Origin: Gammaproteobacteria bacterium
GTDB lineage: Bacteria; Pseudomonadota; Gammaproteobacteria; HK1
Reading direction: 5' to 3'
DNA length: 64,000 bases
NCBI GenBank assembly: GCA_021773795.1
Contig: JAJFJT010000015.1
Coordinates: 1 to 64,000, forward strand
The number at the start of each line of letters is the position of its first letter. Within the stretch, counting starts at the first letter, position 1. The position numbers were made by a program, and so were the translations under genes. Below the pieces are notes generated by a model, which did not search any database, was not told the DNA's origin, and saw only the letters and a program-made list of their open reading frames with translations. Below are positions 1 through 64,000 of the stretch, one piece after another.

Positions 1-728
1 AGATCTTCCGGTGTATCAACCCCGGGGCCAAGGCTTTCCTGTGCTTTGGCCACGTGAATTCGGTAGCCGTGATAGAGCGCACGCAATTGTTCCAGAGACT
101 CCGCTTTTTCGAGCTCACAAGGGGTGAGTTTTGGATAGTCCACCAGAAAACCAGTACGGTAGGCATAGATGCCGAGGTGCCTTAAATAGGTCGTATTATC
201 AGGTAGTTGATGGGGGTTATTAAGAAAGTTCTCACGATCCCATGGCAGCGGTGCGCGGCTAAAATAGAGGGCGTAACCCTGATGGTCCAGCACCACCTTG
301 ACCACATTGGGGTCAAATAGATTCCCGCCTGTTTCCAGCCGTTCACACAGGGTGGCCATGGCGGCCTCTTCATTGCTCGCCAGATTGCTTGCTACCTGTT
401 CGATCAGGGCTGGCGGCATTAGTGGTTCATCACCTTGGAGATTAACTACGACGTGATCTGCGGGCAACTGGCGACGCTCCACCACCTCTGCCGCACGTTC
501 GCTACCGGAACGGTGCCTGGTGGAGGTCATCATGACCTCGGCGCCAAAGCCCTTGGCGGCATCAACGATGCGGGCATCGTCCGTGGCAATAATTACGTTA
601 GTCGCGCTACTTTCGCAGGCCCGCTCATATACGTGCCACAGCATGGGTTTGCCGCAGATATCCAAGAGCGGTTTCCCAGGCAACCGGGTGGAGGCAAAAC
701 GGGCGGGAATGATAACCGTATAGCCCAT
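1..728 (-). CDS. kdsB: CMP-KDO synthetase (3-deoxy-manno-octulosonate cytidylyltransferase), 3' end cut by window
   Basis: Activates KDO with CTP to give CMP-KDO for the inner core of lipopolysaccharide, in the cytoplasm. About 242 codons are visible, so only a few residues are missing compared with the usual ~250. The nucleotidyltransferase signature [15 protein letters not shown] lies at residues 7-21 and NLQGDEPLM near 96-104; the C-terminal stretch [11 protein letters not shown] is also typical. The ATG at 728 follows the lpxK stop codon by one base, so the two are translationally coupled. The small ycaR (Trm112-like) gene often found between lpxK and kdsB is absent. Confidence 0.95.
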
Positions 729-729
729 G

Positions 730-1740
730 TCAGGCTTGTTCCTCAGATGTCTTTAAGGGCTTTCCACTTTGATGCAGCAAACGTAGCAAGCGAGTCTTGA
801 AAACCGGCTTTGGGGGAGTGTCTATAGGCAAATACCAGTGTTCCGAAGCGGCGAAAAAGCCACATTTCACCGCGTCCTTTTCCGTCATGATGACGGGGAG
901 TCCATCTCCAAAAGTGATGTCATCCTGGCTAAACGGGTGGTGGTCGGGAAATGGATGCTCAATGGGAGTGAGACCTAGGCGCCGCAAGGTATGGAAAAAT
1001 TTCCCCGGGTTACCGATGCCTGCCACCGCATGGACCTCGTGGTTGCTCAGACTTTCGGGCACCAACACCCGGGTTCTGTCTGCCACCCCGCGTATGGCGC
1101 CGGGAACGAGCTGCAAACCAAACTCCCCTCTTCCAGCCACGCCGTTAACCACCAGCATATCGACGCTATCAAGCCTGGAGATGGGTTCCCGCAGCGGACC
1201 GGCTGGCAGACAGCGACCGTTGCCAAAGCGCCGTTCACCGTCAATGACCACAATCTCCACATCCCGTGCCAGCGCCAGATGCTGTAAGCCGTCGTCGCTG
1301 ATGATGATGTCGCAGTGGTCATATTTAAGGAGGGCCAATGCAGCTTCCGCACGCTTAGGGGCGGCAGCTACCGGGCATCCACAGCGTTTGGCCAGCAGAA
1401 CGGCTTCATCACCCACAGCCACCGGGTCACTGTCTGGACGCACTTGTTGTGGCCAACTGGTGGCACGGCCCCGGTAACCGCGGGTAATAACGCCTGGATG
1501 AAAGCCCTGCTCCCGCAGGAATTTGGCCAGCCAGATCACCAAAGGCGTCTTGCCGGTGCCACCGACGCTGATGTTGCCCACCACTACGACCGGCACCGAT
1601 AGACGGGTTATTTTTCGCAGGCCCAAACGATAACTGGCGTGGCGCAGGGAAACCGCTAGCCGGAAAAGCATCGCCAGAGGCAGCAACGGCAGCCCGAGGC
1701 GCGAATCCCCATACCAAATACCCTCAAGCCATTTCGTCAT
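730..1740 (-). CDS. lpxK: tetraacyldisaccharide 4'-kinase
   Basis: Phosphorylates the 4' position of the lipid A disaccharide precursor at the inner face of the inner membrane. From the ATG at 1740 the protein is 336 aa, normal for LpxK. It begins [12 protein letters not shown] and has a hydrophobic N-terminal helix, then the P-loop GGTGKTP at about residues 60-66. A longer frame back to 1818 would run into exbD and lacks family similarity in the extra residues, so 1740 is preferred. It lies 7 bases after the exbD stop and one base before kdsB, in a comEC-exbB-exbD-lpxK-kdsB arrangement. Confidence 0.96.
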
Positions 1741-1747
1741 GGTGCCT

Positions 1748-2170
1748 TCAGGGCTTAGCTGCTTCCTCGAAGCGGGTAGCAAAGGATAGGCGCACGAGGC
1801 CCAATTGGCTGGCTGCATCCATCACGGTGATCACCGCCTGGTGGGGGGTGTTGGCATCGGCGGTGACGATAATTGATGGCGTTTCACCAGCTGCGGCCGC
1901 TCTTAAGGCGCTCTTGAGGCTTTGCAATTGGCGGTTCACCAGTGCCTTGCCATTCAGATAATAGGCCCCCTTGGCATCGATGGTGAGTTCTATGCGTTTC
2001 TGTTGCTTGTTCTCGGGCTTGGCCGAGGCCTCTGGCAGGTCGATGGCGAGCTCGGCATCTTGACTGAATGTGGTGGAAACCATGAAGAAAATTAGCAACA
2101 GGAACACCACGTCGATGAGTGGCGTGAGATTGACGTCGGGGCTTTCCTGGCTTGAGTGTCTCAGTTTCAT
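1748..2170 (-). CDS. exbD: ExbD/TolR-family biopolymer transport protein
   Basis: 140 aa. It has a short cytoplasmic N-terminus (MKLRHSSQESPDVNLTPLIDVVF), one membrane helix at about 15-35 that carries the family Asp, and a periplasmic ExbD domain. With ExbB it forms a proton-driven motor in the inner membrane. Eight bases separate it from exbB and seven from lpxK. No tonB, tolA or receptor gene is in the window, so the partner is unknown. The link to lpxK and comEC is a known gammaproteobacterial arrangement. Confidence 0.93.
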   Translation of the reverse strand: MKLRHSSQESPDVNLTPLIDVVFLLLIFFMVSTTFSQDAELAIDLPEASAKPENKQQKRIELTIDAKGAYYLNGKALVNRQLQSLKSALRAAAAGETPSIIVTADANTPHQAVITVMDAASQLGLVRLSFATRFEEAAKP

Positions 2171-2178
2171 CGGATTCC

Positions 2179-2802
2179 CTAGCCAATATCGGCACTGGAA
2201 CGTTCGCCGTGCAGCACTTCAAGCATTTTCAAAACTTCCTGTTCCATACTGATCACCAACTCGTTTACACGACCACGGAAGTAGCGGTAGAACATAAGGC
2301 TGGGTATCGCTACGGATATCCCTGTAGCGGTAGTAATGAGCGCCTCAGAAATACCTCCGGCAAGAACTGCCGGGTCGCCAACGCCTTGGCTGGTGATAAC
2401 CGCAAAGACCTTGATCATACCGATGACCGTGCCCAGTAGCCCCAGCAGTGGCGTGATGGAGGCGATGGTGCCCAGGGTGTTGAGATAGCGCTCCAGCTCA
2501 TGGATCACATGCCGGCCTACGTCTTCAATCCCCTCCTTCATGATCTCTCGCTCACAGTCCCGGTTGACCAGCCCGGCAGCCAAAATGCGCCCCAGGGGCG
2601 AGGCTGTGCGTACGCTGTGGATACGATCTTCGTTCAACTCGCCCGTTTTTAGCCACTGCCAGACCTGCACCACCACACCATCAGGACAGATGCGCGTTCG
2701 TTGCAGCGTCCAGAAACGCTCGGCAATGATGGCCACGGCAGCGATTGAACAAAGAAATATGGGCAGCATTAACCAGCCGCCGGCCTCCACAAGTTCCAGC
2801 AC
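2179..2802 (-). CDS. exbB: MotA/TolQ/ExbB proton channel family protein
   Basis: 207 aa, the length of the short ExbB/TolQ forms. There is an N-terminal membrane helix (about 8-28), a cytoplasmic loop, and two C-terminal helices containing the conserved TPLLGLLGTVIGMI and ALITTATGISVAIPSL segments that form the proton channel with ExbD. The spacing to exbD is eight bases. A 126-bp gap to comEC upstream holds a GC-rich inverted repeat (about 2884-2904) but no clear T-tract, so transcription from comEC may continue into this gene. Confidence 0.93.
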   Translation of the reverse strand: MLELVEAGGWLMLPIFLCSIAAVAIIAERFWTLQRTRICPDGVVVQVWQWLKTGELNEDRIHSVRTASPLGRILAAGLVNRDCEREIMKEGIEDVGRHVIHELERYLNTLGTIASITPLLGLLGTVIGMIKVFAVITSQGVGDPAVLAGGISEALITTATGISVAIPSLMFYRYFRGRVNELVISMEQEVLKMLEVLHGERSSADIG

Positions 2803-2928
2803 AGGGTGATTCCTCTCCAGAGAGTCAGGTGATGAGGCCGGAACAGATGGCCCCTCGAACGGGTGCTAAATGTAGCAGACCTGCAGGGCGGTGGAAAAGC
2901 GCCCTATAGCCGCAGCTGGAGCTCTACA

Positions 2929-5226
2929 CTAATGCTGAAAATTCCAGAAGCGTCTTGCCTTATCACGATGGCGGTTGAATGGTGCAGGCTCATCAGGCTT
3001 TGTATAGAAGCTGATGCTGCCATCCCGATCAGTGCGATAGATCTGGCTTCCCTCGCGTTGGTAACGGCGAAGGACCTGCTTATGTGGAAAGCGGAAGCGA
3101 TTTCGGTAGCCCACTGAAAACAGCACCGTGCGCGGCTGTAGCGCGCGGACAAAATCCGAGGTGGATGAGGTTTTACTGCCGTGATGCGCGGCGACCAACA
3201 CATCGATGGGTGCTAGTCGGGCAACTTTAGTCAGCAATTCGGACTCAGCTGTTTTCTCAATGTCGCCAGGTAGCAATACGCTTCCGCCGGGGGCAGAGAT
3301 ATAAAGTACGCAGGAACGGTCATTGCCGTGCAAGGTACTGTCCCGAGCAGGGCTCAGGATGCGAAAGTCCACCCCATCCCAACGCCAGTGTTGACCCGCC
3401 TCACAAGCACTGGCACCGGGAAAGCGTGCTGGCTCTGAGCTAGACAGGTATTCGATAGCAATACCACGACGCAGGCTTTCCAGCCCCCCGGCGTGATCGG
3501 TATCACCGTGGCTTATGATCAGTCTATCTAACTGTTGCCAACCGTGAGCGTGCAAGAAAGGCAGTAACACCGCTCGTCCGGCATCAAAATTAGCGGAATA
3601 GGCCGGCCCGGTGTCGTAGATCAATACTCTGGCATGGGTTTCCACCACCGCGGCCAAGCCTTGCCCCACATCCAACAAGGTGAAGCGATACGATCCGACT
3701 GGTGGCCGATCCGGGGCATGAAAAAGCAGTGGCAACAACCCAAATATCCCGCACCAGCGGGCCGGCACGCCTGCCGGTAACAGCATGATGGCAATACCGA
3801 AGAAGCTGACAACCACCGTCCACAATGGTGGTGTTCCCGCCAGCGCATGCAATGGCTCCAGGGCGGCCAACATTTCCAGTGCGGGCCAGAGTAAAGCCAA
3901 AGCCTGCTCTGCCAGTCCAAGTAAGGCACCGCCGATAGTCGGCAGTGGCAACAGCAACAATGTGCCGATGAGGGTCAGCGGAACCACCAGCAGACCCACC
4001 CAAGGCACCGCTATCAGGTTAGCTAGCGGTGCGGCCAGGGCTTGCTGCTGAAAGAACATCAGACTAAGCGGCAGCAGGCCAATCACCACCACCGCCTGCA
4101 CCCTGCCCCACTTCCACCACAGACCACCCGGAGACAGGCGAGCGCCCATGGCATAAAGAATCACCCCCACCGCAGTAAAAGAGAGCCAGAATCCTGCATT
4201 CAGGGCGGCAAAGGGATCCAGTAACAGAACCACAAACAGCGCCACTGCCAGCGAAATACTTGGTGGAATACGGCTCCCGCAGAGAATGCCCAGCATAAAA
4301 ATCAATACCATCAGCAGCGCCCGTTGTGCGGGAATGGCAAAACCCGATAGTGCCGCATAGGTTGTGGCGGCCAAGACAGCCAGTGCCGCGGTAAATCGTG
4401 GTGCCGGAAGGTGCAGCATGAGCCGGCCAGAGGCTCGCCACAGCGCACCCCCAAAAATAAAGGCAAAGGCCGCCACCAGCCCAATATGCAGGCCGGATAT
4501 GGCCATAAGATGGCTGGTGCCAGTGCGCCGTAGCGTCTCCCACTGCCTTCCATCCAACTCTCGACGCATCCCCAACGCCAGACCCTTTAACATGCCACGA
4601 AAGGGCGTAGCCCCCGTGGCCCCATCCATGGCCGCCGCCAGTCGTTCCCGCATGCGCGCGACCCACCAACCATGGCTGGCAGTTATGCGTTGATTTTTAG
4701 CCTTGCTGCGCACGTAGCCGGTCGCCCCGATACCCTGGCGAAACAACCAACCTTCGTAGTCAAAACCACCGGGGTTGGAAAAACCATGGGGCCGCTTCAG
4801 GCGTACCGTCAATTGCCAGCGTTCTCCTGGATGCAGCGTGGGTGGATATTGATACCAGCTCAATCGAAGTCGTTTGGGACCCGGCCACGGGGAGGGGTCT
4901 GAATGTTCATCCCGGATCCATTGCTCGGGTAGAAAATCAAAACGAGCGCGGCGGGTATCGTGGGTGGGGATCGAGGCCACTGTGCCTATTAGGCTGATTT
5001 CTGGTCCTTCCAGTGCCAAAGGTAAGGCTGGGTAAAGCGCCCATCCCGCACGCAGCAAGGCCCAGAGAAAGCCGCAAACAAACAGCGCAGGCAGTCGCCA
5101 CCGCCGGCCAAGCAGCGCAAGCAAGGCAAACACCGGCAGAAATTGAACCCACGTCAGATCAGGCAATTGCGCCAGCCCAGCGCAAAACAGGATTCCCAAC
5201 AGTAATGCGATCGTCCCTGAGCGCAT
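2929..5226 (-). CDS. comEC: DNA internalization-related competence protein ComEC/Rec2
   Basis: Inner-membrane channel that takes up single-stranded DNA during natural transformation. From the ATG at 5226 it is 765 aa, the normal full length. The N-terminal part (about 1-180) has membrane helices and the DUF4131 region, followed by the Competence domain (about 210-480, many helices). The C-terminus is a metallo-beta-lactamase-like domain with SHGDTDHAGG and VAAHHGS metal-binding motifs. An ATG five codons upstream (5241) exists, but AAGGGA sits six bases before the 5226 ATG, which favours the latter. No other competence genes are in the window. Confidence 0.95.
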   Translation of the reverse strand: MRSGTIALLLGILFCAGLAQLPDLTWVQFLPVFALLALLGRRWRLPALFVCGFLWALLRAGWALYPALPLALEGPEISLIGTVASIPTHDTRRARFDFLPEQWIRDEHSDPSPWPGPKRLRLSWYQYPPTLHPGERWQLTVRLKRPHGFSNPGGFDYEGWLFRQGIGATGYVRSKAKNQRITASHGWWVARMRERLAAAMDGATGATPFRGMLKGLALGMRRELDGRQWETLRRTGTSHLMAISGLHIGLVAAFAFIFGGALWRASGRLMLHLPAPRFTAALAVLAATTYAALSGFAIPAQRALLMVLIFMLGILCGSRIPPSISLAVALFVVLLLDPFAALNAGFWLSFTAVGVILYAMGARLSPGGLWWKWGRVQAVVVIGLLPLSLMFFQQQALAAPLANLIAVPWVGLLVVPLTLIGTLLLLPLPTIGGALLGLAEQALALLWPALEMLAALEPLHALAGTPPLWTVVVSFFGIAIMLLPAGVPARWCGIFGLLPLLFHAPDRPPVGSYRFTLLDVGQGLAAVVETHARVLIYDTGPAYSANFDAGRAVLLPFLHAHGWQQLDRLIISHGDTDHAGGLESLRRGIAIEYLSSSEPARFPGASACEAGQHWRWDGVDFRILSPARDSTLHGNDRSCVLYISAPGGSVLLPGDIEKTAESELLTKVARLAPIDVLVAAHHGSKTSSTSDFVRALQPRTVLFSVGYRNRFRFPHKQVLRRYQREGSQIYRTDRDGSISFYTKPDEPAPFNRHRDKARRFWNFQH

Positions 5227-5358
5227 GCAATTTCCCTTCATCCGTCTTAAATTATCCGTACAATCCGAAGACTATCAAAGATAATGTCCCGGCTGCCGAT
5301 ATCTGAAATAATCCTACAATTAGATTACGGCCATCATGATAAAGACCCGCTACACACT

Positions 5359-5889
5359 ATGCCTCGCGCTTTTCTAAAGAGACATTTGCCTCATCCACAG
5401 CGCTTTCACAAGCACCGGAAGCTACAGCTTTTTGGAGATGCGCTGCACAACCCCAACCTCTGGCATCTGAACCGAACTTCAGTAGCCAATGGCATTGCCG
5501 TGGGCCTGTTCATCGCCTTTGTTCCCCTACCCTTGCAAATGTTGCTGGCCGCAGCAATTTCCATTGCCATTGGCTGCAATCTGGCTATCGCCGTGATCTG
5601 TGTCTGGGTAAGTAATCCCCTCACCATAGCGCCGTTGTTTTATGGCGCCTACCGGCTCGGTGCCTGGGTGCTGGGGGTGCCGCCCACCACGGAGCTGGCT
5701 TTCGAGGCTTCCATGGATTGGCTGATGACCCAATTTGGGGCCGTTTGGGAACCCTTTCTGCTCGGATGTTTCCTCAGCGGAACGCTGGCAGCCCTGATTG
5801 GCAATGGTCTTGCCCGTCTGATTTGGCGTATCCATGTGGCGAGAAGCTGGCAAACTCGCGCTGCCCAACGCCGCAATAAACTGGGCTGA
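5359..5889 (+). CDS. DUF2062 domain-containing membrane protein
   Basis: 176 aa from the ATG at 5359, whose start MPRAFLKRHLPHPQ is characteristic of the family. A longer frame to 5284 adds 25 residues that do not look conserved. After a basic N-terminus come two or three membrane segments (about 60-105 and 140-165), including the typical AVGLFIAFVPLPLQM and VWVSNPLTIAPLF stretches. The function of the family is not established. It is divergent from comEC and convergent with lolD, eight bases from the lolD end, so it is probably monocistronic. Confidence 0.88.
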   Translation: MPRAFLKRHLPHPQRFHKHRKLQLFGDALHNPNLWHLNRTSVANGIAVGLFIAFVPLPLQMLLAAAISIAIGCNLAIAVICVWVSNPLTIAPLFYGAYRLGAWVLGVPPTTELAFEASMDWLMTQFGAVWEPFLLGCFLSGTLAALIGNGLARLIWRIHVARSWQTRAAQRRNKLG

Positions 5890-5897
5890 TAAGCCCG

Positions 5898-6581
5898 CTA
5901 CTTTCCTACCAGCACCCCATCTTCCAACAGCAGCACGCGATCCATGCGTTCCGCCAATGCTGTGTCGTGGGTAACCACCACCAGGCTGGTACCGGACTCA
6001 CGATTGAGTTCCAACATCAGTTCATAAACCCGCTCCGCGGTATCACGATCAAGATTCCCCGTGGGCTCGTCGGCAAGCATACAGTCGGGTTGTGTCACCA
6101 GGGCACGGGCAATGGCCGCGCGCTGACGCTCACCACCCGAGAGCTCTCCCGGTTTATGACGCAGCCGATCTTCGAGCCCCACTCGCGCCAATATATCGCC
6201 TGCGGTGGCTATGGCCTGCGCACCACTCTGCCCCCGGATGAACAACGGCATGGCGACATTCTCCAAGGCACTAAACTCGGGTAACAGATGGTGAAACTGA
6301 TAGACAAAACCAAGCGCACGGTTACGCAGTTCACTGCGTGCGCGCTCGCCCAGGGCATGGATATCTGCACCCTTGATGGCCACTTGGCCCGCATTGGGTT
6401 CATCCAACCCGCCCAGAATGTGCAGCAAGGTGCTTTTACCGGAACCAGAGGTGCCAACGATGGCCAAGCGCTCTCCAGGTGCCACCTGTAGCTCGACGCC
6501 ACGCAGCACCTCGACTCGCAACCCCCCCTCAGCAAAGGTTTTGTGTACGCCCTCGCAGGCGATGATTGCGGGCTTACTCAT
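5898..6581 (-). CDS. lolD: lipoprotein-releasing system ATP-binding protein
   Basis: ATPase subunit of the LolCDE complex that extracts lipoproteins from the inner membrane and hands them to LolA. 227 aa from the ATG at 6581, which overlaps the end of lolC by eight bases (ATGAGTAA). Walker [13 protein letters not shown] signature [15 protein letters not shown] and Walker [12 protein letters not shown] are all intact. The frame can be extended to 6644 but that adds residues read out of the lolC gene. Only one membrane subunit gene is adjacent; many gammaproteobacteria use a single LolC/E-type protein as a homodimer (LolFD). Confidence 0.95.
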
Positions 6582-7821
6582 AGCGTAGTGCCGTTGCCGG
6601 ATGGGTTCGGGAGGCCCGCCAGGCAGGATAGAAGGTAGCGACAATGGTCATTAGAAAGGCCACCACGGCAATGATGCTTACATCCGCCCAGCGCAGATCC
6701 GAGGGAACTTCACTGATGTAATAGACATCTGCGGCCAAAAATTTGGTCTCAAACAATGATTCGATGGCTGGTACCAGAGTTTCGATATTAAGCGCCAGTG
6801 CTATACCACCTGCGATGCCCAACAGGGTTCCAAAGAGCCCGATCACCGTGCCTTGAACGATAAAGATCCCCATTACTCGCAATGGTGTGAGGCCCAGAGT
6901 ACGCAAGATGGCGATATCCGATTCCTTGTCCACCACCACCATCATCAGGGTGGCGACGATATTGAAGGCGGCCACCGCCACAATAAGGGCGAGAATAATG
7001 AACATCACGGTCTTTTCGGTTTTAAGCGCACGAAAGAAATTCGCGTGCACCTGAGTCCAGTCACTGACCCATACCGCACGGCCCACGTTGCGCCCGAGAT
7101 CCTGGCTCACCTGTGGCGCATCCATCACCTTGTCCACGCGGATGCGCAGACCACTGATATGCTCTCCAAAGCGAAACAACTTGGCCGCATCCTGTAGATG
7201 AACCAGCGCCAGGGCTGAATCGTACTGGGCGTGGCCGACGCGAAAAATTCCCGCCACGGTAAAGCGCTTGAGACGGGGTAAAACCCCTATGGGCGTGACA
7301 TTGGGTTGTGGTGCCAGCGCCGTGAGCTTGTCCCCTACCCGTAGTCCCAGAGTACGAGCGAGATCGGTGCCCACAAGGATCTTAAAGGCGCCAGGCTGGA
7401 GGGCATCTATATTGCCTTCCTCCATAAAAGTCCGGATCTCCGAGACGGCTCCTTCTTGCACCGGCAAGATGCCGCGTAGCAAGGCGCCACGAACATAACG
7501 GTCACGACTAAGCATCACCTCCCCGCGCACATAAGGCGCCACGCCGGTAACCCGCGGATGCTCACCGGCCAGACGGGCCAGCCTGGGCCAGTCCGCTAGC
7601 CGCCCATTAACTCCCGAGATGGTGGCGTGAGAGGCCATTCCAAGGATTCGCTCCCGCAGTTCCTTTTCAAAGCCATTCATCACCGACAGCACCGTAATCA
7701 GCGCGGTCACCCCAAGGGCGATACCCGCCATGGAGCTGAAGCTGATGAAGGAAATAAAGTGATTACGGCGCTTGGCGCGGGTATAGCGCAGGCCGACATA
7801 TGCTTCCAGAGGTCGAAACAT
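6574..7821 (-). CDS. lolC: lipoprotein-releasing ABC transporter permease (LolC/LolE family)
   Basis: 415 aa inner-membrane permease. A short cytoplasmic start ([19 protein letters not shown]) leads to TM1 (about 22-48), a long periplasmic MacB-type domain (about 50-260), and three C-terminal helices, the FtsX-like topology. It pairs with LolD. No second permease (LolE/LolC) is present next to it, so a homodimeric LolFD-type complex is an inference. A near-perfect Shine-Dalgarno AAAGGAGGT precedes the start and sits inside a small inverted repeat, CCAAC...GTTGG (7831-7848). Confidence 0.94.
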
Positions 7822-7830
7822 AAGATGTTC

Positions 7831-7848
7831 CCAACCTCCTTTAGTTGG
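7831..7848 (-). promoter_or_regulatory. lolC ribosome binding site enclosed in a small stem-loop
   Basis: On the minus strand, CCAAC and GTTGG flank TAAAGGAG, so most of a consensus Shine-Dalgarno lies in the loop and 3' arm of a possible 5-bp hairpin, 11 bases before the lolC ATG. Upstream, 7850-7925 is strongly AT-rich and includes TATGTTACATA and several TATAAT-like hexamers; it is the likely promoter region. The hairpin is weak and its role is inferred. Confidence 0.4.
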
Positions 7849-7960
7849 AATAAATCATATTAGAATGAGGGCTTAAATAGCTTAATAACAATATGTTACA
7901 TAATATAGTTAATGTTATAAATAGATTGTGGGAAAGCAGGCGGCACCTCCATTTGAGTAT

Positions 7961-8656
7961 CTATGCCATCTCCTTTTCGGCCTTGGGCACTTGGGCCACC
8001 TGATCGCGCAGATAAACCGGCAAGGCCTCCTCGGCCACCACATCAAGTCCCTCGGCAAAAAGTGTCGCTCCCAGCAAAGCTACATCCTGGGCATGGGGAT
8101 ACTCCTCTGGAAAACAGTCTTGCGGATGCCCACAGGCTGTAATCAATGCAGATTCATAACTGCCCCAGCCACGTCCTGCCCCCACCCAATCTCCAGCCGG
8201 TGGCGGACTAACCGCCTCTGGTGGACTTAATTGATCCTCACCGAGGACTCGCATGATACCGTCTGCATCCGCCTCATAGACACCCCAGTAAACCTCATCC
8301 ATACGGGCATCCAGCGCGGCCAGTACCCGCGCGCAGCCGTGTGTTCTTAGCACCCCCTGGGCCAGCGCCTGCAGGGAGGAAACTCGGGCGACCTTGATCC
8401 CTAATCCGAGCGCCAGACCCTGGATCACGCCAGTCCCTATGCGTATGCCGGTAAAAGCTCCCGGCCCGCAGCCAAAGGCCAGGCCATCCAGTGCGCTGGC
8501 TTTCATACCCGCCTCGGCAAGCACTGCTTCCACCATGGGCAGTATCAGTTTCGTATGCTGACGTGGCGCCAACTGATAGCGCTCGATAATTTGTCCGCCC
8601 ACAGACAACGCACAGGAACAGGCGTCACTGGTGGTATCCAGGCCCAGCAACTTCAT
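7961..8656 (-). CDS. tsaB: tRNA threonylcarbamoyladenosine biosynthesis protein TsaB
   Basis: 231 aa, normal for TsaB (YeaZ). It begins MKLLGLDTTSDACSCAL, the ASKHA nucleotide-binding start, and has the helix region QHTKLILPMVEAVLAEAG and the GPGAFTGIRIG motif. It is the non-catalytic partner that stabilises TsaD in making t6A37 of ANN-decoding tRNAs. The start overlaps the yoaA stop as ATGA, so the two are coupled. The enzyme making the TsaD substrate (Sua5/TsaC type) is also in this window at 19511-20485, but not in the same operon. Confidence 0.95.
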   Translation of the reverse strand: MKLLGLDTTSDACSCALSVGGQIIERYQLAPRQHTKLILPMVEAVLAEAGMKASALDGLAFGCGPGAFTGIRIGTGVIQGLALGLGIKVARVSSLQALAQGVLRTHGCARVLAALDARMDEVYWGVYEADADGIMRVLGEDQLSPPEAVSPPPAGDWVGAGRGWGSYESALITACGHPQDCFPEEYPHAQDVALLGATLFAEGLDVVAEEALPVYLRDQVAQVPKAEKEMA

Positions 8657-10593
8657 CCTGTTTGCTCCATAGCCTCATCTCCATCCAGAGTTGCAAAAAA
8701 ATCGATGACGACTCTGAGATCACGGGTTCGCGGCATGGGGGGCAGACTATTCAGAAAGGCACGGCCGTAGGATTTGCCGAGCAGGCGCGGGTCACACAGC
8801 ATCAACACGCCGTGATCTTCCCAGTCGCGAATTAGCCGTCCAGCGCCTTGTTTGAGCGCGATCACCGCCTGTGGTAATTGATATTCCATAAAGGGAGATC
8901 GACCTTGCTGCTGAATGCGTGCCAGGCGAGCCCGCAACAGTGGATCATCCGGCACCGCGAAGGGCAATTTATCGATAATCACGCAGGATAGTGCCTCTCC
9001 CCGTACATCCACCCCCTGCCAAAAGCTGGAGGTTCCCAGCAAGATACAGTTGCCCTCTTCACGAAAGCGCTCCAGCAATTCTGTTCGCGGTGCACTGCCC
9101 TGCACAAGTAATGGAAAAGGCAAACTAGCGCGCAGGTGCTCGGCCACCGCATCGAGGACCCGGTAACTGGTGAACAGGAAGAAGGCCCGGCCACGACTGG
9201 CCCGCAGTACCGGCACGGCTGCATCCACCAGTGCTTGTGGATAACCTGGCGATGCAGGCGCAGGCATGTCTTCAGGCAGATAACAAAGAGTCTGATTGGC
9301 AAAGTCGAAAGGACTCCCCCAACAAGCCTCGGAATAATCTTGCAGCCCGAGGCGCGAAACGAAATGCTCGAAATGCCCACCCACAGCCAGGGTGGCAGAG
9401 GTAAAAATCCACGCGCAGTGCTGAGCGGCGATATGTCCAGAGAAGCTGTCGGCTACATCCAACGGGGCTTGGTGCAAGCTAAAACCACGCGGACGTAGTT
9501 CTACCCAGCGTACCCGTTCAGCACATTCTTCCTCCCATAAAAGCCGCCAGTTCCCCAGCAAGCCCGTGGCACGTCGGTGACATTGGGCCAGTTCACGCCC
9601 ACGCTCAGCCAAAATCTTTAGTAGGGCGACTATTTCTTCCAGAATCTCCCCCAACACCTGCAGCGAGGCGGCTATCGCTGGTGGTGAAACAAACTCCTCC
9701 CACTCAAGTCGACTCCGGTTGATATGCCCCGCTGAGCGGAGTGCACTAACCGCCTTTTTCATACGCCCCAGGGCAACGGGCAAATCGGGCATATCCCCCG
9801 CCTCCCGGGCATAAGCATCGGCAAGGTCGTGGAGTAATTCTGTCAGTTGACCACTGCCAAGGCTAAAGCCAAAAAACTGGGTGGCGATATCCGGCAGCAC
9901 ATGGGCTTCATCGAAAATCACCGCCTCGGCACTGGGTAGCAGTTCTCCAAAGCCCTCTTCTCGCAGCGCCAGATCGGCAAAAAACAGGTGATGATTAATC
10001 ACTACCACGTCGGCCTCAATGGCCTCCTTGCGCGCCTGCAGCACATGACATTGATCAATTAGCGGGCAATCACCACCGAGGCAGTTTTCCACCGTGGAGG
10101 TCACCTGCCGCCATATCGGGTCCTCTTCCGAGACTCCCGAAAGCTCTGCGATATCGCCACGCCGGGTGAGCGCGGCCCAGTTCTCGATACGGGCCAGTTT
10201 GTCGCCCTCTCCCTTGTTTCCGAGCGCCAACTCCTGGGTAGCAGTACCGAGACGAAAGCTGCAGAGATAATTGGCGCGTCCCTTGAGCAGGGCAATGCGA
10301 CAACCACCACCCAGTGCATCACGCATGAGGGGAAGATCGCGGCTATATAATTGTTCCTGAAGGTTTTTAGTGCCCGTGGAGACCAGGACTTTCTTACCCG
10401 AGGCAATGGCCGGGGCCAGGTAGGCATAGGTTTTGCCAATGCCGGTGCCCGCCTCGCAAACCAGCACGCCGGCCTCTGCCAAGGTGGCTTCCACCGCCGT
10501 GGCCATTTCCTGCTGCGGGAGGCGGGGACGAAACCCCGGGATTAATGGCCCGAGAGGACCATCCTCGCCGAGGACTTCCGCTGCATTCAACAT
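8653..10593 (-). CDS. yoaA: ATP-dependent DNA helicase, DinG/YoaA (XPD-like) family
   Basis: 646 aa superfamily 2 helicase with an iron-sulfur cluster domain. Walker A is EAGTGIGKTYAYL near residue 47, the Walker B box is VIFDEAHVLPD, and the C-terminal helicase motif GSFWQGVDV-like (TSSFWQGVDVRGE) and QGAGRLIR motifs are present. Four cysteines (ANYLCSF, then NCLGGDCPLIDQC) fit the 4Fe-4S site. The length and early start (MLNAAEVLGEDGPLGPLIPGFRPR) match YoaA better than DinG. YoaA acts in replication-gap repair with the chi subunit of DNA polymerase III (known in E. coli). It is coupled to tsaB. Confidence 0.93.
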   Translation of the reverse strand: MLNAAEVLGEDGPLGPLIPGFRPRLPQQEMATAVEATLAEAGVLVCEAGTGIGKTYAYLAPAIASGKKVLVSTGTKNLQEQLYSRDLPLMRDALGGGCRIALLKGRANYLCSFRLGTATQELALGNKGEGDKLARIENWAALTRRGDIAELSGVSEEDPIWRQVTSTVENCLGGDCPLIDQCHVLQARKEAIEADVVVINHHLFFADLALREEGFGELLPSAEAVIFDEAHVLPDIATQFFGFSLGSGQLTELLHDLADAYAREAGDMPDLPVALGRMKKAVSALRSAGHINRSRLEWEEFVSPPAIAASLQVLGEILEEIVALLKILAERGRELAQCHRRATGLLGNWRLLWEEECAERVRWVELRPRGFSLHQAPLDVADSFSGHIAAQHCAWIFTSATLAVGGHFEHFVSRLGLQDYSEACWGSPFDFANQTLCYLPEDMPAPASPGYPQALVDAAVPVLRASRGRAFFLFTSYRVLDAVAEHLRASLPFPLLVQGSAPRTELLERFREEGNCILLGTSSFWQGVDVRGEALSCVIIDKLPFAVPDDPLLRARLARIQQQGRSPFMEYQLPQAVIALKQGAGRLIRDWEDHGVLMLCDPRLLGKSYGRAFLNSLPPMPRTRDLRVVIDFFATLDGDEAMEQTG

Positions 10594-10616
10594 AGGGAAA
10601 CTAACCGTACGAAAGT

Positions 10617-11123
10617 TCAGGATGAGACCTGATTATCCCAATAATCGTCATCTTCCACCCCACCTTCACGGGTCCAGACGAGACGACCGATAATCTTGAA
10701 TTTGGCCACCGACATGACACCACGACTTGCCCGACTGCTTGGGCCATCGCCTTCCAGGGCGTCAAGGATCTCTTCGCGGTCCGCCTCGTAGATCTCAAAG
10801 GGCTCAAACTCTTCATCCATGAGCACCAGCACCACATCATCCCATTGCTGTTGCAGCTTGAGTTGGCCAATACGATAGGCACCGCTCTTTTCATTGAAAA
10901 TCGCCCGCCCCTTGACCTGCACCCGGCGCCCCTCCCGAGCCCCGCGACCGATGGCATCACAACCACCCTCAGGCTGTTTCAATAGCTCGAGATCCAGCAG
11001 TCGCGCAGCGTCATAACGTGCGATCTCACCACTGATAGCCAGTGGCTTGCCGGTTGCCTTACGGTATTCCGAGGCCAAGCGCCGCGTCTCGGACATAAGT
11101 TTATCTATGGAATAAAGGGCCAC
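10617..11123 (-). CDS. uncharacterised conserved protein, possible PD-(D/E)xK-like nuclease fold
   Basis: 168 aa, not recognised with certainty. The first 45 residues are helical (MALYSIDKLMSETRRLASEY, then ISGEIARYDAARLLDL); then comes GGCDAIGRGAREGRRVQVKGRAIF, where Asp56 followed by Gln69-x-Lys71 and an earlier Glu33 resembles the active-site layout of PD-(D/E)xK nucleases. The C-terminal 40 residues are acidic with an aromatic end. It lies 10 bases after ygfX and 23 bases before yoaA, so it is in the same transcript as a repair helicase. The nuclease idea is inference from motif spacing only. Confidence 0.8.
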   Translation of the reverse strand: MALYSIDKLMSETRRLASEYRKATGKPLAISGEIARYDAARLLDLELLKQPEGGCDAIGRGAREGRRVQVKGRAIFNEKSGAYRIGQLKLQQQWDDVVLVLMDEEFEPFEIYEADREEILDALEGDGPSSRASRGVMSVAKFKIIGRLVWTREGGVEDDDYWDNQVSS

Positions 11124-11132
11124 AGGAAAGCA

Positions 11133-11612
11133 TTATGTGGGCTGCTCCGAGCCTTGTACACCCGTTTTAAGACCGCCCGTCCGTACCACCACACGCAAGC
11201 GCCGCATCTCGTCCCGTGCGAACATATCAGGCAATAGCAGCAACCGCCGCCTCCCACCCCCTACGAGGCGAAAATGTAGCACCACGAGCAAGGGGTGCAG
11301 ATAGCTGCCAGGGAGCAGCTCCACCGGCTGTTGTTGCTGTTTTCCCGAGGCCAGCCACCATTGCCCATCGGCACTGCAACCCAGCATCGTTACGCTATCG
11401 GAATTCCCACTTTGACGGTACTGCAGGGCCTCGTGGCCAAGGCTGATGGCTAGCAATCCTCCACCAACCCCGAGCATCCAACCCGCAAGCCCACTCAACA
11501 TCAGGCAAATAAAAGCACCAATATGGGCAAACAGCAGGAAGCCCACCCGCATGCGCGAAGGCTGGATTGAAATCCGTAGCGGTACGCTTGCGCCGTGCGG
11601 GTGGGTTATCAT
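11133..11612 (-). CDS. ygfX: YgfX (CptA)-like membrane protein
   Basis: 159 aa. A basic N-terminus (PLRISIQPSRMRVGF) is followed by two closely spaced membrane helices at about 25-60 and a soluble C-terminal part with a beta-rich LLPGSYLHPLLVVLHFRL segment; this is the YgfX pattern. In enterobacteria ygfX is paired with sdhE (ygfY) and the pair has been described as a toxin-antitoxin or as SdhE-related factors. Here sdhE is 3.7 kb away, downstream of sdhB, while ygfX is divergent from the sdh operon. It heads the ygfX, unknown gene, yoaA, tsaB run. Confidence 0.7.
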   Translation of the reverse strand: MITHPHGASVPLRISIQPSRMRVGFLLFAHIGAFICLMLSGLAGWMLGVGGGLLAISLGHEALQYRQSGNSDSVTMLGCSADGQWWLASGKQQQQPVELLPGSYLHPLLVVLHFRLVGGGRRRLLLLPDMFARDEMRRLRVVVRTGGLKTGVQGSEQPT

Positions 11613-11745
11613 CGCGGCCTATAGTTCACTGCAAGGAACAGGCATTGTATCCGGAGAAGCCAGCAGCACCCGATTACCCGGGTAAGCTTCACATCGTTAG
11701 CGGACTGGCCTAAGATTTCCGGCAGGTTCCGAGAATGGATTCTTC

Positions 11746-11910
11746 ATGAAAGAAAAACAAAAAGGGTTCCCTGACCCTAAAATACTCCCTCCTAACAAAA
11801 CGAAGCCAGTCAGGGATACCCTGACCAAACCAGAAGTCGGTGGCCCGGATGGCCCGGATCCCACCCGTTACGGGGACTGGGAGCGCCGCGGCAGATGTAT
11901 CGATTTCTGA
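11746..11910 (+). CDS. SdhAF4-like succinate dehydrogenase assembly factor (DUF1674)
   Basis: 54-residue protein, below usual ORF cut-offs. The C-terminal half contains GGPDGPDPTRYGDWERRG and ends GRCIDF, the hallmark of DUF1674/SdhAF4 (Sdh8 in yeast), which binds flavinylated SdhA and promotes its assembly with SdhB. The N-terminal half is Lys/Pro-rich and probably disordered. It ends 28 bases before sdhC, which has its own AAGGAA ribosome site, so it is the first gene of the sdh operon. Its own ribosome site is weak (GGA seven bases before ATG). The context with sdhE at the other end of the operon supports an assembly role. Confidence 0.85.
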   Translation: MKEKQKGFPDPKILPPNKTKPVRDTLTKPEVGGPDGPDPTRYGDWERRGRCIDF

Positions 11911-11938
11911 GACAGCAGAAGTTCGCAAGGAATTAGCT

Positions 11939-12346
11939 ATGACGACTCGAGAACGACCCCTTTCTCCGCATCTGGAGCTCTACGTCATTCAAAAGCCCCA
12001 GTTCACTATGGCGCTGTCCATGACGCACCGTATAACCGGGGTGCTGCTGTTTTTCGGCCTCATTATCATCGCCTGGTGGTTGCTGGCGGTTGTGGCGGGT
12101 CCCGAGGCCTACGCAACAGCACAGCAAGTACTCGGTTCGTGGTTCGGCCGTCTGGTGTTACTCGGTTGGTCCTTTTGTCTCTTTTATCACCTTTGTAATG
12201 GCATCCGGCATCTGGTTTGGGATACGGGTCGTGGTATGGAAACACAGCAGATTACGCGCTCTGGTATTGCCATGCTCGGGATCTCTATTGGCCTCACCCT
12301 GCTGACTTGGATCCTTGCCTATGCCAGCCGTGGAGGCCCGACATGA
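11939..12346 (+). CDS. sdhC: succinate dehydrogenase, cytochrome b556 subunit
   Basis: Membrane anchor of complex II that binds heme b and the quinone. 135 aa from the ATG at 11939, preceded by AAGGAA. A longer in-frame start at 11840 would overlap the SdhAF4 gene and is rejected. It begins with RPLSPHLELY, then SMTHRITGVLL at the start of TM1; TM2 carries FYHLCNGIRHLVWD with the axial heme His, and TM3 closes the protein. The stop overlaps the sdhD start as ATGA. Confidence 0.96.
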   Translation: MTTRERPLSPHLELYVIQKPQFTMALSMTHRITGVLLFFGLIIIAWWLLAVVAGPEAYATAQQVLGSWFGRLVLLGWSFCLFYHLCNGIRHLVWDTGRGMETQQITRSGIAMLGISIGLTLLTWILAYASRGGPT

Positions 12347-12723
12347 ACCTGCGCACACCACTATCGATAATTCGCGGTCGCGGCACCGCACACAATGGTG
12401 TCCATCACTGGTTCTCGCTGCGCCTGAGCGCCATCGCCCTGATTCCGCTGAGTATTTGGCTGATGGTCTCTCTCATCTGCGTCTCCACCGCCGACCACGC
12501 TACTGCGGTTGCGTGGCTGGCATCGCCGACAGGCGCCCTGTTTGCTGTACTGTTTATCATTGCCGCGACCTTCCACGGACAAATGGGGTTGCAAGAGGTG
12601 GTGGTGGATTATGTCCACAATGAGAGCTGCAAACTGGGCGCTCTGATCCTCATCAAACTTTCTGCCTTTGCCCTCGCCACCCTCTGTATTCTGGTGATAG
12701 TCCGTATGTCCCTTGGAGCCTAG
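12343..12723 (+). CDS. sdhD: succinate dehydrogenase, hydrophobic membrane anchor subunit
   Basis: 126 aa from the ATG at 12343, overlapping sdhC by four bases. Three membrane helices are visible (about 22-45, 58-78 and 95-120). HNGVHHWFSLRLSAIAL and HGQMGLQEVVVDYVH match the family; the His before GQMG is the usual second heme ligand, and the Tyr in DYVH lies at the quinone site. It ends in TAG immediately followed by the sdhA ATG with no spacer. Confidence 0.94.
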   Translation: MNLRTPLSIIRGRGTAHNGVHHWFSLRLSAIALIPLSIWLMVSLICVSTADHATAVAWLASPTGALFAVLFIIAATFHGQMGLQEVVVDYVHNESCKLGALILIKLSAFALATLCILVIVRMSLGA

Positions 12724-14520
12724 ATGACGAATAACACCACCGCTACGATCACGGAGCATACCTACGATGTCATCGTAGTCGGGGCCGGGGGCGCCGGCCT
12801 GCGCGCCACCCTGGGAATGGCATCCCGTGGCCTTTCCACTGCCTGCATTAGCAAGGTCTTTCCTACCCGCAGCCACACGGTGGCGGCCCAGGGAGGCATG
12901 AGTGCGGCACTCGGTAATATGGGTGAGGATGACTGGCGCTGGCACATGTACGACACCGTTAAGGGCTCGGACTGGCTGGGGGATCAGGATGCTATCGAAT
13001 ACATGTGCCGCGAGGCTGCCGACGCGGTGATCGAGTTGGAACACTACGGTGTGCCCTTCTCGCGCACCGAGGAAGGCAAGATCTATCAGCGCCCCTTCGG
13101 AGGCATGACCACTCATTTTGGTGAAGGTCAGGCCCAGCGCACCTGTGCCGCGGCAGACCGGACTGGCCACGCCATTCTTCATACACTCTATCAGCAAAGC
13201 CTCAAACACCAGGCGGAATTCTTTATTGAATACTTCGCCATCGATCTCATCATGGACGACGATGGCAACTGCTGCGGCGTGCTGGCCTGGAATCTGGACG
13301 ATGGTTCGCTGCATCGTTTTCGAGCACACTCAGTGGTGCTCGCTACCGGCGGCTATGGGCGGACCTTTTTCTCCTGCACCTCCGCGCATACCTGTACCGG
13401 TGATGGGAATGCCATGGTGTTGCGAGCCGGCCTGCCGCTTCAGGACATGGAGTTCATCCAGTTCCACCCCACGGGGATTTATGGCTCTGGCTGTCTGATC
13501 ACCGAAGGTGTGCGGGGTGAGGGTGGATATCTCACCAATGCGAAAGGTGAACGCTTTATGGAGCGCTACGCCCCCCACGCCAAGGATCTCGCCTCACGGG
13601 ACGTGGTCAGCCGTGCCATGACCATCGAGATCCGTGAAGGCAACGGCGTCGGCAAAGATAATGATCACATCTTCCTGCACCTGGAACACTTGGGCGCCGA
13701 GGTAATTCAGGAACGCCTGCCCGGCATTTCAGAAACCGCCAAGATTTTTGCTGGCGTGGATACCACCAAGGAGCCTATTCCGGTGTTGCCCACGGTGCAT
13801 TACAACATGGGAGGCATCCCCACCAACTATCATGGCGAGGTGGTCACCCTCAAAGACGGCGAGCCAGATCACGTAGTGCCAGGACTCATGGCTATCGGCG
13901 AATGTGCCTGTGTCTCAGTACATGGAGCCAATCGCCTGGGTTCCAATTCACTGCTCGACATCGTTGTTTTTGGCCGTGCAGCCGCAGAACGTGCAGCGCA
14001 GACCATCAAGGCTGGCAGCCGACTCAGAGCCTATCCCATGGCGGCAGAGGAGCGCACCATTGCACGCCTGGAACGCCTGCGTAATGCCAATGGCAACACC
14101 CCCACGGCAGACATCCGCCTGGATATGCAAAGGACCATGCAGGCCCATGCGGCGGTCTTTCGCACCGGAGAGAGCCTGGATGAAGGGGTGAAATTGATCA
14201 ATCAGGTGCGGCGCTCCTTTGCTGACGTTGGCATCCAGGATCGTTCCATGATCTGGAACACCGATCTGGTGGAAACCCTGGAGCTGGATAACCTGCTGGT
14301 GCAAGCGGTGGTGTGCATGCAGGCGGCACAAAATCGCACCGAGAGCCGCGGTGGGCATGCCCGCGAGGATTATCCGGATCGCGATGACGATAACTGGATG
14401 AAGCACACCCTCACCTGGATTGATGAGCAGGACACGGTGCGCATCGATTATCGGCCGGTGCACCTTTACACCCTCACTGATGATGTTGAGTTTTTCCCGC
14501 CAAAACCGCGGGTATACTGA
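12724..14520 (+). CDS. sdhA: succinate dehydrogenase flavoprotein subunit
   Basis: 598 aa, standard length. The dinucleotide-binding motif [10 protein letters not shown] is at 19-28, and the covalent FAD-attachment His is His51 in [10 protein letters not shown]. Active-site regions are intact: [20 protein letters not shown], the HPTGIYGSG segment and the RLGSNSLLD segment. It oxidises succinate to fumarate on the cytoplasmic face of complex II. Flavinylation is expected to need SdhE, encoded downstream, and SdhAF4, encoded at the operon head. Confidence 0.98.
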
Positions 14521-14553
14521 GTTTTCAAGGGCTCGGGACAAGGAACCTAATCC

Positions 14554-15336
14554 ATGGCTGAATTTCGTCTTCCCCCCAACTCTGTCGTGCGCACCGGAAA
14601 ACACTATCCGGCAAAAGACGGTGCCACGCGCAGCAAGCGCTTCCAGATTTATCGCTGGGACCCGGACAGTGGCGAAAACCCACGCACGGACACCTTCGAC
14701 CTGGATCTGGATCATTGTGGGCCCATGGTGTTGGATGCCCTGATTAAGGTGAAGGACGAGGTGGATTCAAGCCTGACCTTCCGCCGCTCTTGCCGCGAAG
14801 GGGTCTGTGGCTCCTGCGCCATGAATATTGACGGCACCAACACCCTCGCCTGCACCAAAGCCATTGAAGACGTTGAGGGTGATGTACGTATTTACCCCCT
14901 GCCCCACAGTGCGGTGGTCAAGGATCTGGTCCCGGATCTTAATCAGTTCTACGCTCAATACGCGGCGATACAGCCCTGGATTAAAACCCAGACCCCACCC
15001 CCTCCGGATCGTGAGCACCTGCAATCCCCCGAGGATCGGAAAAAACTGGATGGCCTCTACGAGTGCATCCTCTGCGCTTGTTGCTCGACCAGTTGCCCCA
15101 GCTACTGGTGGAATCCAGAGCGATATCTAGGGCCAGCCGCTCTGCTCCAATCCTATCGCTGGATCGTGGACAGCCGGGATGAAGATACTGGCGAACGACT
15201 TGATTTTCTTGACGATGCTTTCCGCCTGTATCGGTGCCACACCATCCTCAACTGCACCCGTACCTGCCCGAAAAGCCTGAATCCCGGAAAGGCAATCTCA
15301 GAGATCCGCAAACTCCTGCTGAACCGAACAATCTGA
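14554..15336 (+). CDS. sdhB: succinate dehydrogenase iron-sulfur subunit
   Basis: 260 aa. The N-terminal ferredoxin domain has the 2Fe-2S cysteines in [12 protein letters not shown] and the following TLAC; the C-terminal domain has [18 protein letters not shown] and [18 protein letters not shown] for the 4Fe-4S and 3Fe-4S clusters. It passes electrons from FAD to the quinone. The gap from sdhA is 33 bases and contains a CAAGGAACC ribosome site; the gap to sdhE is five bases. Confidence 0.98.
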
Positions 15337-15341
15337 CGCCC

Positions 15342-15611
15342 ATGACCTTGGCTACCACCTCCGCCGATACGCGGCGAGCAAAACTGCACTGGCGCTGTCG
15401 GCGTGGCATGCGTGAGCTGGATATCGTGCTGGAACACTTCCTGAGGGAAGACTTTGACGCCCTCTCCAAGACCGAACAGGCGGATTTTGAACGCCTGCTG
15501 GATCAAACGGATCCGGATCTTGTTCATTGGTTAACCGGCCAGAGCGAGGCACCGGATGCAGGCCTCACCCGACTCGTTAAACGTCTTTCACGGATTCTTT
15601 CCAGTGAATGA
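15342..15611 (+). CDS. sdhE: FAD assembly factor SdhE
   Basis: 89 aa from the ATG at 15342; an upstream in-frame start at 15234 lies inside sdhB and is rejected. The RGxxE motif needed for flavinylation is present as WRCRRGMRELDIVLEHF, and the remainder is the helical SdhE fold, slightly longer than E. coli SdhE (88). It promotes covalent attachment of FAD to SdhA. It follows sdhB by five bases, so enzyme and factor are made together. The extension before the motif (TLATTSADTRRAKLH) is probably flexible. Confidence 0.93.
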   Translation: MTLATTSADTRRAKLHWRCRRGMRELDIVLEHFLREDFDALSKTEQADFERLLDQTDPDLVHWLTGQSEAPDAGLTRLVKRLSRILSSE

Positions 15612-16617
15612 GGCATGGCAAGCTCTAGTTACAAAATCACGCTCAGCTGGAAACCATGAAGATCTGAGTGTCTCTTATCTTCAGAGGAGTGATCTACTCA
15701 CTGATCTCTCCCATCAGGGCCTGCTACGGATTTCCGGCAAAGACGCCGCAGGCTTTTTGCAGGGCCAAACCACCAGCGATATCGCCGCCCTCTCCGAAGG
15801 TCAGAGTCAGCTGAGTGCGCTCTGCTCGATCGCCGGAAAAACCCTCGCCATTTTGCGCATCCTGCGCTGGCACGAGCGCTTTTACCTTTGCTGCTTTCCC
15901 GAGGAATTAACCGCAGCAATTGAGCATCGTCTGCGGCCTTACATGCTGCGTGCTGATGTCTGTATAGAGGATTGCAGCAACGAATATGTCCAATTGGGAA
16001 TTTCCGGTCCCAGGATCGAACGTATCCTCGGCCTGACTCTTCCAGGCCCCCTGCCAAAGGTAGCGGGGAAATTCGTATCCCGTGACACCTCGCTCGTGAT
16101 TCGGTTACCGGGTTCCGTGCCACGCTATGCCCTTTGGGGTGAGAGCGCCACACTGATTCCACTATGGAAGATGCTTGCTGAACATCTTGAGATCACGAGT
16201 GGTAGCCGCTGGCGATTATTGGATATCCTCGCCGGCCTACCCTCAGTCGACCTGCAAACCACCGATAGTTTTGTGCCTCAAATGCTGAATCTGGGTACAC
16301 TGGAAGCCATCAGTTTCAGCAAGGGTTGTTATATGGGACAGGAGATCGTGGCGCGCACCCAGCATCTGGGAACAGTTAAGCGTCGCACTTATCTGGCGGA
16401 AGTTGGAGGCGCTCGGCTCCCGGCATCTGGAGAGTCCTTATATAGCGATAACGGGCGTAATGTGGGCCATATATTGAACGCGGAAAAAGTTTCCGATGAA
16501 CTGAACTTGATGCTCGCCGTCATCCAAACCGGGGCAGTGCAACAGGACGTTCATCTACAGGGGGCAGATGGAGCAAGTGTTGAATTTGAACCCCTGCCTT
16601 ACGCCCTGCCGGAATAA
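15556..16617 (+). CDS. ygfZ: YgfZ-family folate-binding Fe-S cluster protein
   Basis: 353 aa if started at the ATG at 15556, which lies inside sdhE and has GAGG seven bases upstream; a GTG at 15604 gives a shorter alternative. The family signature KGCYMGQEIVART is at about 260, and the start of the GcvT-like fold is LTDLSHQGLLRISGKDAAGFLQGQTT. YgfZ uses tetrahydrofolate and helps mature or repair certain Fe-S enzymes (known in E. coli). Its place after sdhB-sdhE suggests a link to complex II, which has three Fe-S clusters. It is the last gene before a hairpin at 16680-16715. Confidence 0.92.
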   Translation: MQASPDSLNVFHGFFPVNEAWQALVTKSRSAGNHEDLSVSYLQRSDLLTDLSHQGLLRISGKDAAGFLQGQTTSDIAALSEGQSQLSALCSIAGKTLAILRILRWHERFYLCCFPEELTAAIEHRLRPYMLRADVCIEDCSNEYVQLGISGPRIERILGLTLPGPLPKVAGKFVSRDTSLVIRLPGSVPRYALWGESATLIPLWKMLAEHLEITSGSRWRLLDILAGLPSVDLQTTDSFVPQMLNLGTLEAISFSKGCYMGQEIVARTQHLGTVKRRTYLAEVGGARLPASGESLYSDNGRNVGHILNAEKVSDELNLMLAVIQTGAVQQDVHLQGADGASVEFEPLPYALPE

Positions 16618-16679
16618 GCAATTATCTCAAAGATTAATCCGCCCCCAAACCCTGAACATCGTCAGGAACTCCCATAAAA

Positions 16680-16715
16680 AAACGGCACGCCGCAAATAAA
16701 CACGACGTGCCGTTT
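16680..16715 (-). terminator. rho-independent terminator of the first OmpA lipoprotein gene
   Basis: Stem AAACGGCACG / CGTGCCGTTT. Read on the minus strand it is followed by a run of seven T, as expected for termination after the lipoprotein gene at 16749. On the plus strand only three T follow, so it would be a weaker stop for the sdh operon. A second inverted repeat, GAGGC-tatct-GCCTC, lies at 16722-16737. The same two elements recur after the second OmpA gene. Confidence 0.85.
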
Positions 16716-16748
16716 GGATTCAGAGGCTATCTGCCTCCGTTATACCAC

Positions 16749-17552
16749 CTAGTTGGAAACGACGATGAACATCACCCGCCGATTCTTTTCACGTCCGGCC
16801 CGCGTGTGGTTGCTGGCAATCGGTCGGGTTTCACCCATGCCCGACACACTCATCCGTGAACGCGCGATGCCATTGGCCGCCATGTACTCGCGCACAGCTT
16901 CGGCCCGTTTAAGAGACAAGGTGCGGTTGTACGCATCTTCACCGGTAGCATCGGTGTGGCCAACCACGCGCACGTTGATGTTCGAGTGTTTCTTGAGCAG
17001 GCGAATTGCACTGGCATCCAGCAGAGCCTGAGAGAACCCGACTAACCGAGCGCTGTCAAACTCGAACTCAACCGCCTGTATAAGCAGGGCCTGGCTCACT
17101 TTAGAGCAACCCTTGGCGTCTACCTTGGAGCCAAACGGAGTCTTTGCACACTGGTCCATATTGTCCGCGACACCATCCAGGTCCTTGTCCAGCATGCAAC
17201 CGTACGCGTCTATGCTAGAACCAAACGGGGTATACGCACAGACGTCTTTATTGTCGGCAACACCATCTACATCCTTGTCGAACATACATCCAAATTTATC
17301 TATCTTCGAACCCTGCGGGGTATAGGCACATACGTCCTTACTGTCTGCCACGCCATCACCATCCTTGTCCGGCACACAGCCCCAGTCAGTAACCTTGGCG
17401 CCCTTCGGGCTATAGGCACACTCGTCCTTTGAATTCGGCACGCCATCACCATCATTGTCCGGTGCCGCCGGAGCACCCCCCCCCGAAGTCGCACAAGCAG
17501 ATATAAATAATGGCAGCATCACCACCGCAAAAATATTCAACATCAAACGCAT
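16749..17552 (-). CDS. OmpA-family lipoprotein with four thrombospondin type 3-like repeats
   Basis: 267 aa. The signal peptide ends in the lipobox FISAC with Cys20, so it is an outer-membrane lipoprotein candidate. Residues 30-149 are four exact 30-residue units of the form DKDGDGVADSKD-C-AYTPQGSKIDKFG-C, with Asp-rich calcium-binding-type loops and two Cys per unit. Residues 155-267 are an OmpA/MotB peptidoglycan-binding domain (VVGHTDATG, LSLKRAEAVREYM, REKNRRV). It is therefore predicted to tie the outer membrane to peptidoglycan through a rigid calcium-dependent spacer. It is a tandem paralogue of the next gene upstream. Confidence 0.9.
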   Translation of the reverse strand: MRLMLNIFAVVMLPLFISACATSGGGAPAAPDNDGDGVPNSKDECAYSPKGAKVTDWGCVPDKDGDGVADSKDVCAYTPQGSKIDKFGCMFDKDVDGVADNKDVCAYTPFGSSIDAYGCMLDKDLDGVADNMDQCAKTPFGSKVDAKGCSKVSQALLIQAVEFEFDSARLVGFSQALLDASAIRLLKKHSNINVRVVGHTDATGEDAYNRTLSLKRAEAVREYMAANGIARSRMSVSGMGETRPIASNHTRAGREKNRRVMFIVVSN

Positions 17553-17688
17553 GGTTTTTCTCCTTATAAATACACTTTATGGTCGCCCGCTAGAGTCTGC
17601 CTGACTTCAGCGCATAAGCGCAACTCCCGATTAAACGGCTAGTGGCTGAGCGGCGAGAAGCCTGTGCTTTCCCTCCACCAGGCCCCAC

Positions 17689-17727
17689 AAAAAAAATGGC
17701 ACGCTGCATACAAGTGCAACGTGCCAT
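17689..17727 (-). terminator. rho-independent terminator of the second OmpA lipoprotein gene
   Basis: Stem ATGGCACG (17696-17703) / CGTGCCAT (17720-17727); on the minus strand it is followed by eight T. The GAGGC-tatct-GCCTC repeat also lies between this and the stop codon. Sequence and spacing closely match the terminator after the neighbouring paralogue, so the gene and its terminator were duplicated together. Confidence 0.87.
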
Positions 17728-17762
17728 CCAGATTCAGAGGCTATCTGCCTCTGTTATATGAC

Positions 17763-18638
17763 TTACTTGGAAATGACAATGAATTCCACCCGCCGATTCT
17801 TCTCCCGACCCATCCGGGTCTTGTTGGTAGCAATCGGTCGAGTTTCACCCATACCGGCCACGCTCAACCGTGAGCGTGTGATGCCATTGGCAACCATGTA
17901 CTCGCGCACACCTTCGGCCCGTTTCAGAGACAGGACACGGTTGTACTCGGCACTGCCTTTACTATCGGTATGGCCGACAACACGAACATTGATATTCGGC
18001 TGCTTCTTGAGCAGGCGAATCGCCCCTGCATCCAGCAGCGCCTGAGAAAAACCCACAACCTGGGCGCTGTTGGACTCAAACTCAATCCCCTGTATGAGCA
18101 GAACCTGGTTTACCTTTGAGCAACCTTTAGCATCCACCTTGGCACCAAACGGGGTCTTTGCGCACTTGTCCATATTGTCCGCAACACCGTCCAGATCCTT
18201 ATCGAACATACAGCCATAAGGATCGACCTTTGAACCTGGCGGCGTGTAGGCACACACGTCTTTGCTATCGACTACGCCGTCATCGTCCTTGTCCGGGATA
18301 CAACCCCAGCTCGTAACCTTGCTACCCTTGGGCGTGTAGGCACACTCATCTTTGGTATCCGGCACGCCGTCACCATCCTTGTCTGATGGTGCCTTCATTG
18401 CTGGCTTCGCGTCCACCTGCTCGCCACAGATAAAGGTACCGCCAAGCGCACCGATGCCAGCGCCAAGGACCGCACCAACTGCTTTACCCCCTACAACCAA
18501 TCCCGTTACGGCACCGAGAACAGCCCCACCCATGGTGCAGCCGCTTAAGGCACTTTGGCTGCCTCCCCCCGAAGTCGCACAAGCCGATATAAAGAACGGC
18601 AGCATCACAGCTGCAAAAATATTCCTCATGGAACGCAT
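17763..18638 (-). CDS. OmpA-family lipoprotein with glycine-zipper and three thrombospondin type 3-like repeats
   Basis: 291 aa, with almost the same signal peptide as its neighbour and lipobox Cys20. Residues 34-71 form a glycine-zipper segment (MGGAVLGAVTGLVVGGKAV, then GAGIGALGG) absent from the paralogue. Residues 84-173 are three 30-residue Asp-rich repeats with paired Cys. Residues 180-291 are the OmpA peptidoglycan-binding domain (VVGHTDSKG, REKNRRVEF). Location is inferred as the inner leaflet of the outer membrane. The two genes probably arose by duplication followed by loss or gain of one repeat and of the zipper. Confidence 0.9.
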   Translation of the reverse strand: MRSMRNIFAAVMLPFFISACATSGGGSQSALSGCTMGGAVLGAVTGLVVGGKAVGAVLGAGIGALGGTFICGEQVDAKPAMKAPSDKDGDGVPDTKDECAYTPKGSKVTSWGCIPDKDDDGVVDSKDVCAYTPPGSKVDPYGCMFDKDLDGVADNMDKCAKTPFGAKVDAKGCSKVNQVLLIQGIEFESNSAQVVGFSQALLDAGAIRLLKKQPNINVRVVGHTDSKGSAEYNRVLSLKRAEGVREYMVANGITRSRLSVAGMGETRPIATNKTRMGREKNRRVEFIVISK

Positions 18639-18808
18639 GGTTTTTCTCCCTATGTTTTGTCTGTAAAAAACTTGAACTCTTCAGGGAAAGTTTTCCAAGC
18701 CCAGTCCAAAAATACAGACGAGTTCACCACCCCTTGCACTGAGACTAGCTAAGTTCTCTCGATTTCGCAATCTGCTAATATGGGCGCTGTTTTACAGGGG
18801 GATAGAGA

Positions 18809-19465
18809 ATGGAGATTGCACAAACAATCGCACTCACCATGGGGGTTGCCTGGGCCAGCGGCATCAACCTCTACGCAGCTATTTTCATGCTTGGCGCCCT
18901 CGGCGCCACAGGCCACACAACCTTGCCCACCGATCTCCAGGTGCTGAGCGATCCACTGGTACTAATGGCCTCTGGATTCATGTATTGCGTGGAATTCTTT
19001 GCCGACAAGATCCCCGGTGTAGATACCGCCTGGGATGGCATCCACACCTTCATACGCATTCCTGCAGGCGCCATGCTGGCCGCTGGTGCCGTTGGGGATG
19101 TCAGCCTGGCAACAGAAATAGCTGCCGGATTAGTGGGTGGTGGCCTGGCTATGGGCAGCCATTTCACCAAGGCCGGTGGACGTGCGCTAATCAATACCTC
19201 ACCAGAGCCCTTTAGCAACTGGACTGCATCCATCAGCGAAGATGTGGCGGTATTTGGGGGTCTGTGGGCGGCGCTTAATTATCCTTGGGTATTTTTGGGA
19301 CTGCTGGCTGCCTTTATTCTGTTAGCCATCTGGTTATTGCCTAAGATCATTCGTGGCATCGGCCGTGTGTTGCGTGCCATTGGCCGATTTTTCTCCGGGC
19401 AACGTGACGTACCGGTAGCTGTTAGTGGCCCTGCAGAATCCACCGGGTCTTCACCAAAAACCTAA
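18809..19465 (+). CDS. DUF4126 domain-containing membrane protein
   Basis: 218 aa integral membrane protein of unknown function. It has several hydrophobic segments (about 5-35, 45-60, 85-115 and 150-180). Characteristic stretches are GVAWASGINLYAAIFMLG near the N-terminus, VEFFADKIPGVDTAWDGIHTF and LVGGGLAMGSHFTKAGGRA in the middle. The C-terminus is basic and then Ser/Pro-rich, probably cytoplasmic. It stands 45 bases before the Sua5 gene on the same strand; a shared transcript is possible but no functional link is known. Confidence 0.85.
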   Translation: MEIAQTIALTMGVAWASGINLYAAIFMLGALGATGHTTLPTDLQVLSDPLVLMASGFMYCVEFFADKIPGVDTAWDGIHTFIRIPAGAMLAAGAVGDVSLATEIAAGLVGGGLAMGSHFTKAGGRALINTSPEPFSNWTASISEDVAVFGGLWAALNYPWVFLGLLAAFILLAIWLLPKIIRGIGRVLRAIGRFFSGQRDVPVAVSGPAESTGSSPKT

Positions 19466-19510
19466 AGTCGGGATAAATCCCGTAGTGATATCAGCCCAGT
19501 TAAATAAAAG

Positions 19511-20485
19511 ATGCCTTCCTCTAGCGTGGAAAAAGATATAGGGCATGCCGTCGACGTATTGCGCGGCGGCGGCCTCGTGGCCTTTCCAACCGAAACGGTC
19601 TATGGCCTGGGTGCCAATGCACTCGATCGAAAAGCGATTGCGCGTGTCTTTGAGGTTAAGCAGCGCCCTCCGGGACATCCCTTGATTGTCCACTTGGGCC
19701 ATGCTGACGAACTCTCTCGCTGGGCACGGCATATTCCAGATTACGTCCAGGCGCTGGCAACGCAATTCTGGCCCGGACCGCTCACCCTGATTCTCAAGCG
19801 CACCCGGCAGGTCCCCACTGAGGTGACCGGTGGTCAGGACACGGTGGGTCTGCGCGTTCCAAGGCATCCATTGGCTCGCCTCCTGTTACAGCAGTTTGGC
19901 GGTGGCATCGCTGCTCCCTCGGCCAATCGTTTCGGGCGCATCAGCCCCACCCTTGCCGAGCATGTGCGTGCAGGTTTTGGCGATGAGCTTGATTTCATCC
20001 TCAATGGTGGTCCCTGTGAGTTGGGTCTGGAATCCACCATCGTGGATTGCAGCGGAGCAGAACCCTGTGTGTTGCGCCCGGGAAGTATCGGTGTCCCGGC
20101 ACTGGAGGCAGCATTGGGCAAGAGCCTGGGCAGAGGAGCAGAAGTAGTCCCCCGGGTTCCCGGTTCCCACGACAGCCATTACGCACCCTCGATTCCGCTC
20201 TTTCTGGTGCCAGGCACGAAGATTAGCTCACAGGCACAGGCGCTTTGTGCACAGGGGAAACGCGTTGCCGTTCTCTCCCGCCGGCAGGCACCGGCGAATA
20301 CAGCGGCGCACTGGGAAATAATGCCGGCAACAGCGGATGGCTATGGTCACCGCCTGTACGCACGCCTGCACGCACTCGATGGTGCCGGCTACGATCTGCT
20401 GTTAGTTGAAGAGCCACCACTGCTTAATGAGTGGGAAGCGGTTACAGACCGACTGCAGCGCGCGGCCTGCCCTGCTAATGGCTAA
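19511..20485 (+). CDS. L-threonylcarbamoyladenylate synthase, Sua5 type
   Basis: 324 aa, longer than TsaC (~190) and matching the two-domain Sua5 form. The YrdC domain occupies about 1-205, with FPTETVYGLGANA, VKQRPPGHPL (KxR site) and AAPSANRFGRISPT (SxN site). A linker and a C-terminal Sua5 domain follow (about 225-320). It makes threonylcarbamoyl-AMP from threonine, bicarbonate and ATP for t6A synthesis with TsaB/TsaD/TsaE. It lies 66 bases before purE. Confidence 0.94.
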   Translation: MPSSSVEKDIGHAVDVLRGGGLVAFPTETVYGLGANALDRKAIARVFEVKQRPPGHPLIVHLGHADELSRWARHIPDYVQALATQFWPGPLTLILKRTRQVPTEVTGGQDTVGLRVPRHPLARLLLQQFGGGIAAPSANRFGRISPTLAEHVRAGFGDELDFILNGGPCELGLESTIVDCSGAEPCVLRPGSIGVPALEAALGKSLGRGAEVVPRVPGSHDSHYAPSIPLFLVPGTKISSQAQALCAQGKRVAVLSRRQAPANTAAHWEIMPATADGYGHRLYARLHALDGAGYDLLLVEEPPLLNEWEAVTDRLQRAACPANG

Positions 20486-20513
20486 TATCCCTTTTCCACT
20501 CAGGGCTTTTGGT

Positions 20514-20519
20514 TATAAT
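20514..20519 (+). promoter_or_regulatory. possible -10 element of purEK
   Basis: A perfect TATAAT lies 33 bases before the purE start. The upstream -35 is poor (TTTTCC at 16 bp spacing), so the promoter call is tentative. No PurR-type box was recognised. Confidence 0.35.
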
Positions 20520-20551
20520 CACGCGCCTATTCGGCCCAATGGACATCACTA

Positions 20552-21046
20552 ATGCCTGAACTAGTAGGTCTGATCATGGGATCCCGCTCTGACTGGGAGA
20601 CCATGCGCCACGCAGCAGAAACCCTGGAGCAACTGGAGATTCCCTACGAGTGTCGAGTGGTCTCTGCTCATCGGACCCCGGACCTGCTCTTCGAATATGC
20701 AGAGTCTGCCACTAAACGTGGATTGGAAGTGATCATTGCTGGTGCCGGTGGCGCTGCCCATCTGCCCGGAATGGTGGCGGCCAAGAGCAGCTTGCCCATA
20801 CTTGGAGTGCCGGTACAGTCACGGGCACTCAAGGGGATGGACTCCCTCCTCTCCATTGTGCAGATGCCTGCCGGTATCCCAGTGGCTACGCTCGCCATTG
20901 GTCGAGCCGGTGCAATCAATGCAGCCCTGCTCGCAGCCGCTATCCTGGGCAATAAATATCCGCGTTATCGTGAGGCTCTCGATGGCTATCGCAGTAAACA
21001 GACCGAAGCTGTGCTCGCCAATCCCGACCCCGTATCCGAAGCATGA
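20552..21046 (+). CDS. purE: N5-carboxyaminoimidazole ribonucleotide mutase
   Basis: 164 aa class I PurE. It shows the conserved start [14 protein letters not shown], the SAHRTPD substrate loop at about 40-46 and the [13 protein letters not shown] segment at about 67-79. It converts N5-CAIR to CAIR in purine synthesis. The stop overlaps the purK start (ATGA), giving coupled production of the two consecutive enzymes. Confidence 0.97.
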
Positions 21047-22125
21047 TTATTGGAATCCTGGGAGGCGGTCAGTTAGCCCGCATGATGGCACTGGCAGGCT
21101 ATCCGCTCGGGCTGCGTTTTCGCGTACTCGACCCAGCTCCCGATGCCTGTACCGGCCATCTGGCAGAGCATATTCAAGCCGAATTCGATGATCCCGAGGC
21201 CCTGCGCGAGCTTGCACGCGGCTGCGATGTGGTCACCTATGAATTTGAAAATGTTCCCGCAGGCGCGCTGGAGCAGCTTGAAGGCACGGTACCGCTTTAT
21301 CCTCCACCCGCAGCACTGCGCTACTCTCAGGATCGTCTGCGCGAAAAAGAGCTGTTTGCCAAACTGGATATCCCTACCCCCCGTCACCGGCCGGTAGACT
21401 GTCGTCAGGATCTCGACGCGGCTGTTGCGGAGATCGGCCTGCCCGGGGTGATTAAAACCCGACGCCTCGGTTATGACGGCAAGGGACAACGAGTACTCCG
21501 AGCAGAAAGCGACCTGGACCCGGCTTGGGAGCAACTGGGAAAGCAGGCACTGATCTATGAGGCGCTCATCCCCTTTGAGCGCGAGCTCTCGATCATTTCC
21601 GTGCGCGGACGCAATGGCAAGTCTGCCTATTATCCAGTGCCTGAAAACACCCATACGGATGGCATCCTTCGAGAATCACTAGTCCGCCCAAATGACCCCA
21701 TGCAACAACGGGCAGAGGCCTATGCCGGACGCCTGCTGGACGCCCTCGATTATGTGGGTGTACTGACCCTGGAACTTTTCCAGTTGGATGGCCAGTTGCT
21801 GGCCAACGAATTTGCTCCACGGGTTCATAACTCCGGACACTGGAGCATAGAAGGGGCGGAAACCAGCCAATTTGAAAATCACCTGCGCGCACTGATGGGG
21901 CTGCCACTGGGGAAAACGAGACTCCTCGGCCATATTGCCATGGTGAATTTTATTGGCCAGCTGCCCGATACAACCGAAGTGCTGGCCTGTGCCGGCACAC
22001 ATTTTCATGGTTATGGAAAACCCGAACGCCCCGGACGCAAGGTAGGTCATGGGACAATTCGGGCATCATCGGTAGAAAAATTGCAGACTGAATTGGTGCG
22101 TTTGAAAAAACTCGCCTTGCCCTGA
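21043..22125 (+). CDS. purK: N5-carboxyaminoimidazole ribonucleotide synthase
   Basis: 360 aa ATP-grasp enzyme that makes N5-CAIR from AIR, ATP and bicarbonate. It begins [19 protein letters not shown] and contains [12 protein letters not shown] (ATP-grasp) and [19 protein letters not shown] in the C-terminal active-site region. It overlaps purE by four bases and is followed 25 bases later by a strong bidirectional terminator. Confidence 0.97.
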
Positions 22126-22150
22126 ACGGTAACCACTTTATCCAGATATA

Positions 22151-22185
22151 AAAAAACCGCCGGACTCCCATCCGGCGGTTTTTTT
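22151..22185. terminator. bidirectional rho-independent terminator between purK and pnp
   Basis: Stem ACCGCCGGA (22156-22164) / TCCGGCGGT (22171-22179) with a 6-nt loop, flanked by A-tract on the left and T-tract on the right. It can stop purEK transcripts on the plus strand and the rpsO-pnp transcript on the minus strand. Confidence 0.93.
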
Positions 22186-22205
22186 ATAACGGAAAGTCTA
22201 CAGAT

Positions 22206-24287
22206 TTAATTGCCCGCATTAATCGCCTTCATGCTAAGGCGTATACGCCCCTGACGATCCACTTCCAGTACCTTCACGTCGATGACGTCACCCTCACTCA
22301 GCTTGTCGCTGACATTCTCCACTCGTTCATTGGATATCTGAGAGATGTGCACCAGACCATCCTTGCCAGGAAGAATATTCACGAAGGCACCAAAATCCAT
22401 CAACTTAACGACTTTTCCGTGGTAGATAGTACCTACTTCCACATCAGCGGTGATCTGCTCAATGCGTCGCACGGCCTCCTGGGCAGCGGCATTATCCGCC
22501 GATGCAATCTTGATCACGCCATCGTCGGTAATATCGATGCTGGCACCGGTTTCCTCGGTAATACCACGAATGGTGGCACCGCCCTTACCGATAACGTCCC
22601 GAATCTTCTCGGGGTTGATCTGGATGGAGATGATGCGCGGCGCATACTCAGACATTTCAGTCCTGTGCTCGGTCAGAGCGTCGGCCATGCAACCTAGAAT
22701 GTGCACCCGACCCTCGTGCGCCTGAGACAGGGCATCCTGCATGATTTCTTTGGTGATACCGTTAATCTTGATGTCCATCTGCAGAGCAGTAATGCCTGCT
22801 TCAGTACCCGCCACCTTGAAATCCATGTCACCAAGATGATCCTCATCACCCATGATGTCGGAAAGCACTACATGGCTACCACCTTCCTTGATGAGCCCCA
22901 TCGCGATACCCGCTACCGGGGCCTTCAAAGGTACGCCGGCATCCATCATCGACAGGCTGGCACCACAGACCGAAGCCATGGAACTGGAACCATTGGACTC
23001 GGTAATCTCCGAGACCACGCGAATGACGTAGGGGAAATCATCCACATCCGGCATCACCGCCAACAGGCCGCGTTTGGCCAGACGACCATGACCGATTTCA
23101 CGGCGCTTGGGGCCTACAAAACGACCGGTCTCACCCACACAGTAAGGAGGGAAGTTATAGTGCAGCAGGAAATGCTCCCGGCGCTCGCCCTCGATAGCAT
23201 CGATGATTTGTGCGTCGCGGCCACTACCCAGCGTAGTAATAACCAGGGCCTGGGTTTCACCGCGGGTGAACAGCGCAGAACCATGGGTTCGTGGCAACAC
23301 CCCTACCCGTGGGGTAATGGGACGTACAGTGCGGCTATCCCGCCCATCAATACGGGCTGCACCAGAAAGAATACGACCACGAACCTGCCCTTTTTCCAGC
23401 TTGGAAAAGGCGCCTTTGACCGCATCCTCTGAATTATCTTCATCACTGAAAGCTGCCACCATCTCCTTGCGTAGCGCGCTGACCTGTTCCTGGCGTGTCA
23501 GCTTCTCCACCACGTTATAGGCCTCGGCAAGACGCTCGCCTGCAAGTGCTTCCACCTGGCTCGCGAGTGCCTGATTCTCTTCCGGCGCAACCCAATCCCA
23601 AGTGGGCTTACCCACCTCGGAGGCGAGCTCTTCAATCGCCTGAATAACCACCTGCATCTGCTCATGGCCATGCAGCACGGCACCAAGCATGATCTCTTCG
23701 GAAAGCTCTTTAGCCTCGGACTCCACCATCAGTACTGCATTGCTAGTGCCCGCCACGACCAGATTAAGATCCGAATCAGGCAGCTCACTGAGGCCGGGGT
23801 TTAACAGGTATTCACCATCGCGATAACCCACGCGGGCAGCACCGATGGGACCATCGAAAGGAATGCCGGAAATAGCCACTGCTGCAGAAGCGCCAATGAG
23901 AGCGGGAATGTCGGCATCGATCTCAGGGTCCAGGGACACCACCGAGGCGATGAGCTGCACTTCGTTCTTGAATCCCTTGGGAAACAAGGGACGTATGGGT
24001 CGATCAATCAACCGGCAGGTCAGGGTTTCCTTCTCAGTGGGACGCCCTTCGCGCTTAAAAAAGCCACCGGGGATCTTGCCTGCTGCGTAGGTTTTTTCCT
24101 GATAATCCACGGTCAGGGGGAAGAAATCACGTCCCGGATCCGCGGTCTTGCGAGCGGTTACCGCTACCAACACTGCGGTATCGCCCAGGCTAACGAGCAC
24201 TGAACCAGCAGCTTGGCGAGCAATTTCACCCGTCTCTATGGTCAGGGTGTGATTCCCGTAAGGAATGACTTTCTTGATTGCGTTCAT
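22206..24287 (-). CDS. pnp: polyribonucleotide nucleotidyltransferase (PNPase)
   Basis: 693 aa from the ATG at 24287, with AGGA seven bases upstream; an in-frame start eight codons earlier is less likely. The two RNase PH domains (about 10-230 and 315-540) are separated by a helical domain, and the C-terminus carries KH ([20 protein letters not shown]) and S1 ([19 protein letters not shown]) RNA-binding domains. It degrades RNA 3' to 5' with phosphate, in the degradosome where one exists. It follows rpsO as in most proteobacteria. Confidence 0.97.
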
Positions 24288-24323
24288 GTGTGTTCCTGTA
24301 GTCTGCGACAAAGGAAGGGCGCT

Positions 24324-24593
24324 TTACTTGCGCAGGCCCAAACGGGAAATCACTGAACGATAGCGCTCAGCATCTTTTTTCTTCAGGTAATCAAGCAACT
24401 TGCGTCGCTTGCTAACCATTTTCAGCAAGCCCTGACGGGAATGATGGTCGTGAATATGGGTACGGAAATGCTCCGTGAGATAACTAATCCGTTCGGAAAG
24501 CAGAGCTACCTGCACTTCTGGTGAGCCGGTATCGCCAGGGGCCTGCTGATATTCCTTAACGATGCTGCCTTTATCTTCGGTATTAAGAGCCAT
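24324..24593 (-). CDS. rpsO: 30S ribosomal protein S15
   Basis: 89 aa from the ATG at 24593; the frame extends upstream to 24671 but the extra residues are leader sequence. Conserved stretches [17 protein letters not shown] and [23 protein letters not shown] are present. It binds 16S rRNA in the central domain of the small subunit. The 127-base gap after truB is large for this operon and holds the S15 leader, probably with its own promoter and autoregulatory fold (inferred from E. coli). Confidence 0.98.
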
Positions 24594-24720
24594 TTTCTCG
24601 ATTCCCGTCTTTTCGCCTAAATGTTGAATTCTAATGGGAGGAGCACTTACTAACAAGCGTCCAACACCCAACCTATTTTCTTAACTTAACTCGTTAACAA
24701 CTTGTTTTAACAAATTTTAA

Positions 24721-25635
24721 TCAATTGGTTGCAAGTAATTTTCTTGGGGCAATTTTGCCATCTGGCTGAACCTCTCCCACACCAAGAAAATGCGCCTTGC
24801 CAGCGTATATCTTTACCCAACCCCGAGTGGGGGCATGGGGCACCAGTATTGCCTGCCCCTGACGCAGGTAGTACGCCATATCGTCAGATAAATTAACATC
24901 CGGCCATCCCGGCAAAGCGGTATCCATAGGCAGCAACATCTGATCCAGGACATCAAGACCTGCGGCGGCCGACTTTTCCAGCGCCTCCGGAGTCACCATC
25001 TGTTCGGTATAAAAAGGCCCCGAAGCAGTCCGTCTCAGAGATGCAAGGTGGGCCCCACAACCCAAGGCCTCACCGATATCCTCGCCAAGGGTACGTATGT
25101 AGGTTCCCTTGCTACAAAACACCTCGATACCAATACGGTTTTCCGACATTTCCGTCAGGGTCAGTTCCTTGATGGTCACCGGTCGCGCCTTACGCTCCAC
25201 CACCAACCCTTGATGGGCCAGCTTGTATAAACGCTGCCCCTTAATCTTGAGCGCCGAGTGCATGGGGGGAATCTGCTCAATATCTCCCCGGAAATCTGCC
25301 AACACCTGTTCCACGTCGTCGCGAGACAGCGTGGGAACGGGGCGTTCTTGTATGATTTCCCCCTCGGTATCCCCGGTATTTGTCTTTACACCTAAGTGAA
25401 GTACCGCCTCGTAGCGTTTATCTGCATTAAGCAGAAAAGCCGAGAGCTTGGTCGCCTCACCAAAGCAAATGGGCAGCAAACCACTTGCCTGCCGATCCAA
25501 GCTGCCCGTATGCCCCGCCTTACGGGCCTTATACAGCCGTTTTAGCCGCTGTAACACCTCATTTGAACCCAGGCCCAAGGGTTTATCCAAGAGTAAAATC
25601 CCGTCTATGGGACGGCCTTTTTGTCGACGTCCCAT
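24721..25635 (-). CDS. truB: tRNA pseudouridine(55) synthase
   Basis: 304 aa. It isomerises U55 in the T-loop of tRNA. The catalytic Asp lies in GHTGSLDRQASGLLP, a slightly unusual version of the GHTGTLDPxATG motif, and KTNTGDTEGE and CSKGTYIRTLGEDIG are present. The C-terminal part is the TruB-type PUA-like domain (about 250-300). The ATG is three bases after the rbfA stop. Confidence 0.96.
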   Translation of the reverse strand: MGRRQKGRPIDGILLLDKPLGLGSNEVLQRLKRLYKARKAGHTGSLDRQASGLLPICFGEATKLSAFLLNADKRYEAVLHLGVKTNTGDTEGEIIQERPVPTLSRDDVEQVLADFRGDIEQIPPMHSALKIKGQRLYKLAHQGLVVERKARPVTIKELTLTEMSENRIGIEVFCSKGTYIRTLGEDIGEALGCGAHLASLRRTASGPFYTEQMVTPEALEKSAAAGLDVLDQMLLPMDTALPGWPDVNLSDDMAYYLRQGQAILVPHAPTRGWVKIYAGKAHFLGVGEVQPDGKIAPRKLLATN

Positions 25636-25638
25636 TAC

Positions 25639-26034
25639 TCAGTCTTCAGCCGCCGGATCGGCTGGGTCTTGCTGCTCTACGGCACTTCCAGTATCAGCCT
25701 GGTCGACCAGCGCCCACAGGCGCTCCGCCTCCTCTTCCTTGTGGTCATAGCGGAAGATCAACTCCGGCACCTTACGTAGCCGCATGCGATGGGCGATGCC
25801 GCCACGCAAAAAACCGGCAGCCTTTTTCAGGGTTGCCGCCACTTCGTCTGCATCCACCTGCTCCGGCAAGACATAAAAAATGGTCGCGCATTGCAGGTCA
25901 CGGGTAACTTGTACATCGGTCACGACCAATTGCCGCAAACGTTCGTCGTGAACCTCCTGACGCAACAATTCAGCGGTTTCCCGACGCAACTGCAAGGCCA
26001 CTCGATCGGAACGGCCAAACTCTCTAAAACCCAT
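25639..26034 (-). CDS. rbfA: 30S ribosome-binding factor RbfA
   Basis: 131 aa from the ATG at 26034. The frame could also open with a TTG at 26046, adding four residues. The start GFREFGRSDRVALQLRRETAELL and the KH-like core (VTDVQVTRDLQCATIFYVL) are typical. It acts in late maturation of the 30S subunit. An acidic tail of about 20 residues follows. It sits between infB and truB in the canonical order. Confidence 0.94.
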   Translation of the reverse strand: MGFREFGRSDRVALQLRRETAELLRQEVHDERLRQLVVTDVQVTRDLQCATIFYVLPEQVDADEVAATLKKAAGFLRGGIAHRMRLRKVPELIFRYDHKEEEAERLWALVDQADTGSAVEQQDPADPAAED

Positions 26035-26085
26035 ATGACTCAGCAACCTGCATAAACATAACTTTCCACGAGTGTCGACTCGCGC

Positions 26086-28632
26086 CTACAGACTCCTTTC
26101 CATCTCAACCCGCTCGTAGACCTCGATCTGGTCACCAGCTTTGATATCGTTGTAATTCTTCACCCCGATACCGCACTCAACCCCCGACTTCACTTCATTA
26201 ACATCGTCCTGGAAGCGCCGCAGTGATTCCAGTTCACCCTCGTAGATCACTACGTTGTCCCGCAATACACGGATAGGATTGCTGCGTTTCACGGTACCCT
26301 CGGTCACCATACAGCCGGCAATCGCACCAAATTTGCGGGCGCGAAAGACATCTCGAACAGCTGCGATACCAGTGATTTCCTCCTTTACCTCCGGGGACAG
26401 CATGCCAGAGGCCACCTGTTTTACGAGGTCAATGACATCATAGATGACACTGAAGTAATTGAGGCTGATGGCCTCAGCCTCAATCAGGCGGCGGGCAGCA
26501 GCATCGGCACGAACATTAAAACCAAATATCATCGCCTTGGAGGCTATCGCGAGGTTAACGTCACTCTCGTTAATGCCACCGGTACCACTAGCCACCACTG
26601 AGATAGTCACCTCTTCGGTGGAAAGTTGCGTCAACGCATCACTCAGGGCCTCAACCGAACCTTGCACGTCGGCCTTGATGATCAGAGGCAGGATTGAAAC
26701 CTCACCAGCGCCCATCTGGGCAAACATATTTTCCAGCTTGGAAGCCTGTTGGCGGACAAATTTACTCTCCCGATATCGGGTTTGCCGCTGCATCGCAAGC
26801 TCCCGCGCCTTACGTTCGTTGGCCACCACCACCATAGCATCACCAGCCCCAGGTGGGCCCGACAAACCAAGCACCTCCACCGGGGTAGATGGGCCTGCCT
26901 CATGCAGATCCCGGCCACTTTCATCAAGCAGGGCGCGCACCCGACCGAACTCTCGCCCGACCAATACCACGTCACCCTTGCGCAATCGTCCCTGCTGTAC
27001 CAACAAAGTTGCCACTGCGCCACGCCCACGGTCGAGGCGTGCTTCCACGACGATGCCGCTGGCTGGACCTTGATCCCGCGCGGTTAACTCCAGTAATTCC
27101 GCCTGCAGCAGAACGGCATCCAACAGCGCATCCATGCCCTCACCGGTGATCGCCGACACATTGACGAACATGGTATCGCCACCCCAGTCCTCGGGAATAA
27201 CTTCCCGACCAGATAGCTCCTGCCTCACCTTGTCGGGGTTGGCATCTGCTCTGTCAATCTTGTTAATCGCAACCACCAAGGGTACCCCCGCTGCACGGGC
27301 GTGCTGGATGGCCTCTTCAGTCTGAGGCATTACCCCGTCATCTGCGGCAACCACCAGAATGATGATATCGGTAGCCTTCGCGCCCCGTGCCCGCATCGCG
27401 GTAAAGGCGGCATGTCCCGGGGTGTCGAGAAAAGCAATCTCACCTTTTGGGGTCTTAATCCGATAAGCACCAATATGCTGGGTGATACCACCCGCCTCAC
27501 CCACTGTCACCTTGGATTTACGCAGATAATCGAGCAAGGAGGTTTTGCCATGATCGACGTGCCCCATCACGGTGACCACCGGTGCACGAGACGCCTCATC
27601 GCCCCCATCTTCCACACCCGCCTGGAGCACCTCCTCCTCGAGCGCATCACTACGAATAAGCTTGGCTTTGTGACCCATCTCCTCCACCACAACAACTGCC
27701 GTCTCCTGATCGATGGACTGATTGATAGTCACCATACTGCCGAGGTTCATTAGTGTGCGGATAACCTCTGGTGCCTTGACGGACATTTTTTGCGCCAATT
27801 CACCAACGGTCAGAGTCTCTGGAATGCTGACTTCACGTACTACCGGTTCGGTAGGGGCCTGGAAAGTGTGGGTACTAACCGCCGCCCGAACAGCTATCCT
27901 CCGAGAACCCTTTTTCCGCCGACGACCACTCTTTTGGGCCGCCACGTGAAGTTCCTTGGGACGATCCGCTCGTTTGGCCCCACCGCGAGCGCGACGCGAA
28001 GCCGGTTTTTTAGCCACCGGCGGGGCAATTTTCGGGGCCACTTGCTTGCTTTCAGGCAAGGATTTTTCAGCAATCTTAGCGGGGGCTTCTTTTATCGTTT
28101 TAGGCGCCTCCACCTTGGGTGCCGGCTTGCGACGGGGTTTTGGCGGCGGTGGTGGCTCCTTGGCGCGGGCTTCCTGCTCATCCCGAAGCTTCTCGTCCAG
28201 TTCTTGCTGCCGGCGCTTTGCCTGATCGTGCAGCTCCCGTTTTGCCACCTCCATGCGCTCACGAGTACTCTTATCTTCTTTCAGGACCTCCGGCTTACCC
28301 GCTTCCGCTGCATCGCGAACAAAGGTCCTTTTCTTACGCACTTCCACCGTGACCGTCTTGCTCCTCCCCGCCGTACGCGTGGTTGGAGGAACCTTGATCT
28401 CACTAACGGATTTCCGCTTCAGAACAATTTTTTTCCGCACCAGGGTTTTGCCGTCTGGGCTATCCTTCCCATGCAGCTGGCGTAGATAGGAGAGCAATTT
28501 CCCCTTATCTTTTTCATTGATCGGCTCTTCCGCCTTGCTTTGCGACAAGCCCGCCTCTTTAAGCTGTACCAACAGCCGCTCGAGCGGGGTTCCCACGCTT
28601 TCGGCCAACTGTTTTACGGTTACTTCAGCCAT
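26086..28632 (-). CDS. infB: translation initiation factor IF-2
   Basis: 848 aa. An IF2_N domain is at about 1-50 and a second near 270-320. Between them is a Lys/Ala/Pro-rich charged linker (90-250) with RRKK clusters. The G domain begins with [12 protein letters not shown] at about 357, then [18 protein letters not shown] and NKID; domains II-IV complete the C-terminal half. It brings fMet-tRNA to the 30S subunit. It is 6 bases after nusA in the same operon as the initiator tRNA gene, so the factor and its tRNA are linked genetically. Confidence 0.98.
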
Positions 28633-28638
28633 CTGCTA

Positions 28639-30168
28639 TCACCCTTTGCCCGCACTACCTTGATCATCATCCTCAAACCAGGAGGCCCGTGCCGCCATGA
28701 TTAGTTCACCCGCAACAGCCGCATCTATATCGGAGATCTCAACCAACTCATCCACAGACTGTTCGGCCAGATCTTCCTTGCTAACCACACCCTTACCGGC
28801 AAGCACATGCGCCAATTCTGAATTCATACCCTCGAGTTCCAGCAGATCTTCTGCTGGTTCCGCCTGCTCTTCACTGGCAATTTCCCGGGTCAGCAGGATG
28901 TCCTGAGCACGGGTACGCAACTCATTAATGACATCGTCATCAAATTCTTCAATGGCCTGCATCTCTTCCAACGGAACGTAGGCGATCTCTTCCAGGGTGG
29001 TAAAACCTTCCTGGCTAAGAATAATCGCAACCTCCTCATCCACGTTGAGTCGATCCTTGAACTTGGCGACTACTTCGTCCGCCTCGGCCTCACTCTTTTC
29101 CGCCGCCTGGGTCTCATCCATAACGTTGAGAGTCCAGCCAGTTAATTGGCTCGCCAAGCGGACGTTCTGACCACCACGGCCAATGGCCTGGGCCAACTTT
29201 TCCTCTTCTACCGCAACATCTATGGAATGAGCTTCCTCATCCACAACGATAGAAACAACCTCGGCAGGAGACATGGCGTTAATAACATACTGTGCGGTAT
29301 TCTCATCCCAGAGAATGATGTCTACGCGCTCGCCACCCAGTTCGTTTGATACCGACTGTACCCGTGATCCGCGCATACCCACGCAGGCACCCACCGGGTC
29401 AATCCGCGCTTCCCGGCTACGCACACCAATCTTTGCCCTTGAACCCGGGTCACGGGCAGCACCAATGATTTCGATCAGGCCGTCGCCTATCTCCGGCACC
29501 TCTATACGAAATAATTCAATTAACAGTTCCGGCGCTGTACGGCTGACGAAAAGCTGTGGGCCGCGCTGCTCAGCCCGCACCTCCTTCAGAAAGCCGCGCA
29601 CCCGGTCGCCCGGCCGCAGTGCTTCACGCGGGATCATGTCCTCACGAGAAATCAGTGCCTCGGCATTGCCACCGAGATCGAGAATAACGTTACCCCGGTC
29701 CAGACGCTTGACCACGCCATTGATGATCTCACCAACCCGGTCCTGATAAGCCTCCACCACTTGGGCACGCTCGGCCTCACGCACCTTCTGCACGATAACC
29801 TGCTTCGCTGTTTGTGCAGCGATACGACCAAAGGTAACCGATGCCACAGGCTCTTCAATGAATTCCCCTACGGCAATTTCAGGATGCTCAAGCTGGGCCT
29901 GACTCAGGGGAGTTTGCCGCTCCTCATCCAGTTCCGGAATTTCACCGTCCTCATCCACTTCCGGTTCATCCGACACCACCTCCCAGCGACGAAAGGTATC
30001 GTAATCGCCGGTTTCGCGGTCAATGGCCACGCGCACATCAACATTTCCGCGTTCACGCTTCTTGGTAGCGCTCGCGAGTGCGGCCTCCATGGCCTCGAAG
30101 ATGATGTCTTCGGCAATGCCCTTCTCGTTCGAAACAGCTTCGACGACCAGGAGTATTTCTTTTGCCAT
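28639..30168 (-). CDS. nusA: transcription termination/antitermination factor NusA
   Basis: 509 aa, the long gammaproteobacterial form. An N-terminal RNA polymerase-binding domain (about 1-125) is followed by S1 ([22 protein letters not shown]), KH1 and KH2 ([27 protein letters not shown]) and two acidic C-terminal repeats (about 360-495). It modulates pausing and termination. Six bases separate it from infB and 57 from rimP. Confidence 0.97.
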
Positions 30169-30225
30169 ATCAATTCACCGTATTCCGCAAATACTTGTGC
30201 GGGTTATTGCGAGCCTTAGCCGCGA

Positions 30226-30708
30226 TTAGTGCTTGTTCTTGTTAGCCAAATCAACTAACAGATGCGCACGTGCTATCTGCTCCACAGGAAAACTCTCTTC
30301 CTCACCGTCATCCAGCAATAAGCGAACCACCCCCGCCTCGCAGGCCATGATCACGCCCTTGTATTTACGCCGCCCGCTCAAAACATCCGGGCAGCGTGTC
30401 TGCAGGTGGATCCTTTCCCCTGTAAATCGTTCGTAGTGCTCAGAGCGAAACAATGGGCGCTCAACCCCTGGAGACGAAACCTCCAGCGCATAATTCCCTG
30501 GAATGGGATCTTCCACGTCCAGGATACCGCTGATTTGATGACTGACTCGCGCACAATCATCCACGGAAACACCTTCGGCTTGCTCAATATAAACGCGCAA
30601 CACCGGTGTCCCACTCTGGATATGCTCAATCCCCACCAACTCATAACCCATGGCGACGATGGCTGGCTCCAGCAATGCATACAGGCCGTCCTGTCTATGT
30701 GTCGCCAT
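30226..30708 (-). CDS. rimP: ribosome maturation factor RimP
   Basis: 160 aa from the ATG at 30708; a start ten codons upstream would lie in the structured leader. Conserved N-terminal EPAIVAMGYELVGIEH, DDCARVSHQISGILD and EVSSPGVERPLF segments are followed by a small SH3-like C-terminal domain. It helps assemble the 30S subunit. The order tRNA-fMet, rimP, nusA, infB matches the E. coli metY-rimP-nusA-infB operon. Confidence 0.95.
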   Translation of the reverse strand: MATHRQDGLYALLEPAIVAMGYELVGIEHIQSGTPVLRVYIEQAEGVSVDDCARVSHQISGILDVEDPIPGNYALEVSSPGVERPLFRSEHYERFTGERIHLQTRCPDVLSGRRKYKGVIMACEAGVVRLLLDDGEEESFPVEQIARAHLLVDLANKNKH

Positions 30709-30737
30709 TTTGATCTTGTCGCCGCCCCTAAAAACCA

Positions 30738-30844
30738 AAAAATGGGCGCAAGGCCCACTTCCAGTCAGCCGTGTAAACGGCTGATAAATATAAATTTTAC
30801 GACACAGCCGTCAACCCAGACCAACAAAAAACCCCAAAAGGGGC
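30738..30844 (-). promoter_or_regulatory. structured leader between tRNA-fMet and rimP with stacked terminator-like hairpins
   Basis: Three inverted repeats can be read on the minus strand. First, CCCC-tttt-GGGG followed by six T (30826-30843), a short terminator right after the tRNA. Second, TCAGCCGT / ACGGCTGA (30765-30784) with a 4-nt loop. Third, TGGGC-cttgc-GCCCA followed by six T (about 30738-30757), just before rimP. They could release the tRNA transcript and attenuate the downstream operon; regulation is inferred. Confidence 0.6.
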
Positions 30845-30851
30845 AATAAGT

Positions 30852-30928
30852 TGGTAGCGGGGGCAGGATTTGAACCTGCGACCTTCGGGTTATGAGCCCG
30901 ACGAGCTGCCAAACTGCTCCACCCCGCA
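30852..30928 (-). tRNA. initiator tRNA-fMet (CAT)
   Basis: A 77-nt cloverleaf with encoded CCA. The anticodon arm is TCGGG-CTCATAA-CCCGA, and the three consecutive G-C pairs next to the loop are the initiator hallmark. The T arm is GCAGG-TTCAAAT-CCTGC. The acceptor stem pairs only from position 2 (GCGGGG/CCCCGC); position 1 is T and position 72 is T, so 1-72 is a U-U mismatch. Lack of a 1-72 pair is required for formylation; E. coli uses C-A. It is the first gene of the rimP-nusA-infB operon. Confidence 0.97.
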
Positions 30929-30940
30929 TCAAGGAGGCGC

Positions 30941-30970
30941 ATTCTAACCCCGGTGGGCGACCCACAGCAA
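30941..30970 (-). promoter_or_regulatory. sigma-70 promoter of the tRNA-fMet operon
   Basis: On the minus strand, TTGCTG (30970-30965) and TAGAAT (30946-30941) are 18 bp apart. A GC-rich discriminator, GCGCCTC, follows, and the mature tRNA begins 13 bases after the -10. A GC-rich discriminator is typical of stringently controlled stable-RNA promoters. It overlaps the intergenic end of amrS. Confidence 0.65.
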
Positions 30971-30978
30971 GGTGAATT

Positions 30979-32127
30979 TCAACTCCCGAGATGACCCGCG
31001 AAGGTGTCCAGATACACCGGTTGGCGACGGGCTCCCCAGCGCCCCGGTTCAGCCTCAAACACACCGGCGCAAGGTGTACCGCAATGGACACATGCACCCG
31101 CGGCATCCAGATTCCAGTCCTTGAGCACATACCAGTCGCGAACGATCAAGGGATTGCCACAGTGATGACAGAGCGTTGTCCCGCCCACAGTATCGTGGAT
31201 ATTTCCAGTGTAGACGTAGTGCAAGCCGTTTCTCATGGCGATGTCACGGGCTCGTTTCAGACTTTGCGGTGGTGTCGACGGGATATCCCGCATCTTCCAA
31301 TCGGGGTGAAAAGCGGTGAAGTGCAGCGGCACGTCAGGTCCCAGCTTATCCATAATCCAGGCGCTCATGGCCTCAATCTCTGGGGATGAGTCATTTTTGC
31401 CTGGAATCAGCAAGGTAGTTATCTCTAGCCACACCTTGGTCTCATTGGCGAGATATTCAAGCGTATCGAGTACGGGCTGCAGGTGGCCCCCGGTCAAATG
31501 GTAATAAAAATCTTCTTTAAAGGCCTTTAGATCCACGTTGGCCGCATCCATGTGAGCAAAAAATTCAGCTCGTGGTTGTGCCGAGATGTAGCCCGCGGTG
31601 ACCGCTATGGATTTAATCCCGGCCTTGCGCGCGACACGAGCGACGTCGATCGCGTACTCAAGAAAGACGACCGGATCGTTATAGGTAAAGGCGATACTGC
31701 GACAACCTAATTCGCGGGCTGCCTGCGCCAGAGTCTCGGGACTCGCCCGATCTGCCAGAATATCCATCTCCCGGGACTTGCTCATATCCCAATTCTGGCA
31801 AAATTTGCAGGCCAGATTGCAACCCGCCGTGCCAAAGGACAGCACCGGAGTACCGGGAAGAAAATGATTGAGTGGCTTCTTTTCCACCGGATCTATACAA
31901 AAACCACTGGAGCGCCCGTAGCTCAGCAGCACCACTTCGCCATTTTTGCAGCCGCGCACAAAGCACAAGCCTCGCTGCCCTTCCCGAAGCTTGCAGGCCC
32001 GCGGGCAAAGGTCACACTGAACACGCCCGTCCGCGCAACGGGACCAGTAGTGGGTAGGAAAGGCTTCCCCATTCATCGCCTTACAGCCTTTCGGCATATC
32101 GTCCCATTTTGCCGGCAAACTATTCAT
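30979..32127 (-). CDS. amrS: AmmeMemoRadiSam system radical SAM enzyme
   Basis: 382 aa from the ATG at 32127 (upstream codons would need a TTG start). The radical SAM cluster motif is GCNLACKFCQNW, with Cys103, Cys107 and Cys110. An N-terminal cysteine-rich part (CDLCPRAC, CFVRGC) and a C-terminal zinc-ribbon-like part (CHHCGN, CVHCGTPC) are also present. This family is found with AMMECR1 and Memo domain proteins, and its substrate is unknown. The AMMECR1-type gene is divergent and adjacent; no Memo-type gene is in the window. Confidence 0.93.
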   Translation of the reverse strand: MNSLPAKWDDMPKGCKAMNGEAFPTHYWSRCADGRVQCDLCPRACKLREGQRGLCFVRGCKNGEVVLLSYGRSSGFCIDPVEKKPLNHFLPGTPVLSFGTAGCNLACKFCQNWDMSKSREMDILADRASPETLAQAARELGCRSIAFTYNDPVVFLEYAIDVARVARKAGIKSIAVTAGYISAQPRAEFFAHMDAANVDLKAFKEDFYYHLTGGHLQPVLDTLEYLANETKVWLEITTLLIPGKNDSSPEIEAMSAWIMDKLGPDVPLHFTAFHPDWKMRDIPSTPPQSLKRARDIAMRNGLHYVYTGNIHDTVGGTTLCHHCGNPLIVRDWYVLKDWNLDAAGACVHCGTPCAGVFEAEPGRWGARRQPVYLDTFAGHLGS

Positions 32128-32169
32128 ATAATTGAGTATAGGAAACAACTACCAATAATTATCCAGACG

Positions 32170-32736
32170 ATGTTATCCACCCCTGAACAGCGGTTTTTAC
32201 TGGAGTTGGCTCTGCGTTCTATCCGCACCGGGCTGACTGACGGCCAGACGCTGCAAATTAGTGCGGATGATTGTGAGGCTTCCCTGTGGCAGCCGGGCGC
32301 GGCCTTCGTCACCCTGGAGCGGAATGGCCAGTTACGCGGATGTATAGGCAGCCTGGAGGCCTCAAGACCACTGGCCCTGGATGTGGTGGAGCATGCCTTT
32401 GATGCCGCTTTTCGCGACCCCCGCTTCCCGCCCCTGACGGCATCCGAGCTAAACGGGCTGAAACTTCATATCTCGGTGCTGTCCCCCAGTGTCGAAATAA
32501 AGTTCACATCGGACTCTGAACTCCTTGGTTTATTGCGCCCCGGGGTCGACGGACTCATCATCGCGAACGAGAAATTGCGGGCCACCTTTTTACCCAGCGT
32601 ATGGTCCATGCTGCCGGAACCACAGGACTTTCTCTCTCATCTAAAGAAGAAGGCGGGAATTCCGCAAGATACCGCCGTCTCGAGAGCATGGCGTTACACC
32701 ACCCAGATCTTTCCCCAGGAGTCCCGTCGGACTTAG
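32170..32736 (+). CDS. amrA: AmmeMemoRadiSam system protein A (AMMECR1 domain)
   Basis: 188 aa from the ATG at 32170, giving a 42-bp divergent spacer with amrS; longer frames run into amrS. It contains the family signature LRGCIGSLEASRPL and AFDAAFRDPRFPPL, then the C-terminal LPSVWSMLP and FLSHLKKKAGIP. The molecular function is not established. It ends seven bases from the convergent pentapeptide gene. Confidence 0.93.
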   Translation: MLSTPEQRFLLELALRSIRTGLTDGQTLQISADDCEASLWQPGAAFVTLERNGQLRGCIGSLEASRPLALDVVEHAFDAAFRDPRFPPLTASELNGLKLHISVLSPSVEIKFTSDSELLGLLRPGVDGLIIANEKLRATFLPSVWSMLPEPQDFLSHLKKKAGIPQDTAVSRAWRYTTQIFPQESRRT

Positions 32737-32742
32737 GCGTTC

Positions 32743-33621
32743 CTAGCGCCGACAGCCACCCAGTGAGCCGGCACCGCAGGGCAAACCATCTATCCAGATA
32801 GCCTGATCGAGCTTGGCATCGGCCAGCTCCGCACCGGTCATATTTGCACCGCTGAGATCGGCGTAGCTCAAATCTGCGCCACGGAAATCCGTATCGACCA
32901 GGGTGGCATGCTGAAGATTCACCCCGGTAAGCCGCGCCTTGCGCAAATTCGCGCGGCTGAGATCGGCATAAGCCAGCTCCGCATAGGCAAGATCGGCAGC
33001 GCTCAGTTGGACGCCGGATAATTCGGCATTGCGCAAGCGTGTGTTGCGTAACAGCGCACCCGCAAGATCTGCCTGCGGCAATTTCAGTGCCTCAAAACGG
33101 CAATTACTCCAGTTGACCCCGGCCCGTGGCATGGCGGCACAATCAGGAGGATTCTTGGAAGATTTCGGGGCGAGGGTGATGCCACTAGCGAGGATCACCG
33201 CCATCATGCCAGCCAGCACGGCGTACTGTAATTTACGACTTCGCCGGGGTGGCTTGAAATCTGTTGCCAGGCGGGCTCGGCGCTGGCGATGGAGAACGAT
33301 AGGCTCCGGTTCAAAACCCCTTCGTTCTTCCGTGCTACGACGTTCCACATCATCCGGTGCAGTACTGTCTTGCTGGCGTCGATCACTCAACCCGCGTTCG
33401 TCCTCACGCCAATTCTCCGCAGCCTCCCCCGACACCGCTTGCGCCTGCGCCTTGGCCAGAATATTGGCACGCAACTTGGCCGCCTGAGTCCAGTCGTTCC
33501 CATTGAGGCTCAGCTCGTCATCGTCGTGAATACGCCCAATATCGAGAAAACGGCCCACCAATGGCTCCGGGAAGGGCCCCTTGACCGTACGTCCCCGACG
33601 CACGTACCAGAGTTTTGCCAT
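32743..33621 (-). CDS. membrane protein with GYF-like N-terminal domain and pentapeptide repeats
   Basis: 292 aa in three parts. Residues 1-55 (WYVRRGRTVKGPFPEPLV, then IGRIHDDDELSLNGNDW) resemble a GYF_2-type domain that binds peptides. Residues 60-128 form a charged linker rich in Arg and Glu. A membrane helix is at about 131-151, and residues 175-270 are pentapeptide repeats of the A(D/N)Lxx form that would build a right-handed beta-helix outside the cytoplasm. Cys158, Cys171 and two C-terminal Cys may form disulfides. The function is unknown. It stands alone between convergent amrA and divergent fliK-like gene. Confidence 0.85.
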   Translation of the reverse strand: MAKLWYVRRGRTVKGPFPEPLVGRFLDIGRIHDDDELSLNGNDWTQAAKLRANILAKAQAQAVSGEAAENWREDERGLSDRRQQDSTAPDDVERRSTEERRGFEPEPIVLHRQRRARLATDFKPPRRSRKLQYAVLAGMMAVILASGITLAPKSSKNPPDCAAMPRAGVNWSNCRFEALKLPQADLAGALLRNTRLRNAELSGVQLSAADLAYAELAYADLSRANLRKARLTGVNLQHATLVDTDFRGADLSYADLSGANMTGAELADAKLDQAIWIDGLPCGAGSLGGCRR

Positions 33622-33697
33622 TATCTGTCCTAAGAAACTCGTTCGCCAAAGGATACCCTATACTCTGCCCTTTCAGGGCCATCTCTTATGTGGAGCC

Positions 33698-34915
33698 ATG
33701 CTACCTACCCCTATTTCAATTCCCCCTGTCATCACTCCGTTACCCCAATCAGCGCCACTGATTCAGTCGCTGCAAATTGGCACCATTCTGGACGCGGTGG
33801 TCATTAATCAAACAGGGACTTCCGAGACGCTGCTGCTCATAGGCAATACGCCGCTACGAGCACAAAGCTCGGTGCCCCTCCAGGCTGGCGAAGCGCTAAG
33901 CCTGAAAGTGGAAGAAATCACGCCTCGGCCTGTACTTAGCATCGTTACGCGGGAAAGCGGTGAAACCGAGACCGTAACCATTGCCCGTACCCTGCGGGCG
34001 GTGCTACCACGTCAGGCGCCATTACCGCCATTGCTCTCACTATTGGGAGCAATGGCGGGGCCAAAGATGGCAGGCAAAACACCACTTCCAGCACCCTTGC
34101 TTAAGCAGGTTGGAGAGCTTTTTCAAAACCTTCCCGAGGCCCAAACCTTGTTTAAGGGAGAAGGTCTGGCACGCGCGATACAACACTCCGGACTGTTTCT
34201 TGAGGCACGGCTGGCAAACCACAACCCATCCAACCCGTCCACACCCACCCCTGTTCCCGCACTCGATCTAAAGGGTGCCCTGCTGCGTCTGTTGCAGACC
34301 ACAAGCCAGATCTCGTCTCAATCTACGGCGACTGCAAAACCATCCTCAATGCCACCTGCGAACGGACAAGTCATGTCCCACACGGCCGAGCCCAAGGTTG
34401 AACTTCGCGCTCCAATTACTCCCCCGGCAGCGGTATTTTCAGGACAGGATGTGGAAGGCGATCTCCAACGTCTGTTGGAAGGTGCTGTAGCTCGGGTCCA
34501 GACCAATCAACTTGCCTCACTACCCACCGATGAGGGAACACCACGGGCCTGGGTCGTGGAAATTCCAGTGCGCCAACCACCCGAAGGCAGTGTGGTCAAA
34601 CTTCGTATTCAGCAAGAGACTAATGGGCATGAGGACAGCGATCTCCCCTACTGGTCGGTGAACCTTAGCGTCGAACCACCACGGCTGGGTCCGATTCATG
34701 CGCGGATCTCCCTCGGAGGGGAGAAAATCTCCACTACCCTCTGGGTGGAACAGGCAAGTACGCTAAAATTGGTACAGCGACATCTGGGTGATCTGGACAA
34801 CAGTCTGCGTAAGGCAGGCCTGGCAACGGAACCGGTCTGCTGCCATGGAGGGGAGCCACCGGACTTTGCTAATCCGCCGTTAACTGCCGCCAGCTTAGTG
34901 GACATACACGCGTGA
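33698..34915 (+). CDS. FliK-like hook-length control domain protein
   Basis: 405 aa from the ATG at 33698. The protein is Pro/Thr-rich through the middle (about 180-260) and ends with a Flg_hook-type domain (about 290-390) containing WVVEIPVRQPPEGS, PYWSVNLSVEPPRLGPIHARI and LRKAGLATEPVCCHGG. PRLGPI corresponds to the conserved LGPI of FliK. The true fliK is at 57201-58250, so this is a second FliK-domain protein. It overlaps the next gene (FlhB C-terminal-like) by four bases, which suggests that the two act together in substrate switching of a type III export apparatus; that is an inference. Confidence 0.82.
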   Translation: MLPTPISIPPVITPLPQSAPLIQSLQIGTILDAVVINQTGTSETLLLIGNTPLRAQSSVPLQAGEALSLKVEEITPRPVLSIVTRESGETETVTIARTLRAVLPRQAPLPPLLSLLGAMAGPKMAGKTPLPAPLLKQVGELFQNLPEAQTLFKGEGLARAIQHSGLFLEARLANHNPSNPSTPTPVPALDLKGALLRLLQTTSQISSQSTATAKPSSMPPANGQVMSHTAEPKVELRAPITPPAAVFSGQDVEGDLQRLLEGAVARVQTNQLASLPTDEGTPRAWVVEIPVRQPPEGSVVKLRIQQETNGHEDSDLPYWSVNLSVEPPRLGPIHARISLGGEKISTTLWVEQASTLKLVQRHLGDLDNSLRKAGLATEPVCCHGGEPPDFANPPLTAASLVDIHA

Positions 34916-35220
34916 AAAGAACTCGATCAGAGCGACCAGGTACCGCCGTTGCATTGCGCTACACGGGTAGTGGGGCACCACGGCTCAGCGCTAAGGGGCG
35001 CGGCGAGATCGCCAAGACAATCATAAGCTTGGCCCAGGAACATGATGTACCTATACACCAGGATGAAGATCTCGCCTACCTGCTTTCTACCATCGATCTG
35101 GGAAAGGAAATACCGCGCCAGCTCTATGTCGCAGTTGCCGAGGTGCTGGCCTTTGCCTATGCCCTATCAGGCAAAGTACCGCCTGAAAAGGATGTGAGCA
35201 CCGCCACGGTAAAGATCTGA
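34912..35220 (+). CDS. FlhB C-terminal-domain-like protein (FhlB/YlqH type)
   Basis: 102 aa, GTG start overlapping the previous stop (GTGA). It aligns with the part of FlhB after its self-cleavage site: AVALRYTGSGAPRLSAKGRGEIA, then LAQEHDVPIHQDEDLAYLL, DLGKEIP and LYVAVAEVLAFAY. The NPxH cleavage motif itself is absent and there is no membrane part. Such proteins can replace cleaved FlhB C-terminus in some bacteria. Together with the FliK-like gene it makes a small export-switch module 16 kb from flhB. Confidence 0.88.
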   Translation: MKRTRSERPGTAVALRYTGSGAPRLSAKGRGEIAKTIISLAQEHDVPIHQDEDLAYLLSTIDLGKEIPRQLYVAVAEVLAFAYALSGKVPPEKDVSTATVKI

Positions 35221-35253
35221 AGCCAGCCAGGCACTTGTCGGACCGGCAGGAAT

Positions 35254-35772
35254 CTATGGTCTGGCCCCCGTTTTAGTTGCTATCAACTGCAGCAGTTTCT
35301 GATTAGCCGCCAACAAGCGTGGATTGCTTCCCGCCAGTACTACAGATTTTCTGGCCAGCAAGCGGGCCTGTTCCGGGGAGCCTTCAGCCAGACGAATCCG
35401 GGCCAAACGATGCCACAGCCAGGCATCTCCCGGCGCAATTTCCAACGCTCTCTCCAGACTTGCGGCACTCAACCCATAATGACCCGAACGGGCCTGCCGC
35501 TCGGCACGATAGAGCAAATGCTTGACTGCCGGATTATCGCTGTCCATGCCCTCGGACTTTGGCGTCGGTAACGGGCGCACTAACACGCCAGAGCTATCAG
35601 AGTCAGCAGGTAAAGGTGGCCACGGCGTTTTGGGCTTGGAGGAAGTGGGTGTTCGACGCTCCTCCACCGGAGCCCCTGAATCCGGAGCAGTGGCGCAGGC
35701 GCTCAGCAATAGCAGCAACCCTAGCCATCCCCACGAACGTGAAAGCTGAGCAAGGGTAATCAGGAGGCGCAT
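35254..35772 (-). CDS. lpoP: TPR lipoprotein, probable PBP1b activator LpoP
   Basis: 172 aa from the ATG at 35772. The signal peptide ends with LLSAC, giving an outer-membrane lipoprotein. A Pro/Ser-rich linker (about 30-75) leads to a tetratricopeptide segment (HYGLSAASLERALEIAPGDAWLWHRLARIRLAEG). It overlaps the end of mrcB by 13 bases. In Pseudomonas aeruginosa the TPR lipoprotein LpoP is encoded beside PBP1b and activates it; gene order and architecture match, so the assignment is by context plus structure. Confidence 0.78.
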   Translation of the reverse strand: MRLLITLAQLSRSWGWLGLLLLLSACATAPDSGAPVEERRTPTSSKPKTPWPPLPADSDSSGVLVRPLPTPKSEGMDSDNPAVKHLLYRAERQARSGHYGLSAASLERALEIAPGDAWLWHRLARIRLAEGSPEQARLLARKSVVLAGSNPRLLAANQKLLQLIATKTGARP

Positions 35773-38042
35773 GGCTGATACTTCGGCATGGCAGCTGCGA
35801 AAGGCATACGCACCGCACCCGGGCAATCAGGATCGGTGCGATACCCTCCCTGCTCATCTACCCAATGCCAGCTGATAGGCCCAGGGGGAGGCGTATGGCT
35901 GATCCTGGGGCGCAATGCCGGCATCAGGTCAGCCCAGACCGCGAGAGCACCCCGGGCACCACTAAGTCCCGCCGGCCGATTATCGTCCCGCCCAATCCAC
36001 ACCACCATTAATCGATTACCACTGAAACCGGCGAACCAGCTATCCCGCAGATCATCCGTGGTCCCGGTCTTTCCCGCCACGGGCAGCGGTGACAAACGTG
36101 GATAGGCGGCACGCGCCGTCCCCTCGCGCATCACCCCCTGCAGGGCAAAGCGCAACAAAAAGGTACTTTCTGCGGAAGCAGCTTGCCCCATAGACAGGGC
36201 ATAGTGTTGCAGTGGTTGTCCGTGTGCATCCGTCACGGCACGGATAGTCCGTGGTGGCACTCGAAACCCGCTATTGGCAAGGGGCTGATAGATTTCGGAT
36301 ACCTCGTAGGGGGAAAGTGCCGCGGCACCCAAGAACAGTGAGGGATAGGGCTGGAGTTGACGTTGCAGGCCGAGCTGTCGCAAACGCCTCAACAACGCAG
36401 TCACTCCTACTGCCATCCCCAAACGAACTGTAGCCAGATTATAAGAGTGAACCAGGGCATCGAACAGGCTAACGGTACCATGGCTTCGGCGGTCGGCATT
36501 ATGTGGACGCCAAAGCTTACCCTGCTCGCCAACAATGCTTATGGGCTTGTCCTGCAGACGGCTAGCCAAATGATAGCCACCACCCTGCTCCAGCGCTGTG
36601 AGGTAAAGCACCGGCTTTAGCAGGGACCCCACGGGACGGCGTGCGTCCAGCGCCCGATTAAAGCCAGGCCAACCTGGTTTGCGTCCACCCACTATGGCAA
36701 CAACTTCACCGCTGTGAGGGTTAGAAACGACCACTGCACCCTCAAGATTCTTGGCGACCCCACGCCCACTACTTTCCAATTTCTTAAGCCGCCGTGCCAG
36801 CCCTTGCTCCACGTAATGCTGGCTCAAGGGCTCAAGGGTGCTAAAGATGCGCAATCCGGCGCTACGCAGCTGCTCTTCGGGATAATCCCGACGTAACTGA
36901 CGACGGAGCAATTGCACAAAAGCGGGATAAGGGCTTCTTGCCTGCCGCATTCGGGACACCAAACCAAGTGGTGCGCCCTGGGCACGCCGGGCCGCATTCA
37001 AAGCAACGATGTTGCGCTCGGCAAGGATGGCCAACACCTGATTACGCCGGGCCTTTGCGCGTGCTGGATGACGCCGTGGATTGAAGTAAGAGGCCCCTTT
37101 TACCAGGGCAATAAGCATGGCAGTTTCTGCCAGCTCCAGTTCATCCAGCGCCCGCCCAAAGTAGAATTCCGCCGCCAGACCAAAGCCATGAATTGCACGC
37201 CCACCATCCTGTCCCAGATAGATCTCATTAAGGTAGGCCTCCAGGATTACCGCCTTGCTGTAGCGCGCCTCGATGATCAATGCCAATACTGCCTCGTGAA
37301 ATTTACGACCCCACGAGCGGTATTGTTCAAGAAACAGGTTTTTGGCCAACTGCTGGGTCAGGGTGCTACCTCCCTGGATCACCTCCCCGGCCTTTACATT
37401 GACCAAGGCTGCGCGCGCAATACCACGGGGATCAAGACCGTAGTGACTATCAAAACGCCGATCCTCCACCGCAATCACACCCGCTTTGAGAAGCTCAGGA
37501 AACTGTTCCAGTGTAAGTGGCACCCGATCCTCGTGATGGGCTGGGAAGATCTTGCCTACCAAGGGTGGATCCAGGCGTAACAAAGCGACGGGGCCAGTCT
37601 TGTCCGTCAGATTTTGCAAACGTCCATCAGAAAAATACAGTGAAATCCGTCGTGCAAGCTCGGAGTCATCCCAATACGCGAATGCCCGCGTATAAATCTC
37701 AAAGCGGTTACCGCGACGAAGATAATCCCCACTACGCCGGAGCCGATGGACGTCCTGATAGGCGGCTGCTTTGAGCAGATATTCCAGTTCATCCGCGCTC
37801 ATCGTCAGACCCGCGTACAGCGTCGTGGGCGTTGCATAAATCCGTGCTGGCACGGCCCAGATTTTGCTTTCAAAACGACTGCGTAGCGTGAGGTCACTCC
37901 ACGTGAGGTACGCGGTACCGGCCACCAGAGCAATGATCAGAAAGCGGGAAAATATATAGGGAACACTGCGCCCAAGTGTAGCTAGGCCTTTTTTTTTGAA
38001 TTCAGCAAAAAAACCACGGCGATGCGTTTTAGTTTTGGCCAT
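35760..38042 (-). CDS. mrcB: penicillin-binding protein 1B
   Basis: 760 aa bifunctional peptidoglycan synthase. The N-terminus is basic, with one membrane helix (about 28-47), then the UB2H region. The glycosyltransferase domain carries AVEDRRFDSHYGLDPRG (catalytic Glu193) and GGSTLTQQLAKNLFL. The transpeptidase domain has SLLK (RRPVGSLLKP), SYN (HSYNLATVRLG) and KTG (VAGKTGTTDDLRDSW). It polymerises and crosslinks peptidoglycan in the periplasm. The upstream 97 bases are AT-rich with several TATAAT-like hexamers, the likely promoter. Confidence 0.97.
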   Translation of the reverse strand: MAKTKTHRRGFFAEFKKKGLATLGRSVPYIFSRFLIIALVAGTAYLTWSDLTLRSRFESKIWAVPARIYATPTTLYAGLTMSADELEYLLKAAAYQDVHRLRRSGDYLRRGNRFEIYTRAFAYWDDSELARRISLYFSDGRLQNLTDKTGPVALLRLDPPLVGKIFPAHHEDRVPLTLEQFPELLKAGVIAVEDRRFDSHYGLDPRGIARAALVNVKAGEVIQGGSTLTQQLAKNLFLEQYRSWGRKFHEAVLALIIEARYSKAVILEAYLNEIYLGQDGGRAIHGFGLAAEFYFGRALDELELAETAMLIALVKGASYFNPRRHPARAKARRNQVLAILAERNIVALNAARRAQGAPLGLVSRMRQARSPYPAFVQLLRRQLRRDYPEEQLRSAGLRIFSTLEPLSQHYVEQGLARRLKKLESSGRGVAKNLEGAVVVSNPHSGEVVAIVGGRKPGWPGFNRALDARRPVGSLLKPVLYLTALEQGGGYHLASRLQDKPISIVGEQGKLWRPHNADRRSHGTVSLFDALVHSYNLATVRLGMAVGVTALLRRLRQLGLQRQLQPYPSLFLGAAALSPYEVSEIYQPLANSGFRVPPRTIRAVTDAHGQPLQHYALSMGQAASAESTFLLRFALQGVMREGTARAAYPRLSPLPVAGKTGTTDDLRDSWFAGFSGNRLMVVWIGRDDNRPAGLSGARGALAVWADLMPALRPRISHTPPPGPISWHWVDEQGGYRTDPDCPGAVRMPFAAAMPKYQPCAS

Positions 38043-38139
38043 GGAGACGCATCGGGCGGGATGTATCTGGTGGGAGATCCACGCTAATGCAGATCAGAAT
38101 CGATAATATAGATTATATTACAATTATAACAAACTGTTT

Positions 38140-38538
38140 TTAATGGGTTACTTCTGGGTAGGTCTGTTCATTTCCATAGAGATTCCCCACCAGTTCCGCC
38201 TCTCCACGAGCGAGACCACAGGTCGCCATCAGTTCATCTACCGAGGCACCTTTCTTAACCAGCGCAATAGCGTGGTGATAAGGCTGTTCCCGGCTAATTC
38301 CACCTTCCAGCTGATCCTGACGACTGACCGCTCCTTTCAGGGCCGCTTTCAGACTGTGCAGCTGATCGCCCATCTCACTGGCAGCTCCACACAGTGCACG
38401 CATATCTGCCTCCAGGGAATAAACTTTCTGCTCCAAAGCATTGCTCTGTAGCCGTAGCTGTAGATAGCGCCAAATCAAAAAACCCAAGAGCCCGACCGGC
38501 AGCAGTGCAAACAAAAAATAAGGCATGAATAACTCCAT
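38140..38538 (-). CDS. DUF2802 domain-containing membrane-anchored protein
   Basis: 132 aa with an N-terminal membrane helix (about 5-24), a coiled-coil region (NALEQKVYSLEADMRALCG, about 33-75) and the conserved C-terminal HHAIALVKKGASVDELMATCGLARGEAELV, a helix-turn-helix-like motif. Genes of this family follow cheW at the end of the polar flagellar chemotaxis operon in Pseudomonas, as here. The function is not established. An ATG four codons downstream is an alternative start. Confidence 0.85.
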   Translation of the reverse strand: MELFMPYFLFALLPVGLLGFLIWRYLQLRLQSNALEQKVYSLEADMRALCGAASEMGDQLHSLKAALKGAVSRQDQLEGGISREQPYHHAIALVKKGASVDELMATCGLARGEAELVGNLYGNEQTYPEVTH

Positions 38539-38583
38539 CCAGGCTAGTCCCTGTAGGCGCCCGGGTCGTTGTTGAGTTGTGGG

Positions 38584-38778
38584 TTAAGCATATGCATCGA
38601 TATGTCCATCGCTATCGTCTTCAGTCACGTCCTTCTCAGGTGGTGGCTTTTTTGTAGCCGTCTTTCCTTCGTCGGCTTCCTCGTCCTGTTCGCGCGGACG
38701 TCGCCGTGGCACCGGCCTTTCATTGGGCGATAAGGGCCAAGGGGGGTGTACCGGGAGTATATCGCCAGGCTCGATCAT
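38584..38778 (-). CDS. small proline- and charge-rich protein of unknown function
   Basis: 64 aa, not recognised. It begins MIEPGDILPVHPPWPL, then a basic stretch (RPVPRRRPREQ) and an acidic tail ending DSDGHIDAYA; it is probably disordered. It lies between cheW (47 bases away) and the DUF2802 gene (45 bases away) on the same strand. The short aromatic-Pro start resembles a docking peptide, but no partner can be named. Coding status rests on position and length only, with no strong ribosome site. Confidence 0.5.
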   Translation of the reverse strand: MIEPGDILPVHPPWPLSPNERPVPRRRPREQDEEADEGKTATKKPPPEKDVTEDDSDGHIDAYA

Positions 38779-38825
38779 GCTGTCGTGGGCGCAAGATGAG
38801 AATTCACGAATAGAATAGAGCTTCC

Positions 38826-39335
38826 CTAGAAGAGATCTCCGCCCCCCAGTTCCGTATCACTCAGCAATTTCTCTAAATTAATCAGGGTAAAGAGATCATC
38901 ATCCTCGCTGTATATGCCCTGAATGTAACGATTATGCTCATTATTTCCCACCTTGGGTACGCTCTCGATCCGCGACTGGGGCACCTCGATCACTTGTGCA
39001 ACGCTATCTACCAGGATGCCAACCACCTGTCCCGATACTTCTACGATAATAATGCGGCTGGCATCATCAGCTTCTGTGGTCATCAGGCTAAACAGGCAAC
39101 GGGTATCAACAACGGTCACCACGTTGCCACGCAGGTTGATGATGCCAATAACGTAGTGTGGCGCACCGGGAACCGGGGTGATTTCGCTCAGGCGCAAAAC
39201 TTCCTGCACCTGCATGACATCAATGCCATAACGTTCACCCGCCAACACAAAGGTAACCCATTGAGAAAGAGCATCCTGGGCAGATGCATCAGAATCCCCA
39301 GTTTTATATTTCGCTTCGTTCGGTTGATTTTGCAT
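38826..39335 (-). CDS. cheW: chemotaxis coupling protein CheW
   Basis: 169 aa, a single CheW domain (about 25-160) after a 24-residue polar tail. Conserved stretches are WVTFVLAGERYGIDVMQVQEVLR, PGAPHYVIGIINLRGNVVTVVD and GILVDSVAQVIEV. It bridges receptors and CheA in arrays. In related polar flagellates the order is parA-parP-cheW; here parP is missing between parA and cheW. A sigma-54 promoter at 39377-39392 precedes it. Confidence 0.96.
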   Translation of the reverse strand: MQNQPNEAKYKTGDSDASAQDALSQWVTFVLAGERYGIDVMQVQEVLRLSEITPVPGAPHYVIGIINLRGNVVTVVDTRCLFSLMTTEADDASRIIIVEVSGQVVGILVDSVAQVIEVPQSRIESVPKVGNNEHNRYIQGIYSEDDDLFTLINLEKLLSDTELGGGDLF

Positions 39336-39376
39336 ACGTCAATATTCCGTCACTAGCGGGGTCTAAAGAGTAGACA

Positions 39377-39392
39377 TGCAGTGTTCATGCCA
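39377..39392 (-). promoter_or_regulatory. sigma-54 (-24/-12) promoter of cheW
   Basis: The minus strand reads TGGCATGAACACTGCA, which matches consensus TGGCACG-N4-TTGCA at 14 of the specified positions except one C to T and one T to C, with the required GG-N10-GC spacing. The predicted start is about 30 bases before the cheW ATG. It would allow cheW and the two downstream genes to be transcribed apart from parA. Confidence 0.65.
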
Positions 39393-39425
39393 CATTTTTC
39401 ATGCATATGAGCTAACAAGGCCATC

Positions 39426-40220
39426 TCAACCCGCTTTTTTGTAGTTACAGCCATAGCGCCGGGATAGCTCTTCAAGCAATGCTCTATAGGCCAGCACGCC
39501 ACGACTGTTAGGGGTCATCTCCGGCAATGGCCTTCCGGCCTGACTGGCATCCCGGAATTTCGTATCGATGGGGATAACCCCGTTCCAAAGCCTACCAGCA
39601 TACTGCTGGCGCAAAATTTCAAGACTCTCGCAACCCGCGCGGGTACGCCGATCGTGCAGTGTCGGAACAATAATATGCTCCAGGGGTGCCTGGCGAGATC
39701 GCCCTACCATCTCCAGGGTACGCAGCATCCGTTCCAGCCCCTTGAGCGCCAAATACTCTGTCTGCACCGGAATAATCAGTGATGAACAAGCCGCCAGCGC
39801 ATTAAGCATCAGAATTCCGAAAACGGGTGGACAATCGACAAATACGTGCTGAAATTGTTTTTGGCCAAGCTCCAATGCGCGCCGCAGCACAAGGCCCATC
39901 CCCTCCTGTTCCGAGAGTTGCCGATCAAGGGTTACGAGGGCCGTCGAAGCTGGCAATAACGAAATACCCTTTGCCTTCGTGGGATGAATAACATTGGTGA
40001 GTGAACGTTCCTTCCCCGCGACGCGGTGCTGAAAAAGAGTATAAACACTGCCCTCTACATCTTCTGGCACGCACCCGAAATAGCTGCTAAGTGAGCCGTG
40101 AGGATCCAGATCTACAACCAACACAGACTCACCCTGAAGACCAAGCAAACTGGCAAGGGTCACTGTAGTGGTGGTTTTACCGACGCCACCTTTCTGATTG
40201 GCTACCGCCCATATGTGCAT
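39426..40220 (-). CDS. parC: ParA-family ATPase of the chemotaxis operon (ParC type)
   Basis: 264 aa. Deviant Walker A NQKGGVGKTTTTVTL at residues 8-22, the DLDPHGSLSSYFG loop, Walker B HVFVDCPPVFG and switch region PVQTEYLALKGL are intact. Such ParA proteins position chemotaxis arrays at the cell pole and guide their inheritance (known for Vibrio ParC). It is two bases after motD and 91 bases before cheW. No parB or centromere site is nearby, which argues against plasmid or chromosome partition. Confidence 0.85.
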   Translation of the reverse strand: MHIWAVANQKGGVGKTTTTVTLASLLGLQGESVLVVDLDPHGSLSSYFGCVPEDVEGSVYTLFQHRVAGKERSLTNVIHPTKAKGISLLPASTALVTLDRQLSEQEGMGLVLRRALELGQKQFQHVFVDCPPVFGILMLNALAACSSLIIPVQTEYLALKGLERMLRTLEMVGRSRQAPLEHIIVPTLHDRRTRAGCESLEILRQQYAGRLWNGVIPIDTKFRDASQAGRPLPEMTPNSRGVLAYRALLEELSRRYGCNYKKAG

Positions 40221-40222
40221 AT

Positions 40223-41155
40223 TCAGGGATTCCTGGAAGGTCCGGAGGCCCAGGGTAACTCGGGCTCTGGCCGGACTTTGGTGCTGGGGCGTTCCTCGTC
40301 GTTAGCAGGCGACACGTCGGTAGCCTCTTTGCTCAATTCGGGCTCCGTTGGCACCTGCTCCACGGCCTTCAGAGGCTCTGGTGGGTACTCCTCATCAGGC
40401 AATACCACGACCACTCGACGGTTTCTGGCGCGCTGCTCCGCAGTGTTATTAAGGGCAATCGGACGATATTCGCTATAACCTATGGCCGCCATACGCTGTG
40501 GTGCTACACCTGCCTGCATGAATAAATGCACCACACTAGCAGCGCGAGCCGCAGAGAGTTCCCAGTTGGAAGGAAAGCGGGAGCTATGAATGGGAATGTT
40601 ATCGGTGAAACCTTCCACCCGAATCAGATTCTCCACACCCTTGAGGATCCCTGCGAACTCCGTGAGCATGGGAATCGCAGCCGCGTTCAGATGGGCACCG
40701 CCACTGGCATAAAGGATGCTGCTTTTAAACTCCACCTCCAGCGCATTATCACCGCGACGCACATTCACCAGCTTGCGCTTTATCAAGTCATCCAGAGCCA
40801 GATTAACTCGCGATGTTACGAGGTCAATATCCGCCCGTCCCCGCCCAGCTCCAGCATCAAGTCCTTCCCCGGGATCGTGCTTGGGCGCCACCAATACAGG
40901 AATAGTAACCGGACTAGTGCCGCTGGGTTTGGGGGAACGCAGCAGCTCACCAACCTGGATCGGAGACAGGCTTTTAGCCGGATTGGAAAAGGCCGCCATC
41001 ATGGTGTCTGAAAGCACACGCATCTTGCCCTCGTTGACTGATGAGGTGGAATACATGACCACAAAAAAGGCAAATAGTAGAGTGATGAAATCAGCATACG
41101 AGACCAGCCAACGATCGTGGTTCACACGCTCAGCCTGCCGTTTTCTCCGTCTCAT
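40223..41155 (-). CDS. motD: flagellar motor protein MotD (MotB family)
   Basis: 310 aa stator subunit. A basic cytoplasmic start (MRRRKRQAERVNHDRWLVSYADFITLLFAFFVVMYS) carries the single membrane helix with the proton-binding Asp (SYADF). After a plug and linker comes the OmpA-type peptidoglycan-binding domain (RVEGFTDNIPIHSSRFPSNWELSAARAASVV, about 170-245). The C-terminal 60 residues are Pro/Glu-rich and not conserved. It pairs with MotC. Confidence 0.93.
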   Translation of the reverse strand: MRRRKRQAERVNHDRWLVSYADFITLLFAFFVVMYSTSSVNEGKMRVLSDTMMAAFSNPAKSLSPIQVGELLRSPKPSGTSPVTIPVLVAPKHDPGEGLDAGAGRGRADIDLVTSRVNLALDDLIKRKLVNVRRGDNALEVEFKSSILYASGGAHLNAAAIPMLTEFAGILKGVENLIRVEGFTDNIPIHSSRFPSNWELSAARAASVVHLFMQAGVAPQRMAAIGYSEYRPIALNNTAEQRARNRRVVVVLPDEEYPPEPLKAVEQVPTEPELSKEATDVSPANDEERPSTKVRPEPELPWASGPSRNP

Positions 41156-41167
41156 ACCCGTTTCCGG

Positions 41168-41908
41168 TTACGTCAGATAACCATTGAGCCGGATCTCCAT
41201 ATTGCGGGGATTTTCACCCTCGGCAATGGCAACCAACCCTTCAATGGTCATTTCTCGAAACTGTGAGCCCGCGTTCACGATACTTTTGAGTTTGGAGGCC
41301 GTAGGAAGAAACAGCAGATTGGCGAGGCCCACACCATAGATGGTGGCGACAAAAGCCACGGCAATACCACCGCCCAGAGCGCCGGGATCTGCAAGATTCC
41401 CCATTACGTGGATAAGCCCCATGACCGCACCGATGATACCGATGGTCGGGCTGTATCCGCCCAGACCTTCGTAAACATTAGCTGCGGCCAAATCCATTTC
41501 CTCAGTGGTGTACATCTCCACCTCCAGAATGCTGCGAATGGTCTCAGGCTCTCCACCATCTACCAGCAATTGCAGGCCTTTGCGGGTAAATTCGTCGCTT
41601 TCCACCTCCAGCAGGGATTCCAATCCAAGCAGCCCCTCGCGTCGTGACGCATCACTCCAGGACACCAGCTTTTGAATCGTATCGACCACCGGCACCGTGG
41701 GTGGCATCAACATCCACCAGGCCATCCGCAAAGCACGCATGAATATCTTGAGCGAAGTCTGCACCATAACTGCGCCAAGCGTGCCACCAAAGACGATGAG
41801 GATAGCCGGCCCATTGAGCAAAGTAGAAACATGCCCACCCTCCAGATGCTGTCCCAAAAGGATCGCCACCAGACCAGCGCCAATCCCGAGTATGGTCATC
41901 AAATCCAT
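41168..41908 (-). CDS. motC: flagellar motor protein MotC (MotA family)
   Basis: 246 aa with four membrane helices (1-25, 28-50, 145-168 and 180-202), the family topology. It starts MDLMTILGIGAGLVAILLGQHLEGG. The cytoplasmic loop between helices 2 and 3 contacts FliG, and the PTIGIIGAVMGLIHVMGNL segment is conserved. Length and lack of motif extension place it with MotC-type proton stators. It is four bases after cheB. Confidence 0.94.
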   Translation of the reverse strand: MDLMTILGIGAGLVAILLGQHLEGGHVSTLLNGPAILIVFGGTLGAVMVQTSLKIFMRALRMAWWMLMPPTVPVVDTIQKLVSWSDASRREGLLGLESLLEVESDEFTRKGLQLLVDGGEPETIRSILEVEMYTTEEMDLAAANVYEGLGGYSPTIGIIGAVMGLIHVMGNLADPGALGGGIAVAFVATIYGVGLANLLFLPTASKLKSIVNAGSQFREMTIEGLVAIAEGENPRNMEIRLNGYLT

Positions 41909-41911
41909 AAT

Positions 41912-42970
41912 TTATGCCGCGTTTGCCAGGCTGGAACCAATCTCATCCAAAGCCATCACTTGATCGGCTAATCCAGCCTTGATGATCGCCATGGGCATAC
42001 CAAAGACCACGCAACTCTCCTCATTTTGAGCCCACACCGACGAGCCTCCAGTTTTGAGCAATTTTGCCCCCTCCCGGCCGTCGGTTCCCATACCGGTCAG
42101 CACCACAGCCAAAGCTTTTCCGGGAAAAAGGTCCGCAACCGAACGAAAGGCCAGATCTACAGAGGGCTTTAGATACTCGTCAGCTAAGGCGTCACGAACC
42201 CGAACCACACACTGGGCACCCTCAGCCTCCAACACCATCTGGCGGCCTCCCGGGGCAAGCAAGGCAACCCCCGGATGCAAGCGATCCCCGTCTTTTGCCT
42301 CTCGCACCGTGATCGCACAGGTTGTATTAAGGCGTTCTGCCAAGGCGGTGGTGAAATTTTCAGGCATATGTTGAATCAATAGGATGGGAAGGGGGTAATT
42401 TTCCGGCAGTGGGGCCAGCACATGTTGCAGCGCTACAGGACCACCGGTCGAACAACCGATAGCCACCAATCGAGTGCCTCTTTTTACCACCTCTTTTACA
42501 GTCTCCCGGCGAGGTGCGGAAGCTACTCTGCCAGGGGTTTTAGGCGCTACCTGAGCTTGGGCCTTGGCCAATTTTCGACGCCCAAGGATTCGTACATGGG
42601 TACGCAGGCGCACCAATATGCCACTCTTATCCCCATTCACTAGGCCGAATGCCTTAGGCAGAAATTCCATTGCCCCGGCCTCCAGGGCATCCAGAGTGGC
42701 TTTTGCACCAGCCGTGGTAATAGAAGAGAACATCAATACGGGTGTTGGATTATTGCGCATGATTTCACGCACGGCGGCAACACCGTCCATCACCGGCATT
42801 TCTACATCCATGGTAACGACATCTGGCGCGAGCTTGGCAACCTGCTGCACCGCCTCTTTGCCGTTGCACGCGGTTCCTATCACTTCAATCTTGGCGTCCG
42901 CATTGAGCGCCTCGCAGACGCGGCGCCGAAAAAAGCGCGAATCATCAACCACCAATACACGTATAGCCAT
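41912..42970 (-). CDS. cheB: chemotaxis response regulator protein-glutamate methylesterase
   Basis: 352 aa from the ATG at 42970. The receiver domain (1-120) has the phosphoacceptor Asp55 in TMDVEMPVMDG. The methylesterase domain (about 160-350) has the catalytic Ser in GCSTGGP, His in LIQHMPENF and Asp in TGMGTDGREGA. It demethylates chemoreceptors and, in several species, deamidates glutamines. The corresponding methyltransferase cheR is not in the window. It lies 62 bases after cheA. Confidence 0.96.
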   Translation of the reverse strand: MAIRVLVVDDSRFFRRRVCEALNADAKIEVIGTACNGKEAVQQVAKLAPDVVTMDVEMPVMDGVAAVREIMRNNPTPVLMFSSITTAGAKATLDALEAGAMEFLPKAFGLVNGDKSGILVRLRTHVRILGRRKLAKAQAQVAPKTPGRVASAPRRETVKEVVKRGTRLVAIGCSTGGPVALQHVLAPLPENYPLPILLIQHMPENFTTALAERLNTTCAITVREAKDGDRLHPGVALLAPGGRQMVLEAEGAQCVVRVRDALADEYLKPSVDLAFRSVADLFPGKALAVVLTGMGTDGREGAKLLKTGGSSVWAQNEESCVVFGMPMAIIKAGLADQVMALDEIGSSLANAA

Positions 42971-43032
42971 ATCTACTCTATCCAGGAAAAAGCGCACACG
43001 AGTGATACCAAGGAGAGATGCGAATTGTGCTT

Positions 43033-45090
43033 TTAATGGCCGCCGGCATAACTATCCAAAAGACCTGGCACATCCAGGATGAGTGCAATGCGCCCGTCCC
43101 CGGTAATGGTTGCGCCCGCTAAACCCTTTGTGCCCTGGAGCAGAGCCCCCAGTGGCTTGATCACGACCTCTTGCTGGCCCAACAAGTTATCCACCACCAG
43201 GCAGATCATCCTGTTTCCCACATGCACTACCAATACATGCCCATGCCGGGATTCGGCATCTGCGGCCGGATTAAGCCATTCCTTCAAATAAAAAAGCGGC
43301 AGCGGTGCGCCGCGTACCATCACCATGGCGTGCCCGTCCACACGATTCATTTTTGCCTGCTCCAGGTCGAATATCTCTTTTACATTGACCAATGGCAAAG
43401 CATAAATCTGCTTACCCAGCACCACCATCAAGGTTGGCACAATAGCCAGGGTGAGCGGTACTTTTATGACGATAGTGGAGCCTTTTCCCAAAGCGGATTG
43501 AACCTCAACACTACCATTGAGTTGGGTAATGCCGGTTTTAACGACGTCCATACCAACACCACGACCAGATACATCAGATATTTCAGTTTTGGTAGAAAAT
43601 CCGGCAGCAAAGATCAAGTTATAACACTCATGATCCGTGAGACGTGCCGCCACCTCCTCATCCATCAGCCCCTTCTCCACGGCCTTGCCACGAAGTACCT
43701 CTGCATCCATACCCTTGCCATCATCGCTCACGGTCAAAAGGATGTGATCACCCTCCTGCGCCGCAGCCAGGGTTACAGTGCCCTTGCGTGGCTTGCCTGT
43801 TGCCTCCCGTTCCTCAGGCATTTCAACGCCATGATCCACTGAGTTACGTACCAGATGGACCATTGGATCAGCGAGGGCCTCCACCAAATTCTTGTCAAGA
43901 TCCGTATCCTCCCCCACCATAACCAGATCAATATCCTTACCGAGGCTTCGCGCCAGATCCCTCACCACGCGTGGAAAGCGACCAAACACCTTCTTGATGG
44001 GCTGCATCCGGGTCTTCATTACAGCTGACTGAAGATCACCGGTTACCAGGTCCAGGCTACCAATGGCCTCGGCTGCCCGCTCGTTGGACAGGGTACTTTC
44101 CAGAGTGGTCAGGCGGTTGCGTACCAACACCAGCTCTCCCACCATATTCATGATTTTGTCCAACACGCCGGTATCTACTCGAACCGTCGTTTCACCCTTG
44201 GGGACCCGCAGAGGTTTTGCAGAAGCTTTGGCCTGTTTGGCCACCGGGGCCGGGGGCTTCGGTACGGCGGGCGGGGGTGCCGCCGGCGCCACTTTGGGTA
44301 TTGGCTTCCCTGCTACCGCCGCGAGTTCTGCTTTTCTGGCGGGCTTTCCCCCGGCACCATGCAGCTCATCCAGCAGGGACTCGAATTCATCATCGGTGAT
44401 CTCATCTGCCGAAGCCCCTCCATCAGCCGCTGGCTGCTGTTTTCTGCCGCTCCCGTGCAGCTCATCCAGCAAGGATTCAAATTCATCATCGGTAATTTCA
44501 TCTGAGGAAACTGTCGCCGCGTCTGCACTTGCCGTAGCCTCTGCCGCTGGTTCAGCGAACTCACTACCGTCGTGCATTTGTGACAATAGCGAATCAAAAG
44601 CCGCTTCACGGACCGCTTTTTCATCACCCTCATCGGCCGCCTCATCCGCACCCACTGGCTCCAGCGCACTCTCTTCCGCTAGTTCTGGCTCGGCCACATC
44701 CTCGCCACGTTCCACGGCCTCCAGCTGGGCAATCAGCTCCTGCTCTGCAGATGGGGGTTCCTCACCTTCCCGCAGTTGTTCAAACATGGCGTTGACCACG
44801 TCCAGAACCTGCAACATCAGATCCATTAGCTCAGGGTCAACCTGTCGCTCACCCTGGCGTAAAAGATTGAAAATATCCTCGGCACGGTGGCAAACGGTCA
44901 CCATACCGTCGAGGGCAAGAAATCCGGCCCCACCCTTTATGGTGTGAAAACCACGAAATATTGCGTTCAGGAGCTCCGTATCCTCCGGCTGGGTCTCCAG
45001 ATCAACCAGTTGCTCACCGAGCAAATCCAGGATCTCGCCACCCTCTACCAGAAAGTCCTGGACAATTTCGTCGCTTAGGTCAATTGCCAT
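43033..45090 (-). CDS. cheA: chemotaxis histidine kinase CheA with a repeat-bearing linker
   Basis: 685 aa. The HPt domain (1-105) has phosphoacceptor His49 in RGFHTIKGGAG. No P2 (CheY-binding) domain is apparent between 130 and 300; the linker is acidic and Ala/Pro-rich with two identical 17-residue units starting DEITDDEFESLL (197-213 and 229-245) and one degenerate copy (164-174, FDSLLSQMHDG). The dimerisation (305-365), kinase (HLVRNSVDHG, DDGKGMD, SGRGVGMD) and CheW-like domains (548-680) are intact. It phosphorylates CheY and CheB. Confidence 0.96.
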   Translation of the reverse strand: MAIDLSDEIVQDFLVEGGEILDLLGEQLVDLETQPEDTELLNAIFRGFHTIKGGAGFLALDGMVTVCHRAEDIFNLLRQGERQVDPELMDLMLQVLDVVNAMFEQLREGEEPPSAEQELIAQLEAVERGEDVAEPELAEESALEPVGADEAADEGDEKAVREAAFDSLLSQMHDGSEFAEPAAEATASADAATVSSDEITDDEFESLLDELHGSGRKQQPAADGGASADEITDDEFESLLDELHGAGGKPARKAELAAVAGKPIPKVAPAAPPPAVPKPPAPVAKQAKASAKPLRVPKGETTVRVDTGVLDKIMNMVGELVLVRNRLTTLESTLSNERAAEAIGSLDLVTGDLQSAVMKTRMQPIKKVFGRFPRVVRDLARSLGKDIDLVMVGEDTDLDKNLVEALADPMVHLVRNSVDHGVEMPEEREATGKPRKGTVTLAAAQEGDHILLTVSDDGKGMDAEVLRGKAVEKGLMDEEVAARLTDHECYNLIFAAGFSTKTEISDVSGRGVGMDVVKTGITQLNGSVEVQSALGKGSTIVIKVPLTLAIVPTLMVVLGKQIYALPLVNVKEIFDLEQAKMNRVDGHAMVMVRGAPLPLFYLKEWLNPAADAESRHGHVLVVHVGNRMICLVVDNLLGQQEVVIKPLGALLQGTKGLAGATITGDGRIALILDVPGLLDSYAGGH

Positions 45091-45118
45091 AAAACGCCCT
45101 TCCGAATATTGGCTCGGG

Positions 45119-45868
45119 TTAAAAGCCCAGACTCAAAAGCAAATCATCCACATCATCCTGTCCTGAAACCACGTCAGCATCATCGTCGGGATTTATCCGT
45201 GGCCCTTTGGCATCCAGGCCTACATTTGGAGCGTTTATCGCAGCTGGTGCTTTGGCACCACCTCGCACCCGGATCATGTTGACAAGATTCTCCTCCACCT
45301 CCTGGACCAGCTGAATGACCTGACGCACAACCTGTCCGGTAAGGTCCTGAAAATCCTGGGCCATCACCACTTGCGACAAGCAATTATGGACCTGACCACA
45401 GTCCGCCTGGACCCGATCCAGATAAACGAGCAGTTCACCCAGGAGCACACGAAATTCACCCGCAACCATTTCCTTGCGTTTAAGGCGCAGCCAGCGCGGT
45501 TTCATTTTTTCCGCAGTAGAACCCAGGCCTTTGACCAAAGGTGCGGCCTCATCCATCGCATTGAGCGTTCTATGGGCGGCTTCTTCGGTCTTGGTAATCA
45601 CATAATTAAGCCGCTCCTTGGCATCGGGTATCTGTATCTCCGTCACGTCTGCAAGATTTGCATCCAGCTCAAAACTGCGCAGTGCATCATGCAGTTGGCG
45701 GGTCATCGCTCCCATATCGCTAAACAATTGCGATTCACGTATGCGGGTAAGCTCATCAAATCCTTCGCGCGCCTTATCGTCCTCACCCGCCTCAATATCC
45801 GAGATCACATGCTTAAGGGATGGCAATAAGTCCTGCATCTCTCCAGCAGTCGAAATCGGCGCCCCCAT
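45119..45868 (-). CDS. cheZ: protein phosphatase CheZ
   Basis: 249 aa, longer than E. coli CheZ (214). It contains the long helical hairpin with the catalytic segment VVMAQDFQDLTGQVVRQVI, and a C-terminal CheY-docking helix DDVDDLLLSLGF preceded by a flexible acidic linker. It dephosphorylates CheY. The start overlaps the cheY stop by one base (TAATG). Confidence 0.95.
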   Translation of the reverse strand: MGAPISTAGEMQDLLPSLKHVISDIEAGEDDKAREGFDELTRIRESQLFSDMGAMTRQLHDALRSFELDANLADVTEIQIPDAKERLNYVITKTEEAAHRTLNAMDEAAPLVKGLGSTAEKMKPRWLRLKRKEMVAGEFRVLLGELLVYLDRVQADCGQVHNCLSQVVMAQDFQDLTGQVVRQVIQLVQEVEENLVNMIRVRGGAKAPAAINAPNVGLDAKGPRINPDDDADVVSGQDDVDDLLLSLGF

Positions 45869-46248
45869 TAAGCGGTTCCTTCAAGACGTTCAAAGATTTT
45901 TTCCAGCTTCTCCTTGAGGGTTTGGGCGGTAAAGGGTTTGACGATATAACCGTTCACCCCGGCCTGCGCCGCTTCGATAATCTGTGTTTTCTTGGCCTCG
46001 GCAGTCACCAATAGCACCGGCATGGCTGCCAGACGCTCATCCGCACGGACCGCTTTTAGCAGGTCAATTCCCTGCATAATCGGCATATTCCAGTCTGTCA
46101 CCAGGAAGTCAAAATCACCATTCTGGAGCATCGGCAAAGCGGTACTTCCATCATCAGCCTCACTGGTATTGTTAAAACCCAGATTCCGCAACAGGTTTTT
46201 GATAATTCGCCGCATAGTAGAAAAATCATCCACCACCAGGATTTTCAT
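45868..46248 (-). CDS. cheY: chemotaxis response regulator CheY
   Basis: 126 aa from the ATG at 46248; a longer frame to 46302 adds residues not in the family. A single receiver domain with acidic pair Asp7-Asp8, phosphoacceptor Asp52 in [10 protein letters not shown], the VTAEAKK Thr and the KPF Lys. It binds FliM to change motor rotation. It follows fliA by 54 bases. Confidence 0.96.
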
Positions 46249-46302
46249 GTTTTTATCCACGCCATTCTCCAACCCGACAACCCGAGATAACCAGACTGCC
46301 AC

Positions 46303-47040
46303 TCACGTATTTTTCCTCCATTCACTCATACGGGCCTTTACTCGCAGCAGGGCCTGACTATGAATCTGGCACACTCGCGACTCGCTCACATTCAGCACCT
46401 CGCCAGTTTCTCTCAGATTTAGCTCTTCGTCGTAATACAGCGACATCACCAAACGTTCACGTTCTGGCAGACTGGCAATTGCACGCGCCAGGGCCTCACG
46501 GAATTGTGCAAACTCGAGCGCGTCAAGTGGCCCTGTGGGCCCCTCGGCACGGGACTCCTTGACCGATTCACTGGTGCTCGCCAATTCGTCAAAACTGAAT
46601 ATCTTGTGGCCTGCCGCATCCCGTAAAATCCGGTGATAATCGTCCAGGGAAATATCCAGCACTTGGGAAACTTCCGAGTCTCTGGCATCCCGGCCTTCCC
46701 GCATTTCAACATCGTGAATGGCCGCACTAACCTCACGCATCTTGCGATGCAGGGAACGAGGGGCCCAGTCACTCTTGCGAATTTCATCCAGCATCGCACC
46801 ACGAATGCGAATGCCGCCATAGGTCTCAAAACTTGCACCCCGACTGGGGTCATAGTTTTGCGCCGCCTCCAGCAAGCCAATCATGCCCGCTTGAATCAAA
46901 TCATCCGCCTGCACGCTGGACGGCAGCCGGCTAACCAGGTGATAGGCAATACGCTTCACCAGGGGGGCGAAGCGTTCCACCACCTCATCCTGGGTTCCAG
47001 CCTGAGCCTGCATTTCTTTATAAGTGCCAAGCCCGGTCAT
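46303..47040 (-). CDS. fliA: RNA polymerase sigma-28 factor for flagellar genes
   Basis: 245 aa with regions 2 (VKRIAYHLVSRLPSSVQADDLIQAGMIGL), 3 and 4 (YYDEELNLRETGEVLNVSESRVCQIHSQALLRVK), the FliA pattern. It directs late flagellar and chemotaxis genes. Its start overlaps fleN by four bases. No clear sigma-28 promoter (TAAA-N15-GCCGATAA) was found in the intergenic gaps here, so most FliA targets may lie elsewhere. Confidence 0.96.
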   Translation of the reverse strand: MTGLGTYKEMQAQAGTQDEVVERFAPLVKRIAYHLVSRLPSSVQADDLIQAGMIGLLEAAQNYDPSRGASFETYGGIRIRGAMLDEIRKSDWAPRSLHRKMREVSAAIHDVEMREGRDARDSEVSQVLDISLDDYHRILRDAAGHKIFSFDELASTSESVKESRAEGPTGPLDALEFAQFREALARAIASLPERERLVMSLYYDEELNLRETGEVLNVSESRVCQIHSQALLRVKARMSEWRKNT

Positions 47041-47924
47041 GGCCTCGCCCCTCCCCCTCTCTGACTAACCTGTATCAAACGCTCAACAAAAAACTCCAGT
47101 TGTCCGCTTGCCTCCGTCGCTACAGGCCAGTTATCGGCCACAGTAGCCAATTTCTTGAATGCAATTGCTGACGGGCTACGCGGATAGGCATCGATAACTG
47201 CCCGCTGGCGTTGAATGGCCTTACGCAGGCTCTCATCGAAGGGAATCGCCCCCATGTAATCGAGGGACACGTCAAGGAAACGATCAGTCACTCGCAGCAG
47301 CTTTATAAACAATGATTTACCCTCGCTTGCGCTGCGCGTCATATTGGCTACGACACGGAATCGATGGCGCCCATGATCACGATGCAAGATTTTGATCATA
47401 GCGTAGGCATCGGTAATCGAGGCGGGTTCATCACAGACCACAACCAGAATTTCCTGGCTGGCCTTACTAAAATTAAGAACGTTTTCCGCTATCCCGGCAG
47501 CGGTGTCGACGATGAGTACCTCGGCACCGTAGCCAAACTCACTAAAGGCATGAATCAGCCCTGCCGTTTCCGCAGCACCCAGTTCCGCCATTTGGCGGAC
47601 GCCAGAGGCCGCCGGAATCAGCTTGATCCCACCCGGCCCGTCTATCGCCACCTCATCCAGTGTTGCCTCACCATTAATCACATGGGAAAGATTGTGCTCT
47701 GGCCGCAAGCCGAGCAGCACATCCACGTTGCCGAGCCCAAGATCGGCGTCCATGAGCAACACTTCCCGCCCCAATGCAGACAGCGCAAGGGCCAGATTGA
47801 CCGATACATTGGTCTTGCCCACACCACCTTTGCCACCGGTGACCGCAATCACCCGCACACTTTCTGGCTTGACCATATGCCGCAGACCCGTGGCCTGATC
47901 GGCAGGAACGAGACTAACGGGCAT
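47037..47924 (-). CDS. fleN: flagellar number regulator FleN/FlhG (MinD-like ATPase)
   Basis: 295 aa from the ATG at 47924, where GGAG lies nine bases upstream; it overlaps flhF by 11 bases. The P-loop TGGKGGVGKTNVSVNL is at about 29-44, followed by DADLGLGNVDVLLGL and VDTAAGIAENV. With FlhF it sets the number and polar place of flagella and in Pseudomonas antagonises FleQ. The pairing flhF-fleN-fliA is the polar-flagellate order. Confidence 0.95.
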   Translation of the reverse strand: MPVSLVPADQATGLRHMVKPESVRVIAVTGGKGGVGKTNVSVNLALALSALGREVLLMDADLGLGNVDVLLGLRPEHNLSHVINGEATLDEVAIDGPGGIKLIPAASGVRQMAELGAAETAGLIHAFSEFGYGAEVLIVDTAAGIAENVLNFSKASQEILVVVCDEPASITDAYAMIKILHRDHGRHRFRVVANMTRSASEGKSLFIKLLRVTDRFLDVSLDYMGAIPFDESLRKAIQRQRAVIDAYPRSPSAIAFKKLATVADNWPVATEASGQLEFFVERLIQVSQRGGGARP

Positions 47925-49056
47925 AGGCCCGCTCTCCCGCATATGCCGAGCTAACAGCAGGCTCTTTCACTTGTTGTTGCCCGGCTAGCGCAACGGCGCG
48001 GCCAAGCAATGACTGGGCACGTGCCGGGGCTATATCCTCGGGAACCCGCTGCCCCTCAGTAACGAAGGCAACCGGTAGACGGTTCAAAATAATGCTGGAG
48101 ATCACACCGCCAAGACTTGCCGATTCATCCAGTTTGGTCACTACCGTTCCATCGATGGCCACTTTCCGGAAGGCGCGGACTGTTTCTTCCAGCACCTGGG
48201 ACTGAGCCGCAGCCGACAGCACCAGATAGCATTTGACGCGTAGAGAACTGGCTTTAATCATCGCCACCTGCTGTGACAAGCGGATATCTCGCTGACTCAT
48301 GCCCGCGGTATCAATAAGTACCAGACGCCGCTCACGAAACTGCTCCAGGGCGTCGGCAAGTGCCTCGCCCCCCTCCACCACCTGCATGGGAATTCCCATA
48401 ATGCGGGCAAAGGTGCGAAGTTGCTCGTGAGCGCCTACCCGGAAGTTATCAGTGGTTAGCAGGGCCACATTTTCCGCACCATGACGCAACGCAAAACGTG
48501 CGGCCAGCTTGGCAACGGTGGTGGTTTTTCCAACCCCGGTCGGTCCAAGCAAGGCGTAGACCCCACCGTCACCCAGGAGATCGTGGCTGGCTGGATAAAT
48601 ATCCTTGCTGAGAGTGTCCAGCGCATTCTGCCAAGCCGCCTGGGCATCGAGAGATTCCGGGGTGTGATCCGCCACACGTTGAGCTAGTCGTTGACTGAGC
48701 CCGATTTCGCCCAGTTGTCGGAACACGCCGGCACGCAATGGATGCTGGCGCTCCTGCTCACCCCACACCAGGCCGGAAAGCTGATGTTCAAGCAATCCCC
48801 GCAAATATTTCAATTCTTCGCCAACTGCCTCCATGGAGGCCGCCTGCCCGGACGGATGGCTGCTGCGTTCCTCGTCTGCAAATTCCATTGCTGCCAGATT
48901 GTCCTGCCAATTTTCGTCGTAGTCGGTGGCCGCTGAAATTTCTATGCCTCCATCGAGTTTACGATTGGATAAAATCACGGCCTCGGCGCCAAGATCCTCC
49001 CGTACCAGTTTAATCGCCTCGCGCATATCAGCTGCAAAATAGCGTTTGATTTTCAT
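47914..49056 (-). CDS. flhF: flagellar biosynthesis GTPase FlhF
   Basis: 380 aa from the second of two consecutive ATGs, which is better spaced from AGGA. The N-terminal MKIKRYFAADMREAIKLVREDLG and the SRP-type G domain (about 170-370), with LLGPTGVGKTTTVAKLA, DTAGMSQRD and TKLDE, are typical. It recruits the first flagellar components to the pole. The N-terminal B domain region (60-110) is short. Confidence 0.95.
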   Translation of the reverse strand: MKIKRYFAADMREAIKLVREDLGAEAVILSNRKLDGGIEISAATDYDENWQDNLAAMEFADEERSSHPSGQAASMEAVGEELKYLRGLLEHQLSGLVWGEQERQHPLRAGVFRQLGEIGLSQRLAQRVADHTPESLDAQAAWQNALDTLSKDIYPASHDLLGDGGVYALLGPTGVGKTTTVAKLAARFALRHGAENVALLTTDNFRVGAHEQLRTFARIMGIPMQVVEGGEALADALEQFRERRLVLIDTAGMSQRDIRLSQQVAMIKASSLRVKCYLVLSAAAQSQVLEETVRAFRKVAIDGTVVTKLDESASLGGVISSIILNRLPVAFVTEGQRVPEDIAPARAQSLLGRAVALAGQQQVKEPAVSSAYAGERAYAR

Positions 49057-49089
49057 CATCTGGTCCTATTTCAATTTGTCAGGGTCATG

Positions 49090-51192
49090 CTAATGAACCG
49101 CGGCCGTAAGCCCGGGCTCACCGCCTACCGCGGCAATCACCCGTACCTGAATCTCATCCGGAACCTCGCCATAGGAGAGCACCCGTAAGCCACCACTCCC
49201 CGCACGGGCAAAACGTGCCAGTAATAAACGCAGCGGATCGGGAACCAAAAGCACCGCCGGATCGCCGCTGGCCTCTTGTTTCTGGGTGGCCTCTTGCAGG
49301 GCCCATTGCAAACGCTCCGATAGACCTGGTTCCAGCATAGCGCCCTCACCACCACCCGCCTGCACTGAATCCTGCAATAAACGGTCCAATCCCGGATCTA
49401 TAGTAATCACTGAAAGTTCACTTCTCAACTCATTGATATTCTGCACGATAAGTCGCCCCAAACTCCGACGTACCGCCGCGGTCAATACGTCGGGATCTTG
49501 ACTACGTGCGGCATGCTCCGCCAATGTTTCGACAATGGTGCGCGTATCCCGGATTGGCACGCCCTCCCGCAGCAAGTTCTGTAGTACCCGAACCAGACTC
49601 GCTGGCGGCAACTTTTCCGGTTCCAACTGCTCCACCAGTTTGGGGGTCCGCTCTTGCAGACGATCGAGTAACTGCTGAACTTCCTCGTGACCCAGTAATT
49701 CGTGGGCGTGCTCCTGAATGGCATGGCTCAGATGGGTGGCAATAACGGTACTGGCATCCACCACGGTATAACCAAAGGTCTGCGCCTGGTCTCGTTGTCC
49801 AGCGTCGATCCATACCGCCTCCAGACCAAACACCGGGTCCTTGCCAGCCTCACCACTGAGTTCACCAAAAACCTGTCCGGGATTAATAGCCAGTTCACGC
49901 TCCGGTTGAATCTGCCCTTCGCCCACGGTGACACCTTTGAGACTAAGACGATAACTATCTGGCGACAATTCCAGATTGTCCCGGATATGCACTGGTGGCA
50001 CCAGAAATCCCAGTTCACGGGAGAGCTTCTTCCTAACCCCCTTGATACGTCCCATCAACTGTCCATTCTGGGCGGTATCCACCAACGGAATTAGCCGATA
50101 GCCCACTTCAAGCCCCAGCGGGTCAACACTGGGGACATCATCCCAACTGAGTTCCTTGGCCGGCGCAGCGATGGGTGCAGGCGCCTGATCCACCTCCGCC
50201 TCCCCTTCACTCTGCTTGCGCAGCATATAAAGGCCCGCGCCGCCCGCCAGGCTAGCAAGACTTAGAAAGGCGAGATTCGGCATGCCCGGAACCAATCCCA
50301 TGGCACCGACAATACCGGCCGCGATTAATAATGTTCTGGGATCGTCAAATAGCTGCTGGATAATCTGTCCACCCACATCCTGTGCTGAGGAGACCCGAGT
50401 CACCATCAAAGCAGCAGAGGAAGACAGCAACAACGCTGGAATCTGCGCCACCAGACCATCACCGATGGTAAGCAAGGCATAGTTTTTCAGCGCCATCTCG
50501 AAGGACAAATTGTGTTGCAACATACCGATAAACAGCCCGCCTATCAGGTTGATGAACAGGATAAGAATGCCGGCAACAGCATCACCACGAACGAACTTGC
50601 TGGCACCATCCATGGCACCATAGAAATCGGCCTCCTCCGCAACATCTTTACGCCGGGTGCGTGCCTCATCCTGGCTTAGCAGGCCGGAATTAAGATCGGC
50701 ATCGATGGCCATTTGCTTACCCGGCATGGCATCCAGGGTAAAACGGGCACTCACCTCCGCGATGCGTCCCGCTCCTTTGGTAACCACCACGAAATTGATG
50801 ATCACCAAAATCGCGAACACCACCAGGCCAACGGCATAGTTACCGCCAATGACGAAGGCGCCAAAGGCCTCGATCACCTGTCCCGCCGCATCAGTGCCGG
50901 TATGCCCTTCCAGCAACACTACTCGCGTAGAGGCAATGTTAAGCGCCAGGCGCAGCAAGGTGGTCACCAACAGCACGATGGGGAAAACGGCGAAATCCAG
51001 TGGCCGCCGAGAATAAATCGCAGCTAGAATAACCACCATGGAGAGCGAGATATTGAAGGTGAACAGTACATCCAACACAAAGGGCGCCAGTGGCACCACC
51101 ATCATCGCCAGCAATGCCAATAGCAGCAGGGGTACGCCCAGGCCGATCGCATGCAAACCGCGCACGTTTGCCAGCACCGCCTGCGGACTCAT
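49090..51192 (-). CDS. flhA: flagellar export gate protein FlhA
   Basis: 700 aa. Eight membrane helices are in the N-terminal half, with the LNIASTRVVLLEGHTGTDAAG loop and the FHIPEP-type cytoplasmic signature TRRKDVAEEADFYGAMDGASKFVRGD. The C-terminal half is the nonameric ring domain that docks export chaperones. It energises export with FlhB, FliP, FliQ and FliR in the inner membrane. It is 31 bases after flhB. Confidence 0.97.
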   Translation of the reverse strand: MSPQAVLANVRGLHAIGLGVPLLLLALLAMMVVPLAPFVLDVLFTFNISLSMVVILAAIYSRRPLDFAVFPIVLLVTTLLRLALNIASTRVVLLEGHTGTDAAGQVIEAFGAFVIGGNYAVGLVVFAILVIINFVVVTKGAGRIAEVSARFTLDAMPGKQMAIDADLNSGLLSQDEARTRRKDVAEEADFYGAMDGASKFVRGDAVAGILILFINLIGGLFIGMLQHNLSFEMALKNYALLTIGDGLVAQIPALLLSSSAALMVTRVSSAQDVGGQIIQQLFDDPRTLLIAAGIVGAMGLVPGMPNLAFLSLASLAGGAGLYMLRKQSEGEAEVDQAPAPIAAPAKELSWDDVPSVDPLGLEVGYRLIPLVDTAQNGQLMGRIKGVRKKLSRELGFLVPPVHIRDNLELSPDSYRLSLKGVTVGEGQIQPERELAINPGQVFGELSGEAGKDPVFGLEAVWIDAGQRDQAQTFGYTVVDASTVIATHLSHAIQEHAHELLGHEEVQQLLDRLQERTPKLVEQLEPEKLPPASLVRVLQNLLREGVPIRDTRTIVETLAEHAARSQDPDVLTAAVRRSLGRLIVQNINELRSELSVITIDPGLDRLLQDSVQAGGGEGAMLEPGLSERLQWALQEATQKQEASGDPAVLLVPDPLRLLLARFARAGSGGLRVLSYGEVPDEIQVRVIAAVGGEPGLTAAVH

Positions 51193-51223
51193 TGTTGTTT
51201 CCTCATGGACTTAATAATCACCA

Positions 51224-52357
51224 TTAGTCTCGGCGTAATTCATCAGGGATAGGCAGGTCCCGGAATGAGGGTGCCTTTACGGAACTGGCGCTCATTTCCC
51301 GTAGCCGGAATACATAGGCCAGCACATTGGCCACCGCCAGATACAAGCCAGCAGGAATTTCTTGCTCCAGCTTGGTACTGAAATACAGTGCACGGGCCAA
51401 TGGTGGCGCCTCTACCAGCACCACTTTGTGACGACGTGCCGTCTCGCGTATGCGCAATGCCACCAAATCCGCACCCGTGGCTACTACCCGTGGCGCCTGG
51501 CTCTTGTCCGTGTCATAACGTAATGCCACGGCATAATGTTCCGGGTTGGTGATCACCACATCGGCCTTCGGTACCTGTTCCATCATCCGCCGCTGGGCGA
51601 GTTCCTGCTGCAGGCCGCGGATCTTGTTTTTCACCTCGGGCTTGCCCTCGGTTTCCTTGAACTCCTCCTTCACTTCCTGGAGGCTCATACGCTGCTTTTT
51701 AGCGTGTTCCCATAACTGAAACGGTACATCGAGCAGGGCAATAGCGATCATCGCTGTACACAACAGGGCAAAGCTCCAGGAGAGATAATTACCCGCATGT
51801 CTCAGGGCGATGCTCAGTGGTTCGGTGGCAAGGCCCAACGCCTCATCGGCACGATTCCACAACAACAGCATCGCTACCCCAAGCAGCAGCAGAAATTTAG
51901 CCAGCGCCTTAAGTAGCTCCATCAATCCGTTGACAGAAAATATCCGTTTCATGCCCTTGATGGGGTCAAGTTTTTCCCATTTAACCGCCAGTGATTTAGT
52001 GCTAAAAACCCAGCCACTCAAGGCCGTGGGGGCCAGCAATGCGACCATCAAAGCCAACAACATGAATGGCGTTAAGGCAAACACCGCGTCCCTCATCGCG
52101 TTGACCAGAAAGGCAACGATTTCCCTCCGCCCCTGGAAATCATCTGCCTGGGCGAGAAAGCCCTGGCGCATGATGGCCAATAAATCATCTATCAGCGCCG
52201 GTCCCATGGCGATCAATCCAAAGGAGCTTGCCAGCAACAACAGGGTGGTGTTGAGCTCACGGGAGCGCGCAACCTGGCCCTCCTCACGCGATTGTTGCAG
52301 GCGGCGTGGTGTTGCCTGTTCTGTTTTTTCCTGGCTGCTGTCTTGGCCCTCTGGCAT
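51224..52357 (-). CDS. flhB: flagellar export switch protein FlhB
   Basis: 377 aa. Four membrane helices (about 30-215) are followed by the cytoplasmic domain. The self-cleavage site reads TNPEHYAVALRYD, with Glu instead of the usual Thr of NPTH; Asn and Pro of the cut site are kept. The C-terminal switch domain sets export specificity with FliK. It overlaps fliR by one base. A stand-alone FlhB C-terminal paralogue is at 34912-35220. Confidence 0.96.
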   Translation of the reverse strand: MPEGQDSSQEKTEQATPRRLQQSREEGQVARSRELNTTLLLLASSFGLIAMGPALIDDLLAIMRQGFLAQADDFQGRREIVAFLVNAMRDAVFALTPFMLLALMVALLAPTALSGWVFSTKSLAVKWEKLDPIKGMKRIFSVNGLMELLKALAKFLLLLGVAMLLLWNRADEALGLATEPLSIALRHAGNYLSWSFALLCTAMIAIALLDVPFQLWEHAKKQRMSLQEVKEEFKETEGKPEVKNKIRGLQQELAQRRMMEQVPKADVVITNPEHYAVALRYDTDKSQAPRVVATGADLVALRIRETARRHKVVLVEAPPLARALYFSTKLEQEIPAGLYLAVANVLAYVFRLREMSASSVKAPSFRDLPIPDELRRD

Positions 52358-53136
52358 CAGATACCTCCCGAAATCAGGCCACGCATACCGATAAAAGCAA
52401 AATCAATCAGGTGGGATATTTGGGACACGATGGTAGACAAGCTATACAACATCACCGCGAAGCCAAAGATGATGGCAACGGGAAAACCAATCACAAAAAT
52501 ATTGAGCTGTGGTGCCGCCCGGGTCATCACCCCGAAGGCCATATTGACGGTCAGCAGGGTAGCCATCGCCGGCAGAGCCAACAAGGTAGCAGAGGCAAAG
52601 ACCCAACCGGTCTGACCAGTAATTCCCCACAAGCCGGCACGGCTCAAGCCTTCGAAGCCAACTGGCAAGATTCTGAAGCTGTCGGCAAGCACCGTAATGG
52701 CCAGCAGATGCCCGTCCACCGCCAAAAAAACCAAGGTTAGAACGATGATATAAAACTGACTCAGTACCGGCACATTGATGCCATTTGCCGGGTCCACCAT
52801 GGAAGCAAAGCCCAGCCCCATGAGATGAGCAACAATCTGCCCCAAGAGCTCCATCACCATAAACATCAGCCTTAAGGCAAAGCCCATGCCCAGGCCGATC
52901 ACCACCTGCTGCACGGTAATGAGTAGCCCCGCAATGGATACAGGCTCCACCACCGGCATGGGGGCAAGCATCGGAACAATCGCCAGACTCAGCACCAATG
53001 CCACCGCCAGTGTCACTCGGGGGGGGGTGCCACGACGACCAAGCACCGGTGCCGCACTGACAAAGGCGGAGATCCGTACAAAGGGCCAAAACCAGGACGA
53101 CAAGATCGCCATTACTTCCAGGCTGGTGATGGTCAT
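52357..53136 (-). CDS. fliR: flagellar export protein FliR
   Basis: 259 aa with about six hydrophobic segments, typical FliR. Conserved stretches are FVSAAPVLGRRGTPPRVTLAVALVLS in the N-terminal half and VDPANGINVPVLSQFYIIVLTLVFLAVDGH in the middle. It forms part of the FliPQR export pore. It is 15 bases after fliQ. Confidence 0.96.
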   Translation of the reverse strand: MTITSLEVMAILSSWFWPFVRISAFVSAAPVLGRRGTPPRVTLAVALVLSLAIVPMLAPMPVVEPVSIAGLLITVQQVVIGLGMGFALRLMFMVMELLGQIVAHLMGLGFASMVDPANGINVPVLSQFYIIVLTLVFLAVDGHLLAITVLADSFRILPVGFEGLSRAGLWGITGQTGWVFASATLLALPAMATLLTVNMAFGVMTRAAPQLNIFVIGFPVAIIFGFAVMLYSLSTIVSQISHLIDFAFIGMRGLISGGI

Positions 53137-53150
53137 GTGCTCACCTCGGC

Positions 53151-53420
53151 CTAACCGATCAGGTAAGGGATGCTTTCGATCAGACCCTGGGTGTAATCGA
53201 CCATCAATGACAACATCCAGGGGCCGGCCAACACCACCACCAGCAGGGTTACGATGAGCTTGGGAATAAAGCTCAGGGTCATCTCGTTGATCTGGGTCGC
53301 GGCCTGAAACATGCTGACCAACACCCCCACTGTGAGTGCCGGCACCAGCAATACCAGAATCAATACCAGGGTAATCTCCAACCCCTGATGGATTGCCGTC
53401 ATTGCGGTTTCAGTATTCAC
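53151..53420 (-). CDS. fliQ: flagellar export protein FliQ
   Basis: 89 aa, the normal size. Two membrane helices (about 15-38 and 50-75) flank the conserved SMFQAATQINEMTLSFIPK loop. It is a subunit of the FliPQR pore. It is ten bases after fliP. Confidence 0.96.
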   Translation of the reverse strand: MNTETAMTAIHQGLEITLVLILVLLVPALTVGVLVSMFQAATQINEMTLSFIPKLIVTLLVVVLAGPWMLSLMVDYTQGLIESIPYLIG

Positions 53421-53430
53421 GGCCGCTCGT

Positions 53431-54171
53431 TCACACGTAGAAACTCGACGCCAGAGTGCCGAGTATCAGGGTCCAGCCATCCACCAGCACAAACAGCAGG
53501 ATCTTGAAGGGAAAGGAAATAATCAGTGGCGACAGCATCATCATGCCCATGGACATCAGCACGCTGGCCACCACCAGATCAATGATTAGAAAGGGGATAA
53601 AGATGAGAAAGCCGAACTGGAACGCAGTCTTGAGTTCGCTGGTCACAAAGGCCGGCATCAGATAAACAAAAGCCACATCCTGTGCATTTTCCGGAGCCTC
53701 CTTGCCGGCGATCTCCATAAACAACGCCAGATCGGTTTCCCGAGTGTGGCGCAGCATGAAGCTATGCAGGGGCACTTGGGCCTTTGCAATGGCATCTTGA
53801 AAACCCAGTTCCTCATTCAAATAGGGCTTTAGGGCCTCTGTATGGATGCGCTCCAGTACCGGATTCATGATGAACAGAGTCATAAACAGGGTCAGCCCCA
53901 GCAACACCTGATTGGAGGGTGTCTGGGCCGTGCCCAGAGCCTGTCGCAAAATAGCCAGCACCACTATGATGCGGGTAAAGGAGGTCATCATCACCAAAAA
54001 GGCAGGCAGCAAAGTCAGCCCGCTCATCAAGGCCAGCACCTGCAATGACAGGGTGTAACTCTGACTGCCATCTCCGGCGGTACTGACCGAAAAGGCGGGC
54101 ACACCCAAGGGCTCGGCTAAAGCCCCCAGGGGGGTAGCAAGGAGCAGGGTAATAGTAAATATCCGGCGCAT
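53431..54171 (-). CDS. fliP: flagellar export protein FliP
   Basis: 246 aa from the ATG at 54171; the frame extends upstream but only into fliO. A signal peptide ([19 protein letters not shown]) is followed by a short periplasmic part and membrane helices with the signatures [33 protein letters not shown] and [18 protein letters not shown]. It forms the pore core with FliQ and FliR. It starts one base after the fliO stop. Confidence 0.97.
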
Positions 54172-54172
54172 A

Positions 54173-54628
54173 TCAGCCCACATCCTGGCCGCGCATTTTG
54201 TTGATGGCATCACTGAGCTGTCGAGGGAAACCCTGATGGGCACGGGTCTCGGCCATCTCAATCGGTTGCTCCAGCACATGCAGGGTCTGGATGCGCCCAG
54301 GAGCAATGCCTAACAGTAACTGGGTATCGCCAACCTCCAGCAGTACCACACGTTCCCGGGTACCCATGGACAGTGCCGCCAGAATCCGTAACTGGCCATC
54401 GGCTCCTCCAGGCTGCATGCGCAGCAGGCGGCGCATTAACCAGGCACAAAAAACCACCGCCACCAGCACCAAAGCCAAGCCCATCAAGACCTGAAAGATA
54501 GTCTCACCACCCAGGGGAGACGGCGGCGCTGCAGCCGGCGTCTTGAGATCGCCCTCTGCAGCCCAGGACAGAGGCTGCCAAAGCAGCAAACTCAGTGACA
54601 GGAATAGCCGTTTTTCAAGAATCTTCAC
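54173..54628 (-). CDS. fliO: flagellar protein FliO
   Basis: 151 aa. A signal-like N-terminus ending WAA, a Pro-rich periplasmic stretch (30-40), one membrane helix (about 45-65), then a cytoplasmic domain with [32 protein letters not shown]. It helps assemble FliP. Weakly conserved, but length, topology and position between fliN and fliP fix the call. Confidence 0.93.
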
Positions 54629-54644
54629 CCCCGTTCCCCGGCGC

Positions 54645-55235
54645 CTAACTGAGTTTCTTCACCCGATCCTGCGGGCTAATCACATCGGTCATGCGGATGC
54701 CGAACTTTTCGTTGACTACCACCACTTCGCCATGGGCCACGAGGGTTCCATTGGCATACACATCCAGCGGTTCGCCGGCCAGGCGTTCCAGTTCCACTAC
54801 CGAGCCCTGATTAAGCTGCAGCAAATTGCGGATACTAATGGAGGTACGCCCCAGTTCCATGGACAGGGTCACCGGGATATCCAGAATGGTCTCCAGGTCC
54901 GGCGATACTCCACCGAGGTTTCCCGGCTCCGTCAGGTTTGGTGTAGGTGCCGGGCTATAAGCTGGCCCCGCCGTGGCCGCGTTCACCTTATCCTTGGCAT
55001 CCGCCTGTTCGGCCAGAGCATCGCCCCAGCCATCTTCGGCACCGGCATCGCTACTATCACCATCGGCCTTGGCATCCGCCTGCTCGGCCAAAGCCTCATC
55101 CCAATCATCACCTGCGGCTGCATCATCGGCCTTGTCAGTCGCCTCGGACTCGGCCAATGCCTCGCCCCAGTCATCGCCTGTAGCCGCATCACCAGCCTCG
55201 CCATTAGCCTCATCAGACGTTGTTTCTTCAGCCAT
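54645..55235 (-). CDS. fliN: flagellar motor switch protein FliN with a tripled N-terminal docking motif
   Basis: 196 aa, longer than E. coli FliN (137). The SpoA C-ring domain is at 112-192 (LDIPVTLSMELGRTSISIRNLLQLNQGSVVELE). The N-terminal 85 residues are acidic and Ala-rich and carry three copies of the motif GDDWGEALAE, at about 20-29, 42-52 and 68-77. FliN proteins normally have one such motif near the N-terminus, in the part that contacts FliH. It overlaps fliM by eight bases. Confidence 0.95.
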   Translation of the reverse strand: MAEETTSDEANGEAGDAATGDDWGEALAESEATDKADDAAAGDDWDEALAEQADAKADGDSSDAGAEDGWGDALAEQADAKDKVNAATAGPAYSPAPTPNLTEPGNLGGVSPDLETILDIPVTLSMELGRTSISIRNLLQLNQGSVVELERLAGEPLDVYANGTLVAHGEVVVVNEKFGIRMTDVISPQDRVKKLS

Positions 55236-56244
55236 TAGTATTCTCCCCCGGGGACGTTGTACGCCCCCCCTTTCTACGGATATGTTCTACTACCTGGAGG
55301 GCGACACTGCCCCCGGAAGCCCCAGCCTGAGCACGAAACATCGGTACATTTTCTGCCTTTGCCAGCACCGTATCTGGGATCTCCACAGGAATGATGTCAC
55401 CCTTCTTGAGTTTGGCCAGCTGCCGCAAAGAGATCGTCGTCTCGGTCAAGGTGCTCACCAGTTCCACCTTGGCGGCCTCGATTTCTTCACGCAGTGCCAA
55501 GCCCCAGCGATCGTCATGGTCTGAGCGATCACTTTGCATTCCTGTATCCAGAAGATCCCGAATGGGTTCGATCATGGCGTAGGGCATGGCCACATGAAAA
55601 TCCCCACCACCCCCCTCCAGATCTACGTGAAATACGGTGATAACCACCACTTCGCTCGGGGTGACAATATTGGCAAAATGCGGATTAACTTCGGAACCCA
55701 CGTGTTCAAAATTCAGATCCATGACTGGAGTCCACGCCTCTTTCAGATCCTTGAAGATAAAGCCGAGCACCATTTCAATAATGCGAGTCTCTGTGGGGGT
55801 AAAATCCCGGCCCTCAATTTTTGCGTGGAAACGACCGTCACCACCAAAATAATTATCGACGATGGAAAATACGAGCTTGGGGTCAAAGGTAAAAAGAGCC
55901 GTTCCCCGGAGTGGCGAGATTTTTACCAGGTTCATACTGGCCGGCATAAATAGACCATGCACATATTCGGCAAACTTGAGCATTTGTACCGTGCCCACCG
56001 ATATTTCCGGAGAGCGGCGCAGCAGATTGAACAGGCTGAGGCGCAAATGGCGGGCAAAGCGCTCATTAATCATCTCGAGGGTCGGTAAACGGCCCCGCAC
56101 GATGCGGTCCTGGGTATTAAAGTCATAGTCAGCAGCTATGCCAGGCTCTAAATCCGGCCTGCCCTCGGTTTCTACATCGCCGGCATCCACGCCGTGGAGC
56201 AGCGCATCAATTTCATCCTGAGAAAGTATGTCTTGAGCGGGCAT
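55228..56244 (-). CDS. fliM: flagellar motor switch protein FliM
   Basis: 338 aa. The N-terminal CheY-binding peptide is LSQDEIDALLHGVD (residues 7-20). The middle domain, with GRLPTLEMINERFARHLRLSLFNLLRR and FGGDGRFHAKIEGRDFTPTE, forms the C-ring wall, and the C-terminal SpoA domain binds FliN. It is five bases after fliL. Confidence 0.97.
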   Translation of the reverse strand: MPAQDILSQDEIDALLHGVDAGDVETEGRPDLEPGIAADYDFNTQDRIVRGRLPTLEMINERFARHLRLSLFNLLRRSPEISVGTVQMLKFAEYVHGLFMPASMNLVKISPLRGTALFTFDPKLVFSIVDNYFGGDGRFHAKIEGRDFTPTETRIIEMVLGFIFKDLKEAWTPVMDLNFEHVGSEVNPHFANIVTPSEVVVITVFHVDLEGGGGDFHVAMPYAMIEPIRDLLDTGMQSDRSDHDDRWGLALREEIEAAKVELVSTLTETTISLRQLAKLKKGDIIPVEIPDTVLAKAENVPMFRAQAGASGGSVALQVVEHIRRKGGRTTSPGENTNG

Positions 56245-56249
56245 AGGGC

Positions 56250-56765
56250 TTACTGCATGACAAAACTGGTGAAATAAACCTGCTCCACGCCCGTGCTACC
56301 GGTTTCCCTTTCGAGAATTTCCTGAATAGCAGCAAGCGTGTCCGCCTGTAATTTCTGTTTGCCTTCCCGATTGGAGAGTTCCTTGGAGGTTTTACTGCTG
56401 AATAACATCACCAGGGCATCACGAATCACAGGCATATGCAGATGTACCTGCTTCAATACATCCTCGTCGCGAGTCATGGCCTGCAAATCAATCTGCAAAA
56501 AACGGGCTCCACCACCGGACTGGAAATTGACCGTAAAACTGGGTTTAAGGGAGATGTAGATAGCCTCCTTGCGCTCCACCTCTTTTTCCACTTCTGCTTC
56601 TGCCTCAACATCCACCCCGGCATCAGTCGACTCCCCCCCGAGGAAAAAGAGGGTGCCACCGATTCCTCCCCCCAGTAGCAACAAGCCGACAAGCCCGAAA
56701 ACAATGATATTTTTCTTGCTCGATTTCGGTGCTTCATCAGAAAGTTCGATCTCTTCTTCTGCCAT
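56250..56765 (-). CDS. fliL: flagellar basal body-associated protein FliL
   Basis: 171 aa. One membrane helix (about 18-40), a Glu/Val-rich charged linker (48-66) and a stomatin-like periplasmic domain (IYISLKPSFTVNFQSGGGARFLQIDLQ). It supports stator function around the motor. First gene of the fliL-M-N-O-P-Q-R-flhB run; a good sigma-54 promoter lies 33 bases before its start. Confidence 0.95.
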   Translation of the reverse strand: MAEEEIELSDEAPKSSKKNIIVFGLVGLLLLGGGIGGTLFFLGGESTDAGVDVEAEAEVEKEVERKEAIYISLKPSFTVNFQSGGGARFLQIDLQAMTRDEDVLKQVHLHMPVIRDALVMLFSSKTSKELSNREGKQKLQADTLAAIQEILERETGSTGVEQVYFTSFVMQ

Positions 56766-56797
56766 TAGTGTCCCCTTGTTCTTTAATAGTATTCATT

Positions 56798-56813
56798 AGC
56801 AAGGCTCGTGCCA
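56798..56813 (-). promoter_or_regulatory. sigma-54 (-24/-12) promoter of the fliL operon
   Basis: The minus strand reads TGGCACGAGCCTTGCT, which matches the consensus TGGCACG-N4-TTGCW at every specified position. The predicted start is about 22 bases before the fliL ATG. It needs an enhancer-binding activator, for which FleR (its last codons are at the end of the window) is the natural candidate. Confidence 0.85.
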
Positions 56814-57200
56814 CACTATTTATAAGTTAACTATCAGTTACTTACAAATATACGCGCCTTACTAATGACGGAATATTGACGGAATATACCGATGACTCAT
56901 CGGTAGCAAAAGCTTATTGTGGCGAGGGAGGGTCCAGCAAGGGGAAAAGGTTATTTGAAAAAGGAAATGGGACGGGGTATCAAAACCGCCCGCAGCCTGC
57001 CTGAAAGTCTGCCCGACTCAGGGAAGCTCTGATTTATTCCGGGCTAAGTAGATTGCGATTCAAAATGTTCAGCTTTGAGGCACTGAACGCATGTGCGCCA
57101 GCTATTGCGAAGAGCATCAACGATAAAGATGAACATCTTGAGCGCAAGATACGAGTCTACGAATAGATAAGAGCTCCCTTCAGACTACCCTGCTGCGGAA
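56814..57200. other. 387-bp non-coding gap between fliK and fliL with direct repeat, palindrome and possible insertion-sequence scar
   Basis: The longest gene-free stretch in the window. From the fliL side it holds two tandem copies of TGACGGAATAT (56866-56887) overlapping a 19-bp palindrome TACCGATGACTCATCGGTA (56887-56905), about 90 bp upstream of the fliL sigma-54 promoter. From 57027 on, AGGGAAGCTCTGATTTATTC resembles an insertion-sequence end, and a 33-codon plus-strand frame (57066-57167, MFSFEALNACAPAIAKS start) has no recognisable product. No ribosome site supports it as a gene. Confidence 0.6.
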
Positions 57201-58250
57201 CTATGCGTATTTGTCTACCAGACCCTGTTTCGTCATGGTAATGCCTGGCTCGGCAGACTGCTTGTCTTCAGCTTGAAAGGAATTGTCGCCAATCAAGGTG
57301 TCTGCCTCACGCTTCTCATTGAAGCCACTGGTTTGGCCGTCCCCCACGTCCACGTTGACGCTGGAAAATCCACTCTCCATCAGCGACTCTCGGAGACGGA
57401 AACTGGCTTGCTCCAGTAATTCACGGCTTTGGGCATGCTGGGCCACGAAATGAATCTGGGTGTCACCTCCATCCACAGCAATTTTGATCGCTATGGGGCC
57501 GAGTTCAGGTGGGTTGAGACGAATTTCAGCCACTGAAATATTCTGTTTCACCAGCCAGTTAACCCGGGTCCCCAACTCCTGGTCCCACCCGGGCGCACCC
57601 ACTGGGGTCTGGATAATCTGTACCACATCCGGCCTTGGGGCAGTTTCACCGGCAACCATTGGGCTGGCGGTCGGAGCCACTGTTGCTGACGATATAGAGC
57701 TGGGCGACTGAGTTTGTGAAGCCTCAGCCAGCTTAAGCTGCTCCACGGGCATAGCACTTGCCGTACGAGCAAGGGTGCTCGTTTGTTCCGCTAATGTCTG
57801 CTTTTCCAGTGCTAACCCTGGCTGGGCGGGAGTCGCAGAAGTATCGGTAGCCGGCAAGGACTGAGGACCGGAATTAGCTGCCCCCAATTTTATATCCGGA
57901 ACCAGCTGCTGCCTTGCAATGGGCAATCCTTGAGGCAAAAGAAGCTCCTCGACCGGCTCTCCCACAGGGACCTTGAGTTGTTCCACGGAAGGAGCCATCG
58001 CCTGATCGAGTGATTCGAGAGGTAGCGGCAAACTATTGCCATGAGGCGAAGTAGGAGCGGCAAGATTGAGGGTTTCCACACCCAGCTCCGGGGATTCACC
58101 CAGGGCATTGATCTGCTCTTTTAACAGGCCAGGAAAAGACTCACCCTGGGTAGTATCCGGGCCATCAACCCCTTGAGGAATCGAGCTTTCCCGGGGTTTT
58201 ACCAACCCCGAACTCAATACTCCCAAAACCCCGGTACTTTGCTCCGACAT
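57201..58250 (-). CDS. fliK: flagellar hook-length control protein FliK
   Basis: 349 aa. The first 220 residues are Pro/Ser/Thr/Gln-rich and of low complexity, as in the FliK ruler region. The C-terminal Flg_hook domain (about 222-320) has WLVKQNISVAEIRLNPPELG followed by PIAIKIAV and FRLRESLMESGF. It is secreted to measure the hook and switches FlhB specificity. It has its own sigma-54 promoter and is separated from fliL by a long gap. A second FliK-domain protein is at 33698-34915. Confidence 0.95.
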   Translation of the reverse strand: MSEQSTGVLGVLSSGLVKPRESSIPQGVDGPDTTQGESFPGLLKEQINALGESPELGVETLNLAAPTSPHGNSLPLPLESLDQAMAPSVEQLKVPVGEPVEELLLPQGLPIARQQLVPDIKLGAANSGPQSLPATDTSATPAQPGLALEKQTLAEQTSTLARTASAMPVEQLKLAEASQTQSPSSISSATVAPTASPMVAGETAPRPDVVQIIQTPVGAPGWDQELGTRVNWLVKQNISVAEIRLNPPELGPIAIKIAVDGGDTQIHFVAQHAQSRELLEQASFRLRESLMESGFSSVNVDVGDGQTSGFNEKREADTLIGDNSFQAEDKQSAEPGITMTKQGLVDKYA

Positions 58251-58294
58251 CGTTGCTCTCCTGCCTGTTGCGAACCCAGCTTAACAATTAACAG

Positions 58295-58309
58295 GCAAAC
58301 AACGTACCA
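58295..58309 (-). promoter_or_regulatory. probable sigma-54 (-24/-12) promoter of fliK
   Basis: The minus strand reads TGGTACGTTGTTTGC: TGGtAC and TTGC elements with the GG-N10-GC spacing kept, and one change in the -24 box. The predicted start is about 33 bases before the fliK ATG. It agrees in class and position with the fliL and cheW promoters. Confidence 0.6.
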
Positions 58310-58341
58310 GAAAGGCAGAATCGAGAAAGGGGAGGTGCAGA

Positions 58342-58785
58342 TTATAAGCCCTTGGGAGAAGCAACTCCCTGATGTCGATCGTCCAGATCACCCTGCTCCC
58401 GGCTATCAATGCGGCGCTCCTCATCATGCCTGCATCGGCTGATTAGCTTATCTACCACGCGAGTCCGGGTACGCTGAGCAACCCAGTTATCAATATTCAC
58501 TCGACATTGCTGGTGGGCACTATCAATCTGCCCTTTCAGCACAAAAATAACATCATCTATTTTATTAACAAATGTGTGTATCTCACGTATTTTATTAATA
58601 GTTACCCCGGAATTAGAGAGTTCGTTAAGTCGGCTTTGATAATCTGCACGATAACCTGAAAGTTCGGTCAGCTGCTCCTCGAGATGGGCCACAACCTCGC
58701 GACTGGAACGCAACTCACGGGCAGCGCCCTGCTGCTGACGATCAGCTAATTTGGCTATTGGCTGCAAACGCCTGGAACGCTTCAT
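58342..58785 (-). CDS. fliJ: flagellar export protein FliJ
   Basis: 147 aa, nearly all helical and charged: MKRSRRLQPIAKLADRQQQGAARELRSSREVV at the start, then long coiled-coil repeats to about 120 and a basic tail. FliJ sits in the centre of the FliI ATPase ring and stimulates it. It overlaps fliI by four bases. Weakly conserved; length, composition and place after fliI are decisive. Confidence 0.92.
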   Translation of the reverse strand: MKRSRRLQPIAKLADRQQQGAARELRSSREVVAHLEEQLTELSGYRADYQSRLNELSNSGVTINKIREIHTFVNKIDDVIFVLKGQIDSAHQQCRVNIDNWVAQRTRTRVVDKLISRCRHDEERRIDSREQGDLDDRHQGVASPKGL

Positions 58786-60155
58786 GCCGCAACTCCCGCA
58801 GGCTCGATAGCATTGGCAAGCAGCTGATCGAGATTTGTCAGGCTTTCTCTAAATGAGACCGGCTGATTCATTTCCTGACGCAAAAAATCCAATAGCCTGG
58901 GGTATATCTGAATGGCCTCATCAACCTGCTCATTACTGCCTGGTGTGTAAGCACCCACGTTAATCAAATCGTAATTTTCCTGATAGGTAGAGTAAAGCTG
59001 ACGAAAACGTCGTGCCTGCTGTTGATGCAGGCTCTCGGTAATATTGGGCATTACGCGGCTGATAGAAGACTCCACATCAATGGCGGGATAACACCCCTGT
59101 TCGGCAAGCCGACGTGACAGCACGATATGCCCGTCGAGTATTGCTCGCGCCGCCTCCGCCAGAGGGTCCCCCTGATCATCGGACTCGGTCAAAATTGTGT
59201 AAAAGGCGGTAATACTGCCTCCCCCGGACCCACCATTACCCGCCCGCTCCACCAGTTGCGGCAGACGTGCAAATACTGAGGGGGGATAGCCACGGGTCGC
59301 TGGTGGCTCACCAATGGCCAGGGCTATCTCCCGTTGCGCCTGGGCAAAGCGAGTCAGAGAATCCATGAGCAGCAGCACCCGAAGACCCCGGTCCCGAAAA
59401 TACTCTGCAATGCTGGTGGCTAATATGGCGCCGTGCAAACGCACCAGTGGTGGCTCATCCGCGGGTGCTGCCACCACCACAGCCCGTGCCATACCCGTTT
59501 CACCGAGGATATCGGTAATAAATTCCTTGACCTCCCGGCCACGCTCGCCAATCAAACCCACCACCACCACATCTGCATTGGTAAAACGGGTCATCATTCC
59601 AAGCAACACACTTTTGCCCACCCCACTACCGGCAAATAACCCCATGCGCTGCCCCTCACCGACGCTAAATAAGGCGTTGATGGCACGCACACCCACATCC
59701 AGGGGTTGATGGACCGGACGCCGGGCCATGGGATTGATGGAATGCCCCGACATGGGGAAATTCTCGCTAACGGCTAAAGGCCCCTTGTCGTCAAGCGGCA
59801 TACCGGTCCCATTCAGCACTCGCCCCAGCAAGCCATCACCGACCTGAATTTGGCTACCGCGGCCCACCGGAATTACCCGTGCATTGGGAGCCAGCCCGCG
59901 CACATCTCCGATAGGCATCAGCAATAGCTTGTCACCGGAGAAGCCCACCACCTCCGCCTCTACTGGCACCCCACCCGGGCGCATCACTCGGCATTGATCA
60001 CCGATGGCTGCTTGGCAACCCACCGATTCCAGGGTCAGGCCGACCATGCGCTTCAATTTTCCCTCCACCACCAGGGGACGGGGATTGCGTGCCCGCTGCA
60101 GATAGGGCTCTAGCCGTTGCCGATCGATGGCCTGTGGCGTGGTTTTAGCGTTCAT
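58782..60155 (-). CDS. fliI: flagellum-specific ATP synthase FliI
   Basis: 457 aa from the ATG at 60155, with AGGAGG six bases upstream; the frame extends to 60197 into fliH. The P-loop GLFAGSGVGKSVLLGMM, Walker B (LRVLLLMDSLTRFAQAQRE) and the ATPase signature PAIDVESSISRVM are intact. It is the hexameric ATPase of the export apparatus. It overlaps fliH by 11 bases. Confidence 0.97.
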   Translation of the reverse strand: MNAKTTPQAIDRQRLEPYLQRARNPRPLVVEGKLKRMVGLTLESVGCQAAIGDQCRVMRPGGVPVEAEVVGFSGDKLLLMPIGDVRGLAPNARVIPVGRGSQIQVGDGLLGRVLNGTGMPLDDKGPLAVSENFPMSGHSINPMARRPVHQPLDVGVRAINALFSVGEGQRMGLFAGSGVGKSVLLGMMTRFTNADVVVVGLIGERGREVKEFITDILGETGMARAVVVAAPADEPPLVRLHGAILATSIAEYFRDRGLRVLLLMDSLTRFAQAQREIALAIGEPPATRGYPPSVFARLPQLVERAGNGGSGGGSITAFYTILTESDDQGDPLAEAARAILDGHIVLSRRLAEQGCYPAIDVESSISRVMPNITESLHQQQARRFRQLYSTYQENYDLINVGAYTPGSNEQVDEAIQIYPRLLDFLRQEMNQPVSFRESLTNLDQLLANAIEPAGVAA

Positions 60156-60813
60156 CCTCGCCCTCCTGTTGCCCACCAAGCACATCACTAATAACAACCG
60201 CCATACGACTCTTCAGGCTGGCATCAATATGTGAACTATCGGTCTCTATACGGCAAGCTCCTCGCTCCAGGGAGGCATCCTCAGAAATTTCCCAACGCTG
60301 TTCATCCTCATTCAGGGGCATGGCTTCACCCATCAGCAAGGCATCCTGAGGATGTAAATAAACCCGGACATTGTGTGCCGACACCGGCAACACAGCAATC
60401 GCTCCGCGCACCGCGTGCAATACGATCTCCGGATCAATCGTGATCTCGCGATAGATTAATTGCCTGGCCACTTCCATCGCCAACTCTACTAGAATAGCCT
60501 CTGTTTCCTGCTCGAGTGCCGGCAGGGCTCCACTCAGGTCCTCCAGCAACTGCTCTGCCCTGGCCGCCAAAGGTTGTAATTCCTTGGCAGCCGCCTGCCG
60601 CCCCTCTGCCAAACCCTGTACAAAGCCAGCTGCTCGCCCCTCCTTACGCGCCTCTTCTCGAGCCTGCTGCTGCAACTTCTCCATTTGCGCGGCGGTTAGT
60701 GCTGACAAACGATGTCCTCCCCTGGCAGCGCCGCCCGCCGTACCTACCACAGGAAGTTCCCAGCGTTCATAAGCACTGAGGGCCCTTTTCTCATCTGCAG
60801 TATTTTTTGCCAT
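60145..60813 (-). CDS. fliH: flagellar assembly protein FliH
   Basis: 222 aa from the ATG at 60813; an upstream GTG at 60828 is a less likely start. The N-terminal YERWELP is the Trp-containing motif that docks FliH to the C-ring. A helical middle with Ala/Glu repeats (about 45-110) is followed by the C-terminal domain that binds FliI (LVELAMEVARQLIYREI, then LHPQDALLMGE). It is 76 bases after fliG. Confidence 0.93.
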   Translation of the reverse strand: MAKNTADEKRALSAYERWELPVVGTAGGAARGGHRLSALTAAQMEKLQQQAREEARKEGRAAGFVQGLAEGRQAAAKELQPLAARAEQLLEDLSGALPALEQETEAILVELAMEVARQLIYREITIDPEIVLHAVRGAIAVLPVSAHNVRVYLHPQDALLMGEAMPLNEDEQRWEISEDASLERGACRIETDSSHIDASLKSRMAVVISDVLGGQQEGEDER

Positions 60814-60889
60814 ATCTAGACTGGGCACACGTTATGGAAGATCTGGGTGATTCAACGCTTTCTTAAGGGTGCAATAGGCACGCCTCGTG

Positions 60890-61900
60890 TTACACAAATT
60901 CTTCACCGCCCTGGCCCCCAAGCATAATCTCACCATCGTCCGCCAGGCGACGCGCAATGGTAACAATTTCCTTCTGCGCACCTTCCACCTCACTCAGGCG
61001 CACGGGTCCTTTGGCCTCCAGATCATCACGCATCATCTCTGCGGCACGCTTGGACATATTTTTGTAGAATTTCTCCTTCATTTCCTCTTCCGCACCCTTC
61101 ATTGCCAGCAATAGATTTTCCGAAGAAACCTCACGCAACAGGGTCTGGAAGCCGGCATCGTCCACCTCTATCAAGTTCTCAAAGACAAACATCTGGTCCT
61201 GAATTAATTGGCTTAGGTCGCTATCAGTCTCCGCCATCTTCTCCATCAGCGCACTGCTCACCGACCCTTCGACGAAATTAAGTAAATTGGCAGCTCGTTT
61301 GACCCCACCCACCGCCGCAGACTGAACGTTACTGGCTCCGGAAAGCTGTTTCTCCAGCATCAGATTGAGTTCCTGCAAGGCACCAGGCTGCACCGAGTCC
61401 AGCGTTGCGATCCGCATCATGATGTCTACCTGTAGGTTCTCTGGCAACAGGGACAGAATCTCACCGGCCTGATCACCATCCAGATAGGAAAGCACAATGG
61501 CGATGATTTGTGGATGTTCGGCACGAATCACCTCCACCACCGCCCGTGGCTCCATCCACTTCAGAGATTCCAGCCCCTGGGCATTACCACCCAACAGAAT
61601 TCGATCGATAACATTGCCCGCCTTGTCCTTTCCCAGTGCATCAATAAGCACCGTTCGGACATAGCCCTCCGAGTCCATCCCCAAGGCCGTATGGCGACCA
61701 ACAGACTCGAGGAAATTCATCAGCACACCATCCATTTGCTCTTGAGACACATCACTCAGGCTCGCCATGGCTCCACCGAGCTTCTGGACTTCCTTTGGAC
61801 CCATGTGTTTCAGGATCTCCACGGCATGCTCTTCCCCTAGAGAGAGCAGCAAAATGGCCGCGCGATCAAGGCCAGTAACCGGCGCGCTTACCTCAGCCAC
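60890..61900 (-). CDS. fliG: flagellar motor switch protein FliG
   Basis: 336 aa. It begins AEVSAPVTGLDRAAILLLSLGEEHAVEILKHMGPKEV; the middle domain has EHPQIIAIVLSYLDGDQAGEIL, and the C-terminal torque domain has VFENLIEVDDAGFQTLLREV with the charged residues that meet the stator. It overlaps fliF by eight bases. Confidence 0.97.
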   Translation of the reverse strand: MAEVSAPVTGLDRAAILLLSLGEEHAVEILKHMGPKEVQKLGGAMASLSDVSQEQMDGVLMNFLESVGRHTALGMDSEGYVRTVLIDALGKDKAGNVIDRILLGGNAQGLESLKWMEPRAVVEVIRAEHPQIIAIVLSYLDGDQAGEILSLLPENLQVDIMMRIATLDSVQPGALQELNLMLEKQLSGASNVQSAAVGGVKRAANLLNFVEGSVSSALMEKMAETDSDLSQLIQDQMFVFENLIEVDDAGFQTLLREVSSENLLLAMKGAEEEMKEKFYKNMSKRAAEMMRDDLEAKGPVRLSEVEGAQKEIVTIARRLADDGEIMLGGQGGEEFV

Positions 61901-63548
61901 CTTCGGATACCCACGTCTTTACCACGCTGGCCACTCGTTTTGGATCGTCAGCAACCACCGCTTTTGCCGCGTCCAGCGTTTGGTGCCCGGCACCGGCGGG
62001 TCCTGGCAAGGATTGAATCCCGGGCGCTGTTCCCGCCTGCTGTGCTGGCGTCCCGCCCCCAACCCCCGGCTCCCCGCCCTCTGCGGCAGCATCTGAAACC
62101 ACCGCAACCGAGGTGGCCGCACGACTGCTGAGATTACGCATTATCGGCCGCAGCACTCCAAATATAAGAAATAATACGAAGATTATACCGCTCGCCTGCT
62201 TCCCGAGATCCCACACCCATGGCTGCTTCCAGATGGGAATTTCCGGCAATGGCTCTTCCGCGGGTGGCTCGATAAAGCGGTTATTGATGACTCTAATGCT
62301 ATCGCCGCGGGAGGCATCAAAACCAATGGCGTCCTTGACCAGCCCGGTAACGCCCTGCAGCTCCTCTTCAGTCCATGCCTTACGCTCAATTTTTCCGCCG
62401 CTGGCGGTAATGCTTCGATCATCAAGCACCACCGCCACCGAAACCCGGCGCACGATACCCGCCGCTGCACGGGTATGGCTGATAGTCCGGTCAAGACGAT
62501 GGTTGACGATCTCCTCCCGCCGGAAATTATTGGCAGTCTCAGTACCCTCTGTGGCGCCTGCACCACCCGCCTGCTCTGGCGCTGCACCAGCCCCCGGCGG
62601 TTGATTACTGAGCGCTCCAGGGACACCACCTGCTATAGCCCCACCGCCATCACGTTGCTCAACGACCTGACGACTCTCCACCGCCGGCAAATCGGGATTG
62701 AAACTCTCACGGGTACGCTCGCTACGCGTGAAATCCATATCCAGCGCCACCTGGGCGCGAAATCCATCCAGCCCCACAAAGGGATTCAAGATCTCCTGAA
62801 TCTTTTTCAGATAACCCTTCTCCACCCGCTGCCGATAACTGAGTTCCTGGTTATTCGGCGCCAGTGCGTCATCGCTTCCCGGGGCGTTGAGCAGATGCCC
62901 CTTGTCATTGATGACACGAATATCACCCACCTCCATTCCAGGCATGGCTGCGGCGATAAGATGAGCGATAGTCCAGGCCTGCCCCTCCTCCATGCGCCGC
63001 CCTGGGTGCAGCTTGACCACCGCCGAGGCACTGCCCCGGCTACCACCACGAATAAAGGCACTGCGGGGGGGAGATGCCAGATGCACTCGCGCACTGGCAA
63101 TGTTGTTCATAGTGGAGATGGAACGCCCTAATTCCACCTCGCGGGCGCGCTGAAAACGTGCCCGTTCGAGAAAACGGCTGGTGCCAAAACTTGGGGCTTC
63201 ATTGAGGATCTCGTAGCCTGAACTGCTGCTCTTCGGCAGCCCCGCCGCCGCCAGTTTGATCCGTGCCTCGTCCACTTTTGATGAGGGAACCAACACTGCA
63301 CCGGATTTGTCATCCACGCGAAAGGAGATGCCAGACTGTTGCAGAGCACTCATTACCTCGGTGGCATCCTTACCACCCAGGCTACCGTACAACAGGCTGT
63401 AATTGGGGGTCCAGGACCACATGGCTCCCACCACCCCCAGGGCAACGCTGGCGGCCAGTGCCAGCATCAGTATGAGCTGCCGACCAGCGGCCATGAGTTG
63501 TATGCTGGACGTAGCATTGGATTCAGCGGGTAAATTTACGGTTGCCAT
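61893..63548 (-). CDS. fliF: flagellar MS-ring protein FliF
   Basis: 551 aa with two membrane helices (about 22-44 and 441-460). The ring-building motifs are at about 45-225 (YSLLYGSLGGKDATEVMSAL, GSRGSASAVVKLHPGRRM), a disordered Gly/Ala-rich insert lies at about 300-345, and the C-terminal FliG-binding tail ends VASVVKTWV. It forms the basal body MS ring in the inner membrane. It lies 65 bases after fliE. Confidence 0.97.
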   Translation of the reverse strand: MATVNLPAESNATSSIQLMAAGRQLILMLALAASVALGVVGAMWSWTPNYSLLYGSLGGKDATEVMSALQQSGISFRVDDKSGAVLVPSSKVDEARIKLAAAGLPKSSSSGYEILNEAPSFGTSRFLERARFQRAREVELGRSISTMNNIASARVHLASPPRSAFIRGGSRGSASAVVKLHPGRRMEEGQAWTIAHLIAAAMPGMEVGDIRVINDKGHLLNAPGSDDALAPNNQELSYRQRVEKGYLKKIQEILNPFVGLDGFRAQVALDMDFTRSERTRESFNPDLPAVESRQVVEQRDGGGAIAGGVPGALSNQPPGAGAAPEQAGGAGATEGTETANNFRREEIVNHRLDRTISHTRAAAGIVRRVSVAVVLDDRSITASGGKIERKAWTEEELQGVTGLVKDAIGFDASRGDSIRVINNRFIEPPAEEPLPEIPIWKQPWVWDLGKQASGIIFVLFLIFGVLRPIMRNLSSRAATSVAVVSDAAAEGGEPGVGGGTPAQQAGTAPGIQSLPGPAGAGHQTLDAAKAVVADDPKRVASVVKTWVSEGG

Positions 63549-63613
63549 GATTTGGGCCTCTAGAGCCTCTGATTAGTCCGGGGATGCGCCATATTCCATA
63601 TAAATATGACCGC

Positions 63614-63934
63614 CTAAATCGGCATATTCATAACTTCCTGATAAGCAGTAATCAGCCGATTACGCACCTGGGTAACCGCTTGGAAGGAGAGATTCGCCTT
63701 CTGCATGGCGAGCATGACCTCGCCGATGGCCACATTGGGGTCCCCTCGCTCAAAAGATTCAGCCTTATGTGCCGCGTCCTTCTGCAAGCCATTCACCTGA
63801 TTTAGCGAGGCCTTGAAAATGCCGGAAAACCCCTCGGTTCCCCCGGTTTTTTCTGGCCCAGCGGGCATCCCCTGAGCCTGTGCCGTGAGCACACGCATCT
63901 GTGCTAGCAATTGATTCACATCATTGGTTTTCAT
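63614..63934 (-). CDS. fliE: flagellar hook-basal body protein FliE
   Basis: 106 aa, normal size. The C-terminal half, with DPNVAIGEVMLAMQKANLSFQAVTQVRNRLITAYQEVMNM, is the family signature. It links the MS ring to the rod. The ribosome site GGGGAG is strong and the gene begins 28 bases after the fleR stop, so it may be read through from fleR or use a promoter inside it. Confidence 0.96.
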   Translation of the reverse strand: MKTNDVNQLLAQMRVLTAQAQGMPAGPEKTGGTEGFSGIFKASLNQVNGLQKDAAHKAESFERGDPNVAIGEVMLAMQKANLSFQAVTQVRNRLITAYQEVMNMPI

Positions 63935-63962
63935 CGTCTCCCCTCCCCTTCAAACAGGCCAG

Positions 63963-64000
63963 TCATGCCGGTACTTCTATTCCCGCGGCGCGCATTCTGG
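63963..64000 (-). CDS. fleR: last codons of a sigma-54-dependent response regulator (probable fleR)
   Basis: Only the final 12 codons are inside the window, ending RMRAAGIEVPA and TGA. This resembles the end of a Fis-type DNA-binding helix of NtrC-family regulators, and its place just before fliE is where fleR lies in Pseudomonas. The short visible part makes this a contextual call. Confidence 0.55.
   Translation of the reverse strand, partial: RMRAAGIEVPA

Follow-up and report, generated by a model that had tools for sequence, protein, structure and literature searches.

A tandem array of short predicted helices in the P2 position of a gammaproteobacterial polar-flagellum CheA resembles the FliM peptide and may dock CheY

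The P2 domain of CheA, which lies between P1 and P3 and binds CheY, is dispensable even in E. coli and is missing from more than half of CheA homologues, and this loss is already published (PMC10542144). The low sensitivity of the Pfam P2 models is known (PMC10542144), which makes the absence of a Pfam match by itself weak evidence for such a loss; descriptions of the CheA of V. cholerae (PMC7534058) and of P. putida (PMC11978298) continue to mark a P2. A stretch of Vibrio CheA before P3 has been described as the localization and inheritance domain (LID); it is bound by ParP-AIF and is said to occur only together with ParC and ParP (PMC5706961; PMC7534058). FliM binds CheY at alpha4-beta5-alpha5 (PMC11528121; for V. 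cholerae CheY3, PMC3774744), and three residues facing P2 differ between the CheY of the class considered here and the one that works with F7-class CheA (PMC7184735).

We analysed a window of 64,000 nucleotides (positions 1 to 64,000 of contig JAJFJT010000015.1, assembly GCA_021773795.1, from a Gammaproteobacteria bacterium; genome G000 below) that carries the gene order fliA-cheY-cheZ-cheA-cheB-motAB-parC-(parP)-cheW, also found in relatives. By this order its CheA fits the F6 class, the gammaproteobacterial polar-flagellum system. The parts of the CheA gene are as follows.

43033..45090, minus strand: CheA, 685 aa, with P1, a linker carrying the repeats and P3-P4-P5, without P2 (ORF and Pfam)
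44710..45090, minus strand: P1 / HPt domain plus a fifth helix, residues 1-127 (Pfam Hpt; five high-pLDDT AlphaFold2 helices)
44191..44709, minus strand: Ala/Pro/Glu-rich flexible linker at the place of P2, residues 128-300 (pLDDT mostly 41-70, no fold; spacers 45% identical to congener G001)
44566..44610, minus strand: unit 1, degenerate, REAAFDSLLSQMHDG, residues 161-175 (predicted helix 157-173; same 15 residues in G001; a full unit stands in this column in relatives)
44452..44502, minus strand: unit 2, DEITDDEFESLLDELHG, residues 197-213 (predicted helix 201-211; profile E=5.8e-10)
44356..44406, minus strand: unit 3, DEITDDEFESLLDELHG, residues 229-245 (predicted helix 233-243; profile E=3.8e-9)

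The array (residues 161-245) follows Hpt, which ends at residue 108 (P1 at 127), and precedes H-kinase_dim, which starts at 301. The original prediction, made from the sequence of this stretch, had read two identical 17-residue units at 197-213 and 229-245, and both were found there with the same 17-mer; their coding stretches (51 nt each) differ at seven nucleotides, all silent, and a DNA repeat, D1, covers the pair with 81% identity over 69 nt. The degenerate third unit that it proposed is likewise present and kept in the congener, but the array ends at 44610 and not at 44601. Neither the repeat nor the FliM peptide brought up anything useful in a search of PDB sequences.

The same prediction held that no P2 lies between the HPt and dimerisation domains. 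Pfam matches in the CheA comprise Hpt (8-108), H-kinase_dim (301-360), HATPase_c (409-547) and CheW (554-680), and, sub-threshold noise aside, no P2 or CheY-binding family matched even at E<=1, leaving the linker without a recognisable P2. Across 65 related P1-P3 linkers, a P2 or CheY-binding family was absent among the Pfam families listed, and the sub-threshold resemblances were to SHOCT, GemA and noise. This silence is weak evidence, because paralogous CheAs, meant as positive controls, gave no match to the Pfam P2 model either. We also modelled residues 1-318 with AlphaFold2 on an alignment of 54 sequences. Helices of P1 were predicted up to residue 127 with a pLDDT of about 96-98; past that point the linker fell to pLDDT 41-70, with lone helices at 157-173, 201-211 and 233-243, a short one at 310-314, and no compact globular fold. 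The three main predicted linker helices coincide with the three repeat units, and the model thus depicts a CheA that lacks P2 and whose units stand as lone helices along a flexible linker.

The repeats are not confined to this genome but class-wide, a point absent from the original prediction. Among 97 related CheAs, collected from eighty named loci plus further genomes, the linkers share a design of Ala/Pro/Glu-rich spacers and the motif [DE]-I-[ST]-[DE]-x-E-F-[DE]-x-L-L-D-x-L-H-G, usually in three copies (range 1-8; none detected in one sequence), with the E and F positions practically invariant over 288 units. This recurrence at the matching place in related sequences puts the repeats far above chance. 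Of 369 gammaproteobacterial genomes, 141 carry the motif, and in a set of 398 genomes of the phylum all the matches listed fell in Gammaproteobacteria; named hosts include Pseudomonas, Stutzerimonas, Marinobacter, Shewanella, Photobacterium, Pseudoalteromonas, Methylophaga and Methylomonas. The largest array we saw, eight units together with a long PAKPAAA tandem repeat, is in the linker of a CheA of about 1073 codons (L010; G049:C33:9056-12253). Two polar chemotaxis loci, L187 (G189) and L194 (G038), have no cheZ match and a CheA that still carries one repeat unit.

The units are under purifying selection and the spacers are not, independently of ParP. Between G000 and G001, both of which lack ParP, identity is 93% in P1, 93% in P3-P5 and 92% in the three units, compared with 45% in the spacers, and codon changes in the units are mostly silent (22 silent versus 4 amino-acid changes). 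Since unit identity is this high while the spacers drift, constraint on the units must be strong even without ParP.

The units had further been likened to the CheY-binding peptides of FliM and CheZ, which this window also encodes.

56197..56226, minus strand: FliM N-terminal CheY-docking core LSQDEIDALL, FliM residues 7-16 (FliM CDS 55228-56244; rank 3/490 among window ORFs)
45122..45172, minus strand: CheZ C-terminal CheY-docking tail, ending SGQDDVDDLLLSLGF, the weaker comparison (CheZ CDS 45119-45868; hhalign score 10.2)
45868..46254, minus strand: CheY, predicted docking partner (Response_reg; closest solved structure is the CheY homolog 3to5)

FliM starts MPAQDILSQDEIDALLHG and CheZ ends DDVDDLLLSLGF, both as originally written. 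With a repeat matrix built from the units of relatives, this genus left out, the FliM N-terminus ranked third of 490 window ORFs, and permuting the matrix columns gave p=0.003 for FliM and p=0.02 for CheZ. The best non-CheA match to the matrix in the window, EIYEADREEILDALEGD, lies in an unrelated 168-aa ORF (10617-11123, minus strand). Profile-profile alignment (hhalign) of the repeats with FliM N-termini was ungapped and in the expected register (score 17.1, P 7e-5), the core pattern being shared except that an invariant Phe replaces the FliM Ile. No control window from other locus proteins reached the FliM score (0/485), compared with 11/485 for the CheZ score of 10.2. The likeness to FliM therefore stood, that to CheZ was marginal, and part of the former comes from the helix N-capping box, which FliM and the repeats both carry and which is generic to short helices: 16 of 929 N-capped 14-mers from elsewhere score as high as the FliM of the window. 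A genome-wide search with the repeat profile at E<=10 returned CheA only, with neither FliM nor CheZ surfacing.

The best single hypothesis, to which we give a probability of about 45%, is that the array docks CheY in place of P2; it is the best-supported reading, drawn from likeness in sequence, from position and from conservation. On this reading, short helical docking motifs, tandemly arrayed in a disordered linker, would have replaced P2 in the gammaproteobacterial polar-flagellum CheA. Their core, ITDDEFExLL, would most likely form an amphipathic helix with an N-cap, to which CheY would bind by its FliM-binding face. CheY would thereby become more concentrated in the vicinity of P1, with several copies compensating for weak single sites. 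In relatives that have ParP, its CheW-like domain may also use the region, perhaps through the D-x-L-H-G tail, as a LID. We infer CheY binding, its site, a role in phosphotransfer and this dual use from the absence of P2, the three lone modelled helices, the presence of the motif in 141/369 genomes, its persistence without ParP and the similarity to FliM, together with the known FliM-CheY face (PMC11528121, PMC3774744) and the three P2-facing differences in CheY (PMC7184735).

Conservation within the motif points the same way. In ParP-less genomes the FliM-shared columns stay near 100% conserved while the tail relaxes (H from 0.80 to 0.50, D from 0.97 to 0.75, L from 0.91 to 0.78), a comparison in which the units were found by the matrix and which carries some ascertainment bias, equal in both groups. 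Two ParP-less genomes retain the core alone, as EITDDEFEALLNQRD in G211 and DITDEEFELLLQMRE in G315. Their loci (L178 and L179, respectively) have cheW directly after cheA, without motAB, parC or parP, and their units join the FliM-like core to another tail (NQRD, QMRE).

Several observations weigh against CheY docking: the invariant Phe in place of the FliM Ile, the share of the likeness owed to N-capping (16/929) and the return of CheA only from the profile search. FliM-type peptides prefer phosphorylated CheY, and a dock serving phosphotransfer should prefer unphosphorylated CheY, which also counts against this reading. Nor is a replacement for P2 required, because P2 is dispensable even in E. 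coli (PMC10542144).

A function that the original prediction did not mention has already been claimed for this part of CheA, namely ParP binding by the LID (PMC5706961; PMC7534058). The repeats could thus be the ParP-binding LID and nothing else, holding the CheW-like AIF of ParP to CheA and the pole, and would persist in our genome as a leftover or as a binder of a CheW paralogue. We compared position and co-occurrence. The array lies between the P1/P2 place and P3, and in a Photobacterium relative (L095) the interval before P3 consists of three repeats and Pro-rich spacers, nothing else; from position, LID and repeats probably coincide. Across the 369 genomes, 115 have both ParP and the repeats, 26 the repeats without ParP by profile and 5 ParP without the repeats, so that 115 of 120 ParP genomes carry the repeats (Fisher p=1.5e-62), and genomes with ParP conserve the D-x-L-H-G tail more strongly. 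ParP and the repeats share an ancestor, however, and the association is partly phylogenetic.

Against ParP as the whole explanation stands its absence from this genome, as originally predicted. A ParP profile drawn from 23 relatives and run against whole genomes matched CheW and nothing else in G000 and in G001, found nothing in G002 and gave no ParP in G055 (the genome of locus L035), and the site that holds parP in most relatives spans only 88-90 nt here.

39336..39425, minus strand: interval between parC (39426-40220) and cheW (38826-39335), the parP site in relatives, with no room for parP here (synteny and ParP profile)

As the 26 genomes ParP-less by profile are too generous a count, only those with no room for parP by synteny were counted. 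At least 15 repeat-bearing genomes from 10 families qualify (G000, G001, G006, G017, G026, G038, G055, G076, G173, G175, G189, G191, G211, G212 and G315). G232, G332, G178 and G167 were dropped for a divergent ParP-like ORF between parC and cheW, and some other profile-negative genomes end at contig edges and were left out of the count. Several ParP-less loci also lack parC (G017, G038, G189, G191, G211, G315 and G055). Because at least 15 ParP-less genomes keep the repeats, and because, in a genus without ParP, identity is 92% in the units but 45% in the spacers, ParP cannot be the sole purpose of the repeats; conservation on a par with the catalytic domains is unlike a leftover, and we consider a LID-only role unlikely. 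Should the repeats be the LID, the reported rule that the LID occurs only with ParC and ParP (PMC7534058) fails.

A second alternative, which we judge rather improbable, is that the partner of the array is some other constant component of the polar flagellar and chemotaxis locus (ParC directly, MotCD, FlhF/FlhG or CheW), serving localisation or array packing and not CheY recruitment. It draws on congener G002, where the array is an intact 99-aa ORF between fliA and motA (7179-7478, minus strand, of L197, G002:C14:62000-81900), its 99 codons comprising three units with a stop directly after the last. The fliA-motA stretch of G002 contains no cheY, cheZ, cheB or other part of cheA, cheW was not found locally, and the genome has no close CheY (best match 33%), while fliA, flhA, flhB, fliR, flhF, flhG, motA, motB and parC are intact. 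Relative to G000, the units of G002 show 11 amino-acid versus 18 silent changes and the spacers 21 versus 11. An array kept after CheY has gone favours the polar localisation partner that the original prediction had offered as its alternative, or else decay: either it serves something other than CheY, or the chemotaxis system is decaying and the ORF is a recent leftover of it. Unless it is such a leftover, it argues against CheY as sole partner. In the same locus, fliM (17395-16400, minus strand) has one in-frame TAA at residue 53, about position 17240, with nine other checked genes intact; the ORF may be a recent remnant. The seven loci without parC also speak against such a partner, as do the repeats of G211, which occur without motAB between cheA and cheW.

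It is very improbable that the helices have no specific partner and act as short N-capped P1-P3 spacers aiding solubility or self-association, since their low-complexity acidic character and the sub-threshold resemblance of 59/65 linkers to the short helical SHOCT domain (best E 2.6e-11) are set against a practically invariant E and F, drifting spacers and strong purifying selection confined to the motif.

CheY docking by the array could be one stage of a longer history, which we put forward tentatively: P2 was replaced across Gammaproteobacteria by FliM-like CheY-docking motifs, ParP later used them as a pole tether, and one lineage lost the kinase but kept the array as a small protein of its own. 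The linker type occurs in model clades (Pseudomonas, Shewanella and Photobacterium), and the array bears on how P2-less CheAs, more than half of homologues (PMC10542144), recruit CheY. With a defined motif and copy number, independence from ParP and natural ParP-less genomes, the question can be tested with short peptides.

Compared with known systems, the array shares with the P2 domain its position between P1 and P3 and the same proposed job; P2 is a globular domain, whereas here isolated helices are predicted in a disordered linker that has no Pfam match to P2. With the LID of Vibrio it shares the protein and the interval before P3, but the LID is characterised by ParP binding and co-occurrence with ParC and ParP, and ParP is absent from this genome. 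The tail of CheZ has in common with the units the pattern phi-[DE]-x-L-L-x-x-L-G and differs in its marginal score, its C-terminal place and a Val at the hydrophobic position. With the FliM peptide the units share an ungapped core, [IL]-[ST]-x-x-E-phi-[DE]-x-L-L, and a helix on a flexible tether; the FliM peptide is single and stands at the extreme N-terminus of a switch protein, whereas the units are internal to CheA and repeated, carry Phe for Ile and end in D-x-L-H-G.
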